DNA from: Pseudoflavonifractor phocaeensis | GTDB lineage: Bacteria; Bacillota; Clostridia; Oscillospirales; Oscillospiraceae | Length of the DNA: 58,183 bases | Assembly: GCF_021531375.1 (NCBI RefSeq) | Contig: NZ_JADYTU010000013.1 | Span: 1-58,183, forward strand | Reading direction: 5' to 3' | Part shown: positions 1 to 58,183 of the stretch, one piece after another | Layout of the letters: the number at the start of each line of letters is the position of its first letter | How positions within the stretch are numbered: position 1 is the stretch's first letter | Notes under the pieces: model-generated | Told to the model about the DNA's origin: nothing | Databases searched by the model: none | Seen by the model: only the letters and a program-made list of their open reading frames with translations | Made by a program: the position numbers and the translations under genes

Positions 1-336
1 CAGAGCGCTTGCTTATATTAGCAAAACCGTACCCGTTTGTCAACACCTTTTTTCATTTTTTTCGAGCTTTTTTTCCACTTTCTTTTCCACGCCCATATCT
101 TAGGCCTTATGTCCCCTTTTTACCACAAAATATGCTCTTTTCCCAACTTTTCATTTCCTGTGCTCTTGATCCGGAGCCTGTCCCCATTCTATCCCTCCCC
201 CGTTCCTCGCATTTCAAGCCAACGGGTCATCCCCCGCAGGCGGACAACAATCCTCAGAAAAGCCTCTTGCGGAAAGACACCAGTTGTGATACCCTGATAC
301 CAGATTTGAATTATATATAGGTAGGAGGTCTTTCCT
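1..336. other. Region upstream of metA, no gene recognised
   Basis: This stretch is pyrimidine-rich on the plus strand and only short overlapping frames cross it. I looked for a SAM riboswitch, which would suit a methionine gene, and saw none of the conserved core. A Shine-Dalgarno AGGAGG lies at about 323-328 just before the metA start. No convincing sigma-A promoter was found; TTGCGG with TACCCT 17 bases downstream (around 267-295) is weak. Confidence 0.4.
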
Positions 337-1251
337 ATGCCCATTAAAATCCCCGATTCCCTGCCGGCCTGCGCCACTCTGGAGAGTGAAAACATCTTTG
401 TGATGACGGAATACCGGGCCATCCACCAGGACATGCGTCCCCTGAATCTGCTGATCCTGAATCTGATGCCCACCAAGATTGTCACCGAGACCCAGCTGCT
501 GCGTAAGCTCTCCAACTCCCCCCTTCAGGTCCAGGTAGAGCTGCTCCACACCTCCAGCCACGTCTCCCAGAATACCGATGCCGACCATCTCTCCTCCTTC
601 TATACCACCTTTGAGGAAATCAAGGACCGGAAGTTCGACGGCATGATCATCACCGGAGCTCCGGTGGAGAATTTGGACTTCACCGATGTGGATTACTGGG
701 ACGAGCTGTGTGAGATCATGGAGTGGACCCGCACCCATGTCCACTCCACCCTGCACATCTGCTGGGGCGCCCAGGCGGGGCTCTACTACCACTATCATAT
801 CCCCAAGTATTCCCTGCCTAAAAAGCTGTTCGGTGTGTTCTCCCATACTATTGTAAAAAAGCAGTCCCCCCTGTTCCGGGGCTTTGACGACGAGTTCTTC
901 GTCCCCCACTCCCGGTACACCGCCAACAAGCTGGAGGACATTCTGGCCCAGCCTGAGCTTGAGCTTCTGGCCGTCTCCCCGGAGGCCGGGGTCTTTGCCG
1001 TCAAGAGCGAGGACAACCGCCGTTTCTTCATCACCGGGCACCCGGAATACGACCCGGACACGCTGGCCAACGAGTACTTCCGGGACGTGAACAAGGGTCT
1101 GAAGATCGACGTGCCCGCCCACTACTTCCCCAACGACGATCCCTATCAGGCTCCCGTGGTCCGCTGGCGCTCCGCGGCCCAGCTGTTCTATAATAACTGG
1201 CTGAACTACTACGTCTACCAGACCACGCCTTACGACATCACGCAGATCTGA
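337..1251 (+). CDS. metA: Homoserine O-acyltransferase (probably acetyl-CoA specific)
   Basis: 304 residues, the normal length for the MetA/HTS family, which acylates the hydroxyl of homoserine in the first committed step of methionine synthesis in the cytoplasm. The catalytic cysteine sits in HICWGAQAG and the catalytic histidine and glutamate in GHPEYD. At the acyl-donor pocket the sequence reads GAPVE, where E. coli MetA has GAPLG. A glutamate here is the known mark of acetyl-CoA use, so the product is inferred to be O-acetylhomoserine although the family is often named succinyltransferase. The start is fixed by GTAGGAGG eight to nine bases upstream. The HD-domain gene follows after 17 bases and probably shares the transcript. 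Confidence 0.93.
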
Positions 1252-1268
1252 CGGTCAGGGAGGTCATT

Positions 1269-1931
1269 GTGAACGTCACCTTTCAGGATGTGAAAAACTC
1301 TCCGGAGATCCGCACCTATATTACCCAGGCCGACGCCTCTCTGCTGGCCATCGGCTACACGGAGCACGCCTTCGCCCATGTGACCAAGTGCGCTGAGGTA
1401 GCCGCCCAGATCCTATCCCAGCTGGGATACGGCGAACGGGATGTGGAGTTGGTCAAGATCGCCGCTTTCATGCACGACATCGGCAACGTGGTCAACCGTT
1501 CGGACCACGCCATCAGCGGCGCAACCATGGCCTTTCGCATTCTGGACAAGATGGGGATGGAGCCCGCCGACGTGGCTCAGGTCATCACTGCCATCGGCCA
1601 CCACGACGATTCCACTGCTTTTCCGGTGAACGCCATCGCCGCGGCCCTGATCCTGGCGGATAAGACCGACGTGCGCCGCAGCCGGGTCCGAAATACCGAC
1701 GTCATCAACTTCGACATCCACGACCGGGTCAACTACGCCGTGGAGCGCTCCGAGGTCCTGCTGGACGTTCCCGGCGGCACCGTCACCCTCTCTCTCTCCA
1801 TCAACACCCAGGTCTGCGCCGTCATGGACTACTTTGAGATCTTCCTCCAGCGGATGGTGCTGTGCCGCAAGGCGGCGGAATTCTTCCACCTGCGTTTTCA
1901 TCTGGAGATCAACGGACAGATTCTGCTGTGA
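1269..1931 (+). CDS. HD-domain metal-dependent phosphohydrolase
   Basis: 220 residues. An HD domain runs from about residue 30 to 140: an H near HAFAHVTKC, the signature HDIG in AAFMHDIGNVV, and further metal-binding histidines in IGHHDDS with the closing aspartate in LILADKTD. Such proteins cleave phosphomonoesters or cyclic nucleotides; the substrate cannot be read from sequence. The start is GTG, chosen because GGGAGGT lies five bases upstream and no in-frame ATG fits. It directly follows metA and ends at a strong terminator. The link to methionine synthesis is positional only. Confidence 0.82.
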   Translation: MNVTFQDVKNSPEIRTYITQADASLLAIGYTEHAFAHVTKCAEVAAQILSQLGYGERDVELVKIAAFMHDIGNVVNRSDHAISGATMAFRILDKMGMEPADVAQVITAIGHHDDSTAFPVNAIAAALILADKTDVRRSRVRNTDVINFDIHDRVNYAVERSEVLLDVPGGTVTLSLSINTQVCAVMDYFEIFLQRMVLCRKAAEFFHLRFHLEINGQILL

Positions 1932-1960
1932 GACGCTTCCTTATTACAAATACGATTCGG

Positions 1961-1989
1961 CCGGCCGTCCTCGGGACGGCCGGTTTTTT
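1961..1989 (+). terminator. Intrinsic terminator after metA-HD unit
   Basis: Ten-base arms CCGGCCGTCC and GGACGGCCGG around a 3-base loop, followed by six T. Confidence 0.9.
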
Positions 1990-2364
1990 ATCTTCCTATC
2001 TGTAACCACTTTTGAGCTGGTACTATAGGCGGGACGCGACACACTTTCTCAATATGGACTTTACCGCAAAGAGTTGGGCTTCGATTTTTCTCTTGCCCCC
2101 CAGGGAGACACCGGGGGTTCGGCTCCTGTCCTCTCAGATATAGCAATATTCATTAATCAGTTCATAATTTTTTTACTATAGCATTTCGAGAAAACACCTT
2201 ATATTCCCAAAAAAATTGCGGCCGTCTCCCTCTTTTCCTCTTGCTTTAGCGTGCAAAAACAGTTATACTGTGTGTCAAGAGAGCGTGGCCGATCTCTCCC
2301 GGCCGATCCATCGCCAGGAGGACCGGCGTCTACATGAAAAACATAGTTTAGGAGGAACACTGTT
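1990..2364. promoter_or_regulatory. Intergenic region with hbd promoter (2241-2269)
   Basis: A gene-free stretch. TTGCTT at 2241-2246 and TATACT at 2264-2269 are 17 bases apart, a good sigma-A promoter that would give a leader of about 90 bases before hbd. The upstream 200 bases are AT-rich around 2140-2180 and hold no gene I recognise. No Rex-like operator was seen here, unlike the bcd operon. Confidence 0.6.
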
Positions 2365-3207
2365 ATGAAGGTCGCATTATTCGGCGCCGGCACCATGGGC
2401 CGGGGCATTGCCCAGGTGTTTGCCGCCAAGGGTCATACCGTTCTGATGTACGCCAGCAGCCCTGCGTCCGCCCAGCGGCACAAGGACACCCTGTCCAAGT
2501 CCCTGCAGAAGCGGGTGGACAAGGGCAAGATGGCCCCGGAGGCCAAGGATACTCTGCTGTCCAACATTCTGATCCCCGAGACCCATGAAGAGGCCGCCAA
2601 CGTCGATCTGGTCATCGAGTGCGTCAAGGAGGACATGGACGTCAAGAAGAAGCTGTTCGTGGAGCTGGACGATATCTGCAAGGCCGATACCACCTTTGCC
2701 TCCAACACCTCGTCCCTGCCCATCACCGACATGGCTCACGGTCTGAAGCACCCCCTGATCGGCATGCACTTCTTCAACCCCGTGCCCACCATGAAGCTGG
2801 TGGAGATCATCCGGGGCATCAACACCACCGACGAGACCTTTAATTTTATCTATGACCTGTCCAAGGAGCTGGACAAGGACCCCGTGGAAGTGAAGGAGTC
2901 TCCGGGCTTCGTGGTCAACAAGCTGCTGATCCCCATGATCAACGACGCCATCGGCCTGGTGGAGACCGGCGCCGCCTCCGTGGAGGACATCGACAAGTCC
3001 ATGATCCTGGGCGCCAACCACCCCATGGGCCCCTTGGCTCTGGGCGACTTCATCGGTCTGGACGTGTGTCTGGCCATTATGGAGACCCTGTACACCGAGT
3101 TTGGCGACTCCAAGTACCGCCCCACCTATCTGCTGAAGAAGATGGTCCGCGGCGGTCTGCTGGGCCGCAAGTCCGGCAAGGGCTTCTACGACTACACTAA
3201 AAAATAA
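2365..3207 (+). CDS. hbd: 3-hydroxybutyryl-CoA dehydrogenase
   Basis: 280 residues, typical for Hbd. The N-terminal Rossmann fold shows GAGTMGRG at residues 7-14. The central region has SNTSSLPIT and the catalytic histidine in GMHFFNPVP, and the C-terminal 3HCDH domain carries [12 protein letters not shown] and [15 protein letters not shown]. It interconverts acetoacetyl-CoA and 3-hydroxybutyryl-CoA with NAD(P)H in butyrate synthesis. AGGAGG lies nine bases before the ATG. It has its own promoter and terminator and is separated from bcd-etfBA by 400 bases. No crotonase or thiolase is present in the window, so those steps must be encoded elsewhere. Confidence 0.95.
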
Positions 3208-3216
3208 AGGCTTTTT

Positions 3217-3249
3217 GTTCCCGGCATCGGAAGATGCCGGGAACTTTTT
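3217..3249 (+). terminator. Intrinsic terminator of hbd
   Basis: GTTCCCGGCATC pairs with GATGCCGGGAAC, closed by a short loop and followed by five T. Confidence 0.88.
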
Positions 3250-3351
3250 CCGGTTTCGGCCTTCCGCGCGGGAGAATCCCTCGGACATATCCGCCGCCCA
3301 GCCGCAACCCCCGTCCCGCTCCAAAAACTGTGCATTTTACCAGCGATCTTT

Positions 3352-3386
3352 CCCTTGCAATATATAGGGGAAAATGCTATAATTTT
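3352..3386 (+). promoter_or_regulatory. Sigma-A promoter upstream of bcd-etfBA
   Basis: TTGCAA and TATAAT separated by 17 bases, an almost ideal promoter. It lies about 220 bases before bcd, so transcripts carry a long leader. Confidence 0.75.
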
Positions 3387-3418
3387 GGTTGGCAATTGGT
3401 TATGCTGGTTCAAAATGG

Positions 3419-3459
3419 TCGCGCAACGTTGGGGCCCGTCCCCGTGTTGCGATTTTTTC
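3419..3459 (+). terminator. Leader hairpin with T-run between promoter and bcd
   Basis: CGCAAC and GTTGCG pair around an inner GGGG/CCCC stem, followed directly by TTTTTT. This resembles an intrinsic terminator placed inside the leader, so it may act as an attenuator or may end a short transcript. No alternative antiterminator fold was worked out. Confidence 0.55.
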
Positions 3460-3468
3460 GATTATTAT

Positions 3469-3486
3469 TTGTTAAATTTCTAACAA
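3469..3486. promoter_or_regulatory. Rex-type operator
   Basis: The 18-base dyad TTGTTAAATTTCTAACAA matches the Rex consensus TTGTTAANNNNTTAACAA in all but one base of the half-sites. Rex is the NADH/NAD+ sensor that represses fermentation genes when NAD+ is high. Its position upstream of bcd-etfBA makes redox control of this operon very likely. Confidence 0.8.
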
Positions 3487-3610
3487 TTGTCGGCCCGTTT
3501 GAAACAGCCCACCTCTGTATCGTTTGCTCCGCGCCCCGCTCTGGTCAGGCGGGCCGCCGCAGCACAAGCGTTTTGATGATTCCCAAGTAAAAAATTAGGA
3601 GGACTGAAAA

Positions 3611-4753
<1,143 letters not shown>

Positions 4754-4771
4754 GTTAGGAGGCAGATTGAA

Positions 4772-5572
4772 ATGAAAATCATTGTTTGTGTCAAGCAGGT
4801 CCCCGATACCTCCGGTAAGGTGGCCGTCAATCCCGACGGTACCCTGAATCGTGCCTCCATGGCCGCTATCACCAACCCCGATGACCTGAACGCCGTCGAG
4901 GCCGCTCTGGCTCTGAAGGAGCAGACCGGCGCCGAGGTCGTGGTCGTCTCCATGGGTCCTCCTCCCGCAGAGGGCATGCTGCGTGAGATCATCGCCCGGG
5001 GCGCTGACCGCGCCGTTCTGGTCTCCGGCCGCGAGTTCGGCGGTTCCGACACCTACGCCACCTCCCAGATCCTGGCTTCCGCCATCAGCAAGATCGGCGT
5101 GGAGTCCGAGGACATCGTGATGTGCGGTCGTCAGGCCATCGACGGCGACACCGCTCAGGTCGGTCCCCAGATCGCCGAGAAGCTGGGCCTGCCCCAGGTC
5201 TCCTACGCCGCCGAGATCAAGAAGGACGGCGACACCCTGACCATCAAGCGCATGCTGGAGGACGGCTATATGACCATCAAGGTCAAGACTCCCTGCCTGA
5301 TCACCTGCATCAAGGAGCTGAACACTCCCCGTTATATGAGCGTGGACGGCATCTTCGAGTGCTACTCCAAGCCCTACGAGGTCTTTGACTACAACACTCT
5401 GAAGGACGATCCCCTGATCGACCCCACCACCATCGGTCTGAAGGGCTCCCCCACCAACATTCTGACCTCTTTCACGCCTCCTCAGAAGGGCGCCGGCATG
5501 ATGCTGGAGGGCGCTGACAAGGAGACCTGCGAGAAGCTGGCCGGCATCCTGGCCGCCAAGCATATCATCTAA
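4772..5572 (+). CDS. etfB: Electron transfer flavoprotein subunit beta
   Basis: 266 residues. It opens with MKIIVCVKQVPDT and carries the Etf beta signatures NPDDLNAVEAAL and GRQAIDGDTAQVGPQIAE, the latter typical of the nucleotide-binding loop in bifurcating Bcd-Etf complexes. It partners EtfA and Bcd in NADH-dependent reduction of crotonyl-CoA. A Shine-Dalgarno TAGGAGG precedes the ATG. It sits between bcd and etfA, which is the standard Clostridial order. Confidence 0.95.
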   Translation: MKIIVCVKQVPDTSGKVAVNPDGTLNRASMAAITNPDDLNAVEAALALKEQTGAEVVVVSMGPPPAEGMLREIIARGADRAVLVSGREFGGSDTYATSQILASAISKIGVESEDIVMCGRQAIDGDTAQVGPQIAEKLGLPQVSYAAEIKKDGDTLTIKRMLEDGYMTIKVKTPCLITCIKELNTPRYMSVDGIFECYSKPYEVFDYNTLKDDPLIDPTTIGLKGSPTNILTSFTPPQKGAGMMLEGADKETCEKLAGILAAKHII

Positions 5573-5591
5573 GAGAGGAGAAAGATTGACA

Positions 5592-6728
5592 ATGTCTACT
5601 TTTAACAACACTGATCTGGCTGCTTTCAAGGATGTATGGGTTTTCTGTGAGCAGCGTCAGGGCGTCATGATGCCCACTTCTTACGAGCTGATCTCCGAGG
5701 GCCGCAAGCTGGCCGACGAGCTGGGCGTGGAGCTGTGCGGCCTGCTGCTGGGCGACAACGTGGAAGGTCTGGCCAAGGAGCTGGGCGGCTACGGCGCCGA
5801 CAAGGTCATTCTGTGCGAGAGCCCCCTGCTGAAGGAATACACCACCGACGGCTACACCAAGGTCATCTGCGACGTGATCGAGGAGTACAAGCCCGAGATC
5901 ATGCTGATCGGCGCCACCAACATTGGCCGCGACCTGGGCCCCCGCTGCGCCGCCCGTCTGCACACTGGCCTGTGCGCCGACTGTACCCACCTGGACGTGG
6001 ATATGGACATCTACCGTGACTTCCTGCGCTCCGCCTCCACCCTGCCCGAGGAGAAGATCGCCGGCCTGAACAGCGCTATGGTGCTGGGCCAGAAGCACGA
6101 CGTCTCCCGCGACCTGAAGATGACCCGTCCCGCTTTCGGCGGCCATCTGATGGCCTCCATCATCTGCCCCCGCTTCCGCCCCGCCATGGCTACCGTCCGT
6201 CCCGGCGTTATGAAGAAGGCTCCCTTCGATCAGGCCAAGGCTGACGCCTGCCAGATCGTGAAGCCCAACTTCTCCCTGACCGAGGCCGACATGTCCACCC
6301 AGGTCGTCGAGGTCGTCAAGGCCGCCAAGAAGCTGGTCGACCTGATCGGCGCCGACGTGGTCGTCTCCGTGGGCCGCGGCATCTCCAAGGACGTCCAGGG
6401 CGGCATCAAGCTGGCCGAGGAGCTGGCTGAGGTTCTGGGCGGCGTCGTGGGCGGCTCCCGTGCCACCATCGACTCCGGCTGGCTGTCCGCCGACCACCAG
6501 GTCGGTCAGACCGGCAAGACCGTTCACCCCAAGATCTATGTCGCTCTGGGCATTTCCGGCGCCATCCAGCACAAGGCCGGCATGCAGGATTCCGAGTGCA
6601 TCATCGCCGTGAACAAGAACGAGACCGCTCCCATCTTTGAGATCGCCGACTACGGCATCTGCGGCGACCTGTTCAAAGTCACCCCCATGCTGATCGACGC
6701 CATCAAGGCCGCCAAGGCTGCCAAGTAA
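5592..6728 (+). CDS. etfA: Electron transfer flavoprotein subunit alpha
   Basis: 378 residues. The N-terminal domain holds WVFCEQRQGVMMPTSYELISEGRKLADELG and the C-terminal FAD domain has SVGRGI, GGSRATIDSGW, VGQTGKTVHPKIYVALGISGAIQHKAGM and IIAVNKNETAPIFEIADYGICGDLF, all diagnostic of EtfA. It binds FAD and mediates electron transfer to Bcd. The ATG at 5592 is preferred; an in-frame TTG at 5586 lies closer to the AGGAG and cannot be excluded. The operon ends at the terminator just downstream. Confidence 0.95.
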   Translation: MSTFNNTDLAAFKDVWVFCEQRQGVMMPTSYELISEGRKLADELGVELCGLLLGDNVEGLAKELGGYGADKVILCESPLLKEYTTDGYTKVICDVIEEYKPEIMLIGATNIGRDLGPRCAARLHTGLCADCTHLDVDMDIYRDFLRSASTLPEEKIAGLNSAMVLGQKHDVSRDLKMTRPAFGGHLMASIICPRFRPAMATVRPGVMKKAPFDQAKADACQIVKPNFSLTEADMSTQVVEVVKAAKKLVDLIGADVVVSVGRGISKDVQGGIKLAEELAEVLGGVVGGSRATIDSGWLSADHQVGQTGKTVHPKIYVALGISGAIQHKAGMQDSECIIAVNKNETAPIFEIADYGICGDLFKVTPMLIDAIKAAKAAK

Positions 6729-6748
6729 GTCTGTTTCAGACAAGCTCG

Positions 6749-6784
6749 ATCCCCCCGCTTTCTGAGAAAGCGGGGGGATTTTTT
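6749..6784 (+). terminator. Terminator of bcd-etfBA
   Basis: ATCCCCCCGCTTT pairs with AAAGCGGGGGGAT and is followed by a T-run. Confidence 0.92.
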
Positions 6785-6899
6785 CGTTCCATTTCCAGGG
6801 CGGCAAGGGGCGGAACCGAAACCGCTTCCCCTCTCAAGGGCCTCACCACATCCCTGTCCCACGCATAGGTTGGAACAGCACGACACGGGAGGGTTTGCC

Positions 6900-7775
6900 A
6901 TGAAGCACGAACTGAATTTTTGGGTGATTGGCGGCGATATGCGTCAGGTCAAGCTGGCCCAACTGCTGGCGGAAGACGGCCACACCGTCCATACTTATGC
7001 CCTCGATCCCGGCCCCGAGCAATTCCCCGGACTGATCCAGGAGCAAAACCTGAACCGGGTCGGACGGGCAGACTGCGTGGTCCTGCCCATGACCGTCAGC
7101 GCGGGCGGCGGACGGCTCAACGCCCCCCTGTCCCTGTCGGAACACCCTCTGGTTCCCATTCTGGACCGTCTCTCCCCCCGGCAATTCCTCTGCGGCGGGC
7201 GGATCGACCCGGAGACCTATGAGCTGGCCCAGGAACGGGGCCTCATTCTGTACGACTATTTCGCCCGTGAGGAGCTGGCGGTGGCCAATGCCGTCCCCAC
7301 CGCCGAGGGAGCGGTCCAGCTGGCCATGGAGCATCTGCCCATCACCATCCAGGGCGCCCGGGTCCTGGTGGTGGGCTTCGGCCGGGTGGGCCGGATCACC
7401 GCCCAGCGCTTTGCCGCCCTGGGGGCCAAGGTCAGTGTGGCCGCCCGGAAATACGAGCAGCTGGCCTGGGCCCAGGCCATGGGCTTCGGCGCCGAGGAGC
7501 TGGGACGGCTGGCGGGCTGGCTGTGCGGCTATGACCTGGTGGTCAACACCGTCCCGGCCCCTGTGCTGAACCGGGCGGAGCTGGAGGATCTGAAGCGGGG
7601 CTGCCTCATCATCGACCTGGCCTCCAAGCCCGGCGGCGTGGATCTGGCAGCCGCCGGCGAACTGGGGCTGACGGTCATCTGGGCTCTGTCTCTGCCCGGA
7701 AAGGTGGCGCCTGTGACCGCCGGGGCCGCCATCAAAAGTACCATCTACAACATGCTCCGTGAGTTGGGCCGCTAG
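6900..7775 (+). CDS. dpaA: Dipicolinate synthase subunit A
   Basis: 291 residues, the usual size of SpoVFA. The N-terminal domain begins FWVIGGDMRQVKLAQLLAEDGH and the second Rossmann domain carries VLVVGFGRVGRITAQRF; the end has DLASKPGGVDLAAAGELGL. With DpaB it converts dihydrodipicolinate to dipicolinic acid in the mother cell for loading into the spore core. The ATG at 6900 is preceded by GGGAGG. dpaB follows after 23 bases. The pair is strong evidence that the organism forms endospores. Confidence 0.93.
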   Translation: MKHELNFWVIGGDMRQVKLAQLLAEDGHTVHTYALDPGPEQFPGLIQEQNLNRVGRADCVVLPMTVSAGGGRLNAPLSLSEHPLVPILDRLSPRQFLCGGRIDPETYELAQERGLILYDYFAREELAVANAVPTAEGAVQLAMEHLPITIQGARVLVVGFGRVGRITAQRFAALGAKVSVAARKYEQLAWAQAMGFGAEELGRLAGWLCGYDLVVNTVPAPVLNRAELEDLKRGCLIIDLASKPGGVDLAAAGELGLTVIWALSLPGKVAPVTAGAAIKSTIYNMLRELGR

Positions 7776-7798
7776 CGCCCCGGAAAGGAAGGTAACCC

Positions 7799-8377
7799 TT
7801 GGAAAACGCAGTTGTTGGATTCGCCGTGTGCGGGTCCTTCTGTACCCACGCCAAAGCCATGTCCGCCCTGGAGCAGGTCCGGGCCCGCTGGCAGAATGTG
7901 GTCCCCATCGTCTCGGAATGCACCGCCGACACTGACACCCGCTTCGGCAAGGCCCACGACCTGATGCGGGAAATGGAGCGCATCTGCGACCACCGGGTCA
8001 TCTCCTCCGTCAAGGCGGCGGAGCCCATCGGCCCCCAGAAACTGCTGGACCTGCTCATCATCTGCCCCTGCACCGGGAACACCCTGGGCAAGCTGGCGGC
8101 CGGCGTCACCGACACCAGCGTCACCATGGCCTCCAAGGCCCACCTGCGGAACGGCCGTCCCCTGCTCATCGCCCCCGCCACCAATGATGGGCTTTCGGTC
8201 TCCGCCTCCAGTATCGGGGCTCTGCTAGCCCGGAAATACATCTATTTCGTCCCCTTCGGCCAGGACGATCCCCAAAACAAGCCCACCTCCCTCATGGCCG
8301 ACTTCAGCCTGGTGGCTGAGGCGGCCCAGGCCGCGCTGGAGGGCCGTCAGCTCCAGCCCCTGCTGCTGGGCAGCTGA
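7799..8377 (+). CDS. dpaB: Dipicolinate synthase subunit B
   Basis: 192 residues of the flavoprotein-like SpoVFB fold: GFAVCGSFCTHAKAM at the start, LLIICPCTGNTLGKLAAGVTDT in the middle and APATNDGLS later. It is the second subunit of dipicolinate synthase. The start is read as TTG because AAGGAAGGT lies just upstream and there is no suitable ATG; this would lower translation relative to dpaA. A downstream hairpin pair ends the unit. Confidence 0.92.
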   Translation: MENAVVGFAVCGSFCTHAKAMSALEQVRARWQNVVPIVSECTADTDTRFGKAHDLMREMERICDHRVISSVKAAEPIGPQKLLDLLIICPCTGNTLGKLAAGVTDTSVTMASKAHLRNGRPLLIAPATNDGLSVSASSIGALLARKYIYFVPFGQDDPQNKPTSLMADFSLVAEAAQAALEGRQLQPLLLGS

Positions 8378-8417
8378 GCGGCTTTAAAACTGTTTTCAAA
8401 GTTGTACTGATCGAAAA

Positions 8418-8525
8418 GAACGGGGACCGTGACGGTCCCCGTTCAAGCTATCCCTCCCTCTGAAGTCTTCGACAGGCAGGGCTTCTCAACAGTTTTAAGA
8501 GCGCGCCGCAATGCGGCGCGCTCTT
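8418..8525 (+). terminator. Two hairpins between dpaB and the transketolase genes
   Basis: GAACGGGGACCG pairs with CGGTCCCCGTTC (8418-8444) without a T-run. AAGAGCGCGCCGC pairs with GCGGCGCGCTCTT (8497-8525) and is followed by GATTTTT. The second is a likely terminator for dpaB and lies between convergent units. Confidence 0.7.
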
Positions 8526-8560
8526 GATTTTTCCACGATTATTGTCTTACCGTTCCGACA

Positions 8561-9505
8561 TTATTTCCCGCAAAAGTCCTTGGCCACTTCCACGATGTGC
8601 TCCGCGGACAGGCCGAACTGCTTGAGCAGGGCGGCGGCGGGGCCGGAGTGTCCAAACTCGTCGTTGACGCCGATGCGGCGGACGGGGGTGGGGAGCTTCT
8701 CGCAGAGCAGGCCGCAGACCGCCTCGCCCAGGCCGCCCAGGATGTTGTGCTCCTCGCAGGTGATGATCTTGCCGCAGTCCTTGGCGGCCTGGAGCACCAG
8801 CTCCTCGTCCAGAGGCTTGATGGTGGCCATGTTGATGATCCGGGCGTTGATGCTCAGTTCCTTCAGAGCCTTGCCGGCTTCCACGGCCTCGGCGACCATC
8901 AGGCCGTTGGCGATGATGGCCACGTCGGAGCCATCCTGGAGCACCTCGCCCTTGCCGATCTGGAAGGTATAGCCCTCCTCCTCGTGGAACACGGGGACAG
9001 CGGCGCGGCCGAAGCGCATATAGACGGGACCCACATGCTCATAGGCGGCCTTCACCATAGCCCGGGCCTCCACGTCGTCGGCAGGAGACATGACCACCAT
9101 GCCGGGGATGGAGCGCATGAGGGCGAAGTCCTCGCAGCACTGGTGGGAGGCGCCGTCCTCGCCCACGGAGATGCCGCCGTGGGTGGCGCCGATCTTCACA
9201 TTCAGGTGGGGGTAGCCGATGGAGTTGCGGATCTGCTCAAAGGCCCGCCCGGCGGCGAACATGGCGAAGGTGGAGGCAAAGGGGACCAGTCCCGCGGCGG
9301 CGGCGCCGGCGGCCACCGCCATCATATTGCCCTCGGCAATGCCGCAGTTGAAGTGGCGGTCGGGATAGGCCTTTTTAAAGATGCCGGTCTTGGTGGCGCC
9401 GGCCAGGTCGGCGTCAAAGACGACCAGGTCGTCGTGCTGGGCGGCCAGTTCCTTCAGGGCGTTGCCATAGCTCTCCCGGGTCGCGATCTTTTTCACGTCT
9501 GCCAT
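8561..9505 (-). CDS. Transketolase, C-terminal half
   Basis: 314 residues holding the pyrimidine-binding domain (GIAEGNMMAVAAGAAAAG, FASTFAMFAAGRAFEQIRNSI, THGGISVGEDGASHQ) and the C-terminal transketolase domain (ITCEEHNILGGLGEAV). Together with the partner upstream it moves two-carbon ketol units in the pentose phosphate pathway using thiamine diphosphate. Split transketolases are common in Clostridia and archaea. The ATG lies one base after the stop of the N-terminal half, so translation is likely coupled. Confidence 0.93.
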   Translation of the reverse strand: MADVKKIATRESYGNALKELAAQHDDLVVFDADLAGATKTGIFKKAYPDRHFNCGIAEGNMMAVAAGAAAAGLVPFASTFAMFAAGRAFEQIRNSIGYPHLNVKIGATHGGISVGEDGASHQCCEDFALMRSIPGMVVMSPADDVEARAMVKAAYEHVGPVYMRFGRAAVPVFHEEEGYTFQIGKGEVLQDGSDVAIIANGLMVAEAVEAGKALKELSINARIINMATIKPLDEELVLQAAKDCGKIITCEEHNILGGLGEAVCGLLCEKLPTPVRRIGVNDEFGHSGPAAALLKQFGLSAEHIVEVAKDFCGK

Positions 9506-9506
9506 C

Positions 9507-10352
9507 TTACATCGCCTCCACTTCTGCCAGCTGGGCCTTCAGCTCAGTCATAGCCTGCTCATATTCCGCGTCGTTGGGTGCCTTGCCGTGCCAGCCGGCC
9601 TGGTCCTCCATATAGCTGACGCCCTTGCCCTTGGTGGTCTTCATGACAATGGCGAAGGGGACGCCCTTGGTCTCCCGGGCCTTGGCAAAGGCGGCCTCCA
9701 TCTGGTCAAAGTCGTGGCCGTCGATCTCCGCCACCTCAAAGCCGAAGGCGCGCAGCTTCTCGGGGATGGGATAGGGGCTCATGACGTCGGCAACTCGGCC
9801 GTCGATCTGCAGGCCGTTGTTGTCGATGATCACACACAGGTTGTCCAGCTTATAGTGGTGGGCAAACATGCAGGCCTCCCAGACCTGGCCCTCCTGGATC
9901 TCGCCGTCGCCCAGCAGGGCGTATACCCGGTTGCTCTTCCCCTGGAACTTGGCGGCCAGCGCCATGCCGCAGGCGGCGGAGACGCCCTGGCCCAAAGAGC
10001 CGGTGGACATATCCACGCCGGGGGTCATGTTCATGTTGGGGTGGCCCTGGAGGTGGCTGCCGATCTGGCGCAGGGTCTGCAAATCCTCCCAGGGGAAAAA
10101 GCCCCGAAGTGCCAGCGCGGCGTACAGTCCGGGGGCGGTATGTCCCTTGGACAGGACAAACCGGTCACGGTCCTCCCAATGGGGGTTCTGGGGGTCCACA
10201 TTCAGTTCTTTAAAATACAGATAGGTAAACATATCCGCGGCGGACAGGCTTCCGCCGGGATGCCCGGCCTTGGCGGCGTGGGTGCCCTCGATCACGCCCA
10301 TACGCACCTTGCAGGCCGTGGCCATCAGTTGCTTCTTTTCGTTGGCTGTCAT
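9507..10352 (-). CDS. Transketolase, N-terminal half
   Basis: 281 residues with the thiamine diphosphate-binding domain: GHPGGSLSAADMFTYLYF, DRFVLSKGHTAPGLYAALA, MSTGSLGQGVSAACGMALA, and the GDGEIQEGQVWEACMFAHHYKLDNLCVIIDNN motif that binds the cofactor and Mg2+. It forms the active enzyme with the downstream C-terminal half. A good sigma-A promoter lies about 110 bases upstream. Confidence 0.94.
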   Translation of the reverse strand: MTANEKKQLMATACKVRMGVIEGTHAAKAGHPGGSLSAADMFTYLYFKELNVDPQNPHWEDRDRFVLSKGHTAPGLYAALALRGFFPWEDLQTLRQIGSHLQGHPNMNMTPGVDMSTGSLGQGVSAACGMALAAKFQGKSNRVYALLGDGEIQEGQVWEACMFAHHYKLDNLCVIIDNNGLQIDGRVADVMSPYPIPEKLRAFGFEVAEIDGHDFDQMEAAFAKARETKGVPFAIVMKTTKGKGVSYMEDQAGWHGKAPNDAEYEQAMTELKAQLAEVEAM

Positions 10353-10460
10353 GGCTTCTCCTTCTTCCTTGTTTATGTCCCGGCGGAGGGTCGGCCCCTT
10401 CCCCGGGCGGTCATCACCGGCAGGCCGCAGCCCGCCGGGCGCGGATTTTCAGGTAACTAT

Positions 10461-10489
10461 ATTATAGAGTACAAGTTTTAAAAGCGCAA
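10461..10489 (-). promoter_or_regulatory. Promoter of the transketolase pair
   Basis: On the minus strand TTGCGC and TATAAT are separated by 17 bases. Confidence 0.7.
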
Positions 10490-10512
10490 GTGCAATTGGC
10501 GGCCCTATCCCA

Positions 10513-10550
10513 GAAAAACAGGTCCCCCGGAGCGGCGCTCCGGGGGACCT
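10513..10550 (-). terminator. Terminator after dnaJ
   Basis: AGGTCCCCCGGAGC pairs with GCTCCGGGGGACCT; on the minus strand the hairpin is followed by five T. Confidence 0.88.
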
Positions 10551-10558
10551 GGGTTGAA

Positions 10559-11707
10559 TTATTTCTTTTTCTTGTGCTTGTCAAAAAAGCTCTTGATGCT
10601 GCCCTCCGAGATGTTCTCGCCCATCGCCTCGCCGAAGACCCGCAGGGCCTCCCGCTGCTCCGTAGTCAGGTTGGTGGGCACCTGGACCTTGACAGTCACG
10701 ATCTGGTCGCCGCGCCCGTGGCCCTGGAGTACAGGGATGCCCTTGCCCCGGAGACGGAAGACGGTGCCGGTCTGAGTGCCGGCAGGCAGGGTGTACTTCA
10801 CCTTGCCGTCGATGGTGGGGATCTCCAGCTCGGCGCCCATGGTGGCCTGATAGAAGGAGATGGGCTGTTCATACAGCACCGTGGTCCCCTCGCGCTTGAA
10901 CTGGGGATGGGGCTTGATCCGCACGCCCACGATCAGATCGCCGGCGGGGCCGCCGTTCGTGCCGGCGTTGCCCTGGCCCCGGAGGGAAATGGCCTGCCCG
11001 TCGTCGATGCCGGCGGGGATGGTGACCTTGATCCGCTGCTTCTTCCGGACGCTGCCCGTGCCGCCGCAGCTGTTGCAGGGGCTGTGGATCAGCTTGCCCG
11101 TGCCCCGGCACCGGGAACAGGGGGCCGTGGTGGAGAAGGCGAAGCCGCCGCCCCCCCGCTGAATGCGCACCACACCGGCGCCCCGGCAGTCGGGGCAGGT
11201 CTCGGCGGTGGTCCCGGGCTGGCAGCCGGAGCCCTGGCAGTCGGAGCAGGTCTCCGTGCGGTTCAGCTCGATCTCCTTCTCGCAGCCGAAGGCGGCCTCC
11301 TCGAAGGAGACGGTCAGGTTGGCCCGCAGGCTCTGACCCTTCTGGGGTGCGTTGGCCCGCTGCTGCTGGCCGCCGAAGCCCCCAAAGCCGCCGCCAAAGA
11401 AGGAGCCGAAAATATCTCCCAGATCAATGTCCCCCATGTCGAAGCCGCCGCCAAAGCCGCCGCCTCCAAAGTTGGGGTCCACACCGGCGTGGCCGAACTG
11501 GTCGTACTTAGCACGCTTCTCCGGGTTGGACAGCACCTCATAGGCCTCGTTGGCCTCTTTGAACTTGGCCTCGGCCTCCTTGCTGTCCGGGTTCATATCG
11601 GGATGATATTTTTTGGCCAGCTTCCGGTACGCCTTTTTAATTTCCTCATCCGAGGCGCTTTTGCTGACGCCCAGCACCTCGTAATAATCTCTTTTTTGTT
11701 CTGGCAT
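10559..11707 (-). CDS. dnaJ: Chaperone protein DnaJ
   Basis: 382 residues with complete class I architecture. The J domain has the HPD motif in KKYHPDMNP, followed by a Gly/Phe-rich region (about residues 70-110). The zinc-finger domain has four CxxCxGxG-type repeats ([32 protein letters not shown]), then the C-terminal peptide-binding domain. It stimulates DnaK ATPase and delivers unfolded clients. It is last in the hrcA-grpE-dnaK-dnaJ cluster. The gap to dnaK is 175 bases and holds a long inverted repeat. Confidence 0.97.
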
Positions 11708-11715
11708 AGTATCAC

Positions 11716-11875
11716 CTCTAGGAAAGATAAGAGATATCAGATATGAGATAAAAGATACCGTATCAAACGCTCAGGCCGCTGCGTGCAGCCCTATCTCATA
11801 TCCCTTATCTTCTATCTCTTATCTCTTGATAAATCCAGCGCTGGGCGAGGTGAGTTTCTCACCTCGCCCAAAGCA
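11716..11875. repeat. Long imperfect inverted repeat between dnaK and dnaJ
   Basis: GATAAGAGATA-type sequence at about 11719-11757 is mirrored by TATCTCTTATC-type sequence at about 11788-11830. It is followed by a GC-rich hairpin GGGCGAGGTGAG / CTCACCTCGCCC (about 11843-11871). The latter may be a processing or partial termination site between the two chaperone genes. Confidence 0.55.
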
Positions 11876-11882
11876 GTTGGAT

Positions 11883-13739
<1,857 letters not shown>

Positions 13740-13952
13740 AATCTTGTTCCTCCTATATGAAAAGTTTTGTGTTTACAGGGTCAAAGGACAAATTGCGAAA
13801 TGAGATAGAAAACAAAAGAAAGCAGAAACAGTACGCCGGAAGCAAAAAACAACAGATAAGACACCGGATTTTGGAACAAAAGCTGCCAACAGGGTCTCCT
13901 GCATGCCATTTTATGATTCACCGTACAGTCTCCTTTCTGTGTTCTGCATAGA

Positions 13953-14513
13953 TCAATTGGCTACCTTCACCATGGCGAAGCGAATGACCTTCTCGCCGCA
14001 CTGGAAGCCGGCCTGGAACACCTCGGCCACCTCGTTTTCCCCAAAGTTCTCGTCGTCAATGTGCATGACGGCGTTGTGGAGATTGGGGTCGAAGGTCTGG
14101 CCCAGAGCGGGGATCTCGGTGACGCCCAGCTTGGAGAGGACCTCCTTGAGCTGGTTCATGGTCATCTCCACGCCCTTCTTGAAGGCCTCGTCGGCGGTCT
14201 CCTGCTTCAGGGCCCGCTCCAGATTATCATAGACCGGCAGGAACGCTCCGGCGGTGTCCGCCTTGGCGTCGCCCCACAGGGTCTCCTTCTCCTTGGCGGT
14301 GCGCTTGCGGTAGTTGTCATATTCCGCGGCCAGCCGCAGGTATTTGTCCTCCTGCTGGGCCATCTGGTCCTTCATGGACTCCAGCTCGGCCAGCAGGGGA
14401 ACGGTCTCGGTCTGGGGCTCCGGCTCCTGGGCGGTCTCAGCGGTCTGCTCCGCCTGCTCCTCCAGGACTTCCTGCTCCTGACCGGGGGTCTCGTTCTGAT
14501 TCTTCTTGCTCAC
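13953..14513 (-). CDS. grpE: Nucleotide exchange factor GrpE
   Basis: 186 residues. An acidic Glu/Gln-rich N-terminus is followed by a long coiled coil (about residues 40-90, including DKYLRLAAEYDNYRKRTAKEKE) and the beta-wing domain with FDPNLHNAVMHIDDE and FQCGEKVIRFAMVKVAN. It speeds ADP release from DnaK. It lies between hrcA and dnaK in the usual order. Confidence 0.96.
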   Translation of the reverse strand: MSKKNQNETPGQEQEVLEEQAEQTAETAQEPEPQTETVPLLAELESMKDQMAQQEDKYLRLAAEYDNYRKRTAKEKETLWGDAKADTAGAFLPVYDNLERALKQETADEAFKKGVEMTMNQLKEVLSKLGVTEIPALGQTFDPNLHNAVMHIDDENFGENEVAEVFQAGFQCGEKVIRFAMVKVAN

Positions 14514-14533
14514 GATTGCGTGCTCCTTTTATC

Positions 14534-15598
14534 TTATTCCTCATTCCCGTCCTGATCTGCCGCGGGCAGTTCCCCCTTGCCGAACATCCGGGTCAGGCTG
14601 TCGGCAAAGTAGGACAGGCGGGCGGTGACTTTGGCGTAATCCATTCGGGTGGGACCTACCACGCCGATGACGCCCTTCATATTGTCTCCAATATCATAGC
14701 TGGCCATGACCACGCTGGTGTCCTTCAACGCGTCGTTCACGTTTTCCGGCCCGATCAGGATGTTCATGTTCTTGCCATTGTCCAGGGTCATGGGCAGCTT
14801 GGAGGCCTCGGTCTCCTCGCTGAGGTAGGTCATCAAAGGCTTTGCCTTATCCAGGCTGTGGTACTCGGGGTGCTCCAGCAGATGGGTGATGCCGGCGGTG
14901 TGTACCTTGTGCTGGGTCTGCTCGGCCAGCACCTCCACCGCGAAGTCCACCACCAGGGAGATCAGCTCGAAGGCGGCGGGGGCGGTGCGGGTCTCCATCT
15001 TGTCCAGCGTCTCCTCCATCTCCTCCCGGCTCAGCCCCACGAAGGAGCTGTTCAGGACGGCGGACAGAAGCTGGAGCTGGGTGTCGGACAGCCGGTCGGG
15101 CATCCGCACCAGCTTATTTTTTACCACGGAGTTGTCGGTCATGACCACGGCGATGAAGGCGTTTTCCTCCACCATCAGCAGATCGAACCGCTTGACGGTG
15201 ACCCGCTCCACTGTGGCCGCGGCGGTAAAGACCGGGTAGTCGCTGATCTGGGAGAGCACCTTGCCCGCCCGGTCAATGACCCGGTCCAGCTCCTCCATTT
15301 TCAGGTTCAGAGCCTGATTGATGCGCTCGGTCTCCTGAATGGTGAGCTGCTGGCGGCCCATCAGCTCGTTGACGTACAGCCGGTATCCGGCGGCGGAGGG
15401 AATCCGTCCGGCGGAGGTGTGGGGCTGCTCCAGGTAGCCCAGTTCCGTCAGGTCGGCCATCTCGTTGCGGATGGTGGCGGTGGACACGTCCAGTCCGGCC
15501 CGCTCGGCCACCACCTTGGAGCCCACCGGCTCGGCAGTGGCGATATAAGTTTCTACGATCGCCCGCAGAATACGCTTCTTCCGATCAGTCAGTTCCAT
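14534..15598 (-). CDS. hrcA: Heat-inducible transcription repressor HrcA
   Basis: 354 residues from the chosen start MELTDRKKRILRAIVETYI, which matches the conserved N-terminus of the family; the frame stays open 26 codons further upstream without similarity. The winged helix carries VSTATIRNEMADLTELGYLEQPHTSAGRIPSAAGYR, diagnostic for HrcA. It represses the chaperone cluster by binding CIRCE, with GroEL as its activity sensor. A perfect CIRCE lies about 70 bases upstream. Confidence 0.95.
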   Translation of the reverse strand: MELTDRKKRILRAIVETYIATAEPVGSKVVAERAGLDVSTATIRNEMADLTELGYLEQPHTSAGRIPSAAGYRLYVNELMGRQQLTIQETERINQALNLKMEELDRVIDRAGKVLSQISDYPVFTAAATVERVTVKRFDLLMVEENAFIAVVMTDNSVVKNKLVRMPDRLSDTQLQLLSAVLNSSFVGLSREEMEETLDKMETRTAPAAFELISLVVDFAVEVLAEQTQHKVHTAGITHLLEHPEYHSLDKAKPLMTYLSEETEASKLPMTLDNGKNMNILIGPENVNDALKDTSVVMASYDIGDNMKGVIGVVGPTRMDYAKVTARLSYFADSLTRMFGKGELPAADQDGNEE

Positions 15599-15665
15599 CT
15601 GCTCACCACCTGCTTTCCTTTCCCTTGCTTGCCGTGATATCTTCTGTCTTGGTGTTCCGCTTGGT

Positions 15666-15692
15666 TTAGCACTCATTATCCCTGAGTGCTAA
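15666..15692. promoter_or_regulatory. CIRCE operator
   Basis: TTAGCACTC, nine bases, GAGTGCTAA: a perfect match to the HrcA-binding consensus. It lies immediately downstream of the hrcA promoter. Confidence 0.97.
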
Positions 15693-15696
15693 AGAT

Positions 15697-15725
15697 AATG
15701 TACCACCCGGCCCTGAAATTGTCAA
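15697..15725 (-). promoter_or_regulatory. Promoter of hrcA-grpE-dnaK-dnaJ
   Basis: On the minus strand TTGACA and TACATT are 17 bases apart. CIRCE begins four bases after the -10 element, a repressing position. Confidence 0.8.
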
Positions 15726-15758
15726 TAGGCAGTTTGTGAATTTATTTTTAAGAAATAA

Positions 15759-15793
15759 ATCCCGCCATTTCTTTGCAGAAATGACGGGGTTGT
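15759..15793 (-). terminator. Terminator after the 68-residue zinc-ribbon gene
   Basis: CCCGCCATTTCT pairs with AGAAATGACGGGG around TTGC; on the minus strand a T-rich stretch follows. Confidence 0.65.
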
Positions 15794-15830
15794 GCTAAAA
15801 AGAACTGTCGCCGAACTGGCCGCGCCAGGG

Positions 15831-16037
15831 TCAGTACCCTCTGATCCGCTGGACATAGTATTCCAGATCATGGTACCGCCTCTCCAGCCAGCCGCGGATG
15901 CCCCTGCGGTGGATGACCACCACCACCGGCTTCCACTTACCACAGCCCTCGCACAGGTCCATGTCCGTTTTCACGTCCTTCTCCGTGTAGTGGGTCCCAT
16001 TCAGCCGGTTCCAGCAGTCGATACAATATTCAGCCAT
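15831..16037 (-). CDS. Small zinc-ribbon protein, unknown function
   Basis: 68 residues. Two Cys pairs, EYCIDCWNR near the start and DLCEGCGKW in the middle, suggest one zinc ribbon; the C-terminal half is basic and aromatic (HRRGIRGWLERRYHDLEYYVQRIRGY). AGGAGGTG lies six bases before the ATG at 16037, so the start is secure. It is divergent from the small RHH gene at 16139. I do not recognise a family with a known role. Confidence 0.7.
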   Translation of the reverse strand: MAEYCIDCWNRLNGTHYTEKDVKTDMDLCEGCGKWKPVVVVIHRRGIRGWLERRYHDLEYYVQRIRGY

Positions 16038-16065
16038 CAGTTTCACCTCCTACATATTTTATTCC

Positions 16066-16121
16066 GTATTACTAAATAATACAATGAAAATTTTGTTTTT
16101 GTATTACAACGCATTTAAAAT
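16066..16121. promoter_or_regulatory. Promoter and palindromes between the small divergent genes
   Basis: On the plus strand TTGTTT (16093-16098) and TAAAAT (16116-16121) are 17 bases apart. GTATTA-ctaaa-TAATAC is a dyad at 16066-16082, and TTGTATTACAA at 16099-16109 is a second palindrome inside the spacer. Both contain GTATTA and may be operators for the adjacent RHH protein. Confidence 0.5.
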
Positions 16122-16138
16122 TATTGCGAGGTGATACA

Positions 16139-16297
16139 GTGGGCATTGAGAAAAAGGTATACAGCTTCCGTTTCAGCGAAGAAATGGTAGAAAAGCTCCG
16201 CGCCTGTGCCGAGGCCGAAAACCGCACCCTCTCCAATATGATAGAGACAATCCTCCTGCAATATTTGTCGAAACGTGACGAGGAGAACAAAAAATGA
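16139..16297 (+). CDS. Small ribbon-helix-helix DNA-binding protein (Arc type)
   Basis: 52 residues with a GTG start preceded by GAGGTGAT. The reading frame gives a basic strand KKVYSFRFSEEMVEKLRACAEAE followed by NRTLSNMIETILLQYL, the classic RHH pattern of one beta strand and two helices. It is divergent from the zinc-ribbon gene and ends at a strong terminator. It probably represses its own promoter, given the palindromes there. A toxin partner was not found next to it. Confidence 0.7.
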   Translation: MGIEKKVYSFRFSEEMVEKLRACAEAENRTLSNMIETILLQYLSKRDEENKK

Positions 16298-16334
16298 CCG
16301 TCTGCTCCGTTGAGCAGACGGTCATTTTTTATTT
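16291..16334. terminator. Bidirectional terminator
   Basis: AAATGACCGTCTGCTC pairs with GAGCAGACGGTCATTT around CGTT, with A-run upstream and T-run downstream. It serves the RHH gene and the convergent MATE gene. Confidence 0.9.
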
Positions 16335-16376
16335 CGTATGGCGAGGAGATGGGGGCGGGCGCATCGTGACGCGCCA

Positions 16377-17762
16377 TTACGTCCCCGCCGGGCTGGTCAG
16401 GTCCTTGACCCACTTGCCCGAACGCAGGCGCCAGACGCCGATGAAGCACTTGACTACCTGTTCCAGGGGGAAGGCCATATAGACCCAGAACACCGAGGTT
16501 TTCAGGATCAATCCGCAAAAGGCGGCGTAGGGGATGGCACACAGCCACAGGGGGCCGATGTCGATGATGGTGGAGGCCTTCACATCGCCGCCGCCCCGGA
16601 GGACGCCCACCACATTGACGCTGTTGAAGTCCTTCAGGGGCATGTAGAGGGCCATGGCGGTGATCATCATGGTGGCCACCGACTCCGCCCCCGGGGACAG
16701 CTTGAAGAGGGGGAACACCCACACCGGTGCTACAAAGACCACAAAGAGCAGCAGCAGGGCCCCCAGAATGGTCCCGCCCAGGACCGCCAGGGTATTCAAG
16801 GCCAGTCCGGTGCCGTAGAGCTGGTCCTGCCGCCCCGCCCCGATCTCCCGGCCGATGATGATGGAGCCGGTGGCGGCGATGCCAAAGGCCACCACCATGC
16901 AGATCTTCTCCACATTGCCTGCGATGGTATAGGCGGCCAGGATCTCGGTGCTGCCCGCCATGTGGCCCATGATGGTGGGGAACACCGAGGTGCCCAGCCC
17001 CCACATGGTCTCGTTGCACACCACCATGCCGCCGTACCGCAGGAAGCGGCGGGCCATGTCCGCCCCGGGCCGCAGCAGCAGACCCAGCCGCACCCGGAAG
17101 AAATCATTCCGCGCCATGTGGACCGCCACGATGACCAGCTCCAGAATTCGGGCGATGAGGGTCGCCAGCGCGGCGCCCTCCACTCCCATGGCCGGGACGC
17201 CCAGCTTGCCGAAGATCAGCACCCAGTTCAGAAAGGTGTTGACCAGCATGGAGGCCACCAGGATGTACATGCCCAGCTGGGGCCGCTCCATGCTGCGGTA
17301 AGCCGCCACATACATCATGACCAGGGCGTCAAACACATAGGCCATTCCGGCGATCCTGCCGTATTGGGCGGCCACCTCGATCACATCCCGCTGATTGCCG
17401 AAGAAGCTGAGGAACTGGACGGGACAAATCAGCAGGACGGCGGCAAAGGCGGAGGAAACCAGGAACGCCACCCACATGGCCACCCCCAGCACCCGGTTGA
17501 TGGACTCCAGATCCTGCTTGCCCCAGTACTGGCTGGCCAGGACGGAGGAGCCGCTCTGGACGCCGAAGATAAACAGCTGGACCACAAACAGCGGGATATT
17601 GGCCAGCGTCACCGCCGCCATGGGCAGTTCTCCCAGCATACCCACCATAAAGGTGTCCGCCATGGCAAGGGTGCTGGTGATGAGATTCTGCAGCACAATG
17701 GGGGCGGCCAGCACCAGCACCTGGCGGTAAAAGCCGGGCCCCCGCTTCATATAAGCAAACAT
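16377..17762 (-). CDS. MATE family efflux transporter
   Basis: 461 residues, about twelve membrane segments in the two-bundle MATE layout. Features include VLAAPIVLQNLITSTLAMADTFMVGMLGELPMAAV at the N-terminus and YTIAGNVEKICMVVAFGIAATGSIIIGREIGAG in the second half. MATE proteins export organic cations or metabolites using Na+ or H+ gradients; the substrate is unknown. The ATG at 17762 is preferred because AAAGGAG lies seven bases upstream; the frame extends six codons further. It follows the cysteine desulfurase by 55 bases and may share its transcript. Confidence 0.9.
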   Translation of the reverse strand: MFAYMKRGPGFYRQVLVLAAPIVLQNLITSTLAMADTFMVGMLGELPMAAVTLANIPLFVVQLFIFGVQSGSSVLASQYWGKQDLESINRVLGVAMWVAFLVSSAFAAVLLICPVQFLSFFGNQRDVIEVAAQYGRIAGMAYVFDALVMMYVAAYRSMERPQLGMYILVASMLVNTFLNWVLIFGKLGVPAMGVEGAALATLIARILELVIVAVHMARNDFFRVRLGLLLRPGADMARRFLRYGGMVVCNETMWGLGTSVFPTIMGHMAGSTEILAAYTIAGNVEKICMVVAFGIAATGSIIIGREIGAGRQDQLYGTGLALNTLAVLGGTILGALLLLFVVFVAPVWVFPLFKLSPGAESVATMMITAMALYMPLKDFNSVNVVGVLRGGGDVKASTIIDIGPLWLCAIPYAAFCGLILKTSVFWVYMAFPLEQVVKCFIGVWRLRSGKWVKDLTSPAGT

Positions 17763-17817
17763 AGTCATGCTCCTTTGCATGAGATTCCAGGACCTTCTCG
17801 GCCCCGGCCGCTTCCGT

Positions 17818-18957
17818 TCAGGACAGGCTGGTGAACAGCTGCTCTCCCGCCGCCTTCAGGCCCTGGGCCAGGGCGTCCACGTCCTCCCGCTCCGTGTCGT
17901 AGGAGAAGCTGACCCGCAGCACCCCGTCCTGCTCCTTCTTGGGCAGCTTCAAAGCGGCGTAGACGTGGCTGGGCTTTCCCTTGTGGCAGGCGGAGCCGGA
18001 GGAGACACAGATTCCCCGGTCGCCGAGGAAGCGGACCACCACCTCGCTCTTATAGCCCGGCATGGTGATGGGCAGGATGTGGGGGGCGCCCCCCTGGGTC
18101 AGCACCCGCAGACCGGGGACCGCCTCCTTCAGGCGCGTCTGGGCGTAGGCGTTCAGATCGGCCATATGGGCCAGATCCTGGTCCAGCGTCTCCGCCCCCA
18201 GCCGGCAGGCGGCGGCAAAGGCGGCGATCTGAGCGGTAGCCTCGGTGCCGGAGCGCAGTCCCTCCTCCTGTCCGCCGCCCCGGATCAGCGGCTGAAGCTT
18301 CAGACCCTTCCGGATGTACATGGCCCCGATCCCCTTGGGGGCGTGGATCTTATGGCCGCTGAGGGACAGCAGGTCCACCCCCAGCTTTTGAGGCGTGAAG
18401 GGAACCTTTAAAAAGCCCTGGACCGCGTCGCAGTGGAGCAGGGCGGGACAGCCGGAGCGCTTGATGGCCCGGGCCGCCTCCGCCACCGGCAGAACGGTGC
18501 CCAGCTCGTTGTTCACCAGCATCATAGACACCAGCACCGTGTCGGGACGGAGGGCCTGTTCCAGATCGGAGACGGAAATATTCCCCTGGCGGTCGGGCTG
18601 GAGGTAGGTCACCTCATACCCCAGGCGCTCCAGCGCCCGGCAGGGCTCCAGCACCGCGGCGTGCTCGATGGCGGTGGTGACGATATGTTTCCCCTTTCGC
18701 TTCCCCAGCTCCACCGCGGCCTGGATGGCCCAGTTGTCGCTCTCCGTGCCGCAGGAGGTGAACACCACCTCCTCCGGGGCGCAGCCCAGAGCCCCGGCCA
18801 CATCCGCCCGCCAGCTCTTGACCCGGGCGGCGGCCTGCGTTCCGATGGCGTAGCGGGCGGAGGGGTTGCCCCAGCCCTCGCCCATGGCCTCCACCGCGGC
18901 CTGGATGGCCTCCGGCCGCACCGGCGTGGTGGCCGCGTTGTCCAGATAATGAACCAT
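17818..18957 (-). CDS. Cysteine desulfurase (NifS/IscS family)
   Basis: 379 residues, a PLP-dependent class V aminotransferase fold. It opens with YLDNAATTPVRPE. It has TSCGTESDNWAI, IEHAAVLEPC, the PLP lysine in SLSGHKIHAPKGIGAMYI, GGGQEEGLRSGTEA, and the catalytic cysteine in CVSSGSACHKG. It removes sulfur from cysteine for Fe-S clusters or thiolated tRNA and cofactors. No scaffold gene (iscU) is adjacent, so the acceptor is unknown. The closest functional neighbour is thiN, divergently placed. Confidence 0.93.
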   Translation of the reverse strand: MVHYLDNAATTPVRPEAIQAAVEAMGEGWGNPSARYAIGTQAAARVKSWRADVAGALGCAPEEVVFTSCGTESDNWAIQAAVELGKRKGKHIVTTAIEHAAVLEPCRALERLGYEVTYLQPDRQGNISVSDLEQALRPDTVLVSMMLVNNELGTVLPVAEAARAIKRSGCPALLHCDAVQGFLKVPFTPQKLGVDLLSLSGHKIHAPKGIGAMYIRKGLKLQPLIRGGGQEEGLRSGTEATAQIAAFAAACRLGAETLDQDLAHMADLNAYAQTRLKEAVPGLRVLTQGGAPHILPITMPGYKSEVVVRFLGDRGICVSSGSACHKGKPSHVYAALKLPKKEQDGVLRVSFSYDTEREDVDALAQGLKAAGEQLFTSLS

Positions 18958-19004
18958 GGTCCTCGTCTCCGTTTTCTCTCAGTTTTCAGCGTTTTCCCCG
19001 GCGC

Positions 19005-19062
19005 ATCCGAGTGTTTAACGCTAAGCACCTGACATTCTAGCCGCTGTACCGGGGAAAGTCAA
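19005..19062 (-). promoter_or_regulatory. Promoter and dyad upstream of cysteine desulfurase
   Basis: On the minus strand TTGACT (19057-19062) and TAGAAT (19034-19039) are 17 bases apart. Just downstream, near the start of transcription, GTGCTTA-GCGT-TAAACAC forms a near-perfect dyad that may be an operator of unknown owner. Confidence 0.55.
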
Positions 19063-19136
19063 GGCGGGAAGTCCCTCTTCCCATATTTGGCGGTCCTCTC
19101 CGCCGGAACGCACTTCGGAAATATGAAAAGAACCTC

Positions 19137-19165
19137 TCCACAAATCCGCTTTCCTGTGCTATAAT
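19137..19165 (+). promoter_or_regulatory. Promoter of thiN
   Basis: TATAAT with a weak -35 TCCACA 17 bases upstream, 60 bases before the start codon. Confidence 0.55.
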
Positions 19166-19226
19166 GATATTATGTGGCGGCCTACCTGCCGCCGGACATC
19201 ACCACGAAATAAAGAAGGTCATACTT

Positions 19227-19913
19227 ATGGCAACACTCGACCGTATTTGTTATGTGGTGGGGGCCATGTCTCTGTCCCTCGCCCTGCGTCCCTTCCCCGC
19301 CCCCGGTGACTATGTCATCGCCGCTGACCGGGGCTATGACTCGCTGATGGCCTATGGCGTAACGCCCGATCTGGTGGTGGGCGACTTTGACTCTTTGGGC
19401 TACACCCCCAACCACCCCAACGTCACCCGGCTCCCCGCCGAAAAGGATGACACCGATATGGTATATGCCCTGCGCAAGGGGCTGGAGCTGGGCTACCGCC
19501 GTTTTGTCCTTCTGGGCGGTGTGGGCGGTCGGCTGGAGCACACCCTGGGCAACCTTCAGCTTCTGGATTGGCTGACTACCCAGGGGGCCGTGGGCTTCCT
19601 GGCCGGTGAAAAGACAGTAGCCACCGCCCTGCGCAATGGCTCCATCACCTTCCCCGCCTCCATGTCCGGCTATCTGTCCGTGTTCTGCAACAGCGGCACG
19701 GCGGAGGGCGTCACGCTGTCCAATCTGAAGTACCCCCTGGACCGCTACACCATGACCGGCACATTCCCCGTCGGCGTCAGCAATGAGTTTCTGAACGCCG
19801 AGGCCACCGTCAGTGTGGAACAGGGATCTCTGATCCTGATTTGGGAAGACCAGGGCGATTTCTATACGCAGCTGCCCAAGCTTTGGCCCCAAGTTAGCGC
19901 CGCGGCGGAATAA
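19227..19913 (+). CDS. thiN: Thiamine pyrophosphokinase
   Basis: 228 residues. Family hallmarks are AADRGYDSLMAYGVTPDLVVGDFDSLG, the AEKDDTDMVYALRKGLELG stretch and LGGVGGRLEHTLGNLQLL, with the C-terminal beta domain near LSNLKYPLDRYTMTGTFPVGVSNEF. It transfers pyrophosphate from ATP to thiamine, giving the cofactor used for example by the transketolase in this window. The ATG at 19227 matches the conserved N-terminus and has AAGAAGG upstream. Confidence 0.93.
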   Translation: MATLDRICYVVGAMSLSLALRPFPAPGDYVIAADRGYDSLMAYGVTPDLVVGDFDSLGYTPNHPNVTRLPAEKDDTDMVYALRKGLELGYRRFVLLGGVGGRLEHTLGNLQLLDWLTTQGAVGFLAGEKTVATALRNGSITFPASMSGYLSVFCNSGTAEGVTLSNLKYPLDRYTMTGTFPVGVSNEFLNAEATVSVEQGSLILIWEDQGDFYTQLPKLWPQVSAAAE

Positions 19914-19948
19914 AAGGCCTCTGTTCCGCCGCAGCGGCTCCCTTTTTT
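19899..19948 (+). terminator. Terminator of thiN
   Basis: GCCGCGGCGGAA pairs with TTCCGCCGC(A)GCGGC, followed by six T. The stop codon lies inside the hairpin. Confidence 0.85.
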
Positions 19949-19972
19949 CTAAAATTCCTTGGCAAATCCCTC

Positions 19973-20001
19973 TTTACAACGGTGCGAAAACCTGATACAA
20001 T
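19973..20001 (+). promoter_or_regulatory. Promoter of tRNA-Ala
   Basis: TTTACA and TACAAT, spacer 17. The same -35 occurs before tRNA-Arg. Confidence 0.8.
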
Positions 20002-20050
20002 AATGAAGCTGTTTTGTTCCCTGTTTCTGAAAGCAGCAGCTTTGATATTC

Positions 20051-20126
20051 GGGCCTATAGCTCAGTTGGGAGAGCGTTCGGTTCGCATCCGAGAGGTCGA
20101 GGGTTCGAATCCCTTTAGGTCCACCA
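20051..20126 (+). tRNA. tRNA-Ala (anticodon CGC)
   Basis: A 76-base cloverleaf with encoded CCA. The anticodon loop TTCGCAT gives CGC. The acceptor stem has the G3:U70 wobble pair that identifies alanine tRNAs. It is the chromosomal anchor next to which the 4.1-kb recombinase element inserted. Confidence 0.96.
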
Positions 20127-20147
20127 AAAAGAAAGACACGACGAAAG
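20126..20147 (+). other. Left half of split tRNA-Ala terminator and element left end (attL)
   Basis: AAAAAGAAAGACACGAC followed by GAAAG. The matching right arm is found 4.1 kb away at 24272-24288. Joining both sides at the shared AAAG rebuilds a perfect 17-bp stem with a GAAA tetraloop. The same stem with a GTAA loop stands intact after tRNA-Leu at 41830-41867. Confidence 0.88.
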
Positions 20148-20165
20148 GCAGGTGTTCATAAAACA

Positions 20166-20183
20166 GTGTTAGCCCAATAACAC
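20166..20183. repeat. Palindrome near the element's left end
   Basis: GTGTTA-gcccaa-TAACAC directly inside the terminal repeat; a possible accessory protein site. Confidence 0.45.
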
Positions 20184-20217
20184 GAAATGAGCATCTGTCA
20201 GACGGGATTGGTCAACG

Positions 20218-20266
20218 AAAAAACACGCCATATTCAGCTTCAAAGGCTGGGTATGGCGTGTTTTTC
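20218..20266. terminator. Terminator of the XRE gene
   Basis: AAAAACACGCCATA pairs with TATGGCGTGTTTTT, enclosing a smaller CAGC/GCTG hairpin; it works in either direction. Confidence 0.85.
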
Positions 20267-20269
20267 TGT

Positions 20270-21115
20270 TTATTTGTATTTCCGTTTCCCTTTTCCATGC
20301 GGCTGGTATGACTTCGCCTTGCCACGCTGGTTGGTCGAACTTTTCAGGTGCTTGGACAGCTTCAAAACCTCCATGAGATTCACAAACTGCTCCTTGGTGA
20401 TGGCATCGTAGTCAATGCCGAATGTCGCAAGATAGATTCTTGCCTGTTTCTCAGCATCGCTGCCCTCAAAGTTCATGGCATCCTGCAACTGGCCCTGAAC
20501 TTCCTCCGCAATGGAGGGCGTATCTGCCGTTGTGGTGTCGGTGCTGTGCTCCTCACGAATGTCACGGAGGATCGCTTTCAGATCATCGGCAAGCACATGA
20601 CCGAAATAATCATCCTCCCGTACCTGGGCCAGCTCCAATGTCCGGGTGGAAAGATCGTCCTGCCCGTCCTGCTTCATCAGAGCCATCTTCCGAACTGCTT
20701 CCAGCATGGCGTTCATATCGTTGATCCGCATATCCGCGATCCTGTCAACGTAAATCTCAGCGTCCAGCATCATGCGCTGGAAAGCTTTGTGGCACAGCAT
20801 TTCCGACAGCAGTCGGTGATTAAACTTCCCCGTCCTTAATACTTCTATGGCATCGTCACTCAGATGCAGAGCGTCCAGCTCTGTGTCCGGGTGATTTTTT
20901 GTTTCCGTCATGCCCAGCAGATAGTCCGTGGACACGCCGTAGAACTTCGCCAGTGTGACGATGCTGAACGGGCTGATGTCCTTGAAATCGTCTGTCTCAT
21001 ATTTTCCAAGGGCGGACTTGGAAAGCCCGGTCTGCTCCGCAAGCTGTTCCAGCGTCAGACCCCGTTCCACACGTAAATCCTTCAACCGTTCCTGTATGGT
21101 GAGTTTTATCTGCAT
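20270..21115 (-). CDS. XRE family transcriptional regulator of the element
   Basis: 281 residues. An N-terminal Cro/C1 helix-turn-helix spans about residues 8-65 (RLKDLRVERGLTLEQLAEQTGLSKSALGKYETD, then LAKFYGVSTDYLLG). A long C-terminal part follows that lacks a known fold and ends in a basic tail (KGKRKYK). Proteins of this type sit at the end of many Clostridial integrative elements and probably control excision or transfer. The start at 21115 is set by AAGGAGGGG; the frame runs 85 codons further without support. Confidence 0.82.
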   Translation of the reverse strand: MQIKLTIQERLKDLRVERGLTLEQLAEQTGLSKSALGKYETDDFKDISPFSIVTLAKFYGVSTDYLLGMTETKNHPDTELDALHLSDDAIEVLRTGKFNHRLLSEMLCHKAFQRMMLDAEIYVDRIADMRINDMNAMLEAVRKMALMKQDGQDDLSTRTLELAQVREDDYFGHVLADDLKAILRDIREEHSTDTTTADTPSIAEEVQGQLQDAMNFEGSDAEKQARIYLATFGIDYDAITKEQFVNLMEVLKLSKHLKSSTNQRGKAKSYQPHGKGKRKYK

Positions 21116-21682
21116 GGCGTACCCCTCCTTCTTTCTGTCTCTAAGCGTGGAAATCCACCCTGTTTTGCGCTCTTTTCCGACCTCTTGGATATACGGGAAA
21201 GAGCGCATTTTTTCGCTAAACTGTTCTTGTAGCAACACCTGAACCTTGAAAATCGAATGACCGTCCGAATGGGATATGTCCCCCGGCGAAGTGACGCATC
21301 CGCGCACCAACGGGGACGAGAACGCCGGGAGCGATCCTCCGGGCAGGAACGAGTTCGGGAAAAGCGGCAAAAAACCGCAGCTATTTTCAAACCATGTGAA
21401 AATAGCGAAGAAACCGCTTTTTTTGTGGTGCTGTCCATATCATTAAACAATGCACTGGACAGCGCACACAATACACCGTTGCGTGTGCCTTTTCATTGAA
21501 TCGCAAAAAGCCAAGCGGAACAGCAAAAACGATAGGTGCCCCTTGTGAACAGGGGTACACGGGCGGCAATTCCAGCGGATGGCCGTCCATGATCAAACAA
21601 CGCTCTGCGGCAAATGGGAGCTGCCATCCAGCACATTCATTATACCACAGAGCGAATCCAAAAAGGGAAAGGAATTGTAAAT
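21116..21682. other. Regulatory region inside the element
   Basis: A gene-poor stretch between divergent genes. GCTATTTTCA pairs with TGAAAATAGC (about 21379-21405) inside an outer AAGCGG/CCGCTTTTTTT pairing (about 21361-21426), which looks like a small structured RNA ending in a terminator or an attenuator. An 80-codon frame at 21257 is open but has no good ribosome site and low-complexity basic sequence, so I do not call it. Confidence 0.4.
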
Positions 21683-21910
21683 ATGAGCAGAAACAAGGCA
21701 GAAAACTGTCGCAACGAAGTGAAATCCTACATCACCCGGGAGGGCATGACCATGACGGAGGTTGTGGAGCTGCTGGCCGATGAACACGGCTGGAGCAGTA
21801 GCGTCCCCAACCTGTCCGGCAAGCTGCGGCGTGGGTCACTAAGGTACACCGAGGCCGTGGAGTTGGCCGATGTACTGGGATATGACATCGTTTGGCAGAA
21901 AAGAAAATAA
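21683..21910 (+). CDS. Small HTH protein (DUF6471-like)
   Basis: 75 residues. EVKSYITREGMTMTEVVELLADEHGWSSSVPNLSGKLRRGSLRYTEAVELADVLGYDIVW has the pattern of a compact helix-turn-helix and resembles the DUF6471 family, tentative. GGAATTG upstream is a modest ribosome site. It is divergent from the XRE gene and may be its partner in a regulatory switch. Confidence 0.65.
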   Translation: MSRNKAENCRNEVKSYITREGMTMTEVVELLADEHGWSSSVPNLSGKLRRGSLRYTEAVELADVLGYDIVWQKRK

Positions 21911-22210
21911 AGCATTTGCGCGTTGCGTATTTGGTATCTCAATCGTATAATAAAAGAAAACATCATTTGGGAGGTAAATCGCATGAAACAGAGACAAGTT
22001 TCTGAGGAAATGTTAAACGCCTTTTTGTCTGGAGAGCTGTCCTCCTTGCTGGAAGCTGTCAAAAAAGATGACACTTTGGACTTGGAGCTTCGTGGGGACT
22101 CTGTGAATATCTATTACCGCGGAGGAAGCCTTTTCAAGATTACGGGAATCAACAATGTGTTTTCGGTATCCTTTGACACAAATTACTGTACGGAGGGTTC
22201 TGTAAACCTT

Positions 22211-24191
<1,981 letters not shown>

Positions 24192-24268
24192 CCGAAGTCA
24201 CGCCGCAACCCTTGAAAACTCAAGGTTTTCACAATTGTTTGATTTTACTGTTTTACGACCACCCGGCT

Positions 24269-24288
24269 AAAGTCGTGTCTTTCTTTTT
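24269..24288 (+). other. Right half of split tRNA-Ala terminator and element right end (attR)
   Basis: AAAG followed by TCGTGTCTTTCTTTTT, the exact complement of the arm at 20126-20142. Confidence 0.88.
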
Positions 24289-24652
24289 GGGTTCCGCGCC
24301 GCATAGCGGCGCTCCACCCTTCGGTGATTGAAATGCTCGGCGGAAGTGAATTCCGCCTCCGCCAAGGTTTTGCCTGCGGCAAAACGCTTGTGACGCGCCA
24401 CTCGGCGCAGCCGCCAGAAGGCGGCATCTATAGTGTTGCGATGTTACAAGTCGTCGCGGACTTCATATCGTTCGCGACGACTTTTTATTTTAAAAAGTCA
24501 TCGCTCATTCATTCCGTCGCTCCTCCTTTCCCAATCGAACCCGCAGCGCAGCCGTTGGCAGCTCTGCCGCCTTACGGATGCAGCGTACCCCTTGCGGGTG
24601 CTTCACCGGGCTTCGGTTTGATTTTGGGTGCAGGCCTGACAACAACATCTAT
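24289..24652. other. Gene-free stretch of consecutive small palindromes
   Basis: Several GC-rich hairpins follow one another: CGCCGC/GCGGCG near 24297-24312, GGCGGAA/TTCCGCC near 24339-24357, GTTTTGCC/GGCAAAAC near 24367-24385, GCCGCC/GGCGGC near 24410-24424. AAGTCGTCGCG pairs with CGCGACGACTT (24448-24486) and a T-rich tail follows, so this last one is a terminator. No gene is recognised. Confidence 0.5.
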
Positions 24653-24689
24653 AAAAAAGCCGTGAAATCGTTGATTTCACGGCTTTTTT
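24653..24689. terminator. Bidirectional terminator after gtrA
   Basis: AAAAAAGCCGTGAAATC pairs with GATTTCACGGCTTTTTT. Confidence 0.92.
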
Positions 24690-24773
24690 GTGACTTTTTC
24701 AGTTCAATAAACAGCCTGCGAACCAGCCGTTTCCCGTAGTTCTGCAACAATAGGTTCACATCCGGGGGTGACG

Positions 24774-25328
24774 TTAAGCGTGATGCGCCTCTCCCTCGGG
24801 GAAGATGATCTTGTTGACAAAGAAGAAGATGACCATGGAGATGCCGCCATTGAGAATGGTGGTCCCGATGTTGTAGATGAAGTCCGGGACAAACAGACCG
24901 GCCACCGCCACCCAGATGCAGTTAATGGAATTGACGATACAGGTGATGACGCAGAAGGCCAGCAGATACCACATGCCCTGGTAGAGCACATTGCCCTTAC
25001 TCCGGAACACCAGATTGCGCTGGAGCGGGAAGTTGATGCATTCGCCCACAAACATGGCGATCATGTAGGCGCAGAAGTAGGGCAAGCCGCCGTGGGCGGA
25101 GTCATAGCCCAGGATGTTCCACTGGAAGGTCTCACCAAACAGGGTGATGGGGATCCCGGGCCAGCCGAAATCCACCAGCGGCAAACCGGAGAAAGCGGCG
25201 GGGAGGAACTGCAGCAGGATATATTTGAACACGGTGATCAGGTTGCTGACGATGACGAACAGCCCCCCCTCCCGGATCCACTTGGCGGCTTCGGGGTGTC
25301 TGGCCGCAAAATCGTTCCAGAGTTTCAC
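24774..25328 (-). CDS. GtrA family membrane protein
   Basis: 184 residues with four predicted membrane segments, the GtrA layout. The family motif appears as ECINFPLQRNLVFRSKGN after the second segment. GtrA proteins are thought to flip polyprenyl-linked sugars across the membrane, or to act with glycosyltransferases on cell-surface polymers. The start codon overlaps the stop of the GH3 gene (ATGA at 25325-25328), so translation is coupled. Its place after two GH3 genes hints at surface glycan handling, which is inference. Confidence 0.85.
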   Translation of the reverse strand: MKLWNDFAARHPEAAKWIREGGLFVIVSNLITVFKYILLQFLPAAFSGLPLVDFGWPGIPITLFGETFQWNILGYDSAHGGLPYFCAYMIAMFVGECINFPLQRNLVFRSKGNVLYQGMWYLLAFCVITCIVNSINCIWVAVAGLFVPDFIYNIGTTILNGGISMVIFFFVNKIIFPEGEAHHA

Positions 25329-27745
25329 AGGCGCTTGCTCCTTTCTTTCATAGACCTCCGGTTGGCGAAGAAGCCGGAGATGGTCTTCCCCGCTCCCCGG
25401 AAGAAGTGGCCGTTGCAGATGTCCAGAATGGAAGCGGCCATCTCCATGGTCACCATGCCCCCGGTCATCTTGGCCAGTCCCCGGAAAGGCATATTGTAAA
25501 TAAACAGCACGTTCAGGTCAGGCTTCCCTTTTTCCTCGCTTCTGCGTTTCATGCCTCCGATGATCTTCCCGGCTAGCCGGGCGATAGGATTCTTGGCATA
25601 GTACAGCTGGGACAGGGAATCGTTCATGGTCAGCGGCGCCTTAGTGTCCCACGTTGCGGCGGGGATGGGGCGGCCCAGCAGGGTACGGAACTGACTGTCA
25701 GGCACATTTTCCACCTGGCCCGTATAATAGCTGGGCAGCTGTTCCTTCCGGTAAGGGATCTCCGCGCCGGTCCCCTCCACCTCCAGGTCAGCGGTCAGAG
25801 GTAGGTCGGCCACGTTGGGGCCCACGCTGATGGTGTAGGAGCCGCCCTCCACCTCCCAGCGTTCGGTCTTCACGTTGAAATACCGGAACGCATTGTCGTC
25901 CAGGGGGATGGTCACTTCCCTGCTCTCGCCGGGAGCCAGATGCACCTTGGCAAAGCCCTTCAGCTCCAGGGCGGGCCGGAACAGGGCGCTGTCCGCCATA
26001 CTCACATACAGCTGGGCGATCTCGCTGCCCGCCAGGGTCCCGGTGTTGGTCAGAGTGAAAGAGGCCTCCTTCCCCGTGACCTTCAGGCCGGAGTAGGCGA
26101 AGGTGGTATAGCTCAGGCCAAAGCCGAAGGGGAAGCGCACCGGCTTTTTCACCGTCTGATAGTAGCGGTAGCCCACAAAGGGACCCTCCCGGTACTCGGC
26201 AGTGCTCTGACGGCCGGGGTAGTAGCGGTGGTTGGGGGTATCCCCGTAGGTCATGGGGTAGCTCTCAGCCAGCTTTCCGGAGGGGTTGACCTTGCCGGTC
26301 AAAATGTCAGCCATGGCGCCCGCTCCGGCCTGGCCGGACAGGTAGCCATGGACCAACGCGGCACAACGGTCCAGCCAGGGCAGCTCCACCGGGCTGCCGC
26401 CGGACAGCACCACCACCACGTTGGGGTTGACGGCGGACACGGCATCCAGCAGTTCCTCCTGATTGGCGGGCAGCTTCATATGATCTCGGTCCATGCCCTC
26501 GCTCTCGGAGATCTCGGTCAGGCCCAGGTACAGCAGCACCGCCTCCACGTTCCGGGCCAGATCCACCGCGGCACTCAGCAGGCCGGCGTCCTTTTTTCCG
26601 TCCCGGCGGTAGCCCTGCACCTGTCCCATGATCTCCAGCCCGCTCTGAGCCAGGGCGTCGATGGGCTTATCCAGTTTGGTGCAGTTGACCATGGAGGAGC
26701 CCGCACCCTGATACCGGGGCTCCGCCGCCATATCGCCGATCACGCCCACCCGGGCGCCCTGCTTCAGAGGCAGCAGCGCCCCGTCATTTTTCAGCAGCAC
26801 AGCGGTCTGGGCAGCCACCGACCGGGCCAGGGCGTGGTGGGCCTCCTGGTCAAAGGATGCGTCCTCCCTGGAGGTGGCGGCATGGGTGGAGAGAATCACA
26901 TCCAGCAGCTCATCCACCCGCTGGTCAATGATGTCCTCGGTGATGCGGCCGTCCTTCAGGGCGGCGAACAGTTCCTTGTCGCTGTCTCCGCCGGTGCCGG
27001 GCATCTCCAGGTTGCTGCCCGCTTTCACGCCCTCCACATGGTCGTTGGAACCGCCCCAGTCCGTGACCACAAAGCCGTCAAAGCCCCACTCCTGCCGCAG
27101 AATATCCGTCAGCAGATGTTTGTCATCGTTGGCGTAGGTCCCATTGATGCGGTTATAGGCGGACATGATGGATTTGGGATGTCCTTCCTTTACGGCGATC
27201 TCGAAGCCGGTCAGGTAAATCTCCCGAAACGTGCGCTCATCCACAACACTGTCGCTGGACATGCGCAGCAGTTCCTGGGAGTTGGCGGCAAAGTGCTTGG
27301 GGCAGGCGGAGATCCCGTTGGACTGGACGCCCCGGATCAGTCCGGCGGCCATTTTGCCCGCCAGATAGGGGTCCTCGGAAAAGTATTCAAAATTGCGTCC
27401 GCCCAGGGGACTGCGCTTGATATTCAGGCCGGGACCAAGGAGGGTGCCCACACCCTGGCTGGCCGCCTCCTGCCCGATAGCCGCGCCCATTTTCTCCGCC
27501 AGGGCCGGGTCCCAGCTGTTGGCCAGGCCCGCGGCGGTGGGGAAGCAGGTGGCGGGCAGGCTGGGATTCAGACCCAGGTGATCCCCGGCCCCCGCCTGAC
27601 GGCGCACGCCGTGGGGGCCGTCGGACAGCACCATGGAGGGGACGCCGGCTTCCGAAAAGGCATAGGTGCTCCACACATCCTGACCAGACAGGAGAGCAAT
27701 CTTCTGCTCCAGGGTCAGCTTCTGTAAAATGTCCTGGTGTTTCAC
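25325..27745 (-). CDS. Glycoside hydrolase family 3 enzyme (beta-glucosidase type)
   Basis: 806 residues, conventional GH3 order. The TIM-barrel domain comes first (VLSDGPHGVRRQAG, GPGLNIKRSPLGGRNFEYFSEDPYLAGKMA, KHFAANSQE), with the nucleophile aspartate in FVVTDWGGSNDHVEG. The GH3 C domain begins TAVLLKNDGALLPLKQGARVGVIG, and an FnIII-like domain follows near FALSYTTF/LKGFAKVHLAPGESREVTI. An extra C-terminal 150 residues are unlike standard GH3. No signal peptide is seen, so it is probably cytoplasmic. GTG at 27745 is chosen because AAAGGAG stands nine bases upstream. Confidence 0.9.
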   Translation of the reverse strand: MKHQDILQKLTLEQKIALLSGQDVWSTYAFSEAGVPSMVLSDGPHGVRRQAGAGDHLGLNPSLPATCFPTAAGLANSWDPALAEKMGAAIGQEAASQGVGTLLGPGLNIKRSPLGGRNFEYFSEDPYLAGKMAAGLIRGVQSNGISACPKHFAANSQELLRMSSDSVVDERTFREIYLTGFEIAVKEGHPKSIMSAYNRINGTYANDDKHLLTDILRQEWGFDGFVVTDWGGSNDHVEGVKAGSNLEMPGTGGDSDKELFAALKDGRITEDIIDQRVDELLDVILSTHAATSREDASFDQEAHHALARSVAAQTAVLLKNDGALLPLKQGARVGVIGDMAAEPRYQGAGSSMVNCTKLDKPIDALAQSGLEIMGQVQGYRRDGKKDAGLLSAAVDLARNVEAVLLYLGLTEISESEGMDRDHMKLPANQEELLDAVSAVNPNVVVVLSGGSPVELPWLDRCAALVHGYLSGQAGAGAMADILTGKVNPSGKLAESYPMTYGDTPNHRYYPGRQSTAEYREGPFVGYRYYQTVKKPVRFPFGFGLSYTTFAYSGLKVTGKEASFTLTNTGTLAGSEIAQLYVSMADSALFRPALELKGFAKVHLAPGESREVTIPLDDNAFRYFNVKTERWEVEGGSYTISVGPNVADLPLTADLEVEGTGAEIPYRKEQLPSYYTGQVENVPDSQFRTLLGRPIPAATWDTKAPLTMNDSLSQLYYAKNPIARLAGKIIGGMKRRSEEKGKPDLNVLFIYNMPFRGLAKMTGGMVTMEMAASILDICNGHFFRGAGKTISGFFANRRSMKERSKRL

Positions 27746-27768
27746 TGGTATTCGCTCCTTTCCCGCAA

Positions 27769-27799
27769 GAGCGGGCCATCCCGGAACGGATGGCCCACT
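27769..27799. repeat. Hairpin between the two GH3 genes
   Basis: GGGCCATCC pairs with GGATGGCCC with weaker pairs outside; no T-run on the minus strand, so it is more likely a processing or stability element than a terminator. Confidence 0.5.
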
Positions 27800-27826
27800 C
27801 AAAAAGTCATTTCTGGTCCGGCGTTT

Positions 27827-30745
27827 TTATGCCTCTACGTCAACGTCAACGATCTTCTTGGACTTTTTGACAATGGCGATCGAGCCGGCCACAACGGCCA
27901 GAACGATGACCACATCCACACCGATCAGCAGCTTCTGCCAGCCCTGCATGCCGGGGTTCAGATTCTCCTCGGTATAGGCCCGGGAGTTGACCACGGTATA
28001 CAGGATGTTCTTACAGGCCTGGCGCATGGCCTGCACGCCGGTGGCGCTGGTGGTGTCGGTCACATGGTTGGTGTCGGTGTCATAGTTGACCAGACAGAAG
28101 TCGGTGCCGCCGCGGATGGCGTGGTCGGAATCCATGTAGCCGTACACGCCGAAGTAGTCGGTGAGGACCATGCCCACGAAGCCCCACTCGTCGCGCAGAA
28201 CGGTGGTACACAGTTCCTTGTTGCCGCCGGTCCACTCGGTGCCGATGTAGTTGAAGGAGGACATCACAGCATCGCAGCCGCCTTCCTTCACGGACAGCTC
28301 GAAGGGCTTGAGGTAGATCTCGCGGATGGCCTGCTCGGTGGACCAGGTACACAGCATGCTGTTGCGGTTGCCCTCCTGGTCGTTCAGGGCGTAGTGCTTC
28401 ATGTAGGCGTAGACGCCATACTCCTCGGCGCCCTGGATGGCCCGGGCGGCGATCTTGCCGGACAGCAGACCGTCCTCGGAGTAATACTCGAAGTTACGGC
28501 CGGCAAAGGCGGAGCGGTGGATGTTCATGGCGGGGGCATACCAGCCGGAGGTGTCCATCTCGTTGGCCATCTTACCGATGCTGCGGCCGAACTCGGAGGC
28601 CAGGTCGGGGCTCCAGGTGGCGGCGATCATGACCCCGGCGGGGAAGCCCACGGAGCCCTGGCCGGTGAAGTTGTTGTTGATGGAGGCAGGGCCGTCGCAG
28701 TCATAGGTCTGGACCTTGCCGATGGAGGGCACGGGGGCGGTCTGATAGCCGCCGTAGGCGATGAGGGTGTCCATCTCCTCGATGGCCAGCTGATCCAACA
28801 GCTGGTCCCACTGGGCGTCGTCATAGGCCACGCCCCGCAGATCCACCAGCTTCAGGCCGTTCTTGGCCCCGGTGGTGGGCATCACATCGTTGGGGTCATT
28901 GTAGGCGGTGGGGTCATAGTTATTCACATTGGTGAAATTGGCCTTGGCCTCAGCGCTCATGGAGAAGTTGACGGGAGCGGCGGTTGCCTGGGCGTAGTTG
29001 GCAAAGCCGTCGGCCCGGGACAGGTAGGTCACGTCGCCCTCGGCAAAGTCGAACAGGCGGGTAGCGGGGGTCTGGTCGCTGTCGCGGCCATCTTTGTAGG
29101 AGATGGTGGAGGACACGGTGTAGGTCTCGGAGTCCAGAATGGTGTGGGAATCGGCGTTGATGGAGATGACGTAGTCGCCGGCCTCCAGCACATAGGCGCC
29201 CTCGCCGTAGGCGTCGAAGGAAGCCATATCCTCTACCTGGAAGGAGATGGTGACGGTCTCGGAAGCGCCGGGCTCAATGATGTCGGTCTTGTCGAAGGCC
29301 ACCAGATTGGCGCTGGCCTTCTCGATGCCGCCGTTGGTGTAGGGGGGATTGAAGTAGACCTCCACCACGTCCTTACCGGCCACAGAGCCGGTGTTGGTCA
29401 CAGTGACGTCAAAGGTGATGGCACCGCCGGACACGGAGATGGGACCCATCTCCTGGGTGAAGCTGGTGTAGCTCAGGCCGTAGCCGAAGGGGTACTGAAC
29501 GGTGGCGTCATAGTCGATGAGGCCCTCGGCAGCGGCGGTCTCATAGAACTTATAGCCCACATAGATGTTCTCCACGTAGTTGACGAAGGAGGGGGTAGCG
29601 TTCTTGTTGAAGCTGCCGCCGGCCAGGAACTCCTGGGTGTTGTCATAGCCGAAGGAGCCGAAGTTGTTCCAGGTGGGGGTGGCAGTCAGGTCATACACAT
29701 AGGTGTCGATCATGCGGCCGGAGGGGTTGACGGAGCCGTTGAGGATGTTGCCCAGGGCATTGAAGCCGCCCTGGCCGGTGCCGGCGCACCAGATGACGGA
29801 CTTGATCTGGTCGTAATCCTCCACAAAGCCCAGCTCGAAGGCGTTAGCGCCGTTGTAGACCACGATCACGTTGTCGAAATTGGCGCACACCAGGTCCAGC
29901 AGCTCCTCCTCCCGGTTGTTCAGCTGCAGGAAGTGGTCGCCGGCGTCCCAGTCATTGCCCTGGTTCAGGCTGTCATCATAGGTGCCGTCGTAGTAGGCGG
30001 ACTCACCGCCGATGGACTGCTCGCTGTTCCAGGTGCCGTTCACCACGGACATCATGTCGGTGGGCAGGTCGGCGCCCTCACCGCCGCCCCGGGCGATGAC
30101 CACCATGGCGGTGTCGGAGAAGGCCTTGGCGTTGGCCATCATCTCATCGGTGTACAGGCTCACATTGGGCTCAGGCAGCGTCCAGTCCTGGGTGCGCATA
30201 CCCACGGAGGGGCGGCCGGTCTGGTAATCGGTATAGAACTTGCTCAGCTCCTCGTTGGTGGAGATACCGGCGTTGGCCAGACCCTCCAGCAGGCTGACGG
30301 TGGGATAGGCGTCGTTCAGGGAGCCGGAGCCGGTGCCGCCGTATACCGGGTTGGCGGAGCCCCAGCCAAACACATTCAGCTTGGAGCCGGAGTCCAGAGG
30401 CAGGGTAGCGTTGTCATTCTGCAGAAGGACGATGCCTTCCTCGGCGATCTTCTCCACCAGGGCGCTGGCCTCGGCGGAGGTCTCCTCGCTGATCTTGCCG
30501 CCGCCGGTGGCAAGGGAGATCATGGTGAACATGGGGCCGGTGCAGATCAGGTTGACGATCAGAGTCGCGGCCAGGATCATTGCCATGCCGGTCTGACCCC
30601 GGAACAGGAATTTCTTGGCCTTGGGCAGCTTGCGCACCGCGACCATGATCGCGATACCCAGCACGATGACCGCCGCCAGGGCGGCCAGGTGGTACTTGAT
30701 CGAGTCCAGTACCTTGATGACGTCGTCCATGTTGATACTTAACAT
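27827..30745 (-). CDS. Membrane-anchored GH3 protein with permuted domains
   Basis: 972 residues. Two membrane segments near the N-terminus (AALAAVIVLGIAIMVAV and MAMILAATLIVNLICTG) and one at the C-terminus (LLIGVDVVIVLAVVAGSIAIV) enclose the catalytic part. The GH3 C domain comes first (EEGIVLLQNDNATLPL, KLNVFGWGSANPVYGGTGSGS), then the FnIII-like part. The TIM barrel comes last (NIHRSAFAGRNFEYYSEDGLLSGK, MKHYALNDQEGNR), with the nucleophile region VLTDYFGVYGYMDSDHAIRGG. Such inverted order is known for some rumen GH3 enzymes. AGGAGG lies nine bases before the ATG. LytTR-type repeats stand upstream. Confidence 0.9.
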   Translation of the reverse strand: MLSINMDDVIKVLDSIKYHLAALAAVIVLGIAIMVAVRKLPKAKKFLFRGQTGMAMILAATLIVNLICTGPMFTMISLATGGGKISEETSAEASALVEKIAEEGIVLLQNDNATLPLDSGSKLNVFGWGSANPVYGGTGSGSLNDAYPTVSLLEGLANAGISTNEELSKFYTDYQTGRPSVGMRTQDWTLPEPNVSLYTDEMMANAKAFSDTAMVVIARGGGEGADLPTDMMSVVNGTWNSEQSIGGESAYYDGTYDDSLNQGNDWDAGDHFLQLNNREEELLDLVCANFDNVIVVYNGANAFELGFVEDYDQIKSVIWCAGTGQGGFNALGNILNGSVNPSGRMIDTYVYDLTATPTWNNFGSFGYDNTQEFLAGGSFNKNATPSFVNYVENIYVGYKFYETAAAEGLIDYDATVQYPFGYGLSYTSFTQEMGPISVSGGAITFDVTVTNTGSVAGKDVVEVYFNPPYTNGGIEKASANLVAFDKTDIIEPGASETVTISFQVEDMASFDAYGEGAYVLEAGDYVISINADSHTILDSETYTVSSTISYKDGRDSDQTPATRLFDFAEGDVTYLSRADGFANYAQATAAPVNFSMSAEAKANFTNVNNYDPTAYNDPNDVMPTTGAKNGLKLVDLRGVAYDDAQWDQLLDQLAIEEMDTLIAYGGYQTAPVPSIGKVQTYDCDGPASINNNFTGQGSVGFPAGVMIAATWSPDLASEFGRSIGKMANEMDTSGWYAPAMNIHRSAFAGRNFEYYSEDGLLSGKIAARAIQGAEEYGVYAYMKHYALNDQEGNRNSMLCTWSTEQAIREIYLKPFELSVKEGGCDAVMSSFNYIGTEWTGGNKELCTTVLRDEWGFVGMVLTDYFGVYGYMDSDHAIRGGTDFCLVNYDTDTNHVTDTTSATGVQAMRQACKNILYTVVNSRAYTEENLNPGMQGWQKLLIGVDVVIVLAVVAGSIAIVKKSKKIVDVDVEA

Positions 30746-30812
30746 TTCATCTTTCCTCCTGCTTAAATTGGTTGAGACAGGATCACACGCTTCCCATCTC
30801 TCAGCAGACCGG

Positions 30813-30841
30813 ATTATAGCAGATCCTCGATCCGTTTTTTC
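30813..30841 (-). promoter_or_regulatory. Promoter of the GH3 operon
   Basis: Minus-strand TATAAT (30813-30818) with a poor -35 GAAAAA 17 bases upstream. A weak -35 is usual for activator-dependent promoters. The leader would be about 60 bases. Confidence 0.65.
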
Positions 30842-30848
30842 ATCCAGG

Positions 30849-30880
30849 GCACAAACTGCCTTTTTTTACGCACAAATCGT
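30849..30880 (-). promoter_or_regulatory. LytTR-type direct repeats
   Basis: On the minus strand ACGATTTGTGC (30870-30880) and GCAGTTTGTGC (30849-30859) are direct repeats exactly 21 bases apart, two helical turns. They lie just upstream of the -35. The spacing and core resemble the tandem 9-base sites bound by AgrA/LytTR regulators, one of which is encoded next door. Confidence 0.68.
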
Positions 30881-30964
30881 TTTTTTGATTGTGACATTTA
30901 ACAAAAACGAGCAGGAGAATTTGGGCAATAAGGTGACGTCTCGTTTTCCGGCGGGTCGGCATGG

Positions 30965-31003
30965 TAAAACGGCCCCTCTCATCCGAAAAATGAGAGGGGC
31001 CGT
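30965..31003 (-). terminator. Terminator after the sensor kinase
   Basis: ACGGCCCCTCTCAT pairs with ATGAGAGGGGCCGT; on the minus strand TTTTACC follows. Confidence 0.8.
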
Positions 31004-31027
31004 CTGTGTTCCCTCAGTCTCCGCCGC

Positions 31028-32341
31028 TCACTGCCCGGTCAGGGGAATGAGGATATTAACGGAAAACCAGTTATCCTTGGCCTCAATGGTCATGGTGCCG
31101 CCGTATTTTTGGGCGGTATAGCGCATACTCTTGACGCCGTAGCCGTGGTAATTGCCGTCCTCCTTGGTGGTCACAGGGTCGCCGCTCCGGAAGTTCACCG
31201 GCTCCGGACAGTAGTTTTCGCAGCAGATGATCAAAAAGTCCTTCTTTGAAAACACCGCCAGGTGGATCAGCCGCTTCTTCTTGTCCGGGATGCGCAGCTC
31301 ACACTCGATGGCGTTGTCCAGCAGGTTGCCGAACACAGAACAGATATCCATGACGCTCATGAAGGTGAGCAGAGCGCCGTCGGCCACACAGGTCAGCTCA
31401 ATGCCGTGCTTGGCGCAGTACAGGCTCTTGCCGGTCAGCACCGTGTCCAGCACCGAATTTCCCGTTTTGTTCTGGGCCTCGTAGTCGCGGATCTCCCGCT
31501 CCATCCCGTCCAGAAAGTCGGCCCGCTTCTGGGCGTCCGGCTCGGCCCGCAGCACGGCGATCTGGTGCTTTAAATCGTGGTACTTGCGGTTGATCAGGTC
31601 AATGCTCTCCCGGCTCTGCCGGTATTGTACATACTGGTTCTGCAGGATATTCTGCACCGCGTCCAGCTCCCGCCGTACCTGAAGTTCCCTGTGCTGGATG
31701 TGGTAGGCGTACAGCATCACCACTCCCGCCAGATCCATCAGGGTGCGGATGTTATAGATCTCACTGATATAGTTTCCGCTAAAGGGAGTATTGGCGTAGA
31801 CGAAGCTGAGGTTGCTCATCACAAAGCAGGCCAGCCCGATCATCAGCGCCGGCCACAGTTCTCCTCGTTGGATAGACAACCGCGGGTACGGCGGGGCTGG
31901 CTTTGGCTCCAGCCGGTACATCACAAGGAAAACCGCCCCGTAGACCGCGGCGGTAAAGAGCAGGGCCGATGCCGGCCCCGCCCATTCCCGGCCTCCGGCC
32001 AGAAAAGTATACAGCTGCCAGGCCAGGGAGGCGGCAAACTCCGCCAGCAGAAAGGCACGCACCGTGCAGTACCCCGCGCTGAGCGCCGACATGTCCCCAC
32101 ACAGCAGGATGGTCAGGAACATCAGGCCCACCGCCACCGCCATGCAGGGGATCCACAGGGCCACCGGCAGGTGACCTGTGAAGTGCAAAAACAGGCACTG
32201 GACCACCAGGGACAGAGTCAGCACAGCGGCCAGCCGCCAGCCCCGCAGCCGCCGCTGGTATTTGCAGATATACAGTAGGCAGCTACCCCACTCAGCCAGG
32301 GCGGTGAGGATCCGGGGGATATTCGGCATCACATCTTTCAT
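31028..32341 (-). CDS. GHKL sensor histidine kinase (AgrC/LytS-like)
   Basis: 437 residues. About six membrane helices fill the first 230 residues. The phospho-acceptor histidine is in NRKYHDLKHQIAVL. The ATP-binding GHKL domain shows LLDNAIECELR (N box) and GNYHGYGVKSMRYTAQKYGGTMTIEAKDNWFSVNI (G box). It is the HPK10-type kinase used with LytTR regulators, often as a peptide receptor. Its start overlaps the regulator's stop by four bases. No AgrD or AgrB gene is in the window, so its signal is unknown. Confidence 0.9.
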   Translation of the reverse strand: MKDVMPNIPRILTALAEWGSCLLYICKYQRRLRGWRLAAVLTLSLVVQCLFLHFTGHLPVALWIPCMAVAVGLMFLTILLCGDMSALSAGYCTVRAFLLAEFAASLAWQLYTFLAGGREWAGPASALLFTAAVYGAVFLVMYRLEPKPAPPYPRLSIQRGELWPALMIGLACFVMSNLSFVYANTPFSGNYISEIYNIRTLMDLAGVVMLYAYHIQHRELQVRRELDAVQNILQNQYVQYRQSRESIDLINRKYHDLKHQIAVLRAEPDAQKRADFLDGMEREIRDYEAQNKTGNSVLDTVLTGKSLYCAKHGIELTCVADGALLTFMSVMDICSVFGNLLDNAIECELRIPDKKKRLIHLAVFSKKDFLIICCENYCPEPVNFRSGDPVTTKEDGNYHGYGVKSMRYTAQKYGGTMTIEAKDNWFSVNILIPLTGQ

Positions 32342-33051
32342 CGTCCCACCCCGCTGATATAGGCGGTCAGACTCTCCAGCAAGGCGGCCTTTTTGGCCCG
32401 GCTGATGGGCAGCTGCGCGTCCCCCACCAGGGCGCAGCCGTCCCGGATCCCATCCACATGATTCAAATTCACCAGGTACCCCTTGTGGCAGCGGAAAAAG
32501 TGAAGGGGGGCAAGGTCGTTCTCCATCTGCTGGATGGTACCGGCCGTGGCCGCGTAATTCCCGGTGCGGGTGTGGTAGATCAGCTGGTGGCCCAGACTTT
32601 CCACATAGTAGACGTCGTCCGCCGCTACCTTCATGGTTCCTCCCTTTACGGGAATGGTAAGATAGACCGCCTCCCGGCGGCCCAGACGGCGGATCGCCCG
32701 TTCCAACCGCTGGCTGAAGGCAAAGTAGTTCACCGGCTTGAGGACATAGTCCAGCGCGTCCACCGCATAGCCCCGGATGGCGTACTGGGGCATGTTTGTG
32801 ATGAAGATCAGGATCACCTCGGGATCCTGACGGCGGATCATCTCTGCCGCCGTCATCCCGTTCAGGAAAGGCATCTCCACATCCAGCAGAATGATATCAA
32901 ACTGCGCCCTGTACCGCTCCACCAGTTCGTCGCCGTCGGAGTAGACCGTCACTTCAAACCGATGGCCGCTCTCCCTGGCATAGTCGTCAATGTAGCGCCG
33001 CAATTCCTGGGCACACAGGGCATCGTCATCCGCGATCGCAATCCGAATCAT
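32338..33051 (-). CDS. LytTR response regulator (AgrA-like)
   Basis: 237 residues. The receiver domain begins IRIAIADDDALCAQELRRYI with the acidic pair, has the phospho-aspartate in FDIILLDVEMPFLNGM and the switch lysine in YVLKPVNYFAFSQRL. The LytTR DNA-binding domain covers about residues 135-237 (FFRCHKGYLVNLNHVDGI). The start at 33051 is supported by GGGGGAG and the conserved receiver start; the frame continues 24 codons upstream. It probably activates the GH3 operon through the direct repeats there. Confidence 0.92.
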   Translation of the reverse strand: MIRIAIADDDALCAQELRRYIDDYARESGHRFEVTVYSDGDELVERYRAQFDIILLDVEMPFLNGMTAAEMIRRQDPEVILIFITNMPQYAIRGYAVDALDYVLKPVNYFAFSQRLERAIRRLGRREAVYLTIPVKGGTMKVAADDVYYVESLGHQLIYHTRTGNYAATAGTIQQMENDLAPLHFFRCHKGYLVNLNHVDGIRDGCALVGDAQLPISRAKKAALLESLTAYISGVGR

Positions 33052-33085
33052 GGCGGTTTCTCCCCCTTTTCCTCTCTTGTTTACC

Positions 33086-33114
33086 AGTATATCTGACGCT
33101 GTTAGGGTTTTCAA
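33086..33114 (-). promoter_or_regulatory. Promoter of the regulator-kinase pair
   Basis: Minus-strand TTGAAA and TATACT with a 17-base spacer, about 30 bases before the start codon. Confidence 0.75.
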
Positions 33115-33485
33115 GAGAAACACCCGCCAAATCGGGATTTTAGCCCAAACACCGCCGTCCCTTGGGCCGCTCGAGGTTTTCCGGAGATATGAAAGTCACT
33201 TCATGCTGCGATATTACAACGCAAAAAGGCCGGAATTCTTATGCTTCCGGTCTTTTTTGCATTTGCGGCATATAAATACTGCTCGGAAGGCTTTCGGCTC
33301 CGGGCAGTACGTTTGCGCTGATCCAATTTGTGCCTCTTAACAGGGCAGAAACATCTTGCGACAACCGGCCTGTGAGGCCTTGGCATGGTCCCTGAGGCAG
33401 GGGCAGGCGGGCACGGCATAGCTGAAACGGAGACGGTAAGCGGATGCCGGAAATGCCTGTGGGCGGTGCCATGTGTTCCGTGCGG
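33115..33485. other. Intergenic stretch with one hairpin
   Basis: AAGGCCGGAA pairs with TTCCGGTCTT (about 33225-33256) followed by T6, a terminator for plus-strand transcripts or a relic. The rest holds only short frames without ribosome sites. Confidence 0.45.
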
Positions 33486-33914
33486 TTACAGATCAGCAAT
33501 GGCTTTTGTGGCTTGAACCGTGCCATGCGGATGATGCGGCGGGGCATATACAGTATAAATCTTGAGCGGACAGTTCCCGGTGTTAATGATATTGTGCCAT
33601 GTCCCGGCCGGTACAAAAACCGCATATCCGCCGGACACCGGGCATTGATAATTCAGTCGATTTTCATCAGGCCCCATCATGGTCAAGCCGCTGCCGCTCT
33701 CGATCCGCAAAAATTGATCGGTATCCGGATGTACTTCCAACCCGATTTCTCCGCCGGCCGGTATACTCATCAAAGTAAGCTGTAAAAGTTGGCCTGTCCA
33801 CAGCGCTTTGCGATAGTTTGTATTTTGCCGGGCCGCCTTATCTATATTCACCACAAACGGTTCCGCACCGTAATCACTGATCGGCACATGGAAATAATGG
33901 TTGTTTCGATTCAT
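33486..33914 (-). CDS. Cupin domain protein
   Basis: 142 residues forming a single cupin barrel. Motif 1 is seen as IGLEVHPDTDQFLRIESGSG and motif 2 as GYAVFVPAGTWHNIINTG, which together give metal-ligand histidines. The N-terminus WTGQLLQLTLMSIPAGGEIG is typical of small cupins in the manno/germin-like group. The substrate is unknown. GAAAGGAG precedes the ATG. It stands alone between the regulator locus and the TetR unit. Confidence 0.82.
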   Translation of the reverse strand: MNRNNHYFHVPISDYGAEPFVVNIDKAARQNTNYRKALWTGQLLQLTLMSIPAGGEIGLEVHPDTDQFLRIESGSGLTMMGPDENRLNYQCPVSGGYAVFVPAGTWHNIINTGNCPLKIYTVYAPPHHPHGTVQATKAIADL

Positions 33915-34284
33915 CGCATGTTCTCCTTTCTTGGTCCATTATACGATACTCGCCTGCCAGCTGTGCGAACGGGGTGTGATTCGGTTTTGTGTGACAGGAG
34001 TTTGCATCTATCCCGCTGCATCATACAACAAAAGAGAGCCGGACGAACACGGATGGTTCGTCTGGCTCTCTTTTCATATCAGTTCTCTTCTGCGCCAAAC
34101 AAAAGAAGGCCATGCGCGCGATATCAAGATCAGCCGTTTTCCAATCCCAGGTTCTGCCGGATGACAGCCCGCAAGGCCGCCTGTTGCATGCCCCCACGCC
34201 AGCATAAACAGACCGGGTGGTCAATCATGGAGGATCACTCCGAGATCATACATAAAAAGTTTACAAATTATTTCTCCGCCCGCA
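33915..34284. other. Intergenic stretch with a terminator-like hairpin (34028-34073)
   Basis: AAAAGAGAGCCGGACGAAC pairs, with one wobble, with GTTCGTCTGGCTCTCTTTT. I see no gene feeding it on either strand. The rest of the stretch holds nothing I can support. Confidence 0.5.
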
Positions 34285-34313
34285 TTGACTGGGAACGCTA
34301 CGCGTGCCATAAT
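34285..34313 (+). promoter_or_regulatory. Promoter of tetR-MATE
   Basis: TTGACT and CATAAT with a 17-base spacer. Confidence 0.75.
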
Positions 34314-34320
34314 ACGTTTT

Positions 34321-34338
34321 ACAGACCAGCCGGTCTGT
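34321..34338. promoter_or_regulatory. Palindromic operator of the TetR regulator
   Basis: ACAGACC-agcc-GGTCTGT, a perfect dyad with 7-base arms lying at the predicted transcription start and about 20 bases before the tetR ATG. Confidence 0.75.
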
Positions 34339-34358
34339 TTTTTGAAGGGAGCGCGGCA

Positions 34359-34991
34359 ATGAAACGAGAAGAAAAAAACGCCCTGTCACGCCAGCGGATT
34401 CTGGAGGCGGCGATGCAGGAGTTTTCGGAACGGGGCTATGAGGGTGCGTCCCTGAATACGGTCTGCTCCGAGCACTCCATTTCCAAGGGGATCATCTACC
34501 ATTACTTCCGGGACAAAGATGAGCTTTATCTTCTGTGCGTGGAACTGTGCTTTGACTCCATCACCCGGTATCTGAAAGAGGCCACAGAAGGCCTTGGCGG
34601 TACGGCAGAGCAGCGCCTTGGGGCATATTTTGACGCCAGGCTCCGCTTTTTCGCGGAGAATCCTTTGTATCTCGGGATCTTTGCGGACGCCGCGTTCCAT
34701 CCTCCGGCGGCCCTATCCGCTGAAATCGGGAAACGCCGCGCGGAATTCGACGCGCTGAATATCTCCGTGCTGACCGAGCTTTTGAACGGCGAGCCCTTGC
34801 GGGAATGTCTTTCCGTCCCGGCCATCGTGGAAGATTTCAGAATGTATATGGACTATTTCAACATGCGGTTTAAGGCGGCGTTCAGCGAGGACCGCTCCGC
34901 CGAATCAATTCTGCGTGAACATGAAGAAAGGTGTCACCGGCAGCTCCATATCCTGCTGTACGGTGTATTGGGTGATCATTATGAATCGTAA
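34359..34991 (+). CDS. TetR family transcriptional regulator
   Basis: 210 residues. The N-terminal HTH is clear: RQRILEAAMQEFSERGYEGASLNTVCSEHSISKGIIYHYFRDKDELYLLC. The C-terminal ligand domain is not assignable. GAAGGGAG precedes the ATG. It overlaps the MATE gene by 11 bases, so the two are co-translated, and it very likely represses its own operon through the palindrome at 34321-34338. Confidence 0.92.
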   Translation: MKREEKNALSRQRILEAAMQEFSERGYEGASLNTVCSEHSISKGIIYHYFRDKDELYLLCVELCFDSITRYLKEATEGLGGTAEQRLGAYFDARLRFFAENPLYLGIFADAAFHPPAALSAEIGKRRAEFDALNISVLTELLNGEPLRECLSVPAIVEDFRMYMDYFNMRFKAAFSEDRSAESILREHEERCHRQLHILLYGVLGDHYES

Positions 34992-36369
34992 TTCTTCCTC
35001 TGAAAGAGAATCTCTGCTCTCCACCGTTAAGCCCTCCAACGCCATCGTCAGTCTGGCCATCCCCGCTACTCTGGCTTTGCTGGCAAAGGCGGTCTATAAC
35101 ATCGTGGATACGGCATACATCGGAATGCTGAACGATGACATTGCCCTGGCGGCGGTCGGCGTTACCCTGCCCCTGCTGCTGATCATGGTGTCCATTGAAA
35201 ACATTTTCGCGGCGGGCGCGGCCGTGCTGGCCGGACGTCAGCTCGGCGCCGGCGACAAAGACGGCGCGAACCAAACGGTAACCACCATCGTGGGCTTTTC
35301 CATCCTGGTAGGAATTGGCCTGTGTGTTCTGGGCATCATTTTCATAGAACCGCTGCTGCGGGCCTTCGGCGCGTCGGACGCGGTGCTGCCCCAGGCCAAG
35401 GACTACGCGTTCTGGATGTTCATTGCCGCGCTGTTCAATCTGCCGGCTCAAAGCCTGAACTGTGCGGCCCGCGCGGAATCCTCGGTGAAGATCTCCTCCA
35501 TCGCGGTCATCACCGGCGCGGCGCTCAACGTGGCGCTGGACCCGGTCTTTATGTTCTCCTGGGGCTTCGGCATGGGCGTTGAGGGTGCCTCCCTGGCCAC
35601 GACCATTTCCCAGTGCGTCACCTTTGTCATCCTGGCGTGGCTCTATCTCAGCGGACACTCCATGATCAAGGTCCATCCCAAATACTTCAAGCTGTCCGGA
35701 AGCTTTTTGTGGGCAGTCACCGCCATCGGTATCCCCACCGCCGTCATCCAGATCTGTCTCGCCGTGGCCACCTCGCTGACCAACATCGCGGCCAAGCCGC
35801 TGCCCGATTCCGACCTTATCATCGCGGCATACGGCGTTGTCCAGCGGCTCATTCTCATCGGCTGCTATGTGGTGATGGGCTTTATGCAGGGGTACCAGCC
35901 GGTTGCCTCCTACGCGTTTGGCGCCAAGGATGAGGACCACTTCCATGACGCGGTGCGGTTCGCGCTGAAGGGCGCCCTTCTGCTGACGGTCGTGGTAGCC
36001 GCCGCCTATATCATCCTTGCCCAGCCGCTCATTATGCTCTTTAACCGCAATCCCATGGTCATCGAGTTCGGACGGCGTCTGCTGATCTCTCAGGTAGCCC
36101 TTTACCCTGCTTTTGGTCTGTGCTATATGATGACCATTACCTTCCAGACCATCGGCGCTTCCAAAATGGGTCTGTTCCTTTCCATGATCCGGCAGGGACT
36201 CTTCTATGTGCCCTTCATTCTGGCGCTGCCCAAGTGCTTTGGCGTGACAGAGATCTACGCCGCACAACCCGCCGCCGATCTGTGCACGATTCTGGTATGC
36301 GTATTCTTCGTAAAACGCATGAAGCAGATGGCCTCGGAGCGTATGGGCGCAAGTCCAAACAAGCAGTAA
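34981..36369 (+). CDS. MATE family efflux transporter
   Basis: 462 residues with about twelve membrane segments. The N-terminus has SLAIPATLALLAKAVYNIVDTAYIGMLND and the second half YGVVQRLILIGCYVVMGFMQGYQPVASYAFGA, characteristic of the NorM/DinF-like branch. It is likely a drug or metabolite exporter induced when a ligand releases the TetR repressor. The ATG at 34981 overlaps the tetR end. It is not closely similar by eye to the MATE at 16377. Confidence 0.92.
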   Translation: MNRNSSSERESLLSTVKPSNAIVSLAIPATLALLAKAVYNIVDTAYIGMLNDDIALAAVGVTLPLLLIMVSIENIFAAGAAVLAGRQLGAGDKDGANQTVTTIVGFSILVGIGLCVLGIIFIEPLLRAFGASDAVLPQAKDYAFWMFIAALFNLPAQSLNCAARAESSVKISSIAVITGAALNVALDPVFMFSWGFGMGVEGASLATTISQCVTFVILAWLYLSGHSMIKVHPKYFKLSGSFLWAVTAIGIPTAVIQICLAVATSLTNIAAKPLPDSDLIIAAYGVVQRLILIGCYVVMGFMQGYQPVASYAFGAKDEDHFHDAVRFALKGALLLTVVVAAAYIILAQPLIMLFNRNPMVIEFGRRLLISQVALYPAFGLCYMMTITFQTIGASKMGLFLSMIRQGLFYVPFILALPKCFGVTEIYAAQPAADLCTILVCVFFVKRMKQMASERMGASPNKQ

Positions 36370-36405
36370 CCCAGCCCATCACGGCGAAAACATCCGTCAA
36401 ACATA

Positions 36406-36454
36406 AAAACACGGTCCGAACAGCGGAGAGGTTGCTGTACGGACCGTGTTTTTT
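36406..36454. terminator. Bidirectional terminator between MATE and the micro-genes
   Basis: AAAACACGGTCCG pairs with CGGACCGTGTTTT with an inner CAGC/GCTG-type stem. It ends the tetR-MATE unit and could equally end the minus-strand micro-gene unit. Confidence 0.88.
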
Positions 36455-36495
36455 ACTTTGAGTGATGGATGGATCACACAAAGGGAAGAAATCAT

Positions 36496-36558
36496 TCACC
36501 GGGCGAATGTGCTGTAATATTCAGCCAGTAGAGCAGGCAGCTTCAGCGCCTTTTTCAT
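36496..36558 (-). CDS. Micro-gene C: 20-residue peptide
   Basis: Encodes MKKALKLPALLAEYYSTFAR. AAAGGAGA lies seven to nine bases before the ATG. It is clearly a paralogue of the neighbouring 18-residue peptide: both read MKK, a leucine-rich stretch, then LL[AS][ED]YY[SR]TF[AS]R and an immediate stop. Two related tiny frames, each with a strong ribosome site, are unlikely by chance. No homologue with a known role is recalled. It has a positive N-terminus and an amphipathic middle, no cysteine. Possible roles are signalling peptide, modified-peptide precursor or leader; none is proven. Confidence 0.6.
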   Translation of the reverse strand: MKKALKLPALLAEYYSTFAR

Positions 36559-36600
36559 CTCAAAAATCTCCTTTCACAACAAATCTTGGAGTGTATCGTC

Positions 36601-36657
36601 TCACCGGGAGAAGGTCCGGTAGTAATCGCTCAGCAGGGCGCTCAGAGTCTTTTTCAT
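36601..36657 (-). CDS. Micro-gene B: 18-residue peptide
   Basis: Encodes MKKTLSALLSDYYRTFSR. GAAAGGAG lies about 9 bases before the ATG. It shares the LLxxYYxTFxR end with micro-gene C, 43 bases downstream. The YY pair, Thr-Phe and terminal Arg are kept while the codons around them differ, which suggests selection on the peptide. It is in the same direction as micro-gene A and C, with no terminator between them. Confidence 0.6.
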   Translation of the reverse strand: MKKTLSALLSDYYRTFSR

Positions 36658-36707
36658 GATGTAACCGCTCCTTTCTGTCTCAGTCTGTAACTTCGTTTCA
36701 GGACGGC

Positions 36708-36785
36708 TCACATATTGTGGCAGGAAGTCTGACAATTCCCGCACCGCGCGCCGACCACATGTTTCAAAATGTTCTGTTCCATCAT
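36708..36785 (-). CDS. Micro-gene A: 25-residue Cys-rich peptide
   Basis: The frame starts MMEQNILKHVVGA and ends RCGNCQTSCHNM. Three cysteines form CxxCxxxC close to the C-terminus. AGGGAGG stands upstream; spacing favours the second ATG (36782), giving 24 residues. The CGNCQTSC core recalls the start of the Cys-rich part of SCIFF ribosomal peptides (CxxCQTSCQSAC), but only three of six cysteines are present and no radical SAM maturase lies in the window. Alternatives are a metal-binding or redox-sensing micro-peptide. It is the first gene of the putative minus-strand unit opposite lysR. Confidence 0.58.
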   Translation of the reverse strand: MMEQNILKHVVGARCGNCQTSCHNM

Positions 36786-36893
36786 CAGGACCTCCCTTTC
36801 GTTTTCTGGTTTTCTTTTAAAATCTTTCCGTTCCCTTTGGACACCCTTATCCTAACACCAACGCATCAAAAAAGGAAATACATATATCATTGC

Positions 36894-36922
36894 ATTTATC
36901 ATATCTTTTTGATATGATAAAT
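36894..36922. promoter_or_regulatory. Long dyad before lysR, probable LysR operator
   Basis: ATTTATCATATC-ttttt-GATATGATAAAT has perfect 12-base arms. It contains TTATCA and TGATAA spaced as in LysR-type boxes and lies directly before the Shine-Dalgarno of lysR, on the side facing the divergent micro-genes. Confidence 0.6.
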
Positions 36923-36937
36923 AGGAGGTGATCCCAG

Positions 36938-37891
36938 ATGGAATTACGCACGCTCCGCTACTTTATTACGGTGGCCCAGGAGCTGAATATTACCCGGGCC
37001 GCGGAAAAACTGAACATGAGCCAGCCTCCGCTGAGCAACCAGATCCGGGGGCTGGAGGAGGAGCTGGGGGTCCGGCTCTTCATTCGCGGCAAGCGTCGGC
37101 TGGCTCTGACCGACGAGGGCAGTCTCCTCCTGCGCCGCGCCGTCCAGCTGCTGGATCTGGCGGACAAGACCCGGCAGGAGCTGGCCACCATGAAGGACGG
37201 CGTCTCCGGCACCATCTGCCTGGGCATGGTGGAGGGACGGGCTCCCTATCTGTCCGCCCGGTGGATTGCCGGCTTCCGGGAGGAATTCCCTCTGGTCCGG
37301 TACAGTCTGTGGAACGGCAGCAGCGACGATGTGCTGGACCGGCTCCACAAGGGTCTGGCCGACTTGGCCGTCATTGCCGCCCCCTATGACACCGAGCATC
37401 TGGAGGGCTTCTCCGTGGCACGGGAGCCCTGGGTGGCCGTCATCTCCCGCAATCATCCCCTGGCCCAGCAGCCCGGGGACCAACTGCCCCTGTCCGCCCT
37501 GGTGGGGCAGCCCCTGATCGTACCCAGCCGAAAATCCCGGATCGAGGCCATCCGGGATTGGTTCGGCGAGATCGGCGCGGAGCCCGACATTTTATGCGAG
37601 ATGTCCAACTATGTGGACGCGGTGGCCCTGGCCGAGCAGAATGTGGGCGTCAGCATCTTCCCCCAGACCACCTACACCCCCAACGACCTGGTGGTGTCCA
37701 AGGTCATCACCCAGCCCGCCCGCCAGGCGGAATATGTGCTGGTCTGGAGCAAGGAACAGCGCCCCTCCGGTCTGGTCCAGGCCTTTATCGACTATGTCCA
37801 GGACTTTTTGGAGGAGGACAAGATCCACTCCCGGCGCTTCCGGGTCCGGGAGGAGGAGCACGTTCTTCCCCAGGAGACGGAATATCTTTGA
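36938..37891 (+). CDS. LysR family transcriptional regulator
   Basis: 317 residues. The N-terminal winged helix is MELRTLRYFITVAQELNITRAAEKLNMSQPPLSNQIRGLEEELGVRLF. The C-terminal two-lobed effector domain runs from about residue 90 (SGTICLGMVEGRAP) to 300. The CynR/BenM-like branch usually senses a small anion or aromatic. The Shine-Dalgarno AGGAGGTGAT is a full anti-16S match. It is divergent from three micro-genes and followed after 66 bases by the Rieske oxidoreductase; either could be its target. Confidence 0.92.
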   Translation: MELRTLRYFITVAQELNITRAAEKLNMSQPPLSNQIRGLEEELGVRLFIRGKRRLALTDEGSLLLRRAVQLLDLADKTRQELATMKDGVSGTICLGMVEGRAPYLSARWIAGFREEFPLVRYSLWNGSSDDVLDRLHKGLADLAVIAAPYDTEHLEGFSVAREPWVAVISRNHPLAQQPGDQLPLSALVGQPLIVPSRKSRIEAIRDWFGEIGAEPDILCEMSNYVDAVALAEQNVGVSIFPQTTYTPNDLVVSKVITQPARQAEYVLVWSKEQRPSGLVQAFIDYVQDFLEEDKIHSRRFRVREEEHVLPQETEYL

Positions 37892-37957
37892 GAATAGTCC
37901 CGCTCCCCTTGGCGCATCCTAAACCATGAGAGGTCTGCGCGCAAAGGAGGAGACAGC

Positions 37958-39382
37958 ATGGAGTCTCTCTGGCATCGGGACGCGGCGGCGTCCCCCGGCC
38001 GTCCCCTGGCCGGAAATCTGCATACAGACGCCGCGGTCATCGGCGGCGGCATGGCCGGGGTCCTCATCGCACGGGCCCTGACCCGGGCGGGACTGCGGAC
38101 CGCGGTGCTGGAAGCACGCGCCCTGGGCAGCGGCCAGACCGGGAACACCACGGCCAAGATCACCGCCCAGCAGGGGATGATCTACCACCGGCTCATCCGG
38201 CAGCTGGGCGAGCCCTCCGCGCGGCTGTACGCCCAGGCCAGTCAGGCGGCGGTGGAGGAATACCGGCGGCTGGCCCGGACGGGCCTGGACTGTGACTTCA
38301 CCGACTGCCCGGCCTATCTCTACTCCCAATTCCAGGAGCTTCCCCTGGTCCGGGAGGCGGCGGCCTGCCGGACCCTGGGGCTGGAGGCCTCCTTCACCTG
38401 TACCACCACCCTGCCCTTTGCGGTCAAGGGGGCGGTGCGAATGGAGGGGCAGGCCATGTTCCACCCCCTGAAATTCCTGTATGCGGCCGCCAAGGGGCTG
38501 GAGGTCTATGAACGCACCCCGGTGCTGACGGTACGCGGGGATCAGCTGGTCACGCCTCGGGGCCTGGTCACCGCCCGCCACATCATCTTTGCTTCCCATT
38601 ACCCCTTCGTCAACTTTCCCGGCCTCTACTTCGCCCGGATGCACCAGGAGCGCAGCTATGTGGCGGCGGTATCGGGCGCTCCCCAACTGGACGGCATCTA
38701 CTACGGCGTGGACCCCGATGGGCTGTCCTTCCGCAACGCCGGTCCCTACCTTCTGGTGGGCGGCGGGGGCCATCCTACGGGGAAGGGCGCGGACCAGAAG
38801 CCCTACGACATGCTGGAGTCCCGGGCCCGGAGCTTCTGGCCCGGCTCCGTCCCGGCCGCCCGCTGGTCGGCACAGGACTGCACGACGCTGGACGGCCTGC
38901 CCTATATCGGCGTTTTCAGCCCCTCCCGCCCCAACTGGTATGTCGCCACCGGATTCCAGAAATGGGGGATGACCGCCTCCATGGTGGCCGCCCGGCTCAT
39001 CTCCCACCTGATTACCGGCGAGAAGGACCCCCTGGCTCCAGTTCTCTCCCCCCGCCGGTTCAGCTGGCAGGCAGCCCGGAATCTGGCCGGAGAGGGGGGC
39101 CGGGCCGCCAAAAATCTGGCGAAAAACTACTTTGGCCGCCCCGCCCTGTCCCTGGACCAGCTTCCTCCCGGCCAGGGGGCCGTGGTTTCCTGGCAGGGGA
39201 AAAAGGTGGGCGCCTACCGGGAGCCCGACGGTCAGGTCCATCTGGTGGACCCCCGGTGCCCCCATCTGGGCTGTCAGCTGGTCTGGAACCCTGAGGAACG
39301 CACCTGGGACTGCCCCTGCCACGGCTCCAGATTCGACTGGGACGGCAACTTGATCGACAACCCGGCCCAGACCGGGTTATAA
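37958..39382 (+). CDS. FAD-dependent oxidoreductase with C-terminal Rieske domain
   Basis: 474 residues. A DAO-type FAD domain starts at about residue 22 with AAVIGGGMAGVLIARALTRAG and includes GNTTAKITAQQGMIYHRLI. A Rieske [2Fe-2S] domain covers about residues 390-474, with ligands in CPHLGC and CPCHGSRFDWDG. Proteins of this build are widespread in Firmicutes and have no firmly known substrate. AAAGGAGGAG precedes the ATG. It follows lysR and probably answers to it. A bidirectional terminator stands directly downstream. Confidence 0.88.
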   Translation: MESLWHRDAAASPGRPLAGNLHTDAAVIGGGMAGVLIARALTRAGLRTAVLEARALGSGQTGNTTAKITAQQGMIYHRLIRQLGEPSARLYAQASQAAVEEYRRLARTGLDCDFTDCPAYLYSQFQELPLVREAAACRTLGLEASFTCTTTLPFAVKGAVRMEGQAMFHPLKFLYAAAKGLEVYERTPVLTVRGDQLVTPRGLVTARHIIFASHYPFVNFPGLYFARMHQERSYVAAVSGAPQLDGIYYGVDPDGLSFRNAGPYLLVGGGGHPTGKGADQKPYDMLESRARSFWPGSVPAARWSAQDCTTLDGLPYIGVFSPSRPNWYVATGFQKWGMTASMVAARLISHLITGEKDPLAPVLSPRRFSWQAARNLAGEGGRAAKNLAKNYFGRPALSLDQLPPGQGAVVSWQGKKVGAYREPDGQVHLVDPRCPHLGCQLVWNPEERTWDCPCHGSRFDWDGNLIDNPAQTGL

Positions 39383-39390
39383 TGAAACAA

Positions 39391-39426
39391 AATGAAGCCC
39401 CGGACGAACGTCCGGGGCTTCATTTT
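39391..39426. terminator. Bidirectional terminator
   Basis: AATGAAGCCCCGGAC pairs with GTCCGGGGCTTCATT around GAAC. Confidence 0.92.
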
Positions 39427-39448
39427 CCACACTATTGAAATCAAAAAA

Positions 39449-40669
39449 TCAGATGATGCTCTGATTGGGGACCTCGTGGATCTTGTGCTTTTTGGCATAG
39501 CCGGTGAGCATCAGCGTCAGAGCGCCGTCGCCGGTGACATTGCAGGCCGTGCCGAAGCTGTCCTGAAGGGCAAAGATGGTGAGCATCAGGGCGGTGCCGT
39601 CATTGCCAAAGCCCAGAACGCTGATGATCAGGCCCAGAGAGGCCATAACGGTGCCGCCGGGAACGCCGGGAGCACCCACGGCGAAGATGCCAAGCAGGAA
39701 GCAGAACAGCACCATAGTGCCCAGAGTGGGCAGCTTTCCGTACAGCACCTTGGACACGGTCATGACGAAGAACACTTCCGTCAGGACAGAGCCGCACAGA
39801 TGGATGTTGGCAAACAGGGGGATACCGAAGTCCACCAGATCTTGGCGCAGGACCGTGGACTTTTTGGCGCAGCGCAGGGCCACGGCCAGGGTGGCGGCGG
39901 AGGACATGGTGCCCACGGCGGTGAGGTAGGCGGGGCCATAGTGGCGGACCACCTCCCAGGGGTTGGAGCCGGAGTAGGCGCCGGCCAGACCGTACAGGAC
40001 GGCCAGCCAGATATAGTGGCCCGCCATCACGATCAGGATCACCATGAGGAACACGGGCAGCTGCTTGGTGATGGAGCCCTCATAGGCCAGGCCGCAGAAG
40101 GTGCCGGCGATAAAGAAGGGCAGGATGGGGATGACCACCCGGGTGACCACGGCAAGCACGATCTGCTGGAACTCCTCCAGCACCTGGGTAATTACTCTGG
40201 CATGGGTCCAGGTGGCCGCCAAACCGATCAGAACGGAAAAGACCAGGGCGGACATCACCGGCATGATGGGAGAGATCTCCAGATTGAACAGCAGTTCAGG
40301 CGCCTGGCGCAGGCCCTCTGTGGCGGACTGGATGGACAGGCCGGGGATGATGACATAGCCCGCCCCCATGGACAGCAGGGCGGCGCAGACCGAGGAGGTG
40401 TAAGCCAGCACCAGGGCCAGGCCCAGCATCTTGGAGGCGTTGCTCTTCAGTCGGGTGATGGAGGGCGCGATGAAGCCAATGACGATCAGAGGCACACAGA
40501 AGGAGATCAGAGAACCCAGCAGGTTCTTCAGGGTCAGCACCACCTGCATGATCATCTCGCCTACGGCGACCTCGCCCCAGTGCAGGTTGGGGCACGCCAG
40601 TCCGATCAGGATACCGGCTACGACGCCGATCACCAGCCGGGCGGGCAGACTGCTTAAAACTTTTTTCAC
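39449..40669 (-). CDS. Dicarboxylate/amino acid:cation symporter (DAACS family)
   Basis: 406 residues, about eight helices and two re-entrant loops. Signatures are LKNLLGSLISFCVPLIVIGFIAPSITRLKSNASKMLG near the N-terminus and VGTMSSAATLAVALRCAKK with GAPGVPGGTVMASLGLI and FGTACNVTGDGALTLMLTGY in the transport core. The family imports glutamate, serine or dicarboxylates with Na+ or H+. The start is read as GTG at 40669 with GAAAGG upstream; the frame continues 28 codons further into basic low-complexity sequence. Confidence 0.9.
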   Translation of the reverse strand: MKKVLSSLPARLVIGVVAGILIGLACPNLHWGEVAVGEMIMQVVLTLKNLLGSLISFCVPLIVIGFIAPSITRLKSNASKMLGLALVLAYTSSVCAALLSMGAGYVIIPGLSIQSATEGLRQAPELLFNLEISPIMPVMSALVFSVLIGLAATWTHARVITQVLEEFQQIVLAVVTRVVIPILPFFIAGTFCGLAYEGSITKQLPVFLMVILIVMAGHYIWLAVLYGLAGAYSGSNPWEVVRHYGPAYLTAVGTMSSAATLAVALRCAKKSTVLRQDLVDFGIPLFANIHLCGSVLTEVFFVMTVSKVLYGKLPTLGTMVLFCFLLGIFAVGAPGVPGGTVMASLGLIISVLGFGNDGTALMLTIFALQDSFGTACNVTGDGALTLMLTGYAKKHKIHEVPNQSII

Positions 40670-40748
40670 GGGAACACTACCTTTCCTTTTCTGTCGGCCG
40701 AGCCGCAGACACACACACAGAAATCCACGTTTTCTGCGCTTTCGTATC

Positions 40749-40777
40749 ATCATATCATACTATTCGGAAAAACTCAA
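40749..40777 (-). promoter_or_regulatory. Promoter of the DAACS gene
   Basis: Minus-strand TTGAGT and TATGAT with a 17-base spacer. Confidence 0.65.
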
Positions 40778-40840
40778 CTCGTGACTTTTCTTTCGCGTTC
40801 CTTTCGTGGGGACGGTCACAAGACCCGGTTTATTCCGTTC

Positions 40841-41401
40841 TCATCCCAGGACGCCCAGATGCTCCAGCAGGATCTTGACCCCCATCAAAATGAGGATCAT
40901 GCCCCCCGCCAGCTCCGCCTTGTTCCGAAAGCGGGCGCCGAAGGCGGCTCCCACCCGGACGCCCACCGCCGACAGGACAAAGGTAGTCGCGCCGATAAAG
41001 GAGACGGCAGGCAGGATGGGGACCTGGAGGAAGGCAAAGGTGACCCCCACGGCCAGCGCGTCGATGCTGGTGGCCACCGCCAGAGGCAGCATGGCCCGGA
41101 AGGAAAAGGAATCGTCTATCGAGGCGTCCTCCTCCCTTGACTCCCGGACCATGTTCACCCCGATGACCCCCAGCAGGACAAAGGCGATCCAGTGGTCGAT
41201 GCTGGTGATCATGCTCTTGAACTGAACCCCCAGCCGCCAGCCCACCAAAGGCATCAGTGCCTGGAAGGCTCCGAAGTACAGGCCGCAGCTCAGACTGTGG
41301 CCGGCCCGGGGCCTTGAGACGGACAGGCCCTTGCAGACGGACACGGCAAAGGCATCCATGGAAAGGCCCACCGCGATAACAAACAGCTCCCATAAACTCA
41401 T
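40841..41401 (-). CDS. mntP: Manganese efflux pump MntP
   Basis: 186 residues with six membrane segments. It carries the MntP aspartates in [18 protein letters not shown] and the internal repeat [21 protein letters not shown]. It exports Mn2+ to prevent toxicity. The identification is strengthened by a yybP-ykoY manganese riboswitch directly upstream, which turns the gene on when Mn2+ is high. GGAGGAGG lies before the ATG. Confidence 0.95.
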
Positions 41402-41432
41402 ATTTTGTTTCCTCCTCCCGGCCCGGGCAAAG

Positions 41433-41556
41433 AAAAAAGACCCACCTGTCCCTCCGACAGGTAAGTCTCATCATTTCAGGTCCAGCCAGGAGAAACAAAT
41501 TCCCCAGTATGTTGACCGGACCGCGCCCCCGCGCCGACTACTCCCTTACTTTATGG
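41433..41556 (-). ncRNA. yybP-ykoY manganese riboswitch with terminator
   Basis: Read on the minus strand: AAGTAAGGGAGTAG at the 5' side, GTCAACA in the middle, and the hallmark ATGAGACTTACC at the 3' side. The last part overlaps a terminator hairpin GACTTACCTGTC / GACAGGTGGGTC (41439-41467) followed by six T. Mn2+ binding would sequester the terminator's 5' arm and allow mntP transcription. Confidence 0.88.
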
Positions 41557-41675
41557 CAAGGGTAACATGGGATCGCCGCCTTTGTCAACCTATTTTTTGC
41601 GAAGGCCCACGACAGCCGGAAGATCGGGGGTAGGAGACGGTCAAACCAAAATTTGAATTTTTTTAAAAAAAGTGT

Positions 41676-41704
41676 TGACAGTCGGCGAAGTCTGTGATAA
41701 TATA
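41676..41704 (+). promoter_or_regulatory. Promoter of tRNA-Leu
   Basis: TTGACA and TAATAT, 17-base spacer. Confidence 0.8.
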
Positions 41705-41743
41705 CGTCTTGCGCTGAACGAAACGGCGCAAACAAAATAGGAC

Positions 41744-41830
41744 GCGCGAGTGGTGGAATTGGTAGACTCGCTGGCTTCAGGTGCCAGTGCTCGCAAGGGC
41801 GTGCGGGTTCGACTCCCGCCTCGCGCACCA
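41744..41830 (+). tRNA. tRNA-Leu (anticodon CAG)
   Basis: An 87-base class II tRNA with a long variable arm (TGCTCGCAAGGGCGT region) and encoded CCA. The anticodon loop TTCAGGT gives CAG. Acceptor arms GCGCGAG and CTCGCGC pair fully. Confidence 0.96.
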
Positions 41831-41867
41831 AAAAGAAAGACACGACGTAAGTCGTGTCTTTCTTTTT
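41830..41867 (+). terminator. Terminator of tRNA-Leu
   Basis: AAAAAGAAAGACACGAC pairs with GTCGTGTCTTTCTTTTT around GTAA. The same 17-bp stem exists, split by an insertion, after tRNA-Ala. Confidence 0.93.
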
Positions 41868-41960
41868 GGTTCCGCCGTCCCAAGCGGCTGTACCTGATTG
41901 GATGGAGTCCCCAGCCGTGTAAACCGGGCCCGCCCGGCATCCATGCTTCTCCGGCCGCAC

Positions 41961-42395
41961 TCAGGCTTGCAGCAGGCACAAAATCAAACCATAGATCACA
42001 CTGGCACTGATGCCGAACACCAGCACCGGACCGGCCACGGTGAAGAGCTTGACCGCTGTGCCGTTGATCAGTCCCTCGCTTTTAAACTCCAGGGCCGGAG
42101 ACACCATGGCGTTGGCGAAGCCCGTGATCGGGACCAGCGTGCCCGCACCCGCCCGCTTGGCGATCTTGTCAAAGCATCCCAGACCGGTGAGCAGAGCGGC
42201 CGCCAGGATCAGCGTCACCGAGGCCGCGGTCCCGGACTGCTCCTTGTCCAGCCCCCAGCTCTGGAACAGATCGGACAACCCCTGGCCGATGGTGCAGATG
42301 GCTCCGCCTACCAGAAACGCCCATATCAGATCCTTCCAGATGGGTGAAGGCTGGGAATGTTCGTTGACCAGTTTCCCATAGTCCTGATTTGTCAT
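41961..42395 (-). CDS. spoVAC: Stage V sporulation protein AC
   Basis: 144 residues with several membrane segments. Family stretches are DLIWAFLVGGAICTIGQGL, ILAAALLTGLGCFDKIAKRAGAGTLVPITGFANAM and SPALEFKSEGLINGTAVKLFTVAGPVLVFG. SpoVAC forms part of the inner-membrane channel for Ca-dipicolinate in spores, fitting the dpaAB genes in this window. The usual neighbours spoVAD and spoVAE are missing on both sides. The ATG at 42395 was taken as the conserved start; upstream frame is rich in charged residues without similarity. Confidence 0.88.
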   Translation of the reverse strand: MTNQDYGKLVNEHSQPSPIWKDLIWAFLVGGAICTIGQGLSDLFQSWGLDKEQSGTAASVTLILAAALLTGLGCFDKIAKRAGAGTLVPITGFANAMVSPALEFKSEGLINGTAVKLFTVAGPVLVFGISASVIYGLILCLLQA

Positions 42396-42516
42396 ATTCA
42401 ATCCAGTCCCTTCCTTCCATTCCTGACCTTGCCCTTTAGCCTCCCCCACTCCGGAAAATTTATGCGCCTCCAACATAACCGGTACGGGAAATACATAAAC
42501 TTGTGCCATCGAGGTG

Positions 42517-43038
42517 ATGGCTTTGTATTACGAAAAGCGCCAGCTGATACTCACAGCCCTTCTGACGATTTTATTGGGCTCGGCCCTCCATTTTCTCTAC
42601 ACCTGGATGCCCAACGGGATCACCGCCCTGTTCTCTCCCATCAGCGAGAGTTTGTGGGAACACGTCAAGATCCTGTTCTGGCCCTATCTGCTGGCCGCCC
42701 TGTGGCTCAACCGGGGCCGTCCCGGCGGAATGCGCCCCTGGTGCCTGACCCTGCTGTTGATGTGCGCCTTGATGCTGATTCTTGGTTTTGGATACCACAT
42801 TCTTCTGGACGGCCGGGCCATGTGGGTGGACATCGCCCTCTACTGCCTGCTTATGATTCTGGGCTTCTGGCTCCCCTCCCGGTTTTCAGGGCCCTTTTCC
42901 GGTTTTCTGTGGCTGCTCCCCTGCCTTTTGGCCGGCGCTCTCGCCGTTGCCATCGGGCTGTTCACACTCTGGCCGCCCCGCCTTCTCCTCTTCGCCGACC
43001 TCTCTTTGGGCAAGGCCTGGCTGCCTCTTCCCTGCTGA
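42517..43038 (+). CDS. DUF6512-like membrane protein
   Basis: 173 residues with about six membrane segments. The N-terminal part ALHFLYTWMPNGITALFSPISESLWEHVKILFWPYLL is characteristic of this small integral membrane family of unknown role. GAGGTG stands before the ATG, close for a ribosome site; an in-frame GTG lies one codon upstream. It is divergent from spoVAC and stands alone. Confidence 0.75.
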   Translation: MALYYEKRQLILTALLTILLGSALHFLYTWMPNGITALFSPISESLWEHVKILFWPYLLAALWLNRGRPGGMRPWCLTLLLMCALMLILGFGYHILLDGRAMWVDIALYCLLMILGFWLPSRFSGPFSGFLWLLPCLLAGALAVAIGLFTLWPPRLLLFADLSLGKAWLPLPC

Positions 43039-43054
43039 AGCCGCCCCGTTTTAT

Positions 43055-43084
43055 TTGACAGGAGCTGCCCTATCTTCTTATAAT
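43055..43084 (+). promoter_or_regulatory. Promoter of the phosphopantetheinyl transferase gene
   Basis: TTGACA and TATAAT with an 18-base spacer. Confidence 0.75.
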
Positions 43085-43142
43085 ATGTCTGCCGAACAGG
43101 TTTCTATTCTCTAGGCACGATAAAGGCGAAGGGGGCGAGGGC

Positions 43143-43682
43143 ATGGTCATATATGGCGCGGGGGGCCTGACGCAGCGGCAGCAGGCCCGTCTCCTGCTGG
43201 CCCGGGCGGCAAAAGAACAGTGGGGGCTCTCTCCCCTCCCTGCTCTGGAGCAAGGCCCCCATGGAAAGCCCTTTTTTTCCGGTCTGGATGGCTTTGAATT
43301 CAATCTGACCCACAGCGGCTCTCTGGCTCTCTGCGCGCTGAGCCGGGAGCCGGTGGGGGTGGACATCCAGCTCGTCAAGTCCTGGCGGCCCGGTCTGCCC
43401 CGCCGGGTGTGTTCTGACCAGGAACTGGACTGGGTGGAACAGGGAACGGACCGGTGGGAGCGTTTCTCCCAGCTGTGGGCCCTGAAGGAGTGCCTAGTCA
43501 AGCTGCATGGTACAGGATTGACGCGCCCCATCTCCGGCATCCGGGTCCCCCTGCCTGAAACGGATGGCTCCCTTCTGGAGCAGGATGGGATCTGGTTTCG
43601 CACCTATTGCGGCGAGGGCTGGCGGGGCGCGGCCTGCGGCCTGGAAAAGCCGCCTGAGTCCATCCGATGGATCATTTTGTGA
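43143..43682 (+). CDS. 4'-phosphopantetheinyl transferase (Sfp type)
   Basis: 179 residues. The two Sfp-family motifs are present: PVGVDIQLV with the Mg2+ aspartate, and FSQLWALKECLVKLHGTGL with W..KE..K. An upstream FNLTHSGSLALCAL matches the HS motif. It transfers phosphopantetheine from CoA to carrier proteins of fatty acid, polyketide or peptide synthases. It is shorter than Sfp (about 220 residues), close to minimal members. No synthase gene is in the window. The chosen ATG has GGGGCGAGG upstream, a weak ribosome site. Confidence 0.85.
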   Translation: MVIYGAGGLTQRQQARLLLARAAKEQWGLSPLPALEQGPHGKPFFSGLDGFEFNLTHSGSLALCALSREPVGVDIQLVKSWRPGLPRRVCSDQELDWVEQGTDRWERFSQLWALKECLVKLHGTGLTRPISGIRVPLPETDGSLLEQDGIWFRTYCGEGWRGAACGLEKPPESIRWIIL

Positions 43683-43705
43683 AAATTTGCTTGAAAATCC
43701 CCCTT

Positions 43706-43734
43706 TACAACGGGGGAAAATCCTGCTATAATAA
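43706..43734 (+). promoter_or_regulatory. Promoter of tRNA-Arg
   Basis: TTTACA and TATAAT, 17-base spacer. Confidence 0.8.
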
Positions 43735-43752
43735 CGGAGCATCAAATGAAAT

Positions 43753-43828
43753 GCGTCCGTAGTTCAATGGATAGAGCGTCAGATTCCGGTTCTGAATGTT
43801 GGGGGTTCGAGTCCCTTCGGGCGTACCA
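43753..43828 (+). tRNA. tRNA-Arg (anticodon CCG)
   Basis: A 76-base cloverleaf with encoded CCA; anticodon loop TTCCGGT gives CCG. The first pair is G1:U72. An integrase gene begins its 3' end 77 bases downstream and points toward the tRNA, the classic arrangement of an attachment site in a tRNA 3' end. Confidence 0.93.
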
Positions 43829-43832
43829 GAGG

Positions 43833-43869
43833 AAAGTCCTGTAACCACAATGGTTGCAGGACTTTTTTT
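43833..43869 (+). terminator. Terminator after tRNA-Arg
   Basis: AAAGTCCTG pairs with CAGGACTTT with inner TAACC/GGTTG, followed by T7. Its stem differs from the shared stem of the Ala and Leu terminators. Confidence 0.88.
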
Positions 43870-43904
43870 GCCTCTTTTTCGAATGTTTTCCCTTGCGTTT
43901 TCCC

Positions 43905-45134
43905 TTATTGATCGTCTGATGGACCAGAATCCAATTGTTTAAGAAACTGGTTCATCTTGTCAGCTCCCTCCCGGCGCATCTGCGCCGTCACATGCCCATA
44001 TGTATCCAGTGTGAAAGCAGCGGCATAATGTCCCAGGTTTTCCTGAACCGTCTTGATGTCACAGCCGGATTGCAGCGACAGTACGGCATAAGAGTGCCGC
44101 AAGTCATGGAAACGTAGGTTGGGCACTCCCATTGATGCGAATACCCGCTTCAGGTTGCGGTAGACGACATCGTGTTTCAGGTGTGTCCCCAGTTCGTCCG
44201 TGAACACCAGATTATCCGGATTGTTCCACGCCTCCCCTGCCGCTTTCATCATGGATGCTTGCAGGACCTTCTGTCGTTCCAAGGCTTCCACAGCCTTATC
44301 CGGCAGAACGATGAGCCGTGATTTATTGCTCTTGGGAATCGCGTATTGATAACCGCCGTGAGCGCCCCCGAGATACTGCAGCTGCCGTTTGACCATCAGA
44401 GTTTTTCGTGACAAGTCAATGTCGGACCACTGCAGGCCCAGCAGTTCGCTCTGCCGCATCCCCGTAAACAAGTCCACCAGATAGAGGAATTGAAACCGAT
44501 GTCCTTCAATGGCCTTGAAGAAATCCAATACCTGCTGATCCTCCAGTACATGGATGTCCGCCTTGCTTCGCTTCGGTAAAATGGTCCGGTCAGCAGGATT
44601 TGCACTCAAATAACCACACAGCACAGCCTGATGCAATGCGCTGTGCAGTACACCGTGGACATTCTTTACCGTCTTGGGATTGACCGTTTCACCCGTAGCT
44701 GTCTTCTTGGTACTTCGAACTCCATTAATCAGCTTTTGCACCTGTACCGGGGTCAGCGCGGTGAGTTTTACCGCACCAATAGCGGGCTTGATGTGATTTT
44801 TGACCACACCTTCATAGGACTTTTTTGTATGCGGCTTTGTATTTCCCAAATACTCCGCAAGCCAAATATCCAGCCACTCGCTCACAGTGATTTTAGATGG
44901 TGCCTGATTCTTCCCCTCACTGACCTTGGCAGTGGCCTGACGCAGTTTCTCTACCACCTCCCGTTGCGTCTTGGCGGTAACGGACCGCTGGATTTGCTTT
45001 CCACTTCCCAGGTCAAAGCCCGCCGTGTAACGTCCTTCCCAGTATGTATATTCTTTCCCGTTGCGAAACACCTGCTTTTTGCGGATGCTCCCAGCTCCAG
45101 CAGCGCCGTGTCGGGTTCGGTTTTGAGATGCCAT
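43905..45134 (-). CDS. Tyrosine recombinase / integrase
   Basis: 409 residues. An N-terminal arm-binding part (WEGRYTAGFDLGSGKQ) and a core-binding SAM-like domain (ITVSEWLDIWLAEYLGNTKPHTKKSYEGVVKNHIKP) precede the catalytic domain. Catalytic residues are R in FTGMRQSELLGLQW, H..R in LRFHDLRHSYAVL, and the tyrosine in FTLDTYGHVTAQMR. It belongs to the Tn916-type integrase group. It would act at the tRNA-Arg end together with the excisionase just upstream. Confidence 0.95.
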   Translation of the reverse strand: MASQNRTRHGAAGAGSIRKKQVFRNGKEYTYWEGRYTAGFDLGSGKQIQRSVTAKTQREVVEKLRQATAKVSEGKNQAPSKITVSEWLDIWLAEYLGNTKPHTKKSYEGVVKNHIKPAIGAVKLTALTPVQVQKLINGVRSTKKTATGETVNPKTVKNVHGVLHSALHQAVLCGYLSANPADRTILPKRSKADIHVLEDQQVLDFFKAIEGHRFQFLYLVDLFTGMRQSELLGLQWSDIDLSRKTLMVKRQLQYLGGAHGGYQYAIPKSNKSRLIVLPDKAVEALERQKVLQASMMKAAGEAWNNPDNLVFTDELGTHLKHDVVYRNLKRVFASMGVPNLRFHDLRHSYAVLSLQSGCDIKTVQENLGHYAAAFTLDTYGHVTAQMRREGADKMNQFLKQLDSGPSDDQ

Positions 45135-45188
45135 AAAGATACCTCCTGAATGACAGTGGGGCAGGTAACCCCTGCCCCACTCCTCAAC

Positions 45189-45392
45189 TTACGCCGATGT
45201 AGTTCCGTCCACACCCAGATAGCGCAGGACCGCATGTCTGGGGATGCGGATCTGATTCCCGATGTGCAGCACCGCAATTTGCCCGGACCGCGCCAGGTCG
45301 TAGGCGCAGTTGCGGCCGATGCCCAAGAAAGCGCCGAGTTCAGGGACCGTCAGGATGGGCGGGAGCTCCTCATGCGTATAAAAAGTGTTCAT
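45189..45392 (-). CDS. Excisionase (helix-turn-helix)
   Basis: 67 residues in the Xis/HTH_17 pattern: LTVPELGAFLGIGRNCAYDLARSGQIAVLHIGNQIRIPRHAVLRYL. It directs the integrase toward excision. AGGAGG lies before the ATG at 45392, and the integrase gene follows after 55 bases on the same strand. Confidence 0.88.
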   Translation of the reverse strand: MNTFYTHEELPPILTVPELGAFLGIGRNCAYDLARSGQIAVLHIGNQIRIPRHAVLRYLGVDGTTSA

Positions 45393-45432
45393 ATCTGTCC
45401 TCCTAATTACAGTTTTAATGCTAAACAGTAAC

Positions 45433-46440
45433 TCACGGGTCCACATTGACAACCACAGCCCGCCCATTTGGACGTGGCCAAAGAAATTGGCCGACGTTCA
45501 GACCGTGAAGCAACTGTCGGTACAATGCCGCTTCCTCTGGGCCATCCCTGCCTATCGACCTGGCCAATCTGGAGATGTCCCGGTCCTCCGGACGGAAATG
45601 GGCCTGGAGCGCTGCTTGCCCCAGGGCATGCTCCGCTTTTTTGTCGATCCACTGGGTGCTGAACCATCCGGCCAGGTCAAACTTACGTCCTTCCCGGAGG
45701 ATGCGAACGGCCATGCTTTGTTCTGACCACGAGATATTCTGGCACTCGTCCAGTGCCACTACGACAGGACAAGCAGCTGATTCCCGGGCCGTGGTGCGCT
45801 GGGTCCAAACAGCACGCAGGGTCAGCTCCACCAGGAAGGTGCGCATGCTGCCGTCCACCACCCGGGCAAAGTCCAGAACCACCAGCCCGGGATGGTTCAA
45901 CTCCAGGCCAATGGGCTGATTTCCGCAATGGAGGAGGGATGCCAGCAGTTCCAGGGGCTCCCTGGCAGACAGAAGTCCTTGGCTGGGCGCCCTTGTGTGC
46001 CGCAGGAGGTCACAAAGTCCCTCCAACGTGGGAGGATTCGGATTGCTGGCCAGGTATTGCTGTGCAGCCTGCCGCAGCGCCAGAGTTGCCCGGGACCCCA
46101 TACGGAAAACCCCGTGGAGCTGATGGAGCAGTTGTTGCACCCCTAATTCCACATCCAGACCGTCGCCGGACAGGAAGGGATTGATGGTGAATTCTGGACT
46201 GGTGATGTCCACGCGACGGAAAGGCAGACCGGGCGACGGTACAAACCGGCGAAAATCGCCGGAATAGTCGAATACCAACCCCAGCGCTCCCTGTTCCACT
46301 GCCTGTAGGAGCAGCTGCCTCAGGAAATAACTTTTTCCACAGCCGCTGCGACCGGTCAGACAGATATGGGGGTTGTCCATACCAGTAAAGTGCATAGGGG
46401 TACCGGAGCGGGTCCGGCCTAGATAGAAGTTAATGTTCAT
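45433..46440 (-). CDS. HerA/VirD4-like ATPase
   Basis: 335 residues. Walker A is LTGRSGCGKSYFLRQLL at about residue 28, followed by LVFDYSGDFRRF. Walker B is PVVVALDECQNISWS near residue 220, and a sensor region is LAGWFSTQWIDKK. The layout fits hexameric FtsK/HerA/TraG pumps but is much shorter than a full coupling protein and has no membrane segment. AGGAGG precedes the ATG, which lies inside the last codons of the upstream gene. It may deliver DNA for transfer or work with the 611-residue partner. Confidence 0.78.
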   Translation of the reverse strand: MNINFYLGRTRSGTPMHFTGMDNPHICLTGRSGCGKSYFLRQLLLQAVEQGALGLVFDYSGDFRRFVPSPGLPFRRVDITSPEFTINPFLSGDGLDVELGVQQLLHQLHGVFRMGSRATLALRQAAQQYLASNPNPPTLEGLCDLLRHTRAPSQGLLSAREPLELLASLLHCGNQPIGLELNHPGLVVLDFARVVDGSMRTFLVELTLRAVWTQRTTARESAACPVVVALDECQNISWSEQSMAVRILREGRKFDLAGWFSTQWIDKKAEHALGQAALQAHFRPEDRDISRLARSIGRDGPEEAALYRQLLHGLNVGQFLWPRPNGRAVVVNVDP

Positions 46441-48265
46441 GGGATTCCTCCTCTAAAAGCAGCGGATCTCCCGGCAGATCAAAGGCCGATTTGACGAGCC
46501 GATAGACAGATAGATTTCTTCTCACACCGAACTTGTCCCAGATACTGATACGGGTCATAGCCGTGGCGCTGTTCACCGGCCGACCGAACATCATCCCGGC
46601 CTCACGCAACGCCCGCAAGACAGCAGGCCGACTTTGTCCCAGCTGACGACAGATGCGGCAGAAAGCGGGGGTTGTGAACGACAAGGTGCATTCATCGTAA
46701 AACACAACCATCTCTGGTAGCGGTTCTTTCCTGAGCTCCACGGTACTTGTAAACAGCTGTCCGTTTACAAGATGAGATCGGGCTACCTGTAAGAACTGGT
46801 CGGCCAAATTCCAGTTATCCTCCTTGGCGGTAGTCTGCCGCAACCCTTCTACCAGTTGGTCAGACCAATCCTGAGCCTCAAATGAGACTGGCGGCACCGA
46901 AGGGCTGCAAAATTCAAAGAACGCACTGAGGAAATCAGCCAACCCCAGCAAGATGCCCAAGGTCTTCAGGCAGTTGTCGTTCAAGGTACCGTCCAGATAG
47001 AACATGGACTGGCGCTGCCCGGAATCCAGTGCCTCGATCAGCTTGGAAATATGATCTTGGGTAAACCGCAGGAAGGCTGAAAGGTAGCCGTAGAGCCTCT
47101 CCTCCCTGAGAGAAATGTGATCCCAGGCTGAAGTGTCAAAGCCTGCGGCGGACAAGTCCAGGGTCAGACAGTCCGGAGAGCAGCTGAGGGTGCTGGCTGC
47201 GCCTGATAAAAGAGTCGGCAAAGCCTGTAGGGGCAGCTCCAGACTCTCTGTTCCATTCTTCCAAAGGACTGTACCGCTTGTCAGGGCAGACCGCAGTACG
47301 GCTGCGTTGACGGAGGCGTCAGCTGTCTGGTAAGTGTCCCGGATCAGCAGAGGTTTGTCCTTCTCCAGCAGAACCATTTGAGAAAACTTGACTGGCTTAC
47401 TATCCAGCGACAGCGGTACATCAGCGCTCCAATGGAACAGCCGCGTAAGATACTGGGAAGCGGCCAGATCCTCGGTAAAAAGACACAGAGCCAGCGGGAT
47501 GCGATGTCCAAGTTTCATCAGCATAGAAGTCAGAGCGGCAGCATGAAACCATAGGAACAGGAGGCACCGGTCACCCTGGTCTGAAACAGGTCGGAACTGA
47601 GACCACAATTGCTCGGCGGCCAGTGCGGCACTGGGTGGAGAGGCTGGGGATAGTTCCGTAGGCAGCTGGGTGACGATACCGGGCGAACAGGTTTTGAACC
47701 CCGGAAAGACGCAGAAAGCAAACTCTCCACTCTCCAGTTTTCTCCAGCCGGCGTAGCAGGACAACGTAAGCGACTGCAACTTCTGGCTGATGGCGGTACG
47801 CAGCAGTGCAGCGGTCTGCCGCTGAGACTGGATAAGGTCAACCTCCACGCCGGGCCACTCCTGTAAAGCCGTGAGAAGGACCTTATCATTGAAATAATCC
47901 GCCTCCTTGATGAATAGCCAGCCCGTCTCCTGTGAGATGGCGATGAGGTAGTAGGGCGGACTGGTCATGGGAGGCATGGGATGTACGTGGAAAGCTCGCT
48001 CCACAGTACGGTTCATCAAATGGACGAAGGTCCCGTTCTTCCCAGGGCTATAAGTATGCCCGTCAGATTGAGCAAGGACAGTACGATAGGCCTCCTCGGC
48101 CAGTTGCTTCTGAGTCAGCTTAGCCCGGAGCCTCTCGTTTTCGACCGCGGCACCCTGTGCTTGCGCTGCCAGCAGGCACAGGTGGTCCACATAGGCGGCT
48201 GGGACTGTAGATGGCGGCGGGCCAGGTGGTACGGAAGAATAAGGGGGGTAAGTCGGACAGGACAT
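46430..48265 (-). CDS. Large unclassified element protein (611 residues)
   Basis: Begins with a proline-rich stretch (CPTYPPYSSVPPGPPPSTVP) and a short coiled coil (AAVENERLRAKLTQKQLAEE). The middle contains VLLEKDKPLLIRDTYQTADASVNAAVL and other helicase-like but motif-poor sequence. The end looks like a winged helix (FCRICRQLGQSRPAVLRALREAGMMFG). No Walker motif is evident, so any ATPase activity would come from the ATPase gene that overlaps it by 11 bases. I do not recognise the family; a role in replication or transfer is possible. Few membrane or export features are seen. Confidence 0.6.
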   Translation of the reverse strand: MSCPTYPPYSSVPPGPPPSTVPAAYVDHLCLLAAQAQGAAVENERLRAKLTQKQLAEEAYRTVLAQSDGHTYSPGKNGTFVHLMNRTVERAFHVHPMPPMTSPPYYLIAISQETGWLFIKEADYFNDKVLLTALQEWPGVEVDLIQSQRQTAALLRTAISQKLQSLTLSCYAGWRKLESGEFAFCVFPGFKTCSPGIVTQLPTELSPASPPSAALAAEQLWSQFRPVSDQGDRCLLFLWFHAAALTSMLMKLGHRIPLALCLFTEDLAASQYLTRLFHWSADVPLSLDSKPVKFSQMVLLEKDKPLLIRDTYQTADASVNAAVLRSALTSGTVLWKNGTESLELPLQALPTLLSGAASTLSCSPDCLTLDLSAAGFDTSAWDHISLREERLYGYLSAFLRFTQDHISKLIEALDSGQRQSMFYLDGTLNDNCLKTLGILLGLADFLSAFFEFCSPSVPPVSFEAQDWSDQLVEGLRQTTAKEDNWNLADQFLQVARSHLVNGQLFTSTVELRKEPLPEMVVFYDECTLSFTTPAFCRICRQLGQSRPAVLRALREAGMMFGRPVNSATAMTRISIWDKFGVRRNLSVYRLVKSAFDLPGDPLLLEEESHEH

Positions 48266-48449
48266 ATCAACACCTCATTTCGATAATTGAAGGGACAGCA
48301 CCCGGCAAGAGCTTTACTTATGGTAAAAACGTTTTGCTGGTTGCAATTTGATTCCCTCTATGGTTCCATAGTACACTCTCCAAATCAGAAAAAACATAAA
48401 TATAGCACAAAAGAAAAAAGATGCATTGTCTGGGGCAAGTTACAGGCAT

Positions 48450-48482
48450 GAAAAACCTCTCGCTGTGCTGCAGCGAGAGGTT
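48450..48482 (-). terminator. Terminator after the 568-residue gene
   Basis: AACCTCTCGCTG pairs with CAGCGAGAGGTT; five T follow on the minus strand. Confidence 0.85.
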
Positions 48483-48485
48483 GAT

Positions 48486-50192
48486 TTAAGGATGACTAAC
48501 TTTTTGAAGCCATGAATAAAAAGCAAGGAAGTAATCCCGGCACTCAGAAACGCTGTCATCCAGAATGTGTTTCAGAAGCTGACAGAGTAGAACCGTCATA
48601 ATATCGGGGAGCATCTGAAGTACTTGCTCTATTGGCGGACGCGCTTGCTTATCAGAGATGTAAGTATTACATACTTTAATAGCATGAAGGATGTTTTCGG
48701 GTTTGTAGGAGGAACTAAAACCATTAAATCGATCCTCTTTGTCAAAAAACATTACTGCCGCCAATCCGTCTTGAAAAAGACGCTCTGACAGCCAATCCTG
48801 AAAATTAATAATTTCTGAATCCGAATCCCGGATGTCAGGTGTATCTGGATAGAGAACGCTACAGGCATTTTGAAGGTATTGGGAAAACATGAGAAAATAT
48901 TTTCTGCTGGTCGCCGAAGCATTAGCAACGCCGTCTTTTTGAAGGGGTATTCCATCGAGGATACTCCATAACAAAGGTTCTTGGCATACGTGTTGACGAA
49001 AAAAACGCTGGGCCGCATTCAAATAGCGGATAAGATGCAAAGTCTCCTGAAAATCAGCTTCAAAGTTTTGGAAAATACCACTTATTCGATTCTGAATCGT
49101 CCAATCTATCAGATCGGTCAGATAGTTTCTTTTTTCTGTCAACGGCGCATCAGCATTTTTTTCTAAAGGGAAAAAAGTGACGCTGTCAATAATCTGCTGA
49201 CAATGCCGCCGACATTGGTCTGTAATGTAAGAATTCAGTTCTTCTTCCGTCAGCTCATATCCCGTAAATGCCAAATAATCATGCAGCGTTTTATAAGCAT
49301 CTTCCATTGGGGATGGAGACAATTTCTCTGTCAAGTGCCGGAGGTAGGCGTCACGGCTGGCTGTCATTAACACTTGGTTAGAACCGGGAGCGTTGAGCGC
49401 TCGGAATGCCCGCTCCATGGAAGTTCTTTCATCCACCTGAGAATTGTAGACTTGGTATACCGCCTGGCTGTTGCCCCCGGACCTCTTTCTAACTCGGCCG
49501 GAAAGCAGCTGTTCCAGTATTCCCTGCAGTTCTTGTTCCGCTTTCTGCGCTTCCTTTGGAGAATTCTTTGGTTGGCTGCTGAGATAAAAGATAGCGTTGT
49601 CCATCTGTTGCAGGCAGTCCAAGAGAACTTGCGCCTGCATCTCAAAAGGAACCTGCTGTGCAAGCTTCCGAAGTATTTGATACTTGGGAAGCAACTGTGT
49701 CTCCCATATATCTTCCAGTACTGCGCGGTTAAAAGTATTGTTATAAAACAAGGTTCGTCGATAAAAATCATTCACAACCCGATTCGAGGTATCGGAGCTT
49801 GACGTAATTTGTTGGCACAGCGCCTGACATAGTTCAGTAGTAAATTGCCGTTTGGTTGATTCTGAAACGTTTTCAGGCCTATTAATAATCCTCCGATATT
49901 CCGTTGATTTCTGTGTTATTTGGTAAAAGGCAGACAAGAACCGGGCAGTTTCCGCGGGAACGGGAATCACTTCATCTCCATCTTCTGCATGCTCTGACTT
50001 CACTTCTGAAGTACATAGCTGTTTCAAAAGAATCGGTTTTAAACAATCAATACCGAGTACTTTTCGGGCAGTGCGTACATCACAGCCCGCCAATGCTGCA
50101 AATTCATTGTCCGAGTAATCGATAGGGAAAATCCGGGCGCTTCTGCCTACTTTATAATAAGTGAACATACCGTTTTTATTCTGTTCATCCAT
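48486..50192 (-). CDS. Unclassified AT-rich element protein (568 residues)
   Basis: Start chosen at 50192 because AAAGGAG stands nine bases upstream. The first 60 residues (FTYYKVGRSARIFPIDYSDNEFAALAGCDVRTARKVLGIDCLKP) suggest an HTH-like element with a REC-like ACDVRTARK turn. The rest is mainly alpha-helical with no motif I know. Its codons are clearly AT-richer than flanking genes, which suggests a separate origin. It is not coupled to the 611-residue gene (220-base gap with its own terminator). Confidence 0.55.
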   Translation of the reverse strand: MDEQNKNGMFTYYKVGRSARIFPIDYSDNEFAALAGCDVRTARKVLGIDCLKPILLKQLCTSEVKSEHAEDGDEVIPVPAETARFLSAFYQITQKSTEYRRIINRPENVSESTKRQFTTELCQALCQQITSSSDTSNRVVNDFYRRTLFYNNTFNRAVLEDIWETQLLPKYQILRKLAQQVPFEMQAQVLLDCLQQMDNAIFYLSSQPKNSPKEAQKAEQELQGILEQLLSGRVRKRSGGNSQAVYQVYNSQVDERTSMERAFRALNAPGSNQVLMTASRDAYLRHLTEKLSPSPMEDAYKTLHDYLAFTGYELTEEELNSYITDQCRRHCQQIIDSVTFFPLEKNADAPLTEKRNYLTDLIDWTIQNRISGIFQNFEADFQETLHLIRYLNAAQRFFRQHVCQEPLLWSILDGIPLQKDGVANASATSRKYFLMFSQYLQNACSVLYPDTPDIRDSDSEIINFQDWLSERLFQDGLAAVMFFDKEDRFNGFSSSYKPENILHAIKVCNTYISDKQARPPIEQVLQMLPDIMTVLLCQLLKHILDDSVSECRDYFLAFYSWLQKVSHP

Positions 50193-50312
50193 CGCAACAG
50201 TCTCCTTTGGTGTACTAGTTCTATAGTAATCACCAGAGTTATGTTGTGCAAGGATAATGTGCAGTAATTTTTTATCACGGAAGGAACAATAAAATAAAGG
50301 AAGCGCATACAA

Positions 50313-50494
50313 AAACGCTTCCTTGCAATCTCTTTCATAGAAGAGGCTTAGTTGATATTAAGATCTTTGCTTTATCCTTTGATGTAGTAATTTGATAATC
50401 ATTATATCCAATCTAATATATCATAAGATGTACATTATATATTTACATAATAGTTCATTGAATTTTCTCTTATTACACACAGGAGGTACCATAT
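50313..50494. other. AT-rich region before the mobilization genes, candidate oriT
   Basis: An AT-rich divergent region with short dyads such as TGTACATTATATATTTACATAAT (loosely symmetrical) before the RHH/relaxase pair. Origins of transfer normally lie at this place, but I cannot identify a nic site. Confidence 0.35.
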
Positions 50495-50767
50495 ATGGAC
50501 AGAAAAACCAAATCCAAACCAGTGACCTTTCGACTTACGGCTCAGGAATATGAAGGCCTTAAACAGGCCGCCAAAGACAACGGACTATCTGTCAGTCATT
50601 ACGTGACGCAGCATGTAATGGCTAGCAAAGGTCTGACGTTGGATCAGATCAGAACCATTTACCACCAGCTACTTAAGATCAAAGATTATGTACAAATGGA
50701 ACCCCAATCAAAGTTTGCATCAGAAATACAGGCGGAGTGTGACGTAATATGGCAGTACTTAAAGTAA
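50495..50767 (+). CDS. Ribbon-helix-helix mobilization accessory protein (MobC-like)
   Basis: 90 residues. SKPVTFRLTAQEYEGLKQAAKDNGLSVSHYVTQHVM is a clear RHH domain of the MobC/TraY type that loads relaxase on oriT. AGGAGG lies seven to eight bases before the ATG. It overlaps the relaxase gene by 19 bases. Confidence 0.8.
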   Translation: MDRKTKSKPVTFRLTAQEYEGLKQAAKDNGLSVSHYVTQHVMASKGLTLDQIRTIYHQLLKIKDYVQMEPQSKFASEIQAECDVIWQYLK

Positions 50768-51213
50768 CTGAAAACCCTTGCAACACCGAGTTAGCGCTTC
50801 AGAATTTATGTACATACATTATTGATGAAAAAAAGACAGCCGGAATGATCGGTGGGCGTGGCATCCGGCCCCTTTATGCGTTTGAAGACATGCTCCAGGC
50901 CCAGCAGCTCTGGAGGAAAGAGTATGGACGCAGGGCATATCATATCGTTCTCTCTTTTGATGACATGGAAGTCATCATGCCATCAGAAGCCATGGACATT
51001 GCGCTGCTGGTATCATCCTTGTTTTTTCCTACCTATCAGGTTCTCTTCGGAGTCCATACCGGACAGGAACATTTACATATTCATTTTGCCATCAACACCG
51101 TATCACTGGCAGATGGAAGGAAGTTACATCTGGACTATCAGGCACTTGGTGCACTGCGGGAGACAGCGAATCAAATCACGCAACAGTATGGGATATACAC
51201 AGTCTTGGAATAG
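50749..51213 (+). CDS. Minimal relaxase / mobilization nuclease
   Basis: 154 residues, about the size of the relaxase domain alone. A MobP-type core is seen: RRAYHIVLSFDD in the first strand and GQEHLHIHFAINTVSLADGRKLH, the three-histidine metal motif. Full MobA-type enzymes are two to three times longer; the usual C-terminal part is missing. It either works as a minimal protein with other element products or is a trimmed form. Its start overlaps the RHH gene. Confidence 0.8.
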   Translation: MAVLKVTENPCNTELALQNLCTYIIDEKKTAGMIGGRGIRPLYAFEDMLQAQQLWRKEYGRRAYHIVLSFDDMEVIMPSEAMDIALLVSSLFFPTYQVLFGVHTGQEHLHIHFAINTVSLADGRKLHLDYQALGALRETANQITQQYGIYTVLE

Positions 51214-51315
51214 TGCTGATGCTAAGTTTTCTGCAGGGGGCTCTGATTTCGATCCTCTGGCACACTGTTTTCATTCCCCATTTCCAAAAAGTTAGCACGG
51301 AACCAAAGAATTTTA

Positions 51316-51364
51316 AAGGTGGACGCTATCATTCTCTAAGGAAGAACCATAACGTCCACCTTTA
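51316..51364. terminator. Hairpin between relaxase and 307-residue gene
   Basis: AAAGGTGGACG pairs with CGTCCACCTTT; convergent genes lie on both sides, T-runs are weak. Confidence 0.55.
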
Positions 51365-51392
51365 CCTACAGGGAACAAGCGCAATCTGATTG

Positions 51393-52316
51393 TCAGCGTT
51401 TTTCGCTTTGCGTATCTGATTCTATCAGTTTGACCTCGATTAGATCCAGAACTTCTTGAATACGCTTACCGCGACGAATAACCAGATAGCGGTTGAGATG
51501 TTCCTGAGCAGCAGCCTTGTACTGCTCTGCCAGGTCCCGGACGTCATCCCTCAGGTCGAAATAGGCCCGGGAGCCGTCATAGGTATAACGGGCGAAAGCT
51601 GCTTCCAACACACGCCAGAAACCGTCCTCCAGCCCCATGTTATCACTTTCCACCTGGATTTGCTCCGCGTAATAGGAGAAGGGGCGCAGCTTATAAGCGT
51701 GTTCGTTCTGGAGTTCCGCATCCAAAGCATTTTGCATCTCCTGCTGAAACGTTCCGAAGTCCAACAAGGCCTGGATCTCCCCAAGTTCCTGCTGGATGGC
51801 TTTGTGTGCAGACAGCAGCCGGACGCAGTGCTTGGCTTGGGCAAAGCTGTCCTCCAGATTATGGACCAGATTTTGATAGACCTGCTGGCTGAAGTTTACG
51901 GAGCTTTTCAGCTTCAGATGGTCCTGGGCTTCCTGGTAGGCTTGCTTCAGGACAGCCTCTCCCTGGCGGCGGCATGTCTGCTTAGACAGGACTCCGTCTG
52001 TTTCAGTATTGTAGGTATCGCTGGCTAACAGACGGATGTCTTCATGACATGCGGCAGATGTCCGTTCCCATTTCTCGGTGATACCCCAGAGCTTGCGGAA
52101 AGCGTCCGGGAGTTGGGCCGCAAACCCTGTCCGCACCGTTTCCGGTGCTTCCTCCTCGTCGTCTTCGTCATCGTCGTTCTCCGCCGACGCCTTGGCTGCT
52201 TCATAAATGCGGCGGAAGGACTGCCTCAACTCGGAAATGGGGTTAGAAAGTGCTTCTCCATCGTCCGGATCCTCCTCAGCGCCCAGAGTTTCACGGTCCA
52301 AATATTCTTCCGACAT
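51393..52316 (-). CDS. Acidic alpha-helical element protein, unknown function
   Basis: 307 residues. A highly acidic low-complexity stretch (ENDDDEDDEEEAPE) at about residues 46-60 is followed by long helical, probably coiled-coil sequence (QGEAVLKQAYQEAQDHLKLK, AKHCVRLLSAHKAIQQELGEIQALLDF). No enzyme motif is recognised. AGGAGG lies before the ATG. It stands alone between terminator hairpins. Confidence 0.6.
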   Translation of the reverse strand: MSEEYLDRETLGAEEDPDDGEALSNPISELRQSFRRIYEAAKASAENDDDEDDEEEAPETVRTGFAAQLPDAFRKLWGITEKWERTSAACHEDIRLLASDTYNTETDGVLSKQTCRRQGEAVLKQAYQEAQDHLKLKSSVNFSQQVYQNLVHNLEDSFAQAKHCVRLLSAHKAIQQELGEIQALLDFGTFQQEMQNALDAELQNEHAYKLRPFSYYAEQIQVESDNMGLEDGFWRVLEAAFARYTYDGSRAYFDLRDDVRDLAEQYKAAAQEHLNRYLVIRRGKRIQEVLDLIEVKLIESDTQSEKR

Positions 52317-52396
52317 GGTAAAACCTCCTTAATATCGTTTTCTAGATCCAGTATATCAGGCAAGGGGGACAGTCATTGTCACTCCACATATTTTGC

Positions 52397-52436
52397 AAAA
52401 AAATTAGGATGGGCCAGGAAACTCCTGACCCATCCT
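52397..52436 (-). terminator. Terminator of the resolvase unit
   Basis: AGGATGGG(c)CAGGA pairs with TCCTG(a)CCCATCCT; on the minus strand T7 follows. Confidence 0.82.
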
Positions 52437-52445
52437 GCGAGGCTC

Positions 52446-52571
52446 TTACTTCTTTCTGGTGCGAAGCAGGTTCTTATAGCCCCGACTTACAAGATATACG
52501 CTGGCTCCCAGGACGGCACCCTCAGCAAACTGAGCCAACGGTGTGGCCGCGACGGCAATAAAGATAGGCAT
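52446..52571 (-). CDS. Micro membrane peptide (41 residues)
   Basis: Starts MPIFIAVAATPLAQFAEG and ends YKNLLRTRKK: one hydrophobic segment with a basic tail. AAGGAGG lies nine to ten bases before the ATG. It is the last gene of the resolvase unit before a clear terminator. The shape fits a small membrane protein of unknown role. Confidence 0.6.
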   Translation of the reverse strand: MPIFIAVAATPLAQFAEGAVLGASVYLVSRGYKNLLRTRKK

Positions 52572-52593
52572 AACTGATTCCTCCTTGTTGATT

Positions 52594-52677
52594 TTAAGAT
52601 TTGGCGGTGCTGTGCTCGGATTCCATCAGGCAGAGTACGCCCAATGTGATGACAAAGCCTGCAAGGGTCCATTCCAT
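52594..52677 (-). CDS. Micro membrane peptide (27 residues)
   Basis: Starts MEWTLAGFVITLGVLCLMES and is followed by a short polar tail. The ATG lies directly after the resolvase stop (TGAATG), and AAGGAGGTG is placed inside the end of the resolvase gene, so translation is coupled. One hydrophobic helix. Function unknown. Confidence 0.58.
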   Translation of the reverse strand: MEWTLAGFVITLGVLCLMESEHSTAKS

Positions 52678-53229
52678 TCAAACCACCTCCTTGACCTTTC
52701 GGTAAAATGTGCTGGGCTTCAGGTCCAGCCGTTTCATAGCCTCCACGGCGGTGATCTCACCTTGCCGCCACAGAGAGACTACCTGATCAAAGTTGGGCCG
52801 CTGGATGGGTTTGCGGCCCTTGTAGATGCCGTTGGCCTTGGCAATGGCGATTCCCTCCTGCTGGCGCTGGAGAATGTATTCCCGCTCCAGCTCTGCCACG
52901 GCCCCGAAGATGGTCAGCATGAACTTGCCTGTGGGCGTGGAGGTGTCTATGGCCTCCTTCTGAGAGACAAATTCCACCTGTTTTTCGGTCAACTGCTCCA
53001 CCAGTTCCAGCAGATCCCTGGTATTCCTGGCAAAGCGGCTGATGGACTCCACCACCACCGTATCGCCTTTCCTCACATATTCCATCATCTTCTGGAGCTC
53101 CGGCCTCTGGGCATTCTTGCCGCTGGCCTTGTCGATGTAAAGTTCATCCACACCCAAGTTCTCCATCATCCGCTCCTGGCGGATGGTGTTCTGTTCCTGG
53201 GTACTGACCCGGACATATCCGATTTTCAA
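52678..53229 (-). CDS. Small serine resolvase/invertase
   Basis: 183 residues, normal for Tn3-type resolvases. The catalytic serine is in KIGYVRVSTQEQN, followed by VVVESISRFARNTRDLLELVEQL and TPTGKFMLTIFGAVAELEREYI, with a C-terminal HTH (EITAVEAMKRLDLKPSTFYRKVKE). It probably resolves element multimers. The start is TTG at 53229, chosen because AAGGAG stands eight bases upstream and the family starts here. Confidence 0.92.
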   Translation of the reverse strand: MKIGYVRVSTQEQNTIRQERMMENLGVDELYIDKASGKNAQRPELQKMMEYVRKGDTVVVESISRFARNTRDLLELVEQLTEKQVEFVSQKEAIDTSTPTGKFMLTIFGAVAELEREYILQRQQEGIAIAKANGIYKGRKPIQRPNFDQVVSLWRQGEITAVEAMKRLDLKPSTFYRKVKEVV

Positions 53230-53289
53230 GGTAACATCTCCTTCCCGTATATTTTTCTGTGCGAGGTGGACCATAATGGCATCGTCCCT

Positions 53290-53336
53290 TGACACTTTGA
53301 ATAAAATGTAGTACAGTTGCACTACAAGGAGGGCTT
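53290..53336 (+). promoter_or_regulatory. Promoter and operator of the toxin-antitoxin pair
   Basis: TTGACA (53290-53295) with TACAGT 17 bases downstream. TGTAGT-acagttgc-ACTACA overlaps the -10 element and is a good autoregulatory site for the antitoxin. Confidence 0.7.
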
Positions 53337-53340
53337 TGTT

Positions 53341-53649
53341 ATGGCGATGGATGCGACAGTACAGATCCGCATGAACGGAGAACTGAAAACACAGGTGGAG
53401 GAGCTCTACCGCGGTCTGGGGACTTCTTTTGCAGAAGCGGTCCGCATTTTTGCCCAGCAGAGCCTCCGTGAGGGCGGGATGCCCTTCCGCCCGACGCTGA
53501 AGACCTGGGAGGAACTGACCGCCCAGGAGATCGACGCCAAGCTGTCCAGGAGCGAAGGGGACATTGCAGAAGGTCGGCTGTACTCCCAGGAGGACCTGGA
53601 TCTTCGGATGAAGGAGCGGTTCTCTCATGGACGAAATTCAGCGGTATAG
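53341..53649 (+). CDS. RelB/DinJ-type antitoxin
   Basis: 102 residues. The N-terminal RHH domain is MDATVQIRMNGELKTQVEELYRGLGTSFAEAVRIFAQQSLREGGMPF, typical of RelB/DinJ. The acidic, flexible C-terminus would wrap the toxin. AAGGAGG precedes the ATG. It overlaps the toxin gene by 23 bases. Confidence 0.9.
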   Translation: MAMDATVQIRMNGELKTQVEELYRGLGTSFAEAVRIFAQQSLREGGMPFRPTLKTWEELTAQEIDAKLSRSEGDIAEGRLYSQEDLDLRMKERFSHGRNSAV

Positions 53650-53968
53650 GGTCATCTACACGGAGACGGCCATCCGGGACATTGAGGAAAAGGCAGACTA
53701 TATCGCGGCACAGTTCCGGGCCCCGGAGTTGGCCGAGACCTGGTACCTGCGGCTACGGGCTGAGATCCAACGGAATCTGTCCACCTTCCCACGAAAGTAC
53801 CCGGTCTATCACGTAGAGCCCTGGGAATCCAAAGACGTCCGGCTGTTCACTGCCCGGAATGATGTGGTGCTGTACAGCGTGGACGATCAGGAACATGCGG
53901 TGTACATCCGGGGCGTGTGTACCAGGGGTCGCGACCTGGCCGCTCATCTTGACCAAGAAGATCAATAA
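53627..53968 (+). CDS. RelE/ParE-type toxin
   Basis: 113 residues with the RelE/ParE fold: YRVIYTETAIRDIEEKADYIAAQF at the start, LSTFPRKYPVYHVEPWESKDVRLFTARNDVVLYSVDDQEHAVYIRGVCTRGRD in the core. It probably blocks translation or gyrase when unpaired; sequence alone does not decide between them. Co-translated with the antitoxin, the pair likely stabilises the element. Confidence 0.88.
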   Translation: MDEIQRYRVIYTETAIRDIEEKADYIAAQFRAPELAETWYLRLRAEIQRNLSTFPRKYPVYHVEPWESKDVRLFTARNDVVLYSVDDQEHAVYIRGVCTRGRDLAAHLDQEDQ

Positions 53969-53979
53969 TAGACGGGGAG

Positions 53980-54041
53980 TCCCAATAGGGTGGTAATGAG
54001 TTCCGGCACGTCCCGGAATTCGGATTTCGACCCTATTGGGA
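53980..54041 (+). terminator. Nested double hairpin after the toxin gene
   Basis: Outer arms TCCCAATAGGGT and ACCCTATTGGGA pair perfectly. Inside, GAGTTCCGG and CCGGAATTC pair with one wobble around CACGTC. A short T5 follows five bases later. It may terminate the toxin-antitoxin transcript but is more elaborate than a normal terminator. Confidence 0.55.
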
Positions 54042-54085
54042 TATCTTTTTGTTCTCTCACAAGGGTATAGTCTATTGACAAGGTT

Positions 54086-55024
54086 TTAAAGCTCGCCCGC
54101 ATACAGCATCTCCTCCACATCATCAGTCGTAAAGCCATCGGACAGCAGGGAGTCCACATAACTGGGGGAAAAGCCGTAGAAAGCGGCTACTGCCTTCAAC
54201 TCCCGCAGATATTCCTTGTTGGCATCGGACTTTTCGGAATTGTACGGCCTTGGAGCAGGATCATACCAAAAGGACCGTGGATAATACCACCGCTGGACCA
54301 GATTGATCGTGTCAAACTCACTGCGGCTTTGGTGTCCCTTGGCATCGATCTTCAGCAGTTCCCCACACAGGACCTTGACCGTGACGGCTTTGCCCAGATG
54401 AAAGGGAATCCGTAGTAGCGCCGATGTCAAGATTTCCTCCGTGGAGGCATAGAGGTACACCCCTGTCTCCGGGTAGTGATAGATGCAAAGGGGATTGTCC
54501 CCTTTGACGAAGTACAGATTGTCCCGGTCATCCAGTACGGTAAAAGAGAAGGAGCCCTCCACCTGCTCAGCCATGTATCTCAGGCTGTCAAAGGTGAGGG
54601 CTCCTTGCTGTTGGAGCATTTGGACCGCCACAAAGCTGTCTGTCTCAATATTGGTCAGAGGCAACTTTTGTGTAGTCCGGAGCAAACCGTCATTGTACAG
54701 CACTCCGTTATGGGCCAGGGCAAAGGACTGGCTTCCCGCTCTGGCCTGGAAGGGGTGGTTGTTGTAGTTGCGCCGTGCATCCCCCTGAGTGGTCATTCTG
54801 GTGTGTCCCATTACCACCAGGGCGTCTTCCGGGATATGGAACCGGACCTTGTGGGCGGGCAAGGGCCGCTTGAAGACATGTAACTTTCCACCTGAATTGT
54901 AGGCAATCCCGGTGGCGTCGGTGCCCCGAGCCTCACTGACCGCGGCCAGGCCACGAAGAATCTTGGCCCGCTGCTTCCCGGTGAAACGATGCTCCGGGTC
55001 GAGCATTCCGAAGAGACAGCACAT
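54086..55024 (-). CDS. Class II glutamine amidotransferase (Ntn hydrolase)
   Basis: 312 residues. MCCLFGM places the nucleophile cysteine directly after Met. The fold is supported by RGTDATGIAYNSGGK, GHTRMTTQGDARRNYNNHPF, FALAHNGVLYND and IETDSFVAVQML, as in PurF/GlmS glutaminase domains. No synthase domain follows, only about 60 extra residues. It would release ammonia or an amine from glutamine or a gamma-glutamyl compound. Its ATG overlaps the amidoligase stop (TAATG), so both are made together. Confidence 0.88.
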   Translation of the reverse strand: MCCLFGMLDPEHRFTGKQRAKILRGLAAVSEARGTDATGIAYNSGGKLHVFKRPLPAHKVRFHIPEDALVVMGHTRMTTQGDARRNYNNHPFQARAGSQSFALAHNGVLYNDGLLRTTQKLPLTNIETDSFVAVQMLQQQGALTFDSLRYMAEQVEGSFSFTVLDDRDNLYFVKGDNPLCIYHYPETGVYLYASTEEILTSALLRIPFHLGKAVTVKVLCGELLKIDAKGHQSRSEFDTINLVQRWYYPRSFWYDPAPRPYNSEKSDANKEYLRELKAVAAFYGFSPSYVDSLLSDGFTTDDVEEMLYAGEL

Positions 55025-56133
55025 TACAGCTCTACCTCCGTTTCCACAGGCTCATTGATATACAGCCGCCGCTCTTTCAGGTACTGAATCAGCTCAGGCT
55101 TCGTACATCCGGAGACGAAGGTGGTCCAGGATATGGCCTTGAGTTCTTCGTCGGACAAACAAAGCGCCACATCACAGATCCTGTCAACGAGCTGCAATGT
55201 GGCGATCAGGGTGTTGAGTTTTAAGGTCCCTCGGAAGATACGGAATTCTATGGTGTCCTCGTTGGTCAGGTTGACGCAGGTGTACCGCCCGGCCCCGTAC
55301 CCTTTCTTAGCGTGGTCCAGGATGTCACGAGGCTGCTCCTTGTAACCATACCGAGCTGCCCAGCGTTCCAGTTGCCGCGGCGTCCTTCGGCTGAACTTCA
55401 GCAGTTCCTCCCAATGCTTCTCAAAGAAGTAGAGGATTCGCGCAATGACTGTGTCCTGTTCCTCCTCAGTAATTCCAAATGCGGCACGGCTCACATGGAC
55501 GTGCAGCCCGCAGGTAGAGGCCTGGTGGGATTGATAGCCCAACCGCACCGCTTCTTTCAGAACGGCGGCCCAGGGCATTTCCTTCTGGTGAAAGTTCAGG
55601 GACATAGGGTGGCTAACCAGTTCAAATCCATCGTCCAGAGAGCCGTCATGCTTGCAGTACAGCAGTTCCGAACCACCTCTGTTTGCCACGTCCAGAATTT
55701 TTGACGCCTTGCTGTCCAGTTCCCCCGCTCCGTCAATCTCCAGCTCGACGCCCATGTAGCGGGGACCTTCTCCATGGAAAATAGGTTCCGGTTTATAATA
55801 GTAGTCGTTGATCCCCTTGGGTGAGGCGTAGTAGCAGGAGTTGCAGTAGGGATACTCCTCATCCTCGTCGGAGTCCTGGTAGAAGGCCTCGGACCGCCTG
55901 AGAAGCATACCGCAGCGGGTGCAGGTGGTGTAATAGTCATCAAAGCAGGTCTGACATAAGGGATGCATATCTGTCCCCACATTGTTCTCCCGCAGGATTC
56001 GTTCTCCACACACCCGACAAAGCGTGGTGCGCTCCACCAGGCAGTCTGGGCACAGTTCTTTGCCGTCAAAGGTAATCTGTTTGCTGATGGGGTGTTCCCT
56101 GCCGCAGTTGGAACAGAGAAAGGTTTCCGACAT
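55024..56133 (-). CDS. Zinc-ribbon amidoligase (COOH-NH2 ligase)
   Basis: 369 residues. The N-terminal 115 residues have repeated CxxC pairs (CSNCGREH, CPDCLVE, CRVCGERI, CQTCFDD, CTRCGML, CNSCYYA), suggesting three tandem zinc ribbons. The C-terminal domain is the glutamine-synthetase-like amidoligase fold: YMGVELEIDG, HDGSLDDGFELVSHPM, CGLHVHVSRAAFG and YTCVNLTNEDTIEFRIFRGTL. Such enzymes are predicted to form amide bonds on peptides or proteins and often travel with amidotransferases in mobile DNA. AAGGAGG precedes the ATG. Confidence 0.87.
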   Translation of the reverse strand: MSETFLCSNCGREHPISKQITFDGKELCPDCLVERTTLCRVCGERILRENNVGTDMHPLCQTCFDDYYTTCTRCGMLLRRSEAFYQDSDEDEEYPYCNSCYYASPKGINDYYYKPEPIFHGEGPRYMGVELEIDGAGELDSKASKILDVANRGGSELLYCKHDGSLDDGFELVSHPMSLNFHQKEMPWAAVLKEAVRLGYQSHQASTCGLHVHVSRAAFGITEEEQDTVIARILYFFEKHWEELLKFSRRTPRQLERWAARYGYKEQPRDILDHAKKGYGAGRYTCVNLTNEDTIEFRIFRGTLKLNTLIATLQLVDRICDVALCLSDEELKAISWTTFVSGCTKPELIQYLKERRLYINEPVETEVEL

Positions 56134-56408
56134 CGTAAATTCCTCCTTACAAAGTTTGCCCCCGGAACACTTCTGCTCCGAGGGCTCATTTTAATAGTAT
56201 GCAATTACAAAAGGAGGCTCTGACGAATGTCCGCGAATATGATCTCACATTAGAATACGCATCCATTTCCCGTATTAAATGATATCTCCCCTACTTTTCC
56301 TACAGGATAGCCCTCCATTTACAGGAAAAATCCGCCCGTTTGGTGACAAATCAAACAGGATTCAAAGAACATCACAGTAAATCAAGCCAAAGAGGAGGCT
56401 ATCACGAC
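56134..56408. other. Divergent regulatory region
   Basis: Lies between the amidoligase and the next plus-strand gene. It is AT-rich with no clear promoter pair; nothing else is seen. Confidence 0.35.
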
Positions 56409-56756
56409 ATGGAATCTTTCATCACGAATCCTGAGCTTCAGGAACAGATCAGACAGATTAGACAATGTCCGGAGATACTTGAACACACCGGAGACTACTG
56501 GACCGAGGAGGAGCGGGAACAGCTCTGCAAATTGTACCGGGAGGGAGTGGGAATCTCGGAGATTGCCATAAAGCTCCAGCGGGCTGAGTCTGCCATTATT
56601 ATGCAGCTCACTGACTTGGGCGAGATCCGCCGCAGCAGACGCACACGGGCCTTGAAAAAAGGAAAATGCCTGTGTGAGAATTGCAGCCGGGGCCCGGAAC
56701 ACCCCAGCTGCCCCAGATGTGAGAAAGGGAGATGTGCCAATGCTGGAGAGTTATGA
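56409..56756 (+). CDS. Small DNA-binding protein with Myb/SANT-like HTH
   Basis: 115 residues. WTEEEREQLCKLYREGVGISEIAIKLQRAESAIIMQLTDLG is an HTH of the Myb/SANT type. The C-terminal part carries a Cys cluster (CLCENCSRGPEHPSCPRCEKGRC), probably a zinc knuckle. GAGGAGG lies before the ATG. It overlaps the next gene by 17 bases and may be a regulator with it. Confidence 0.68.
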   Translation: MESFITNPELQEQIRQIRQCPEILEHTGDYWTEEEREQLCKLYREGVGISEIAIKLQRAESAIIMQLTDLGEIRRSRRTRALKKGKCLCENCSRGPEHPSCPRCEKGRCANAGEL

Positions 56757-56931
56757 TGACATCCTCACAGTGGATGAAGCCTGTGAGGCCCTCAAAATCG
56801 GAAAAAATGCGCTGTACGATCTGCTGAACACCGGGACGTTAAAGGCCATGCGGAATGGCCGGGTGTGGCGGATACCCAAAACCGCTGTTCAAGAGTACGT
56901 CGTCAAGGCCGCGGGGATCAGGACACCATGA
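56740..56931 (+). CDS. Excisionase-like helix-turn-helix protein
   Basis: 63 residues: LTVDEACEALKIGKNALYDLLNTGTLKAMRNGRVWRIPKTAVQEYV, the HTH_17/Xis pattern. It differs from the excisionase at 45189, so the element has two. GGGAG stands before the ATG, and the gene overlaps its upstream neighbour. It may be a regulator or a second directionality factor. Confidence 0.82.
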   Translation: MLESYDDILTVDEACEALKIGKNALYDLLNTGTLKAMRNGRVWRIPKTAVQEYVVKAAGIRTP

Positions 56932-56958
56932 TTTTTGACCGTTATTTTGTAGAAAATG

Positions 56959-56987
56959 ATAAGCTGGACACTCAGTGTCCAGCTTAT
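56959..56987. repeat. 29-base near-perfect palindrome
   Basis: ATAAGCTGGACACT and AGTGTCCAGCTTAT flank a single C. No T-run follows, so a protein-binding site or cruciform is likelier than a terminator, though it stands just after a gene end. Confidence 0.6.
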
Positions 56988-57065
56988 ATGGTACAATAAG
57001 GATGCGTACAGAATATCCAGTCCATTCACACATCACTGGGATCAAATTGAAGGAACTTATCCGAA

Positions 57066-57144
57066 ACTTTGTGTAAACCTCCAATGTGGTGTAGAATAGA
57101 AGCACCACATTGGAGGTTGGGTCAGTCCCAAATTTTGTGTAAAC
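57066..57144. repeat. Direct repeats around a 15-bp hairpin, probable IS256-type remnant
   Basis: CTTTGTGTAAAC (57067-57078) and TTTTGTGTAAAC (57133-57144) are direct repeats. Between them ACCTCCAATGTGGTG and CACCACATTGGAGGT form a perfect stem. TTTGTGTAAAC is common at the ends of IS256-family elements of Firmicutes. No transposase of that family is present here. Confidence 0.5.
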
Positions 57145-57240
57145 ACTGCCGGGCAGTGCAAAATAGAGCCAAAATAATATAAGGCGGGAGCGGCGTGAAC
57201 CGCTCCCCGTCAAGAGGACAGTGAAAAAATATAAAATTTT

Positions 57241-57275
57241 CCCGGCCAGCAGCCTGTAGGTTGCTGGCCGCTTTT
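57241..57275. terminator. Hairpin at the end of the IS3 transposase
   Basis: CGGCCAGCA(G)CC pairs with GG(T)TGCTGGCCG, followed by TTTTT on the plus strand. Confidence 0.6.
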
Positions 57276-58168
57276 TATGCGGTGAGGCACAACTGGTACT
57301 TCTCCATCGGTGTCAGCACGCCCAGATTTCGCTGAACTCTCCTGGTGTTGTAATAATGGATGTAGTTCTCTATCATCTGCACAAGCTCCTGCTTGCTGGT
57401 AAAGCGCCTGCCGTAATAGCGTTCCCGTTTCAGGATACCCCAGAAGCCTTCCATGGGGCCATTGTCAATGCAGTGAGCCACACGGGACATACTCTGCGTC
57501 ATTCCGGCCTGTACAAGTTTTTGGTGGAATGCTCGGCTTGTGTATTGGAAGCCTCTGTCACTGTGGAACAGAGGATGTGCGTCCGGGTTGCCCTTAACAG
57601 CCCTGTCAAAGGTTTTGAATACGAGAGGATTGTCGTTGCGCTCACTCAGCGCATAGGACACGATGCGCCGGTCACAGAGATCCAGAATAGCGCTCAGGTA
57701 GAGCTTATGAACCTCCACACCCTCAGACCATTTGAACTCTGTCACATCAGTAAGCCACTTCTCATTGGGCTTTTCAGCGTAAAATTGGCGGCTCAGCAGG
57801 TTTTCGGCAAGATACTGAGGATTCTTGGCCCGCCTGGTACAGCTGTGATTATTGTATTTCACAGTAGACCGTATATCTCTGGCCCGGCAGATCCGCAGCA
57901 CTCTCTTGTCATTGACATGGATGCCATAATCATGGCGCAGATCGTCATTCAGTCTCCGGTAGCCTTTATCCGGGCTTTCCGCATGGATTTTTTCAATTTT
58001 GTCAGCTAACTGCTCGTTCTCCGCAACTCTCTGGCTCTGCATCCCGCAAGTCCATTTGTGGTAAGCAGAACGGGCTGTATGCAGCAACTTGCAGGGTGCC
58101 GTCAAGAGTTGGACCTGTTGACAAAAGCAAAAATTCTGCCGAAACCCACAGGCTTTCAGGCAGAACAT
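57275..58168 (-). CDS. IS3-family transposase OrfB (element cut by window edge)
   Basis: 297 residues of the frame lie in the window. HTH_21 and rve domains are seen: AENEQLADKIEKIHAESPDKGYRRLNDDLRHDYGIHVNDKRVLRI, then the DDE residues in WLTDVTEFKW, LFHSDRGFQYTS and CIDNGPMEGFWGILKRE. The end NTRRVQRNLGVLTPMEKYQL is typical of IS150-like OrfB. The upstream OrfA, normally joined by frameshifting, and the left end of the IS lie outside the window. Confidence 0.9.
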   Translation of the reverse strand: MFCLKACGFRQNFCFCQQVQLLTAPCKLLHTARSAYHKWTCGMQSQRVAENEQLADKIEKIHAESPDKGYRRLNDDLRHDYGIHVNDKRVLRICRARDIRSTVKYNNHSCTRRAKNPQYLAENLLSRQFYAEKPNEKWLTDVTEFKWSEGVEVHKLYLSAILDLCDRRIVSYALSERNDNPLVFKTFDRAVKGNPDAHPLFHSDRGFQYTSRAFHQKLVQAGMTQSMSRVAHCIDNGPMEGFWGILKRERYYGRRFTSKQELVQMIENYIHYYNTRRVQRNLGVLTPMEKYQLCLTA

Positions 58169-58183
58169 TGGAACTGGAGATAG

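Follow-up and report, generated by a model that had tools for sequence, protein, structure and literature searches.

Micro-genes divergent from a LysR-type regulator in Pseudoflavonifractor phocaeensis: a possible dual-function small RNA linked to glutamine or purine status

The micro-gene unit and its regulator

The DNA under study, called the window here, is a 58,183-nt stretch of the Pseudoflavonifractor phocaeensis genome. Three short frames, designated P1, P2 and P3, were found on its minus strand between a MATE transporter gene and the gene of a LysR-type regulator (Table 1). By sequence reading, each ATG is preceded by a Shine-Dalgarno (SD)-like motif: GGGAGG at 5 nt for P1, AGGAGC at 9 nt for P2, and AGGAGA at 8 nt for P3. 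P2 appears in the open reading frame (ORF) list only as the tail of a longer frame with a GTG start. Dinucleotide shuffles of the intergenic strand (n = 2000) were then searched for ORFs with an ATG start, 15-30 codons and an SD match of at least 5/6. The shuffles held 0.12 such ORFs on average, and none of the 2000 contained three, the number observed. The three SD-led frames of 25, 18 and 20 codons reported by a first-pass annotation of this DNA were thus confirmed at their places. P2 and P3 are 72% identical across 39 nt, in agreement with the claim that two of the micro-genes are paralogues, and P1 is unrelated to them.

Table 1. Features at the micro-gene unit and on either side of it
Feature	Position	Strand	Size or sequence	Description or basis
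MATE transporter gene	34984..36369	plus		convergent, outside the unit; TIGR00797 193.6 bits, over cut-off
Terminator common to the convergent MATE gene	36391..36467	strandless		34-nt arms, 82% complementary
Conserved RNA hairpin	36456..36483	minus	CUUUG-U-GUGAU-CCAUCC-AUCAC-U-CAAAG	pattern search and consensus fold
P3	36496..36558	minus	20 codons; MKKALKLPALLAEYYSTFAR	P2 paralogue, amphipathicity not clear
P2	36601..36657	minus	18 codons; MKKTLSALLSDYYRTFSR	YYxTF-family microprotein, amphipathic
P1	36708..36785	minus	25 codons; MMEQNILKHVVGARCGNCQTSCHNM	lineage-specific, resembles part of SCIFF
Probable extended -10 box	36849..36854	minus	TGT-TAGGAT	sequence reading and relatives
LysR operator-like dyad	36894..36922	strandless	ATTTATCATATC-AAAAA-GATATGATAAAT	perfect 12-nt inverted repeat, includes T-N11-A
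LysR-type regulator gene	36938..37891	plus	317 aa	oriented divergently to the micro-genes; Pfam domains
FAD/Rieske oxidoreductase gene	37958..39382	plus		just 3' of lysR; Pfam DAO and Rieske

The regulator carries the Pfam domains HTH_1 (85 bits) and LysR_substrate (141 bits), and the oxidoreductase gene is possibly cotranscribed with it. As the first-pass annotation had proposed, the micro-genes diverge from lysR across a long dyad, the arms of which are 100% complementary. No sigma-70-type promoter was called at the unit by a sigma-70 scan. With the probable -10 box, transcription is expected to start at about 36842, and the dyad would then be centred at about -66. LysR boxes sit near -65 of the divergent promoter. 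The locus therefore joins a regulator with LysR domains to a divergent target behind a predicted operator.

A query made from the dyad and promoter found a match in 23 of the 64 genomes of the genus (E<=0.01); the least significant one (G246, E 0.009) is doubtful. In dyad-bearing relatives, lysR often adjoins the unit. The closest LysR found, in G020, is 90% identical, and a search of viral contigs returned one partial match. With at most one mismatch, the operator pattern has a single site in the window genome, so the divergent transcript is probably the main output of the regulator here. Matches away from the unit were found in a few genus-mates (G030:C10, G011, G458, G459, G469, and G016). 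The effects of the regulator in this genome probably run through this transcript or via weaker sites.

The surroundings were examined by reading the frames between 28.0 and 46.5 kb, with family scans for the MATE, LysR and oxidoreductase genes only. Genes for processing, modification or export were not recognised among these ORFs. Frames that we take to be a sensor kinase and a LytTR/AgrA-like regulator lie side by side on the minus strand at 31028-33123, about 4 kb from the unit. A tRNA gene followed by a frame that is presumably an integrase (43905-45134) occupies 43753-45134, which suggests an integrated mobile element.

The first-pass annotation had suggested a peptide signalling or modified-peptide system. 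Residues 3-22 of P1 align to positions 8-27 of the SCIFF ranthipeptide precursor profile, including CGxCQTSC (TIGR03973, E 2.2e-4). However, P1 is half as long as SCIFF and its scores fall below the family cut-offs (21.1 bits against 50 for TIGR03973; 20.9 bits against 27 for PF13165). In 64 genus genomes, clear matches to P1 were found in two, the window genome and G020 (E 1.2e-6); six more were weak (E 0.04 to 0.96). In the G020 homologue, which has no family match, two of the three cysteines are replaced and one is kept. A full SCIFF gene lies elsewhere in the window genome, and P1 could in principle be a SCIFF-like precursor matured by that system. Given the low score, the unconserved cysteines, the restriction to two genomes and the lack of a recognised maturase close by, there is hardly any chance that this is so. 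No support was found for the modified-peptide reading.

The microprotein family within and beyond the genus

P2 and P3 belong to a YYxTF family, and relatives were searched with a peptide HMM. At a threshold of E<=1.1e-6 it returned 29 YYxTF micro-ORFs, from 16 of the 64 genomes of the genus. Such frames are thus kept in related genomes; their absence there had been named in advance as a result that would overturn the proposal. All 29 have a dyad no more than about 540 nt away and none was found elsewhere at that threshold; as most matching genomes supplied model rows and the others carry near-identical peptides, the informative part of this result is the absence of other sites. P2 (E 8e-8) and P3 (E 5e-7) match a model in which both are included. 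In three ORF families, counted without the window and G020 ORFs, 25 of 41 variable sites fall at codon position 3 (p 2.6e-4), and the family L24 taken alone shows no excess (6/14). When 28 dyad units were scored, 18 carried one to three YYxTF micro-ORFs and 10 carried none.

A peptide was called amphipathic when its hydrophobic moment was reached by fewer than 50 of 1000 shuffles. By this measure 12 of 18 family peptides are amphipathic, including P2 (equalled by 7/1000 shuffles), and P3 (171/1000) and five others are not clearly so. P1 is not amphipathic by the same test. The charge of the family peptides spans -1 to +5, and their mean hydrophobicity ranges from -0.46 to 0.37. No noteworthy Pfam or NCBIfam family was found for those of scannable length, in scans that took peptides of at least 20 aa and P2 only within its longer frame. 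The earlier remark that the system could not be matched to a known one holds to the extent that, among the frames long enough to scan, no Pfam or NCBIfam family scored above cut-off. A match of the P2 frame to CsgE (E 0.055) and a match of one remote peptide to SP_0009 (E 0.014) were taken as chance. Export signals were not seen in the family peptides. With neither a family match nor an export signal, the peptides are most simply read as having a partner inside the cell.

Secreted amphipathic peptides, which we take to be comparable to phenol-soluble modulins, or a peptide signal would also be short (17-27 aa), often amphipathic, devoid of an obvious signal sequence and at times encoded in tandem, as these peptides are. 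The wide span of charge argues against this, as do the metabolic genes beside the relatives of the regulator (described below). In addition, no maturase, peptidase, peptide exporter or receptor was recognised beside the unit among the ORFs read at 28.0-46.5 kb, and no secretion signal was seen in the peptides. We consider secretion improbable, and the signalling system put forward in the first-pass annotation was not upheld.

Outside the genus, the motif alone found no further members. The microprotein model A2 matched 3 of 400 family genomes, all of them genus members, and none of 390 from other genera. A wider model, A4, run against 391 class genomes, matched its own genome and one other (G752, E 0.008); this second match was judged to be chance, and no LysR unit was seen when the surrounding 3 kb was read. 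Remote members were found instead by reading LysR loci.

For this, a LysR alignment scan of named genomes was used, from which 80 loci were kept, and a locus was counted as non-genus if its contig or sequence was unlike the genus hits. SD-led micro-ORFs divergent from lysR were found at eleven non-genus loci (L145, L155, L158, L162, L166, L182, and L192-L196). The peptide of Yanshouia hominis reads MKKLFSLLEEYYRSFGIDID; other examples are MLKKLVALLEEYYRSFSLQIR and MKKVSRLLREYYATFSR, and MKKVEKFLEGLYESYLHR is a tandem case. Tandem copies occur in P. phocaeensis and at L158. The SD scan took in 26 of the 80 loci, L183 being among those left out, and the HMM scan took in all 80. Each frame returned by the SD scan had the build of the micro-ORFs, with kinship judged by eye. 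The HMM gave no match at L182 or L194-L196 and weak matches for the other remote micro-ORFs (E 0.003 to 0.4). At 21 distant LysR loci (L201-L221), it gave no match at E<=1.

In a tree of the regulators, built without L196, micro-ORF loci stand on both main branches. Their labels are clustered, requiring 3 changes where shuffles need 11.5 (27 of the 65 rows were unlabelled), a difference to which near-copies contribute.

RNA elements of the predicted transcript

Beyond what the first-pass annotation described, we found that the layout recurs in relatives and that an RNA hairpin lies 3' of P3. With at most one mismatch, the core of this hairpin has 11 sites, spread over 9 of 36 genomes and all at these loci; the reversed control gave none. 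Among the 28 dyad units, 22 have the core and two more (G462 and G294) a variant, 24 in total. Of the 10 units that have no micro-ORF, 7 retain the hairpin or its variant; the other three (G012, G474, and G468) are also without the CCATCC element. This retention suggests that the unit probably yields the RNA as a product in its own right. In five hairpin units without a micro-ORF (L038, L041, L043, L044, and L050), a MoxR-like gene lies 3'; in G028/L038 it encodes an AAA_5 protein and is followed by CobT_C/VWA and CstA genes.

The run of micro-genes was said to end in a terminator, and a long hairpin with A/T runs on both sides is indeed present there. Its loop holds CCUCUCC, which resembles an anti-Shine-Dalgarno sequence. 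In the consensus fold, double changes occur at 6 of 10 terminator-stem pairs and at 1 of 10 hairpin pairs, in at least 1 of 18 sequences. A simple terminator scan did not report this structure. That scan gave two terminator-like sites, which is the chance level (shuffle mean 2.3), one of them a weak hairpin at 36509-36493 that overlaps the end of P3.

At the gathering threshold, an Rfam search of the window returned 3 tRNAs only. The same search of 11 relative loci returned tRNAs and four glmS ribozymes only, none of them at the unit. When 36300-37000 was searched permissively, each of the 6 matches fell short of its gathering score. A covariance model, R1, matched 104 of 400 family genomes at E<=0.01, with matches under about 35 bits judged to be terminator-like noise; the clear matches lie in G030 (3), G000, G020, and G294. 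A tandem-repeat search found none.

The fold of the predicted transcript has a z score of -3.3, and 1 of 100 shuffles folded equally well. A structured RNA with tiny tandem ORFs could recall type I toxin peptides under RNA control. The peptides are however charged and, at the hydrophobicity given above, not membrane-spanning, and the promoter layout is of the LysR type, so we hold this to be very improbable.

It could also be that the microproteins alone matter, as intracellular products of a LysR-controlled mRNA whose hairpin is merely a 3' stability element. The CCAUCC hairpin was not seen, and a terminator is present, in the seven non-genus units read (L145, L155, L158, L162, L166, L192, and L193), all of which have micro-ORFs; this fits such a reading, as do the tandem copies. 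The units that keep the hairpin or a variant without a micro-ORF speak against it, and we think it unlikely, although it deserves to be kept in mind.

Glutamine and purine genes beside related units and regulators

The genes 3' of the units were compared next. A purF gene follows 11 of the 18 units with micro-ORFs, once as a fragment (G036), against none of the 10 units without, and micro-ORFs and purF thus co-occur in the genus. It starts a few tens of nt past the terminator. The unit could therefore be a leader or attenuator, in which micro-ORF translation governs read-through of the terminator, chiefly into purF, the window copy having lost its downstream gene. In the remaining 7 micro-ORF units, including that of the window, no purF was found within the 700 nt scanned, and the window unit instead meets the convergent MATE gene; such a downstream gene was found at 11 of the 28 genus units. 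The non-genus units read are without purF, with no purF match at the eleven non-genus micro-ORF loci, and no run of codons for a single amino acid was seen. We regard the leader as rather unlikely. Units with purF after the terminator may nevertheless also, or mainly, act as leaders.

The neighbours of the LysR relatives include genes for GSIII, asparagine synthase, CTP synthase, an ammonium transporter with a P-II protein, and PurA, as well as a class-II glutamine amidotransferase fragment read as GltB. Nine reference enzymes of glutamine/purine type were compared with these loci. Homologues were found at 23 of 59 LysR-relative loci and at none of 21 distant LysRs (Fisher p 2e-4), or at 14 of 42 when the genus loci were set aside (p 0.0014); both p values are flattered, as the enzymes were picked from the relatives' own loci after looking and the loci share ancestry. 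In the window, none of the reference enzymes lies beside lysR. Since the LysR clade adjoins glutamine and purine genes, we infer with moderate confidence that the signal is glutamine/nitrogen or purine status. These neighbours point to metabolism rather than to the signalling role proposed earlier.

Taken together, the results lead us to favour, tentatively, a dual-function small RNA under LysR control, probably linked to glutamine/purine status, with microproteins that act inside the cell; we put its chance at slightly short of even. The regulator would bind the dyad and activate a single transcript, divergent and about 440 nt long. The 5' part of this RNA would be translated to microproteins, here P1 and two YYxTF members, which probably bind a partner protein in the cell. 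The 3' part would consist of the stem-loop with its C-rich loop and the terminator loop CCUCUCC, both of which fit pairing with the ribosome-binding sites of other mRNAs. The RNA part and the metabolic link of this reading are drawn from conservation and gene neighbourhood. A more specific form of this proposal is that the 17-27 aa microproteins bind and tune a glutamine-handling enzyme such as PurF or glutamine synthetase, and that the RNA encoding them also silences mRNAs by pairing with them. The regulator clade would then adjoin glutamine synthetase, asparagine synthase and purine genes in some lineages and be paired with the transcript in others. In this full form the idea is speculative and rather unlikely.

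OxyR and OxyS are a LysR regulator and its divergent small RNA. The present unit resembles them in having a LysR gene divergent from a short, presumably regulated RNA, but it has another LysR and another signal, and we know of no peptide coding in OxyS. A literature survey at title level gave precedents, none of which was recognised as the LysR/YYxTF unit. The unit would link microproteins, together with a candidate regulatory RNA, to what is probably glutamine/purine control, for which, to our knowledge, precedents come only from archaea, cyanobacteria and Vibrio. If the favoured explanation is true, it would reveal, in Oscillospiraceae of the gut and their kin, a gene family whose products (17-27 aa) are below the size of routine annotation, and a concrete output for a LysR regulator of gut anaerobes.

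Among the precedents, VcdRP of Vibrio cholerae is described as a dual-function RNA whose 29-aa protein VcdP binds citrate synthase, with VcdR regulation depending on four consecutive cytosines; it is CRP-repressed and has one ORF (PMC8672173). The unit here, as proposed, would likewise combine a tiny ORF and a base-pairing part in a single regulated small RNA, but it is paired with LysR and has up to three YYxTF ORFs per genus unit. The 23-aa sP26 of Methanosarcina mazei is reported as a glutamine synthetase partner, although the same paper did not see stable binding in its samples (PMC11957540). IF7 and IF17 are reported to inactivate cyanobacterial glutamine synthetase (PMC6316151). Both cases are very small proteins linked to glutamine metabolism (PMC11957540, PMC6316151); for the present unit a glutamine-enzyme partner is a proposal.

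A direct test is feasible in relatives for which named strains exist, among them P. phocaeensis An858 and Flintibacter muris DSM 110149. As side observations, the GSI and GSIII genes of the window genome (G000:C22, about 151.5-154.3 kb, L256) and those of G020 (L257) are arranged head to head; in this region of the two genomes no operator-like dyad was found (best 14/25), and a brief look with the loop motif gave no target. In four relatives (L039, L042, L044, and L045), a glmS ribozyme was found upstream of the LysR unit, at a distance of a few kb, indicating that glmS, lysR and purF can be neighbours.
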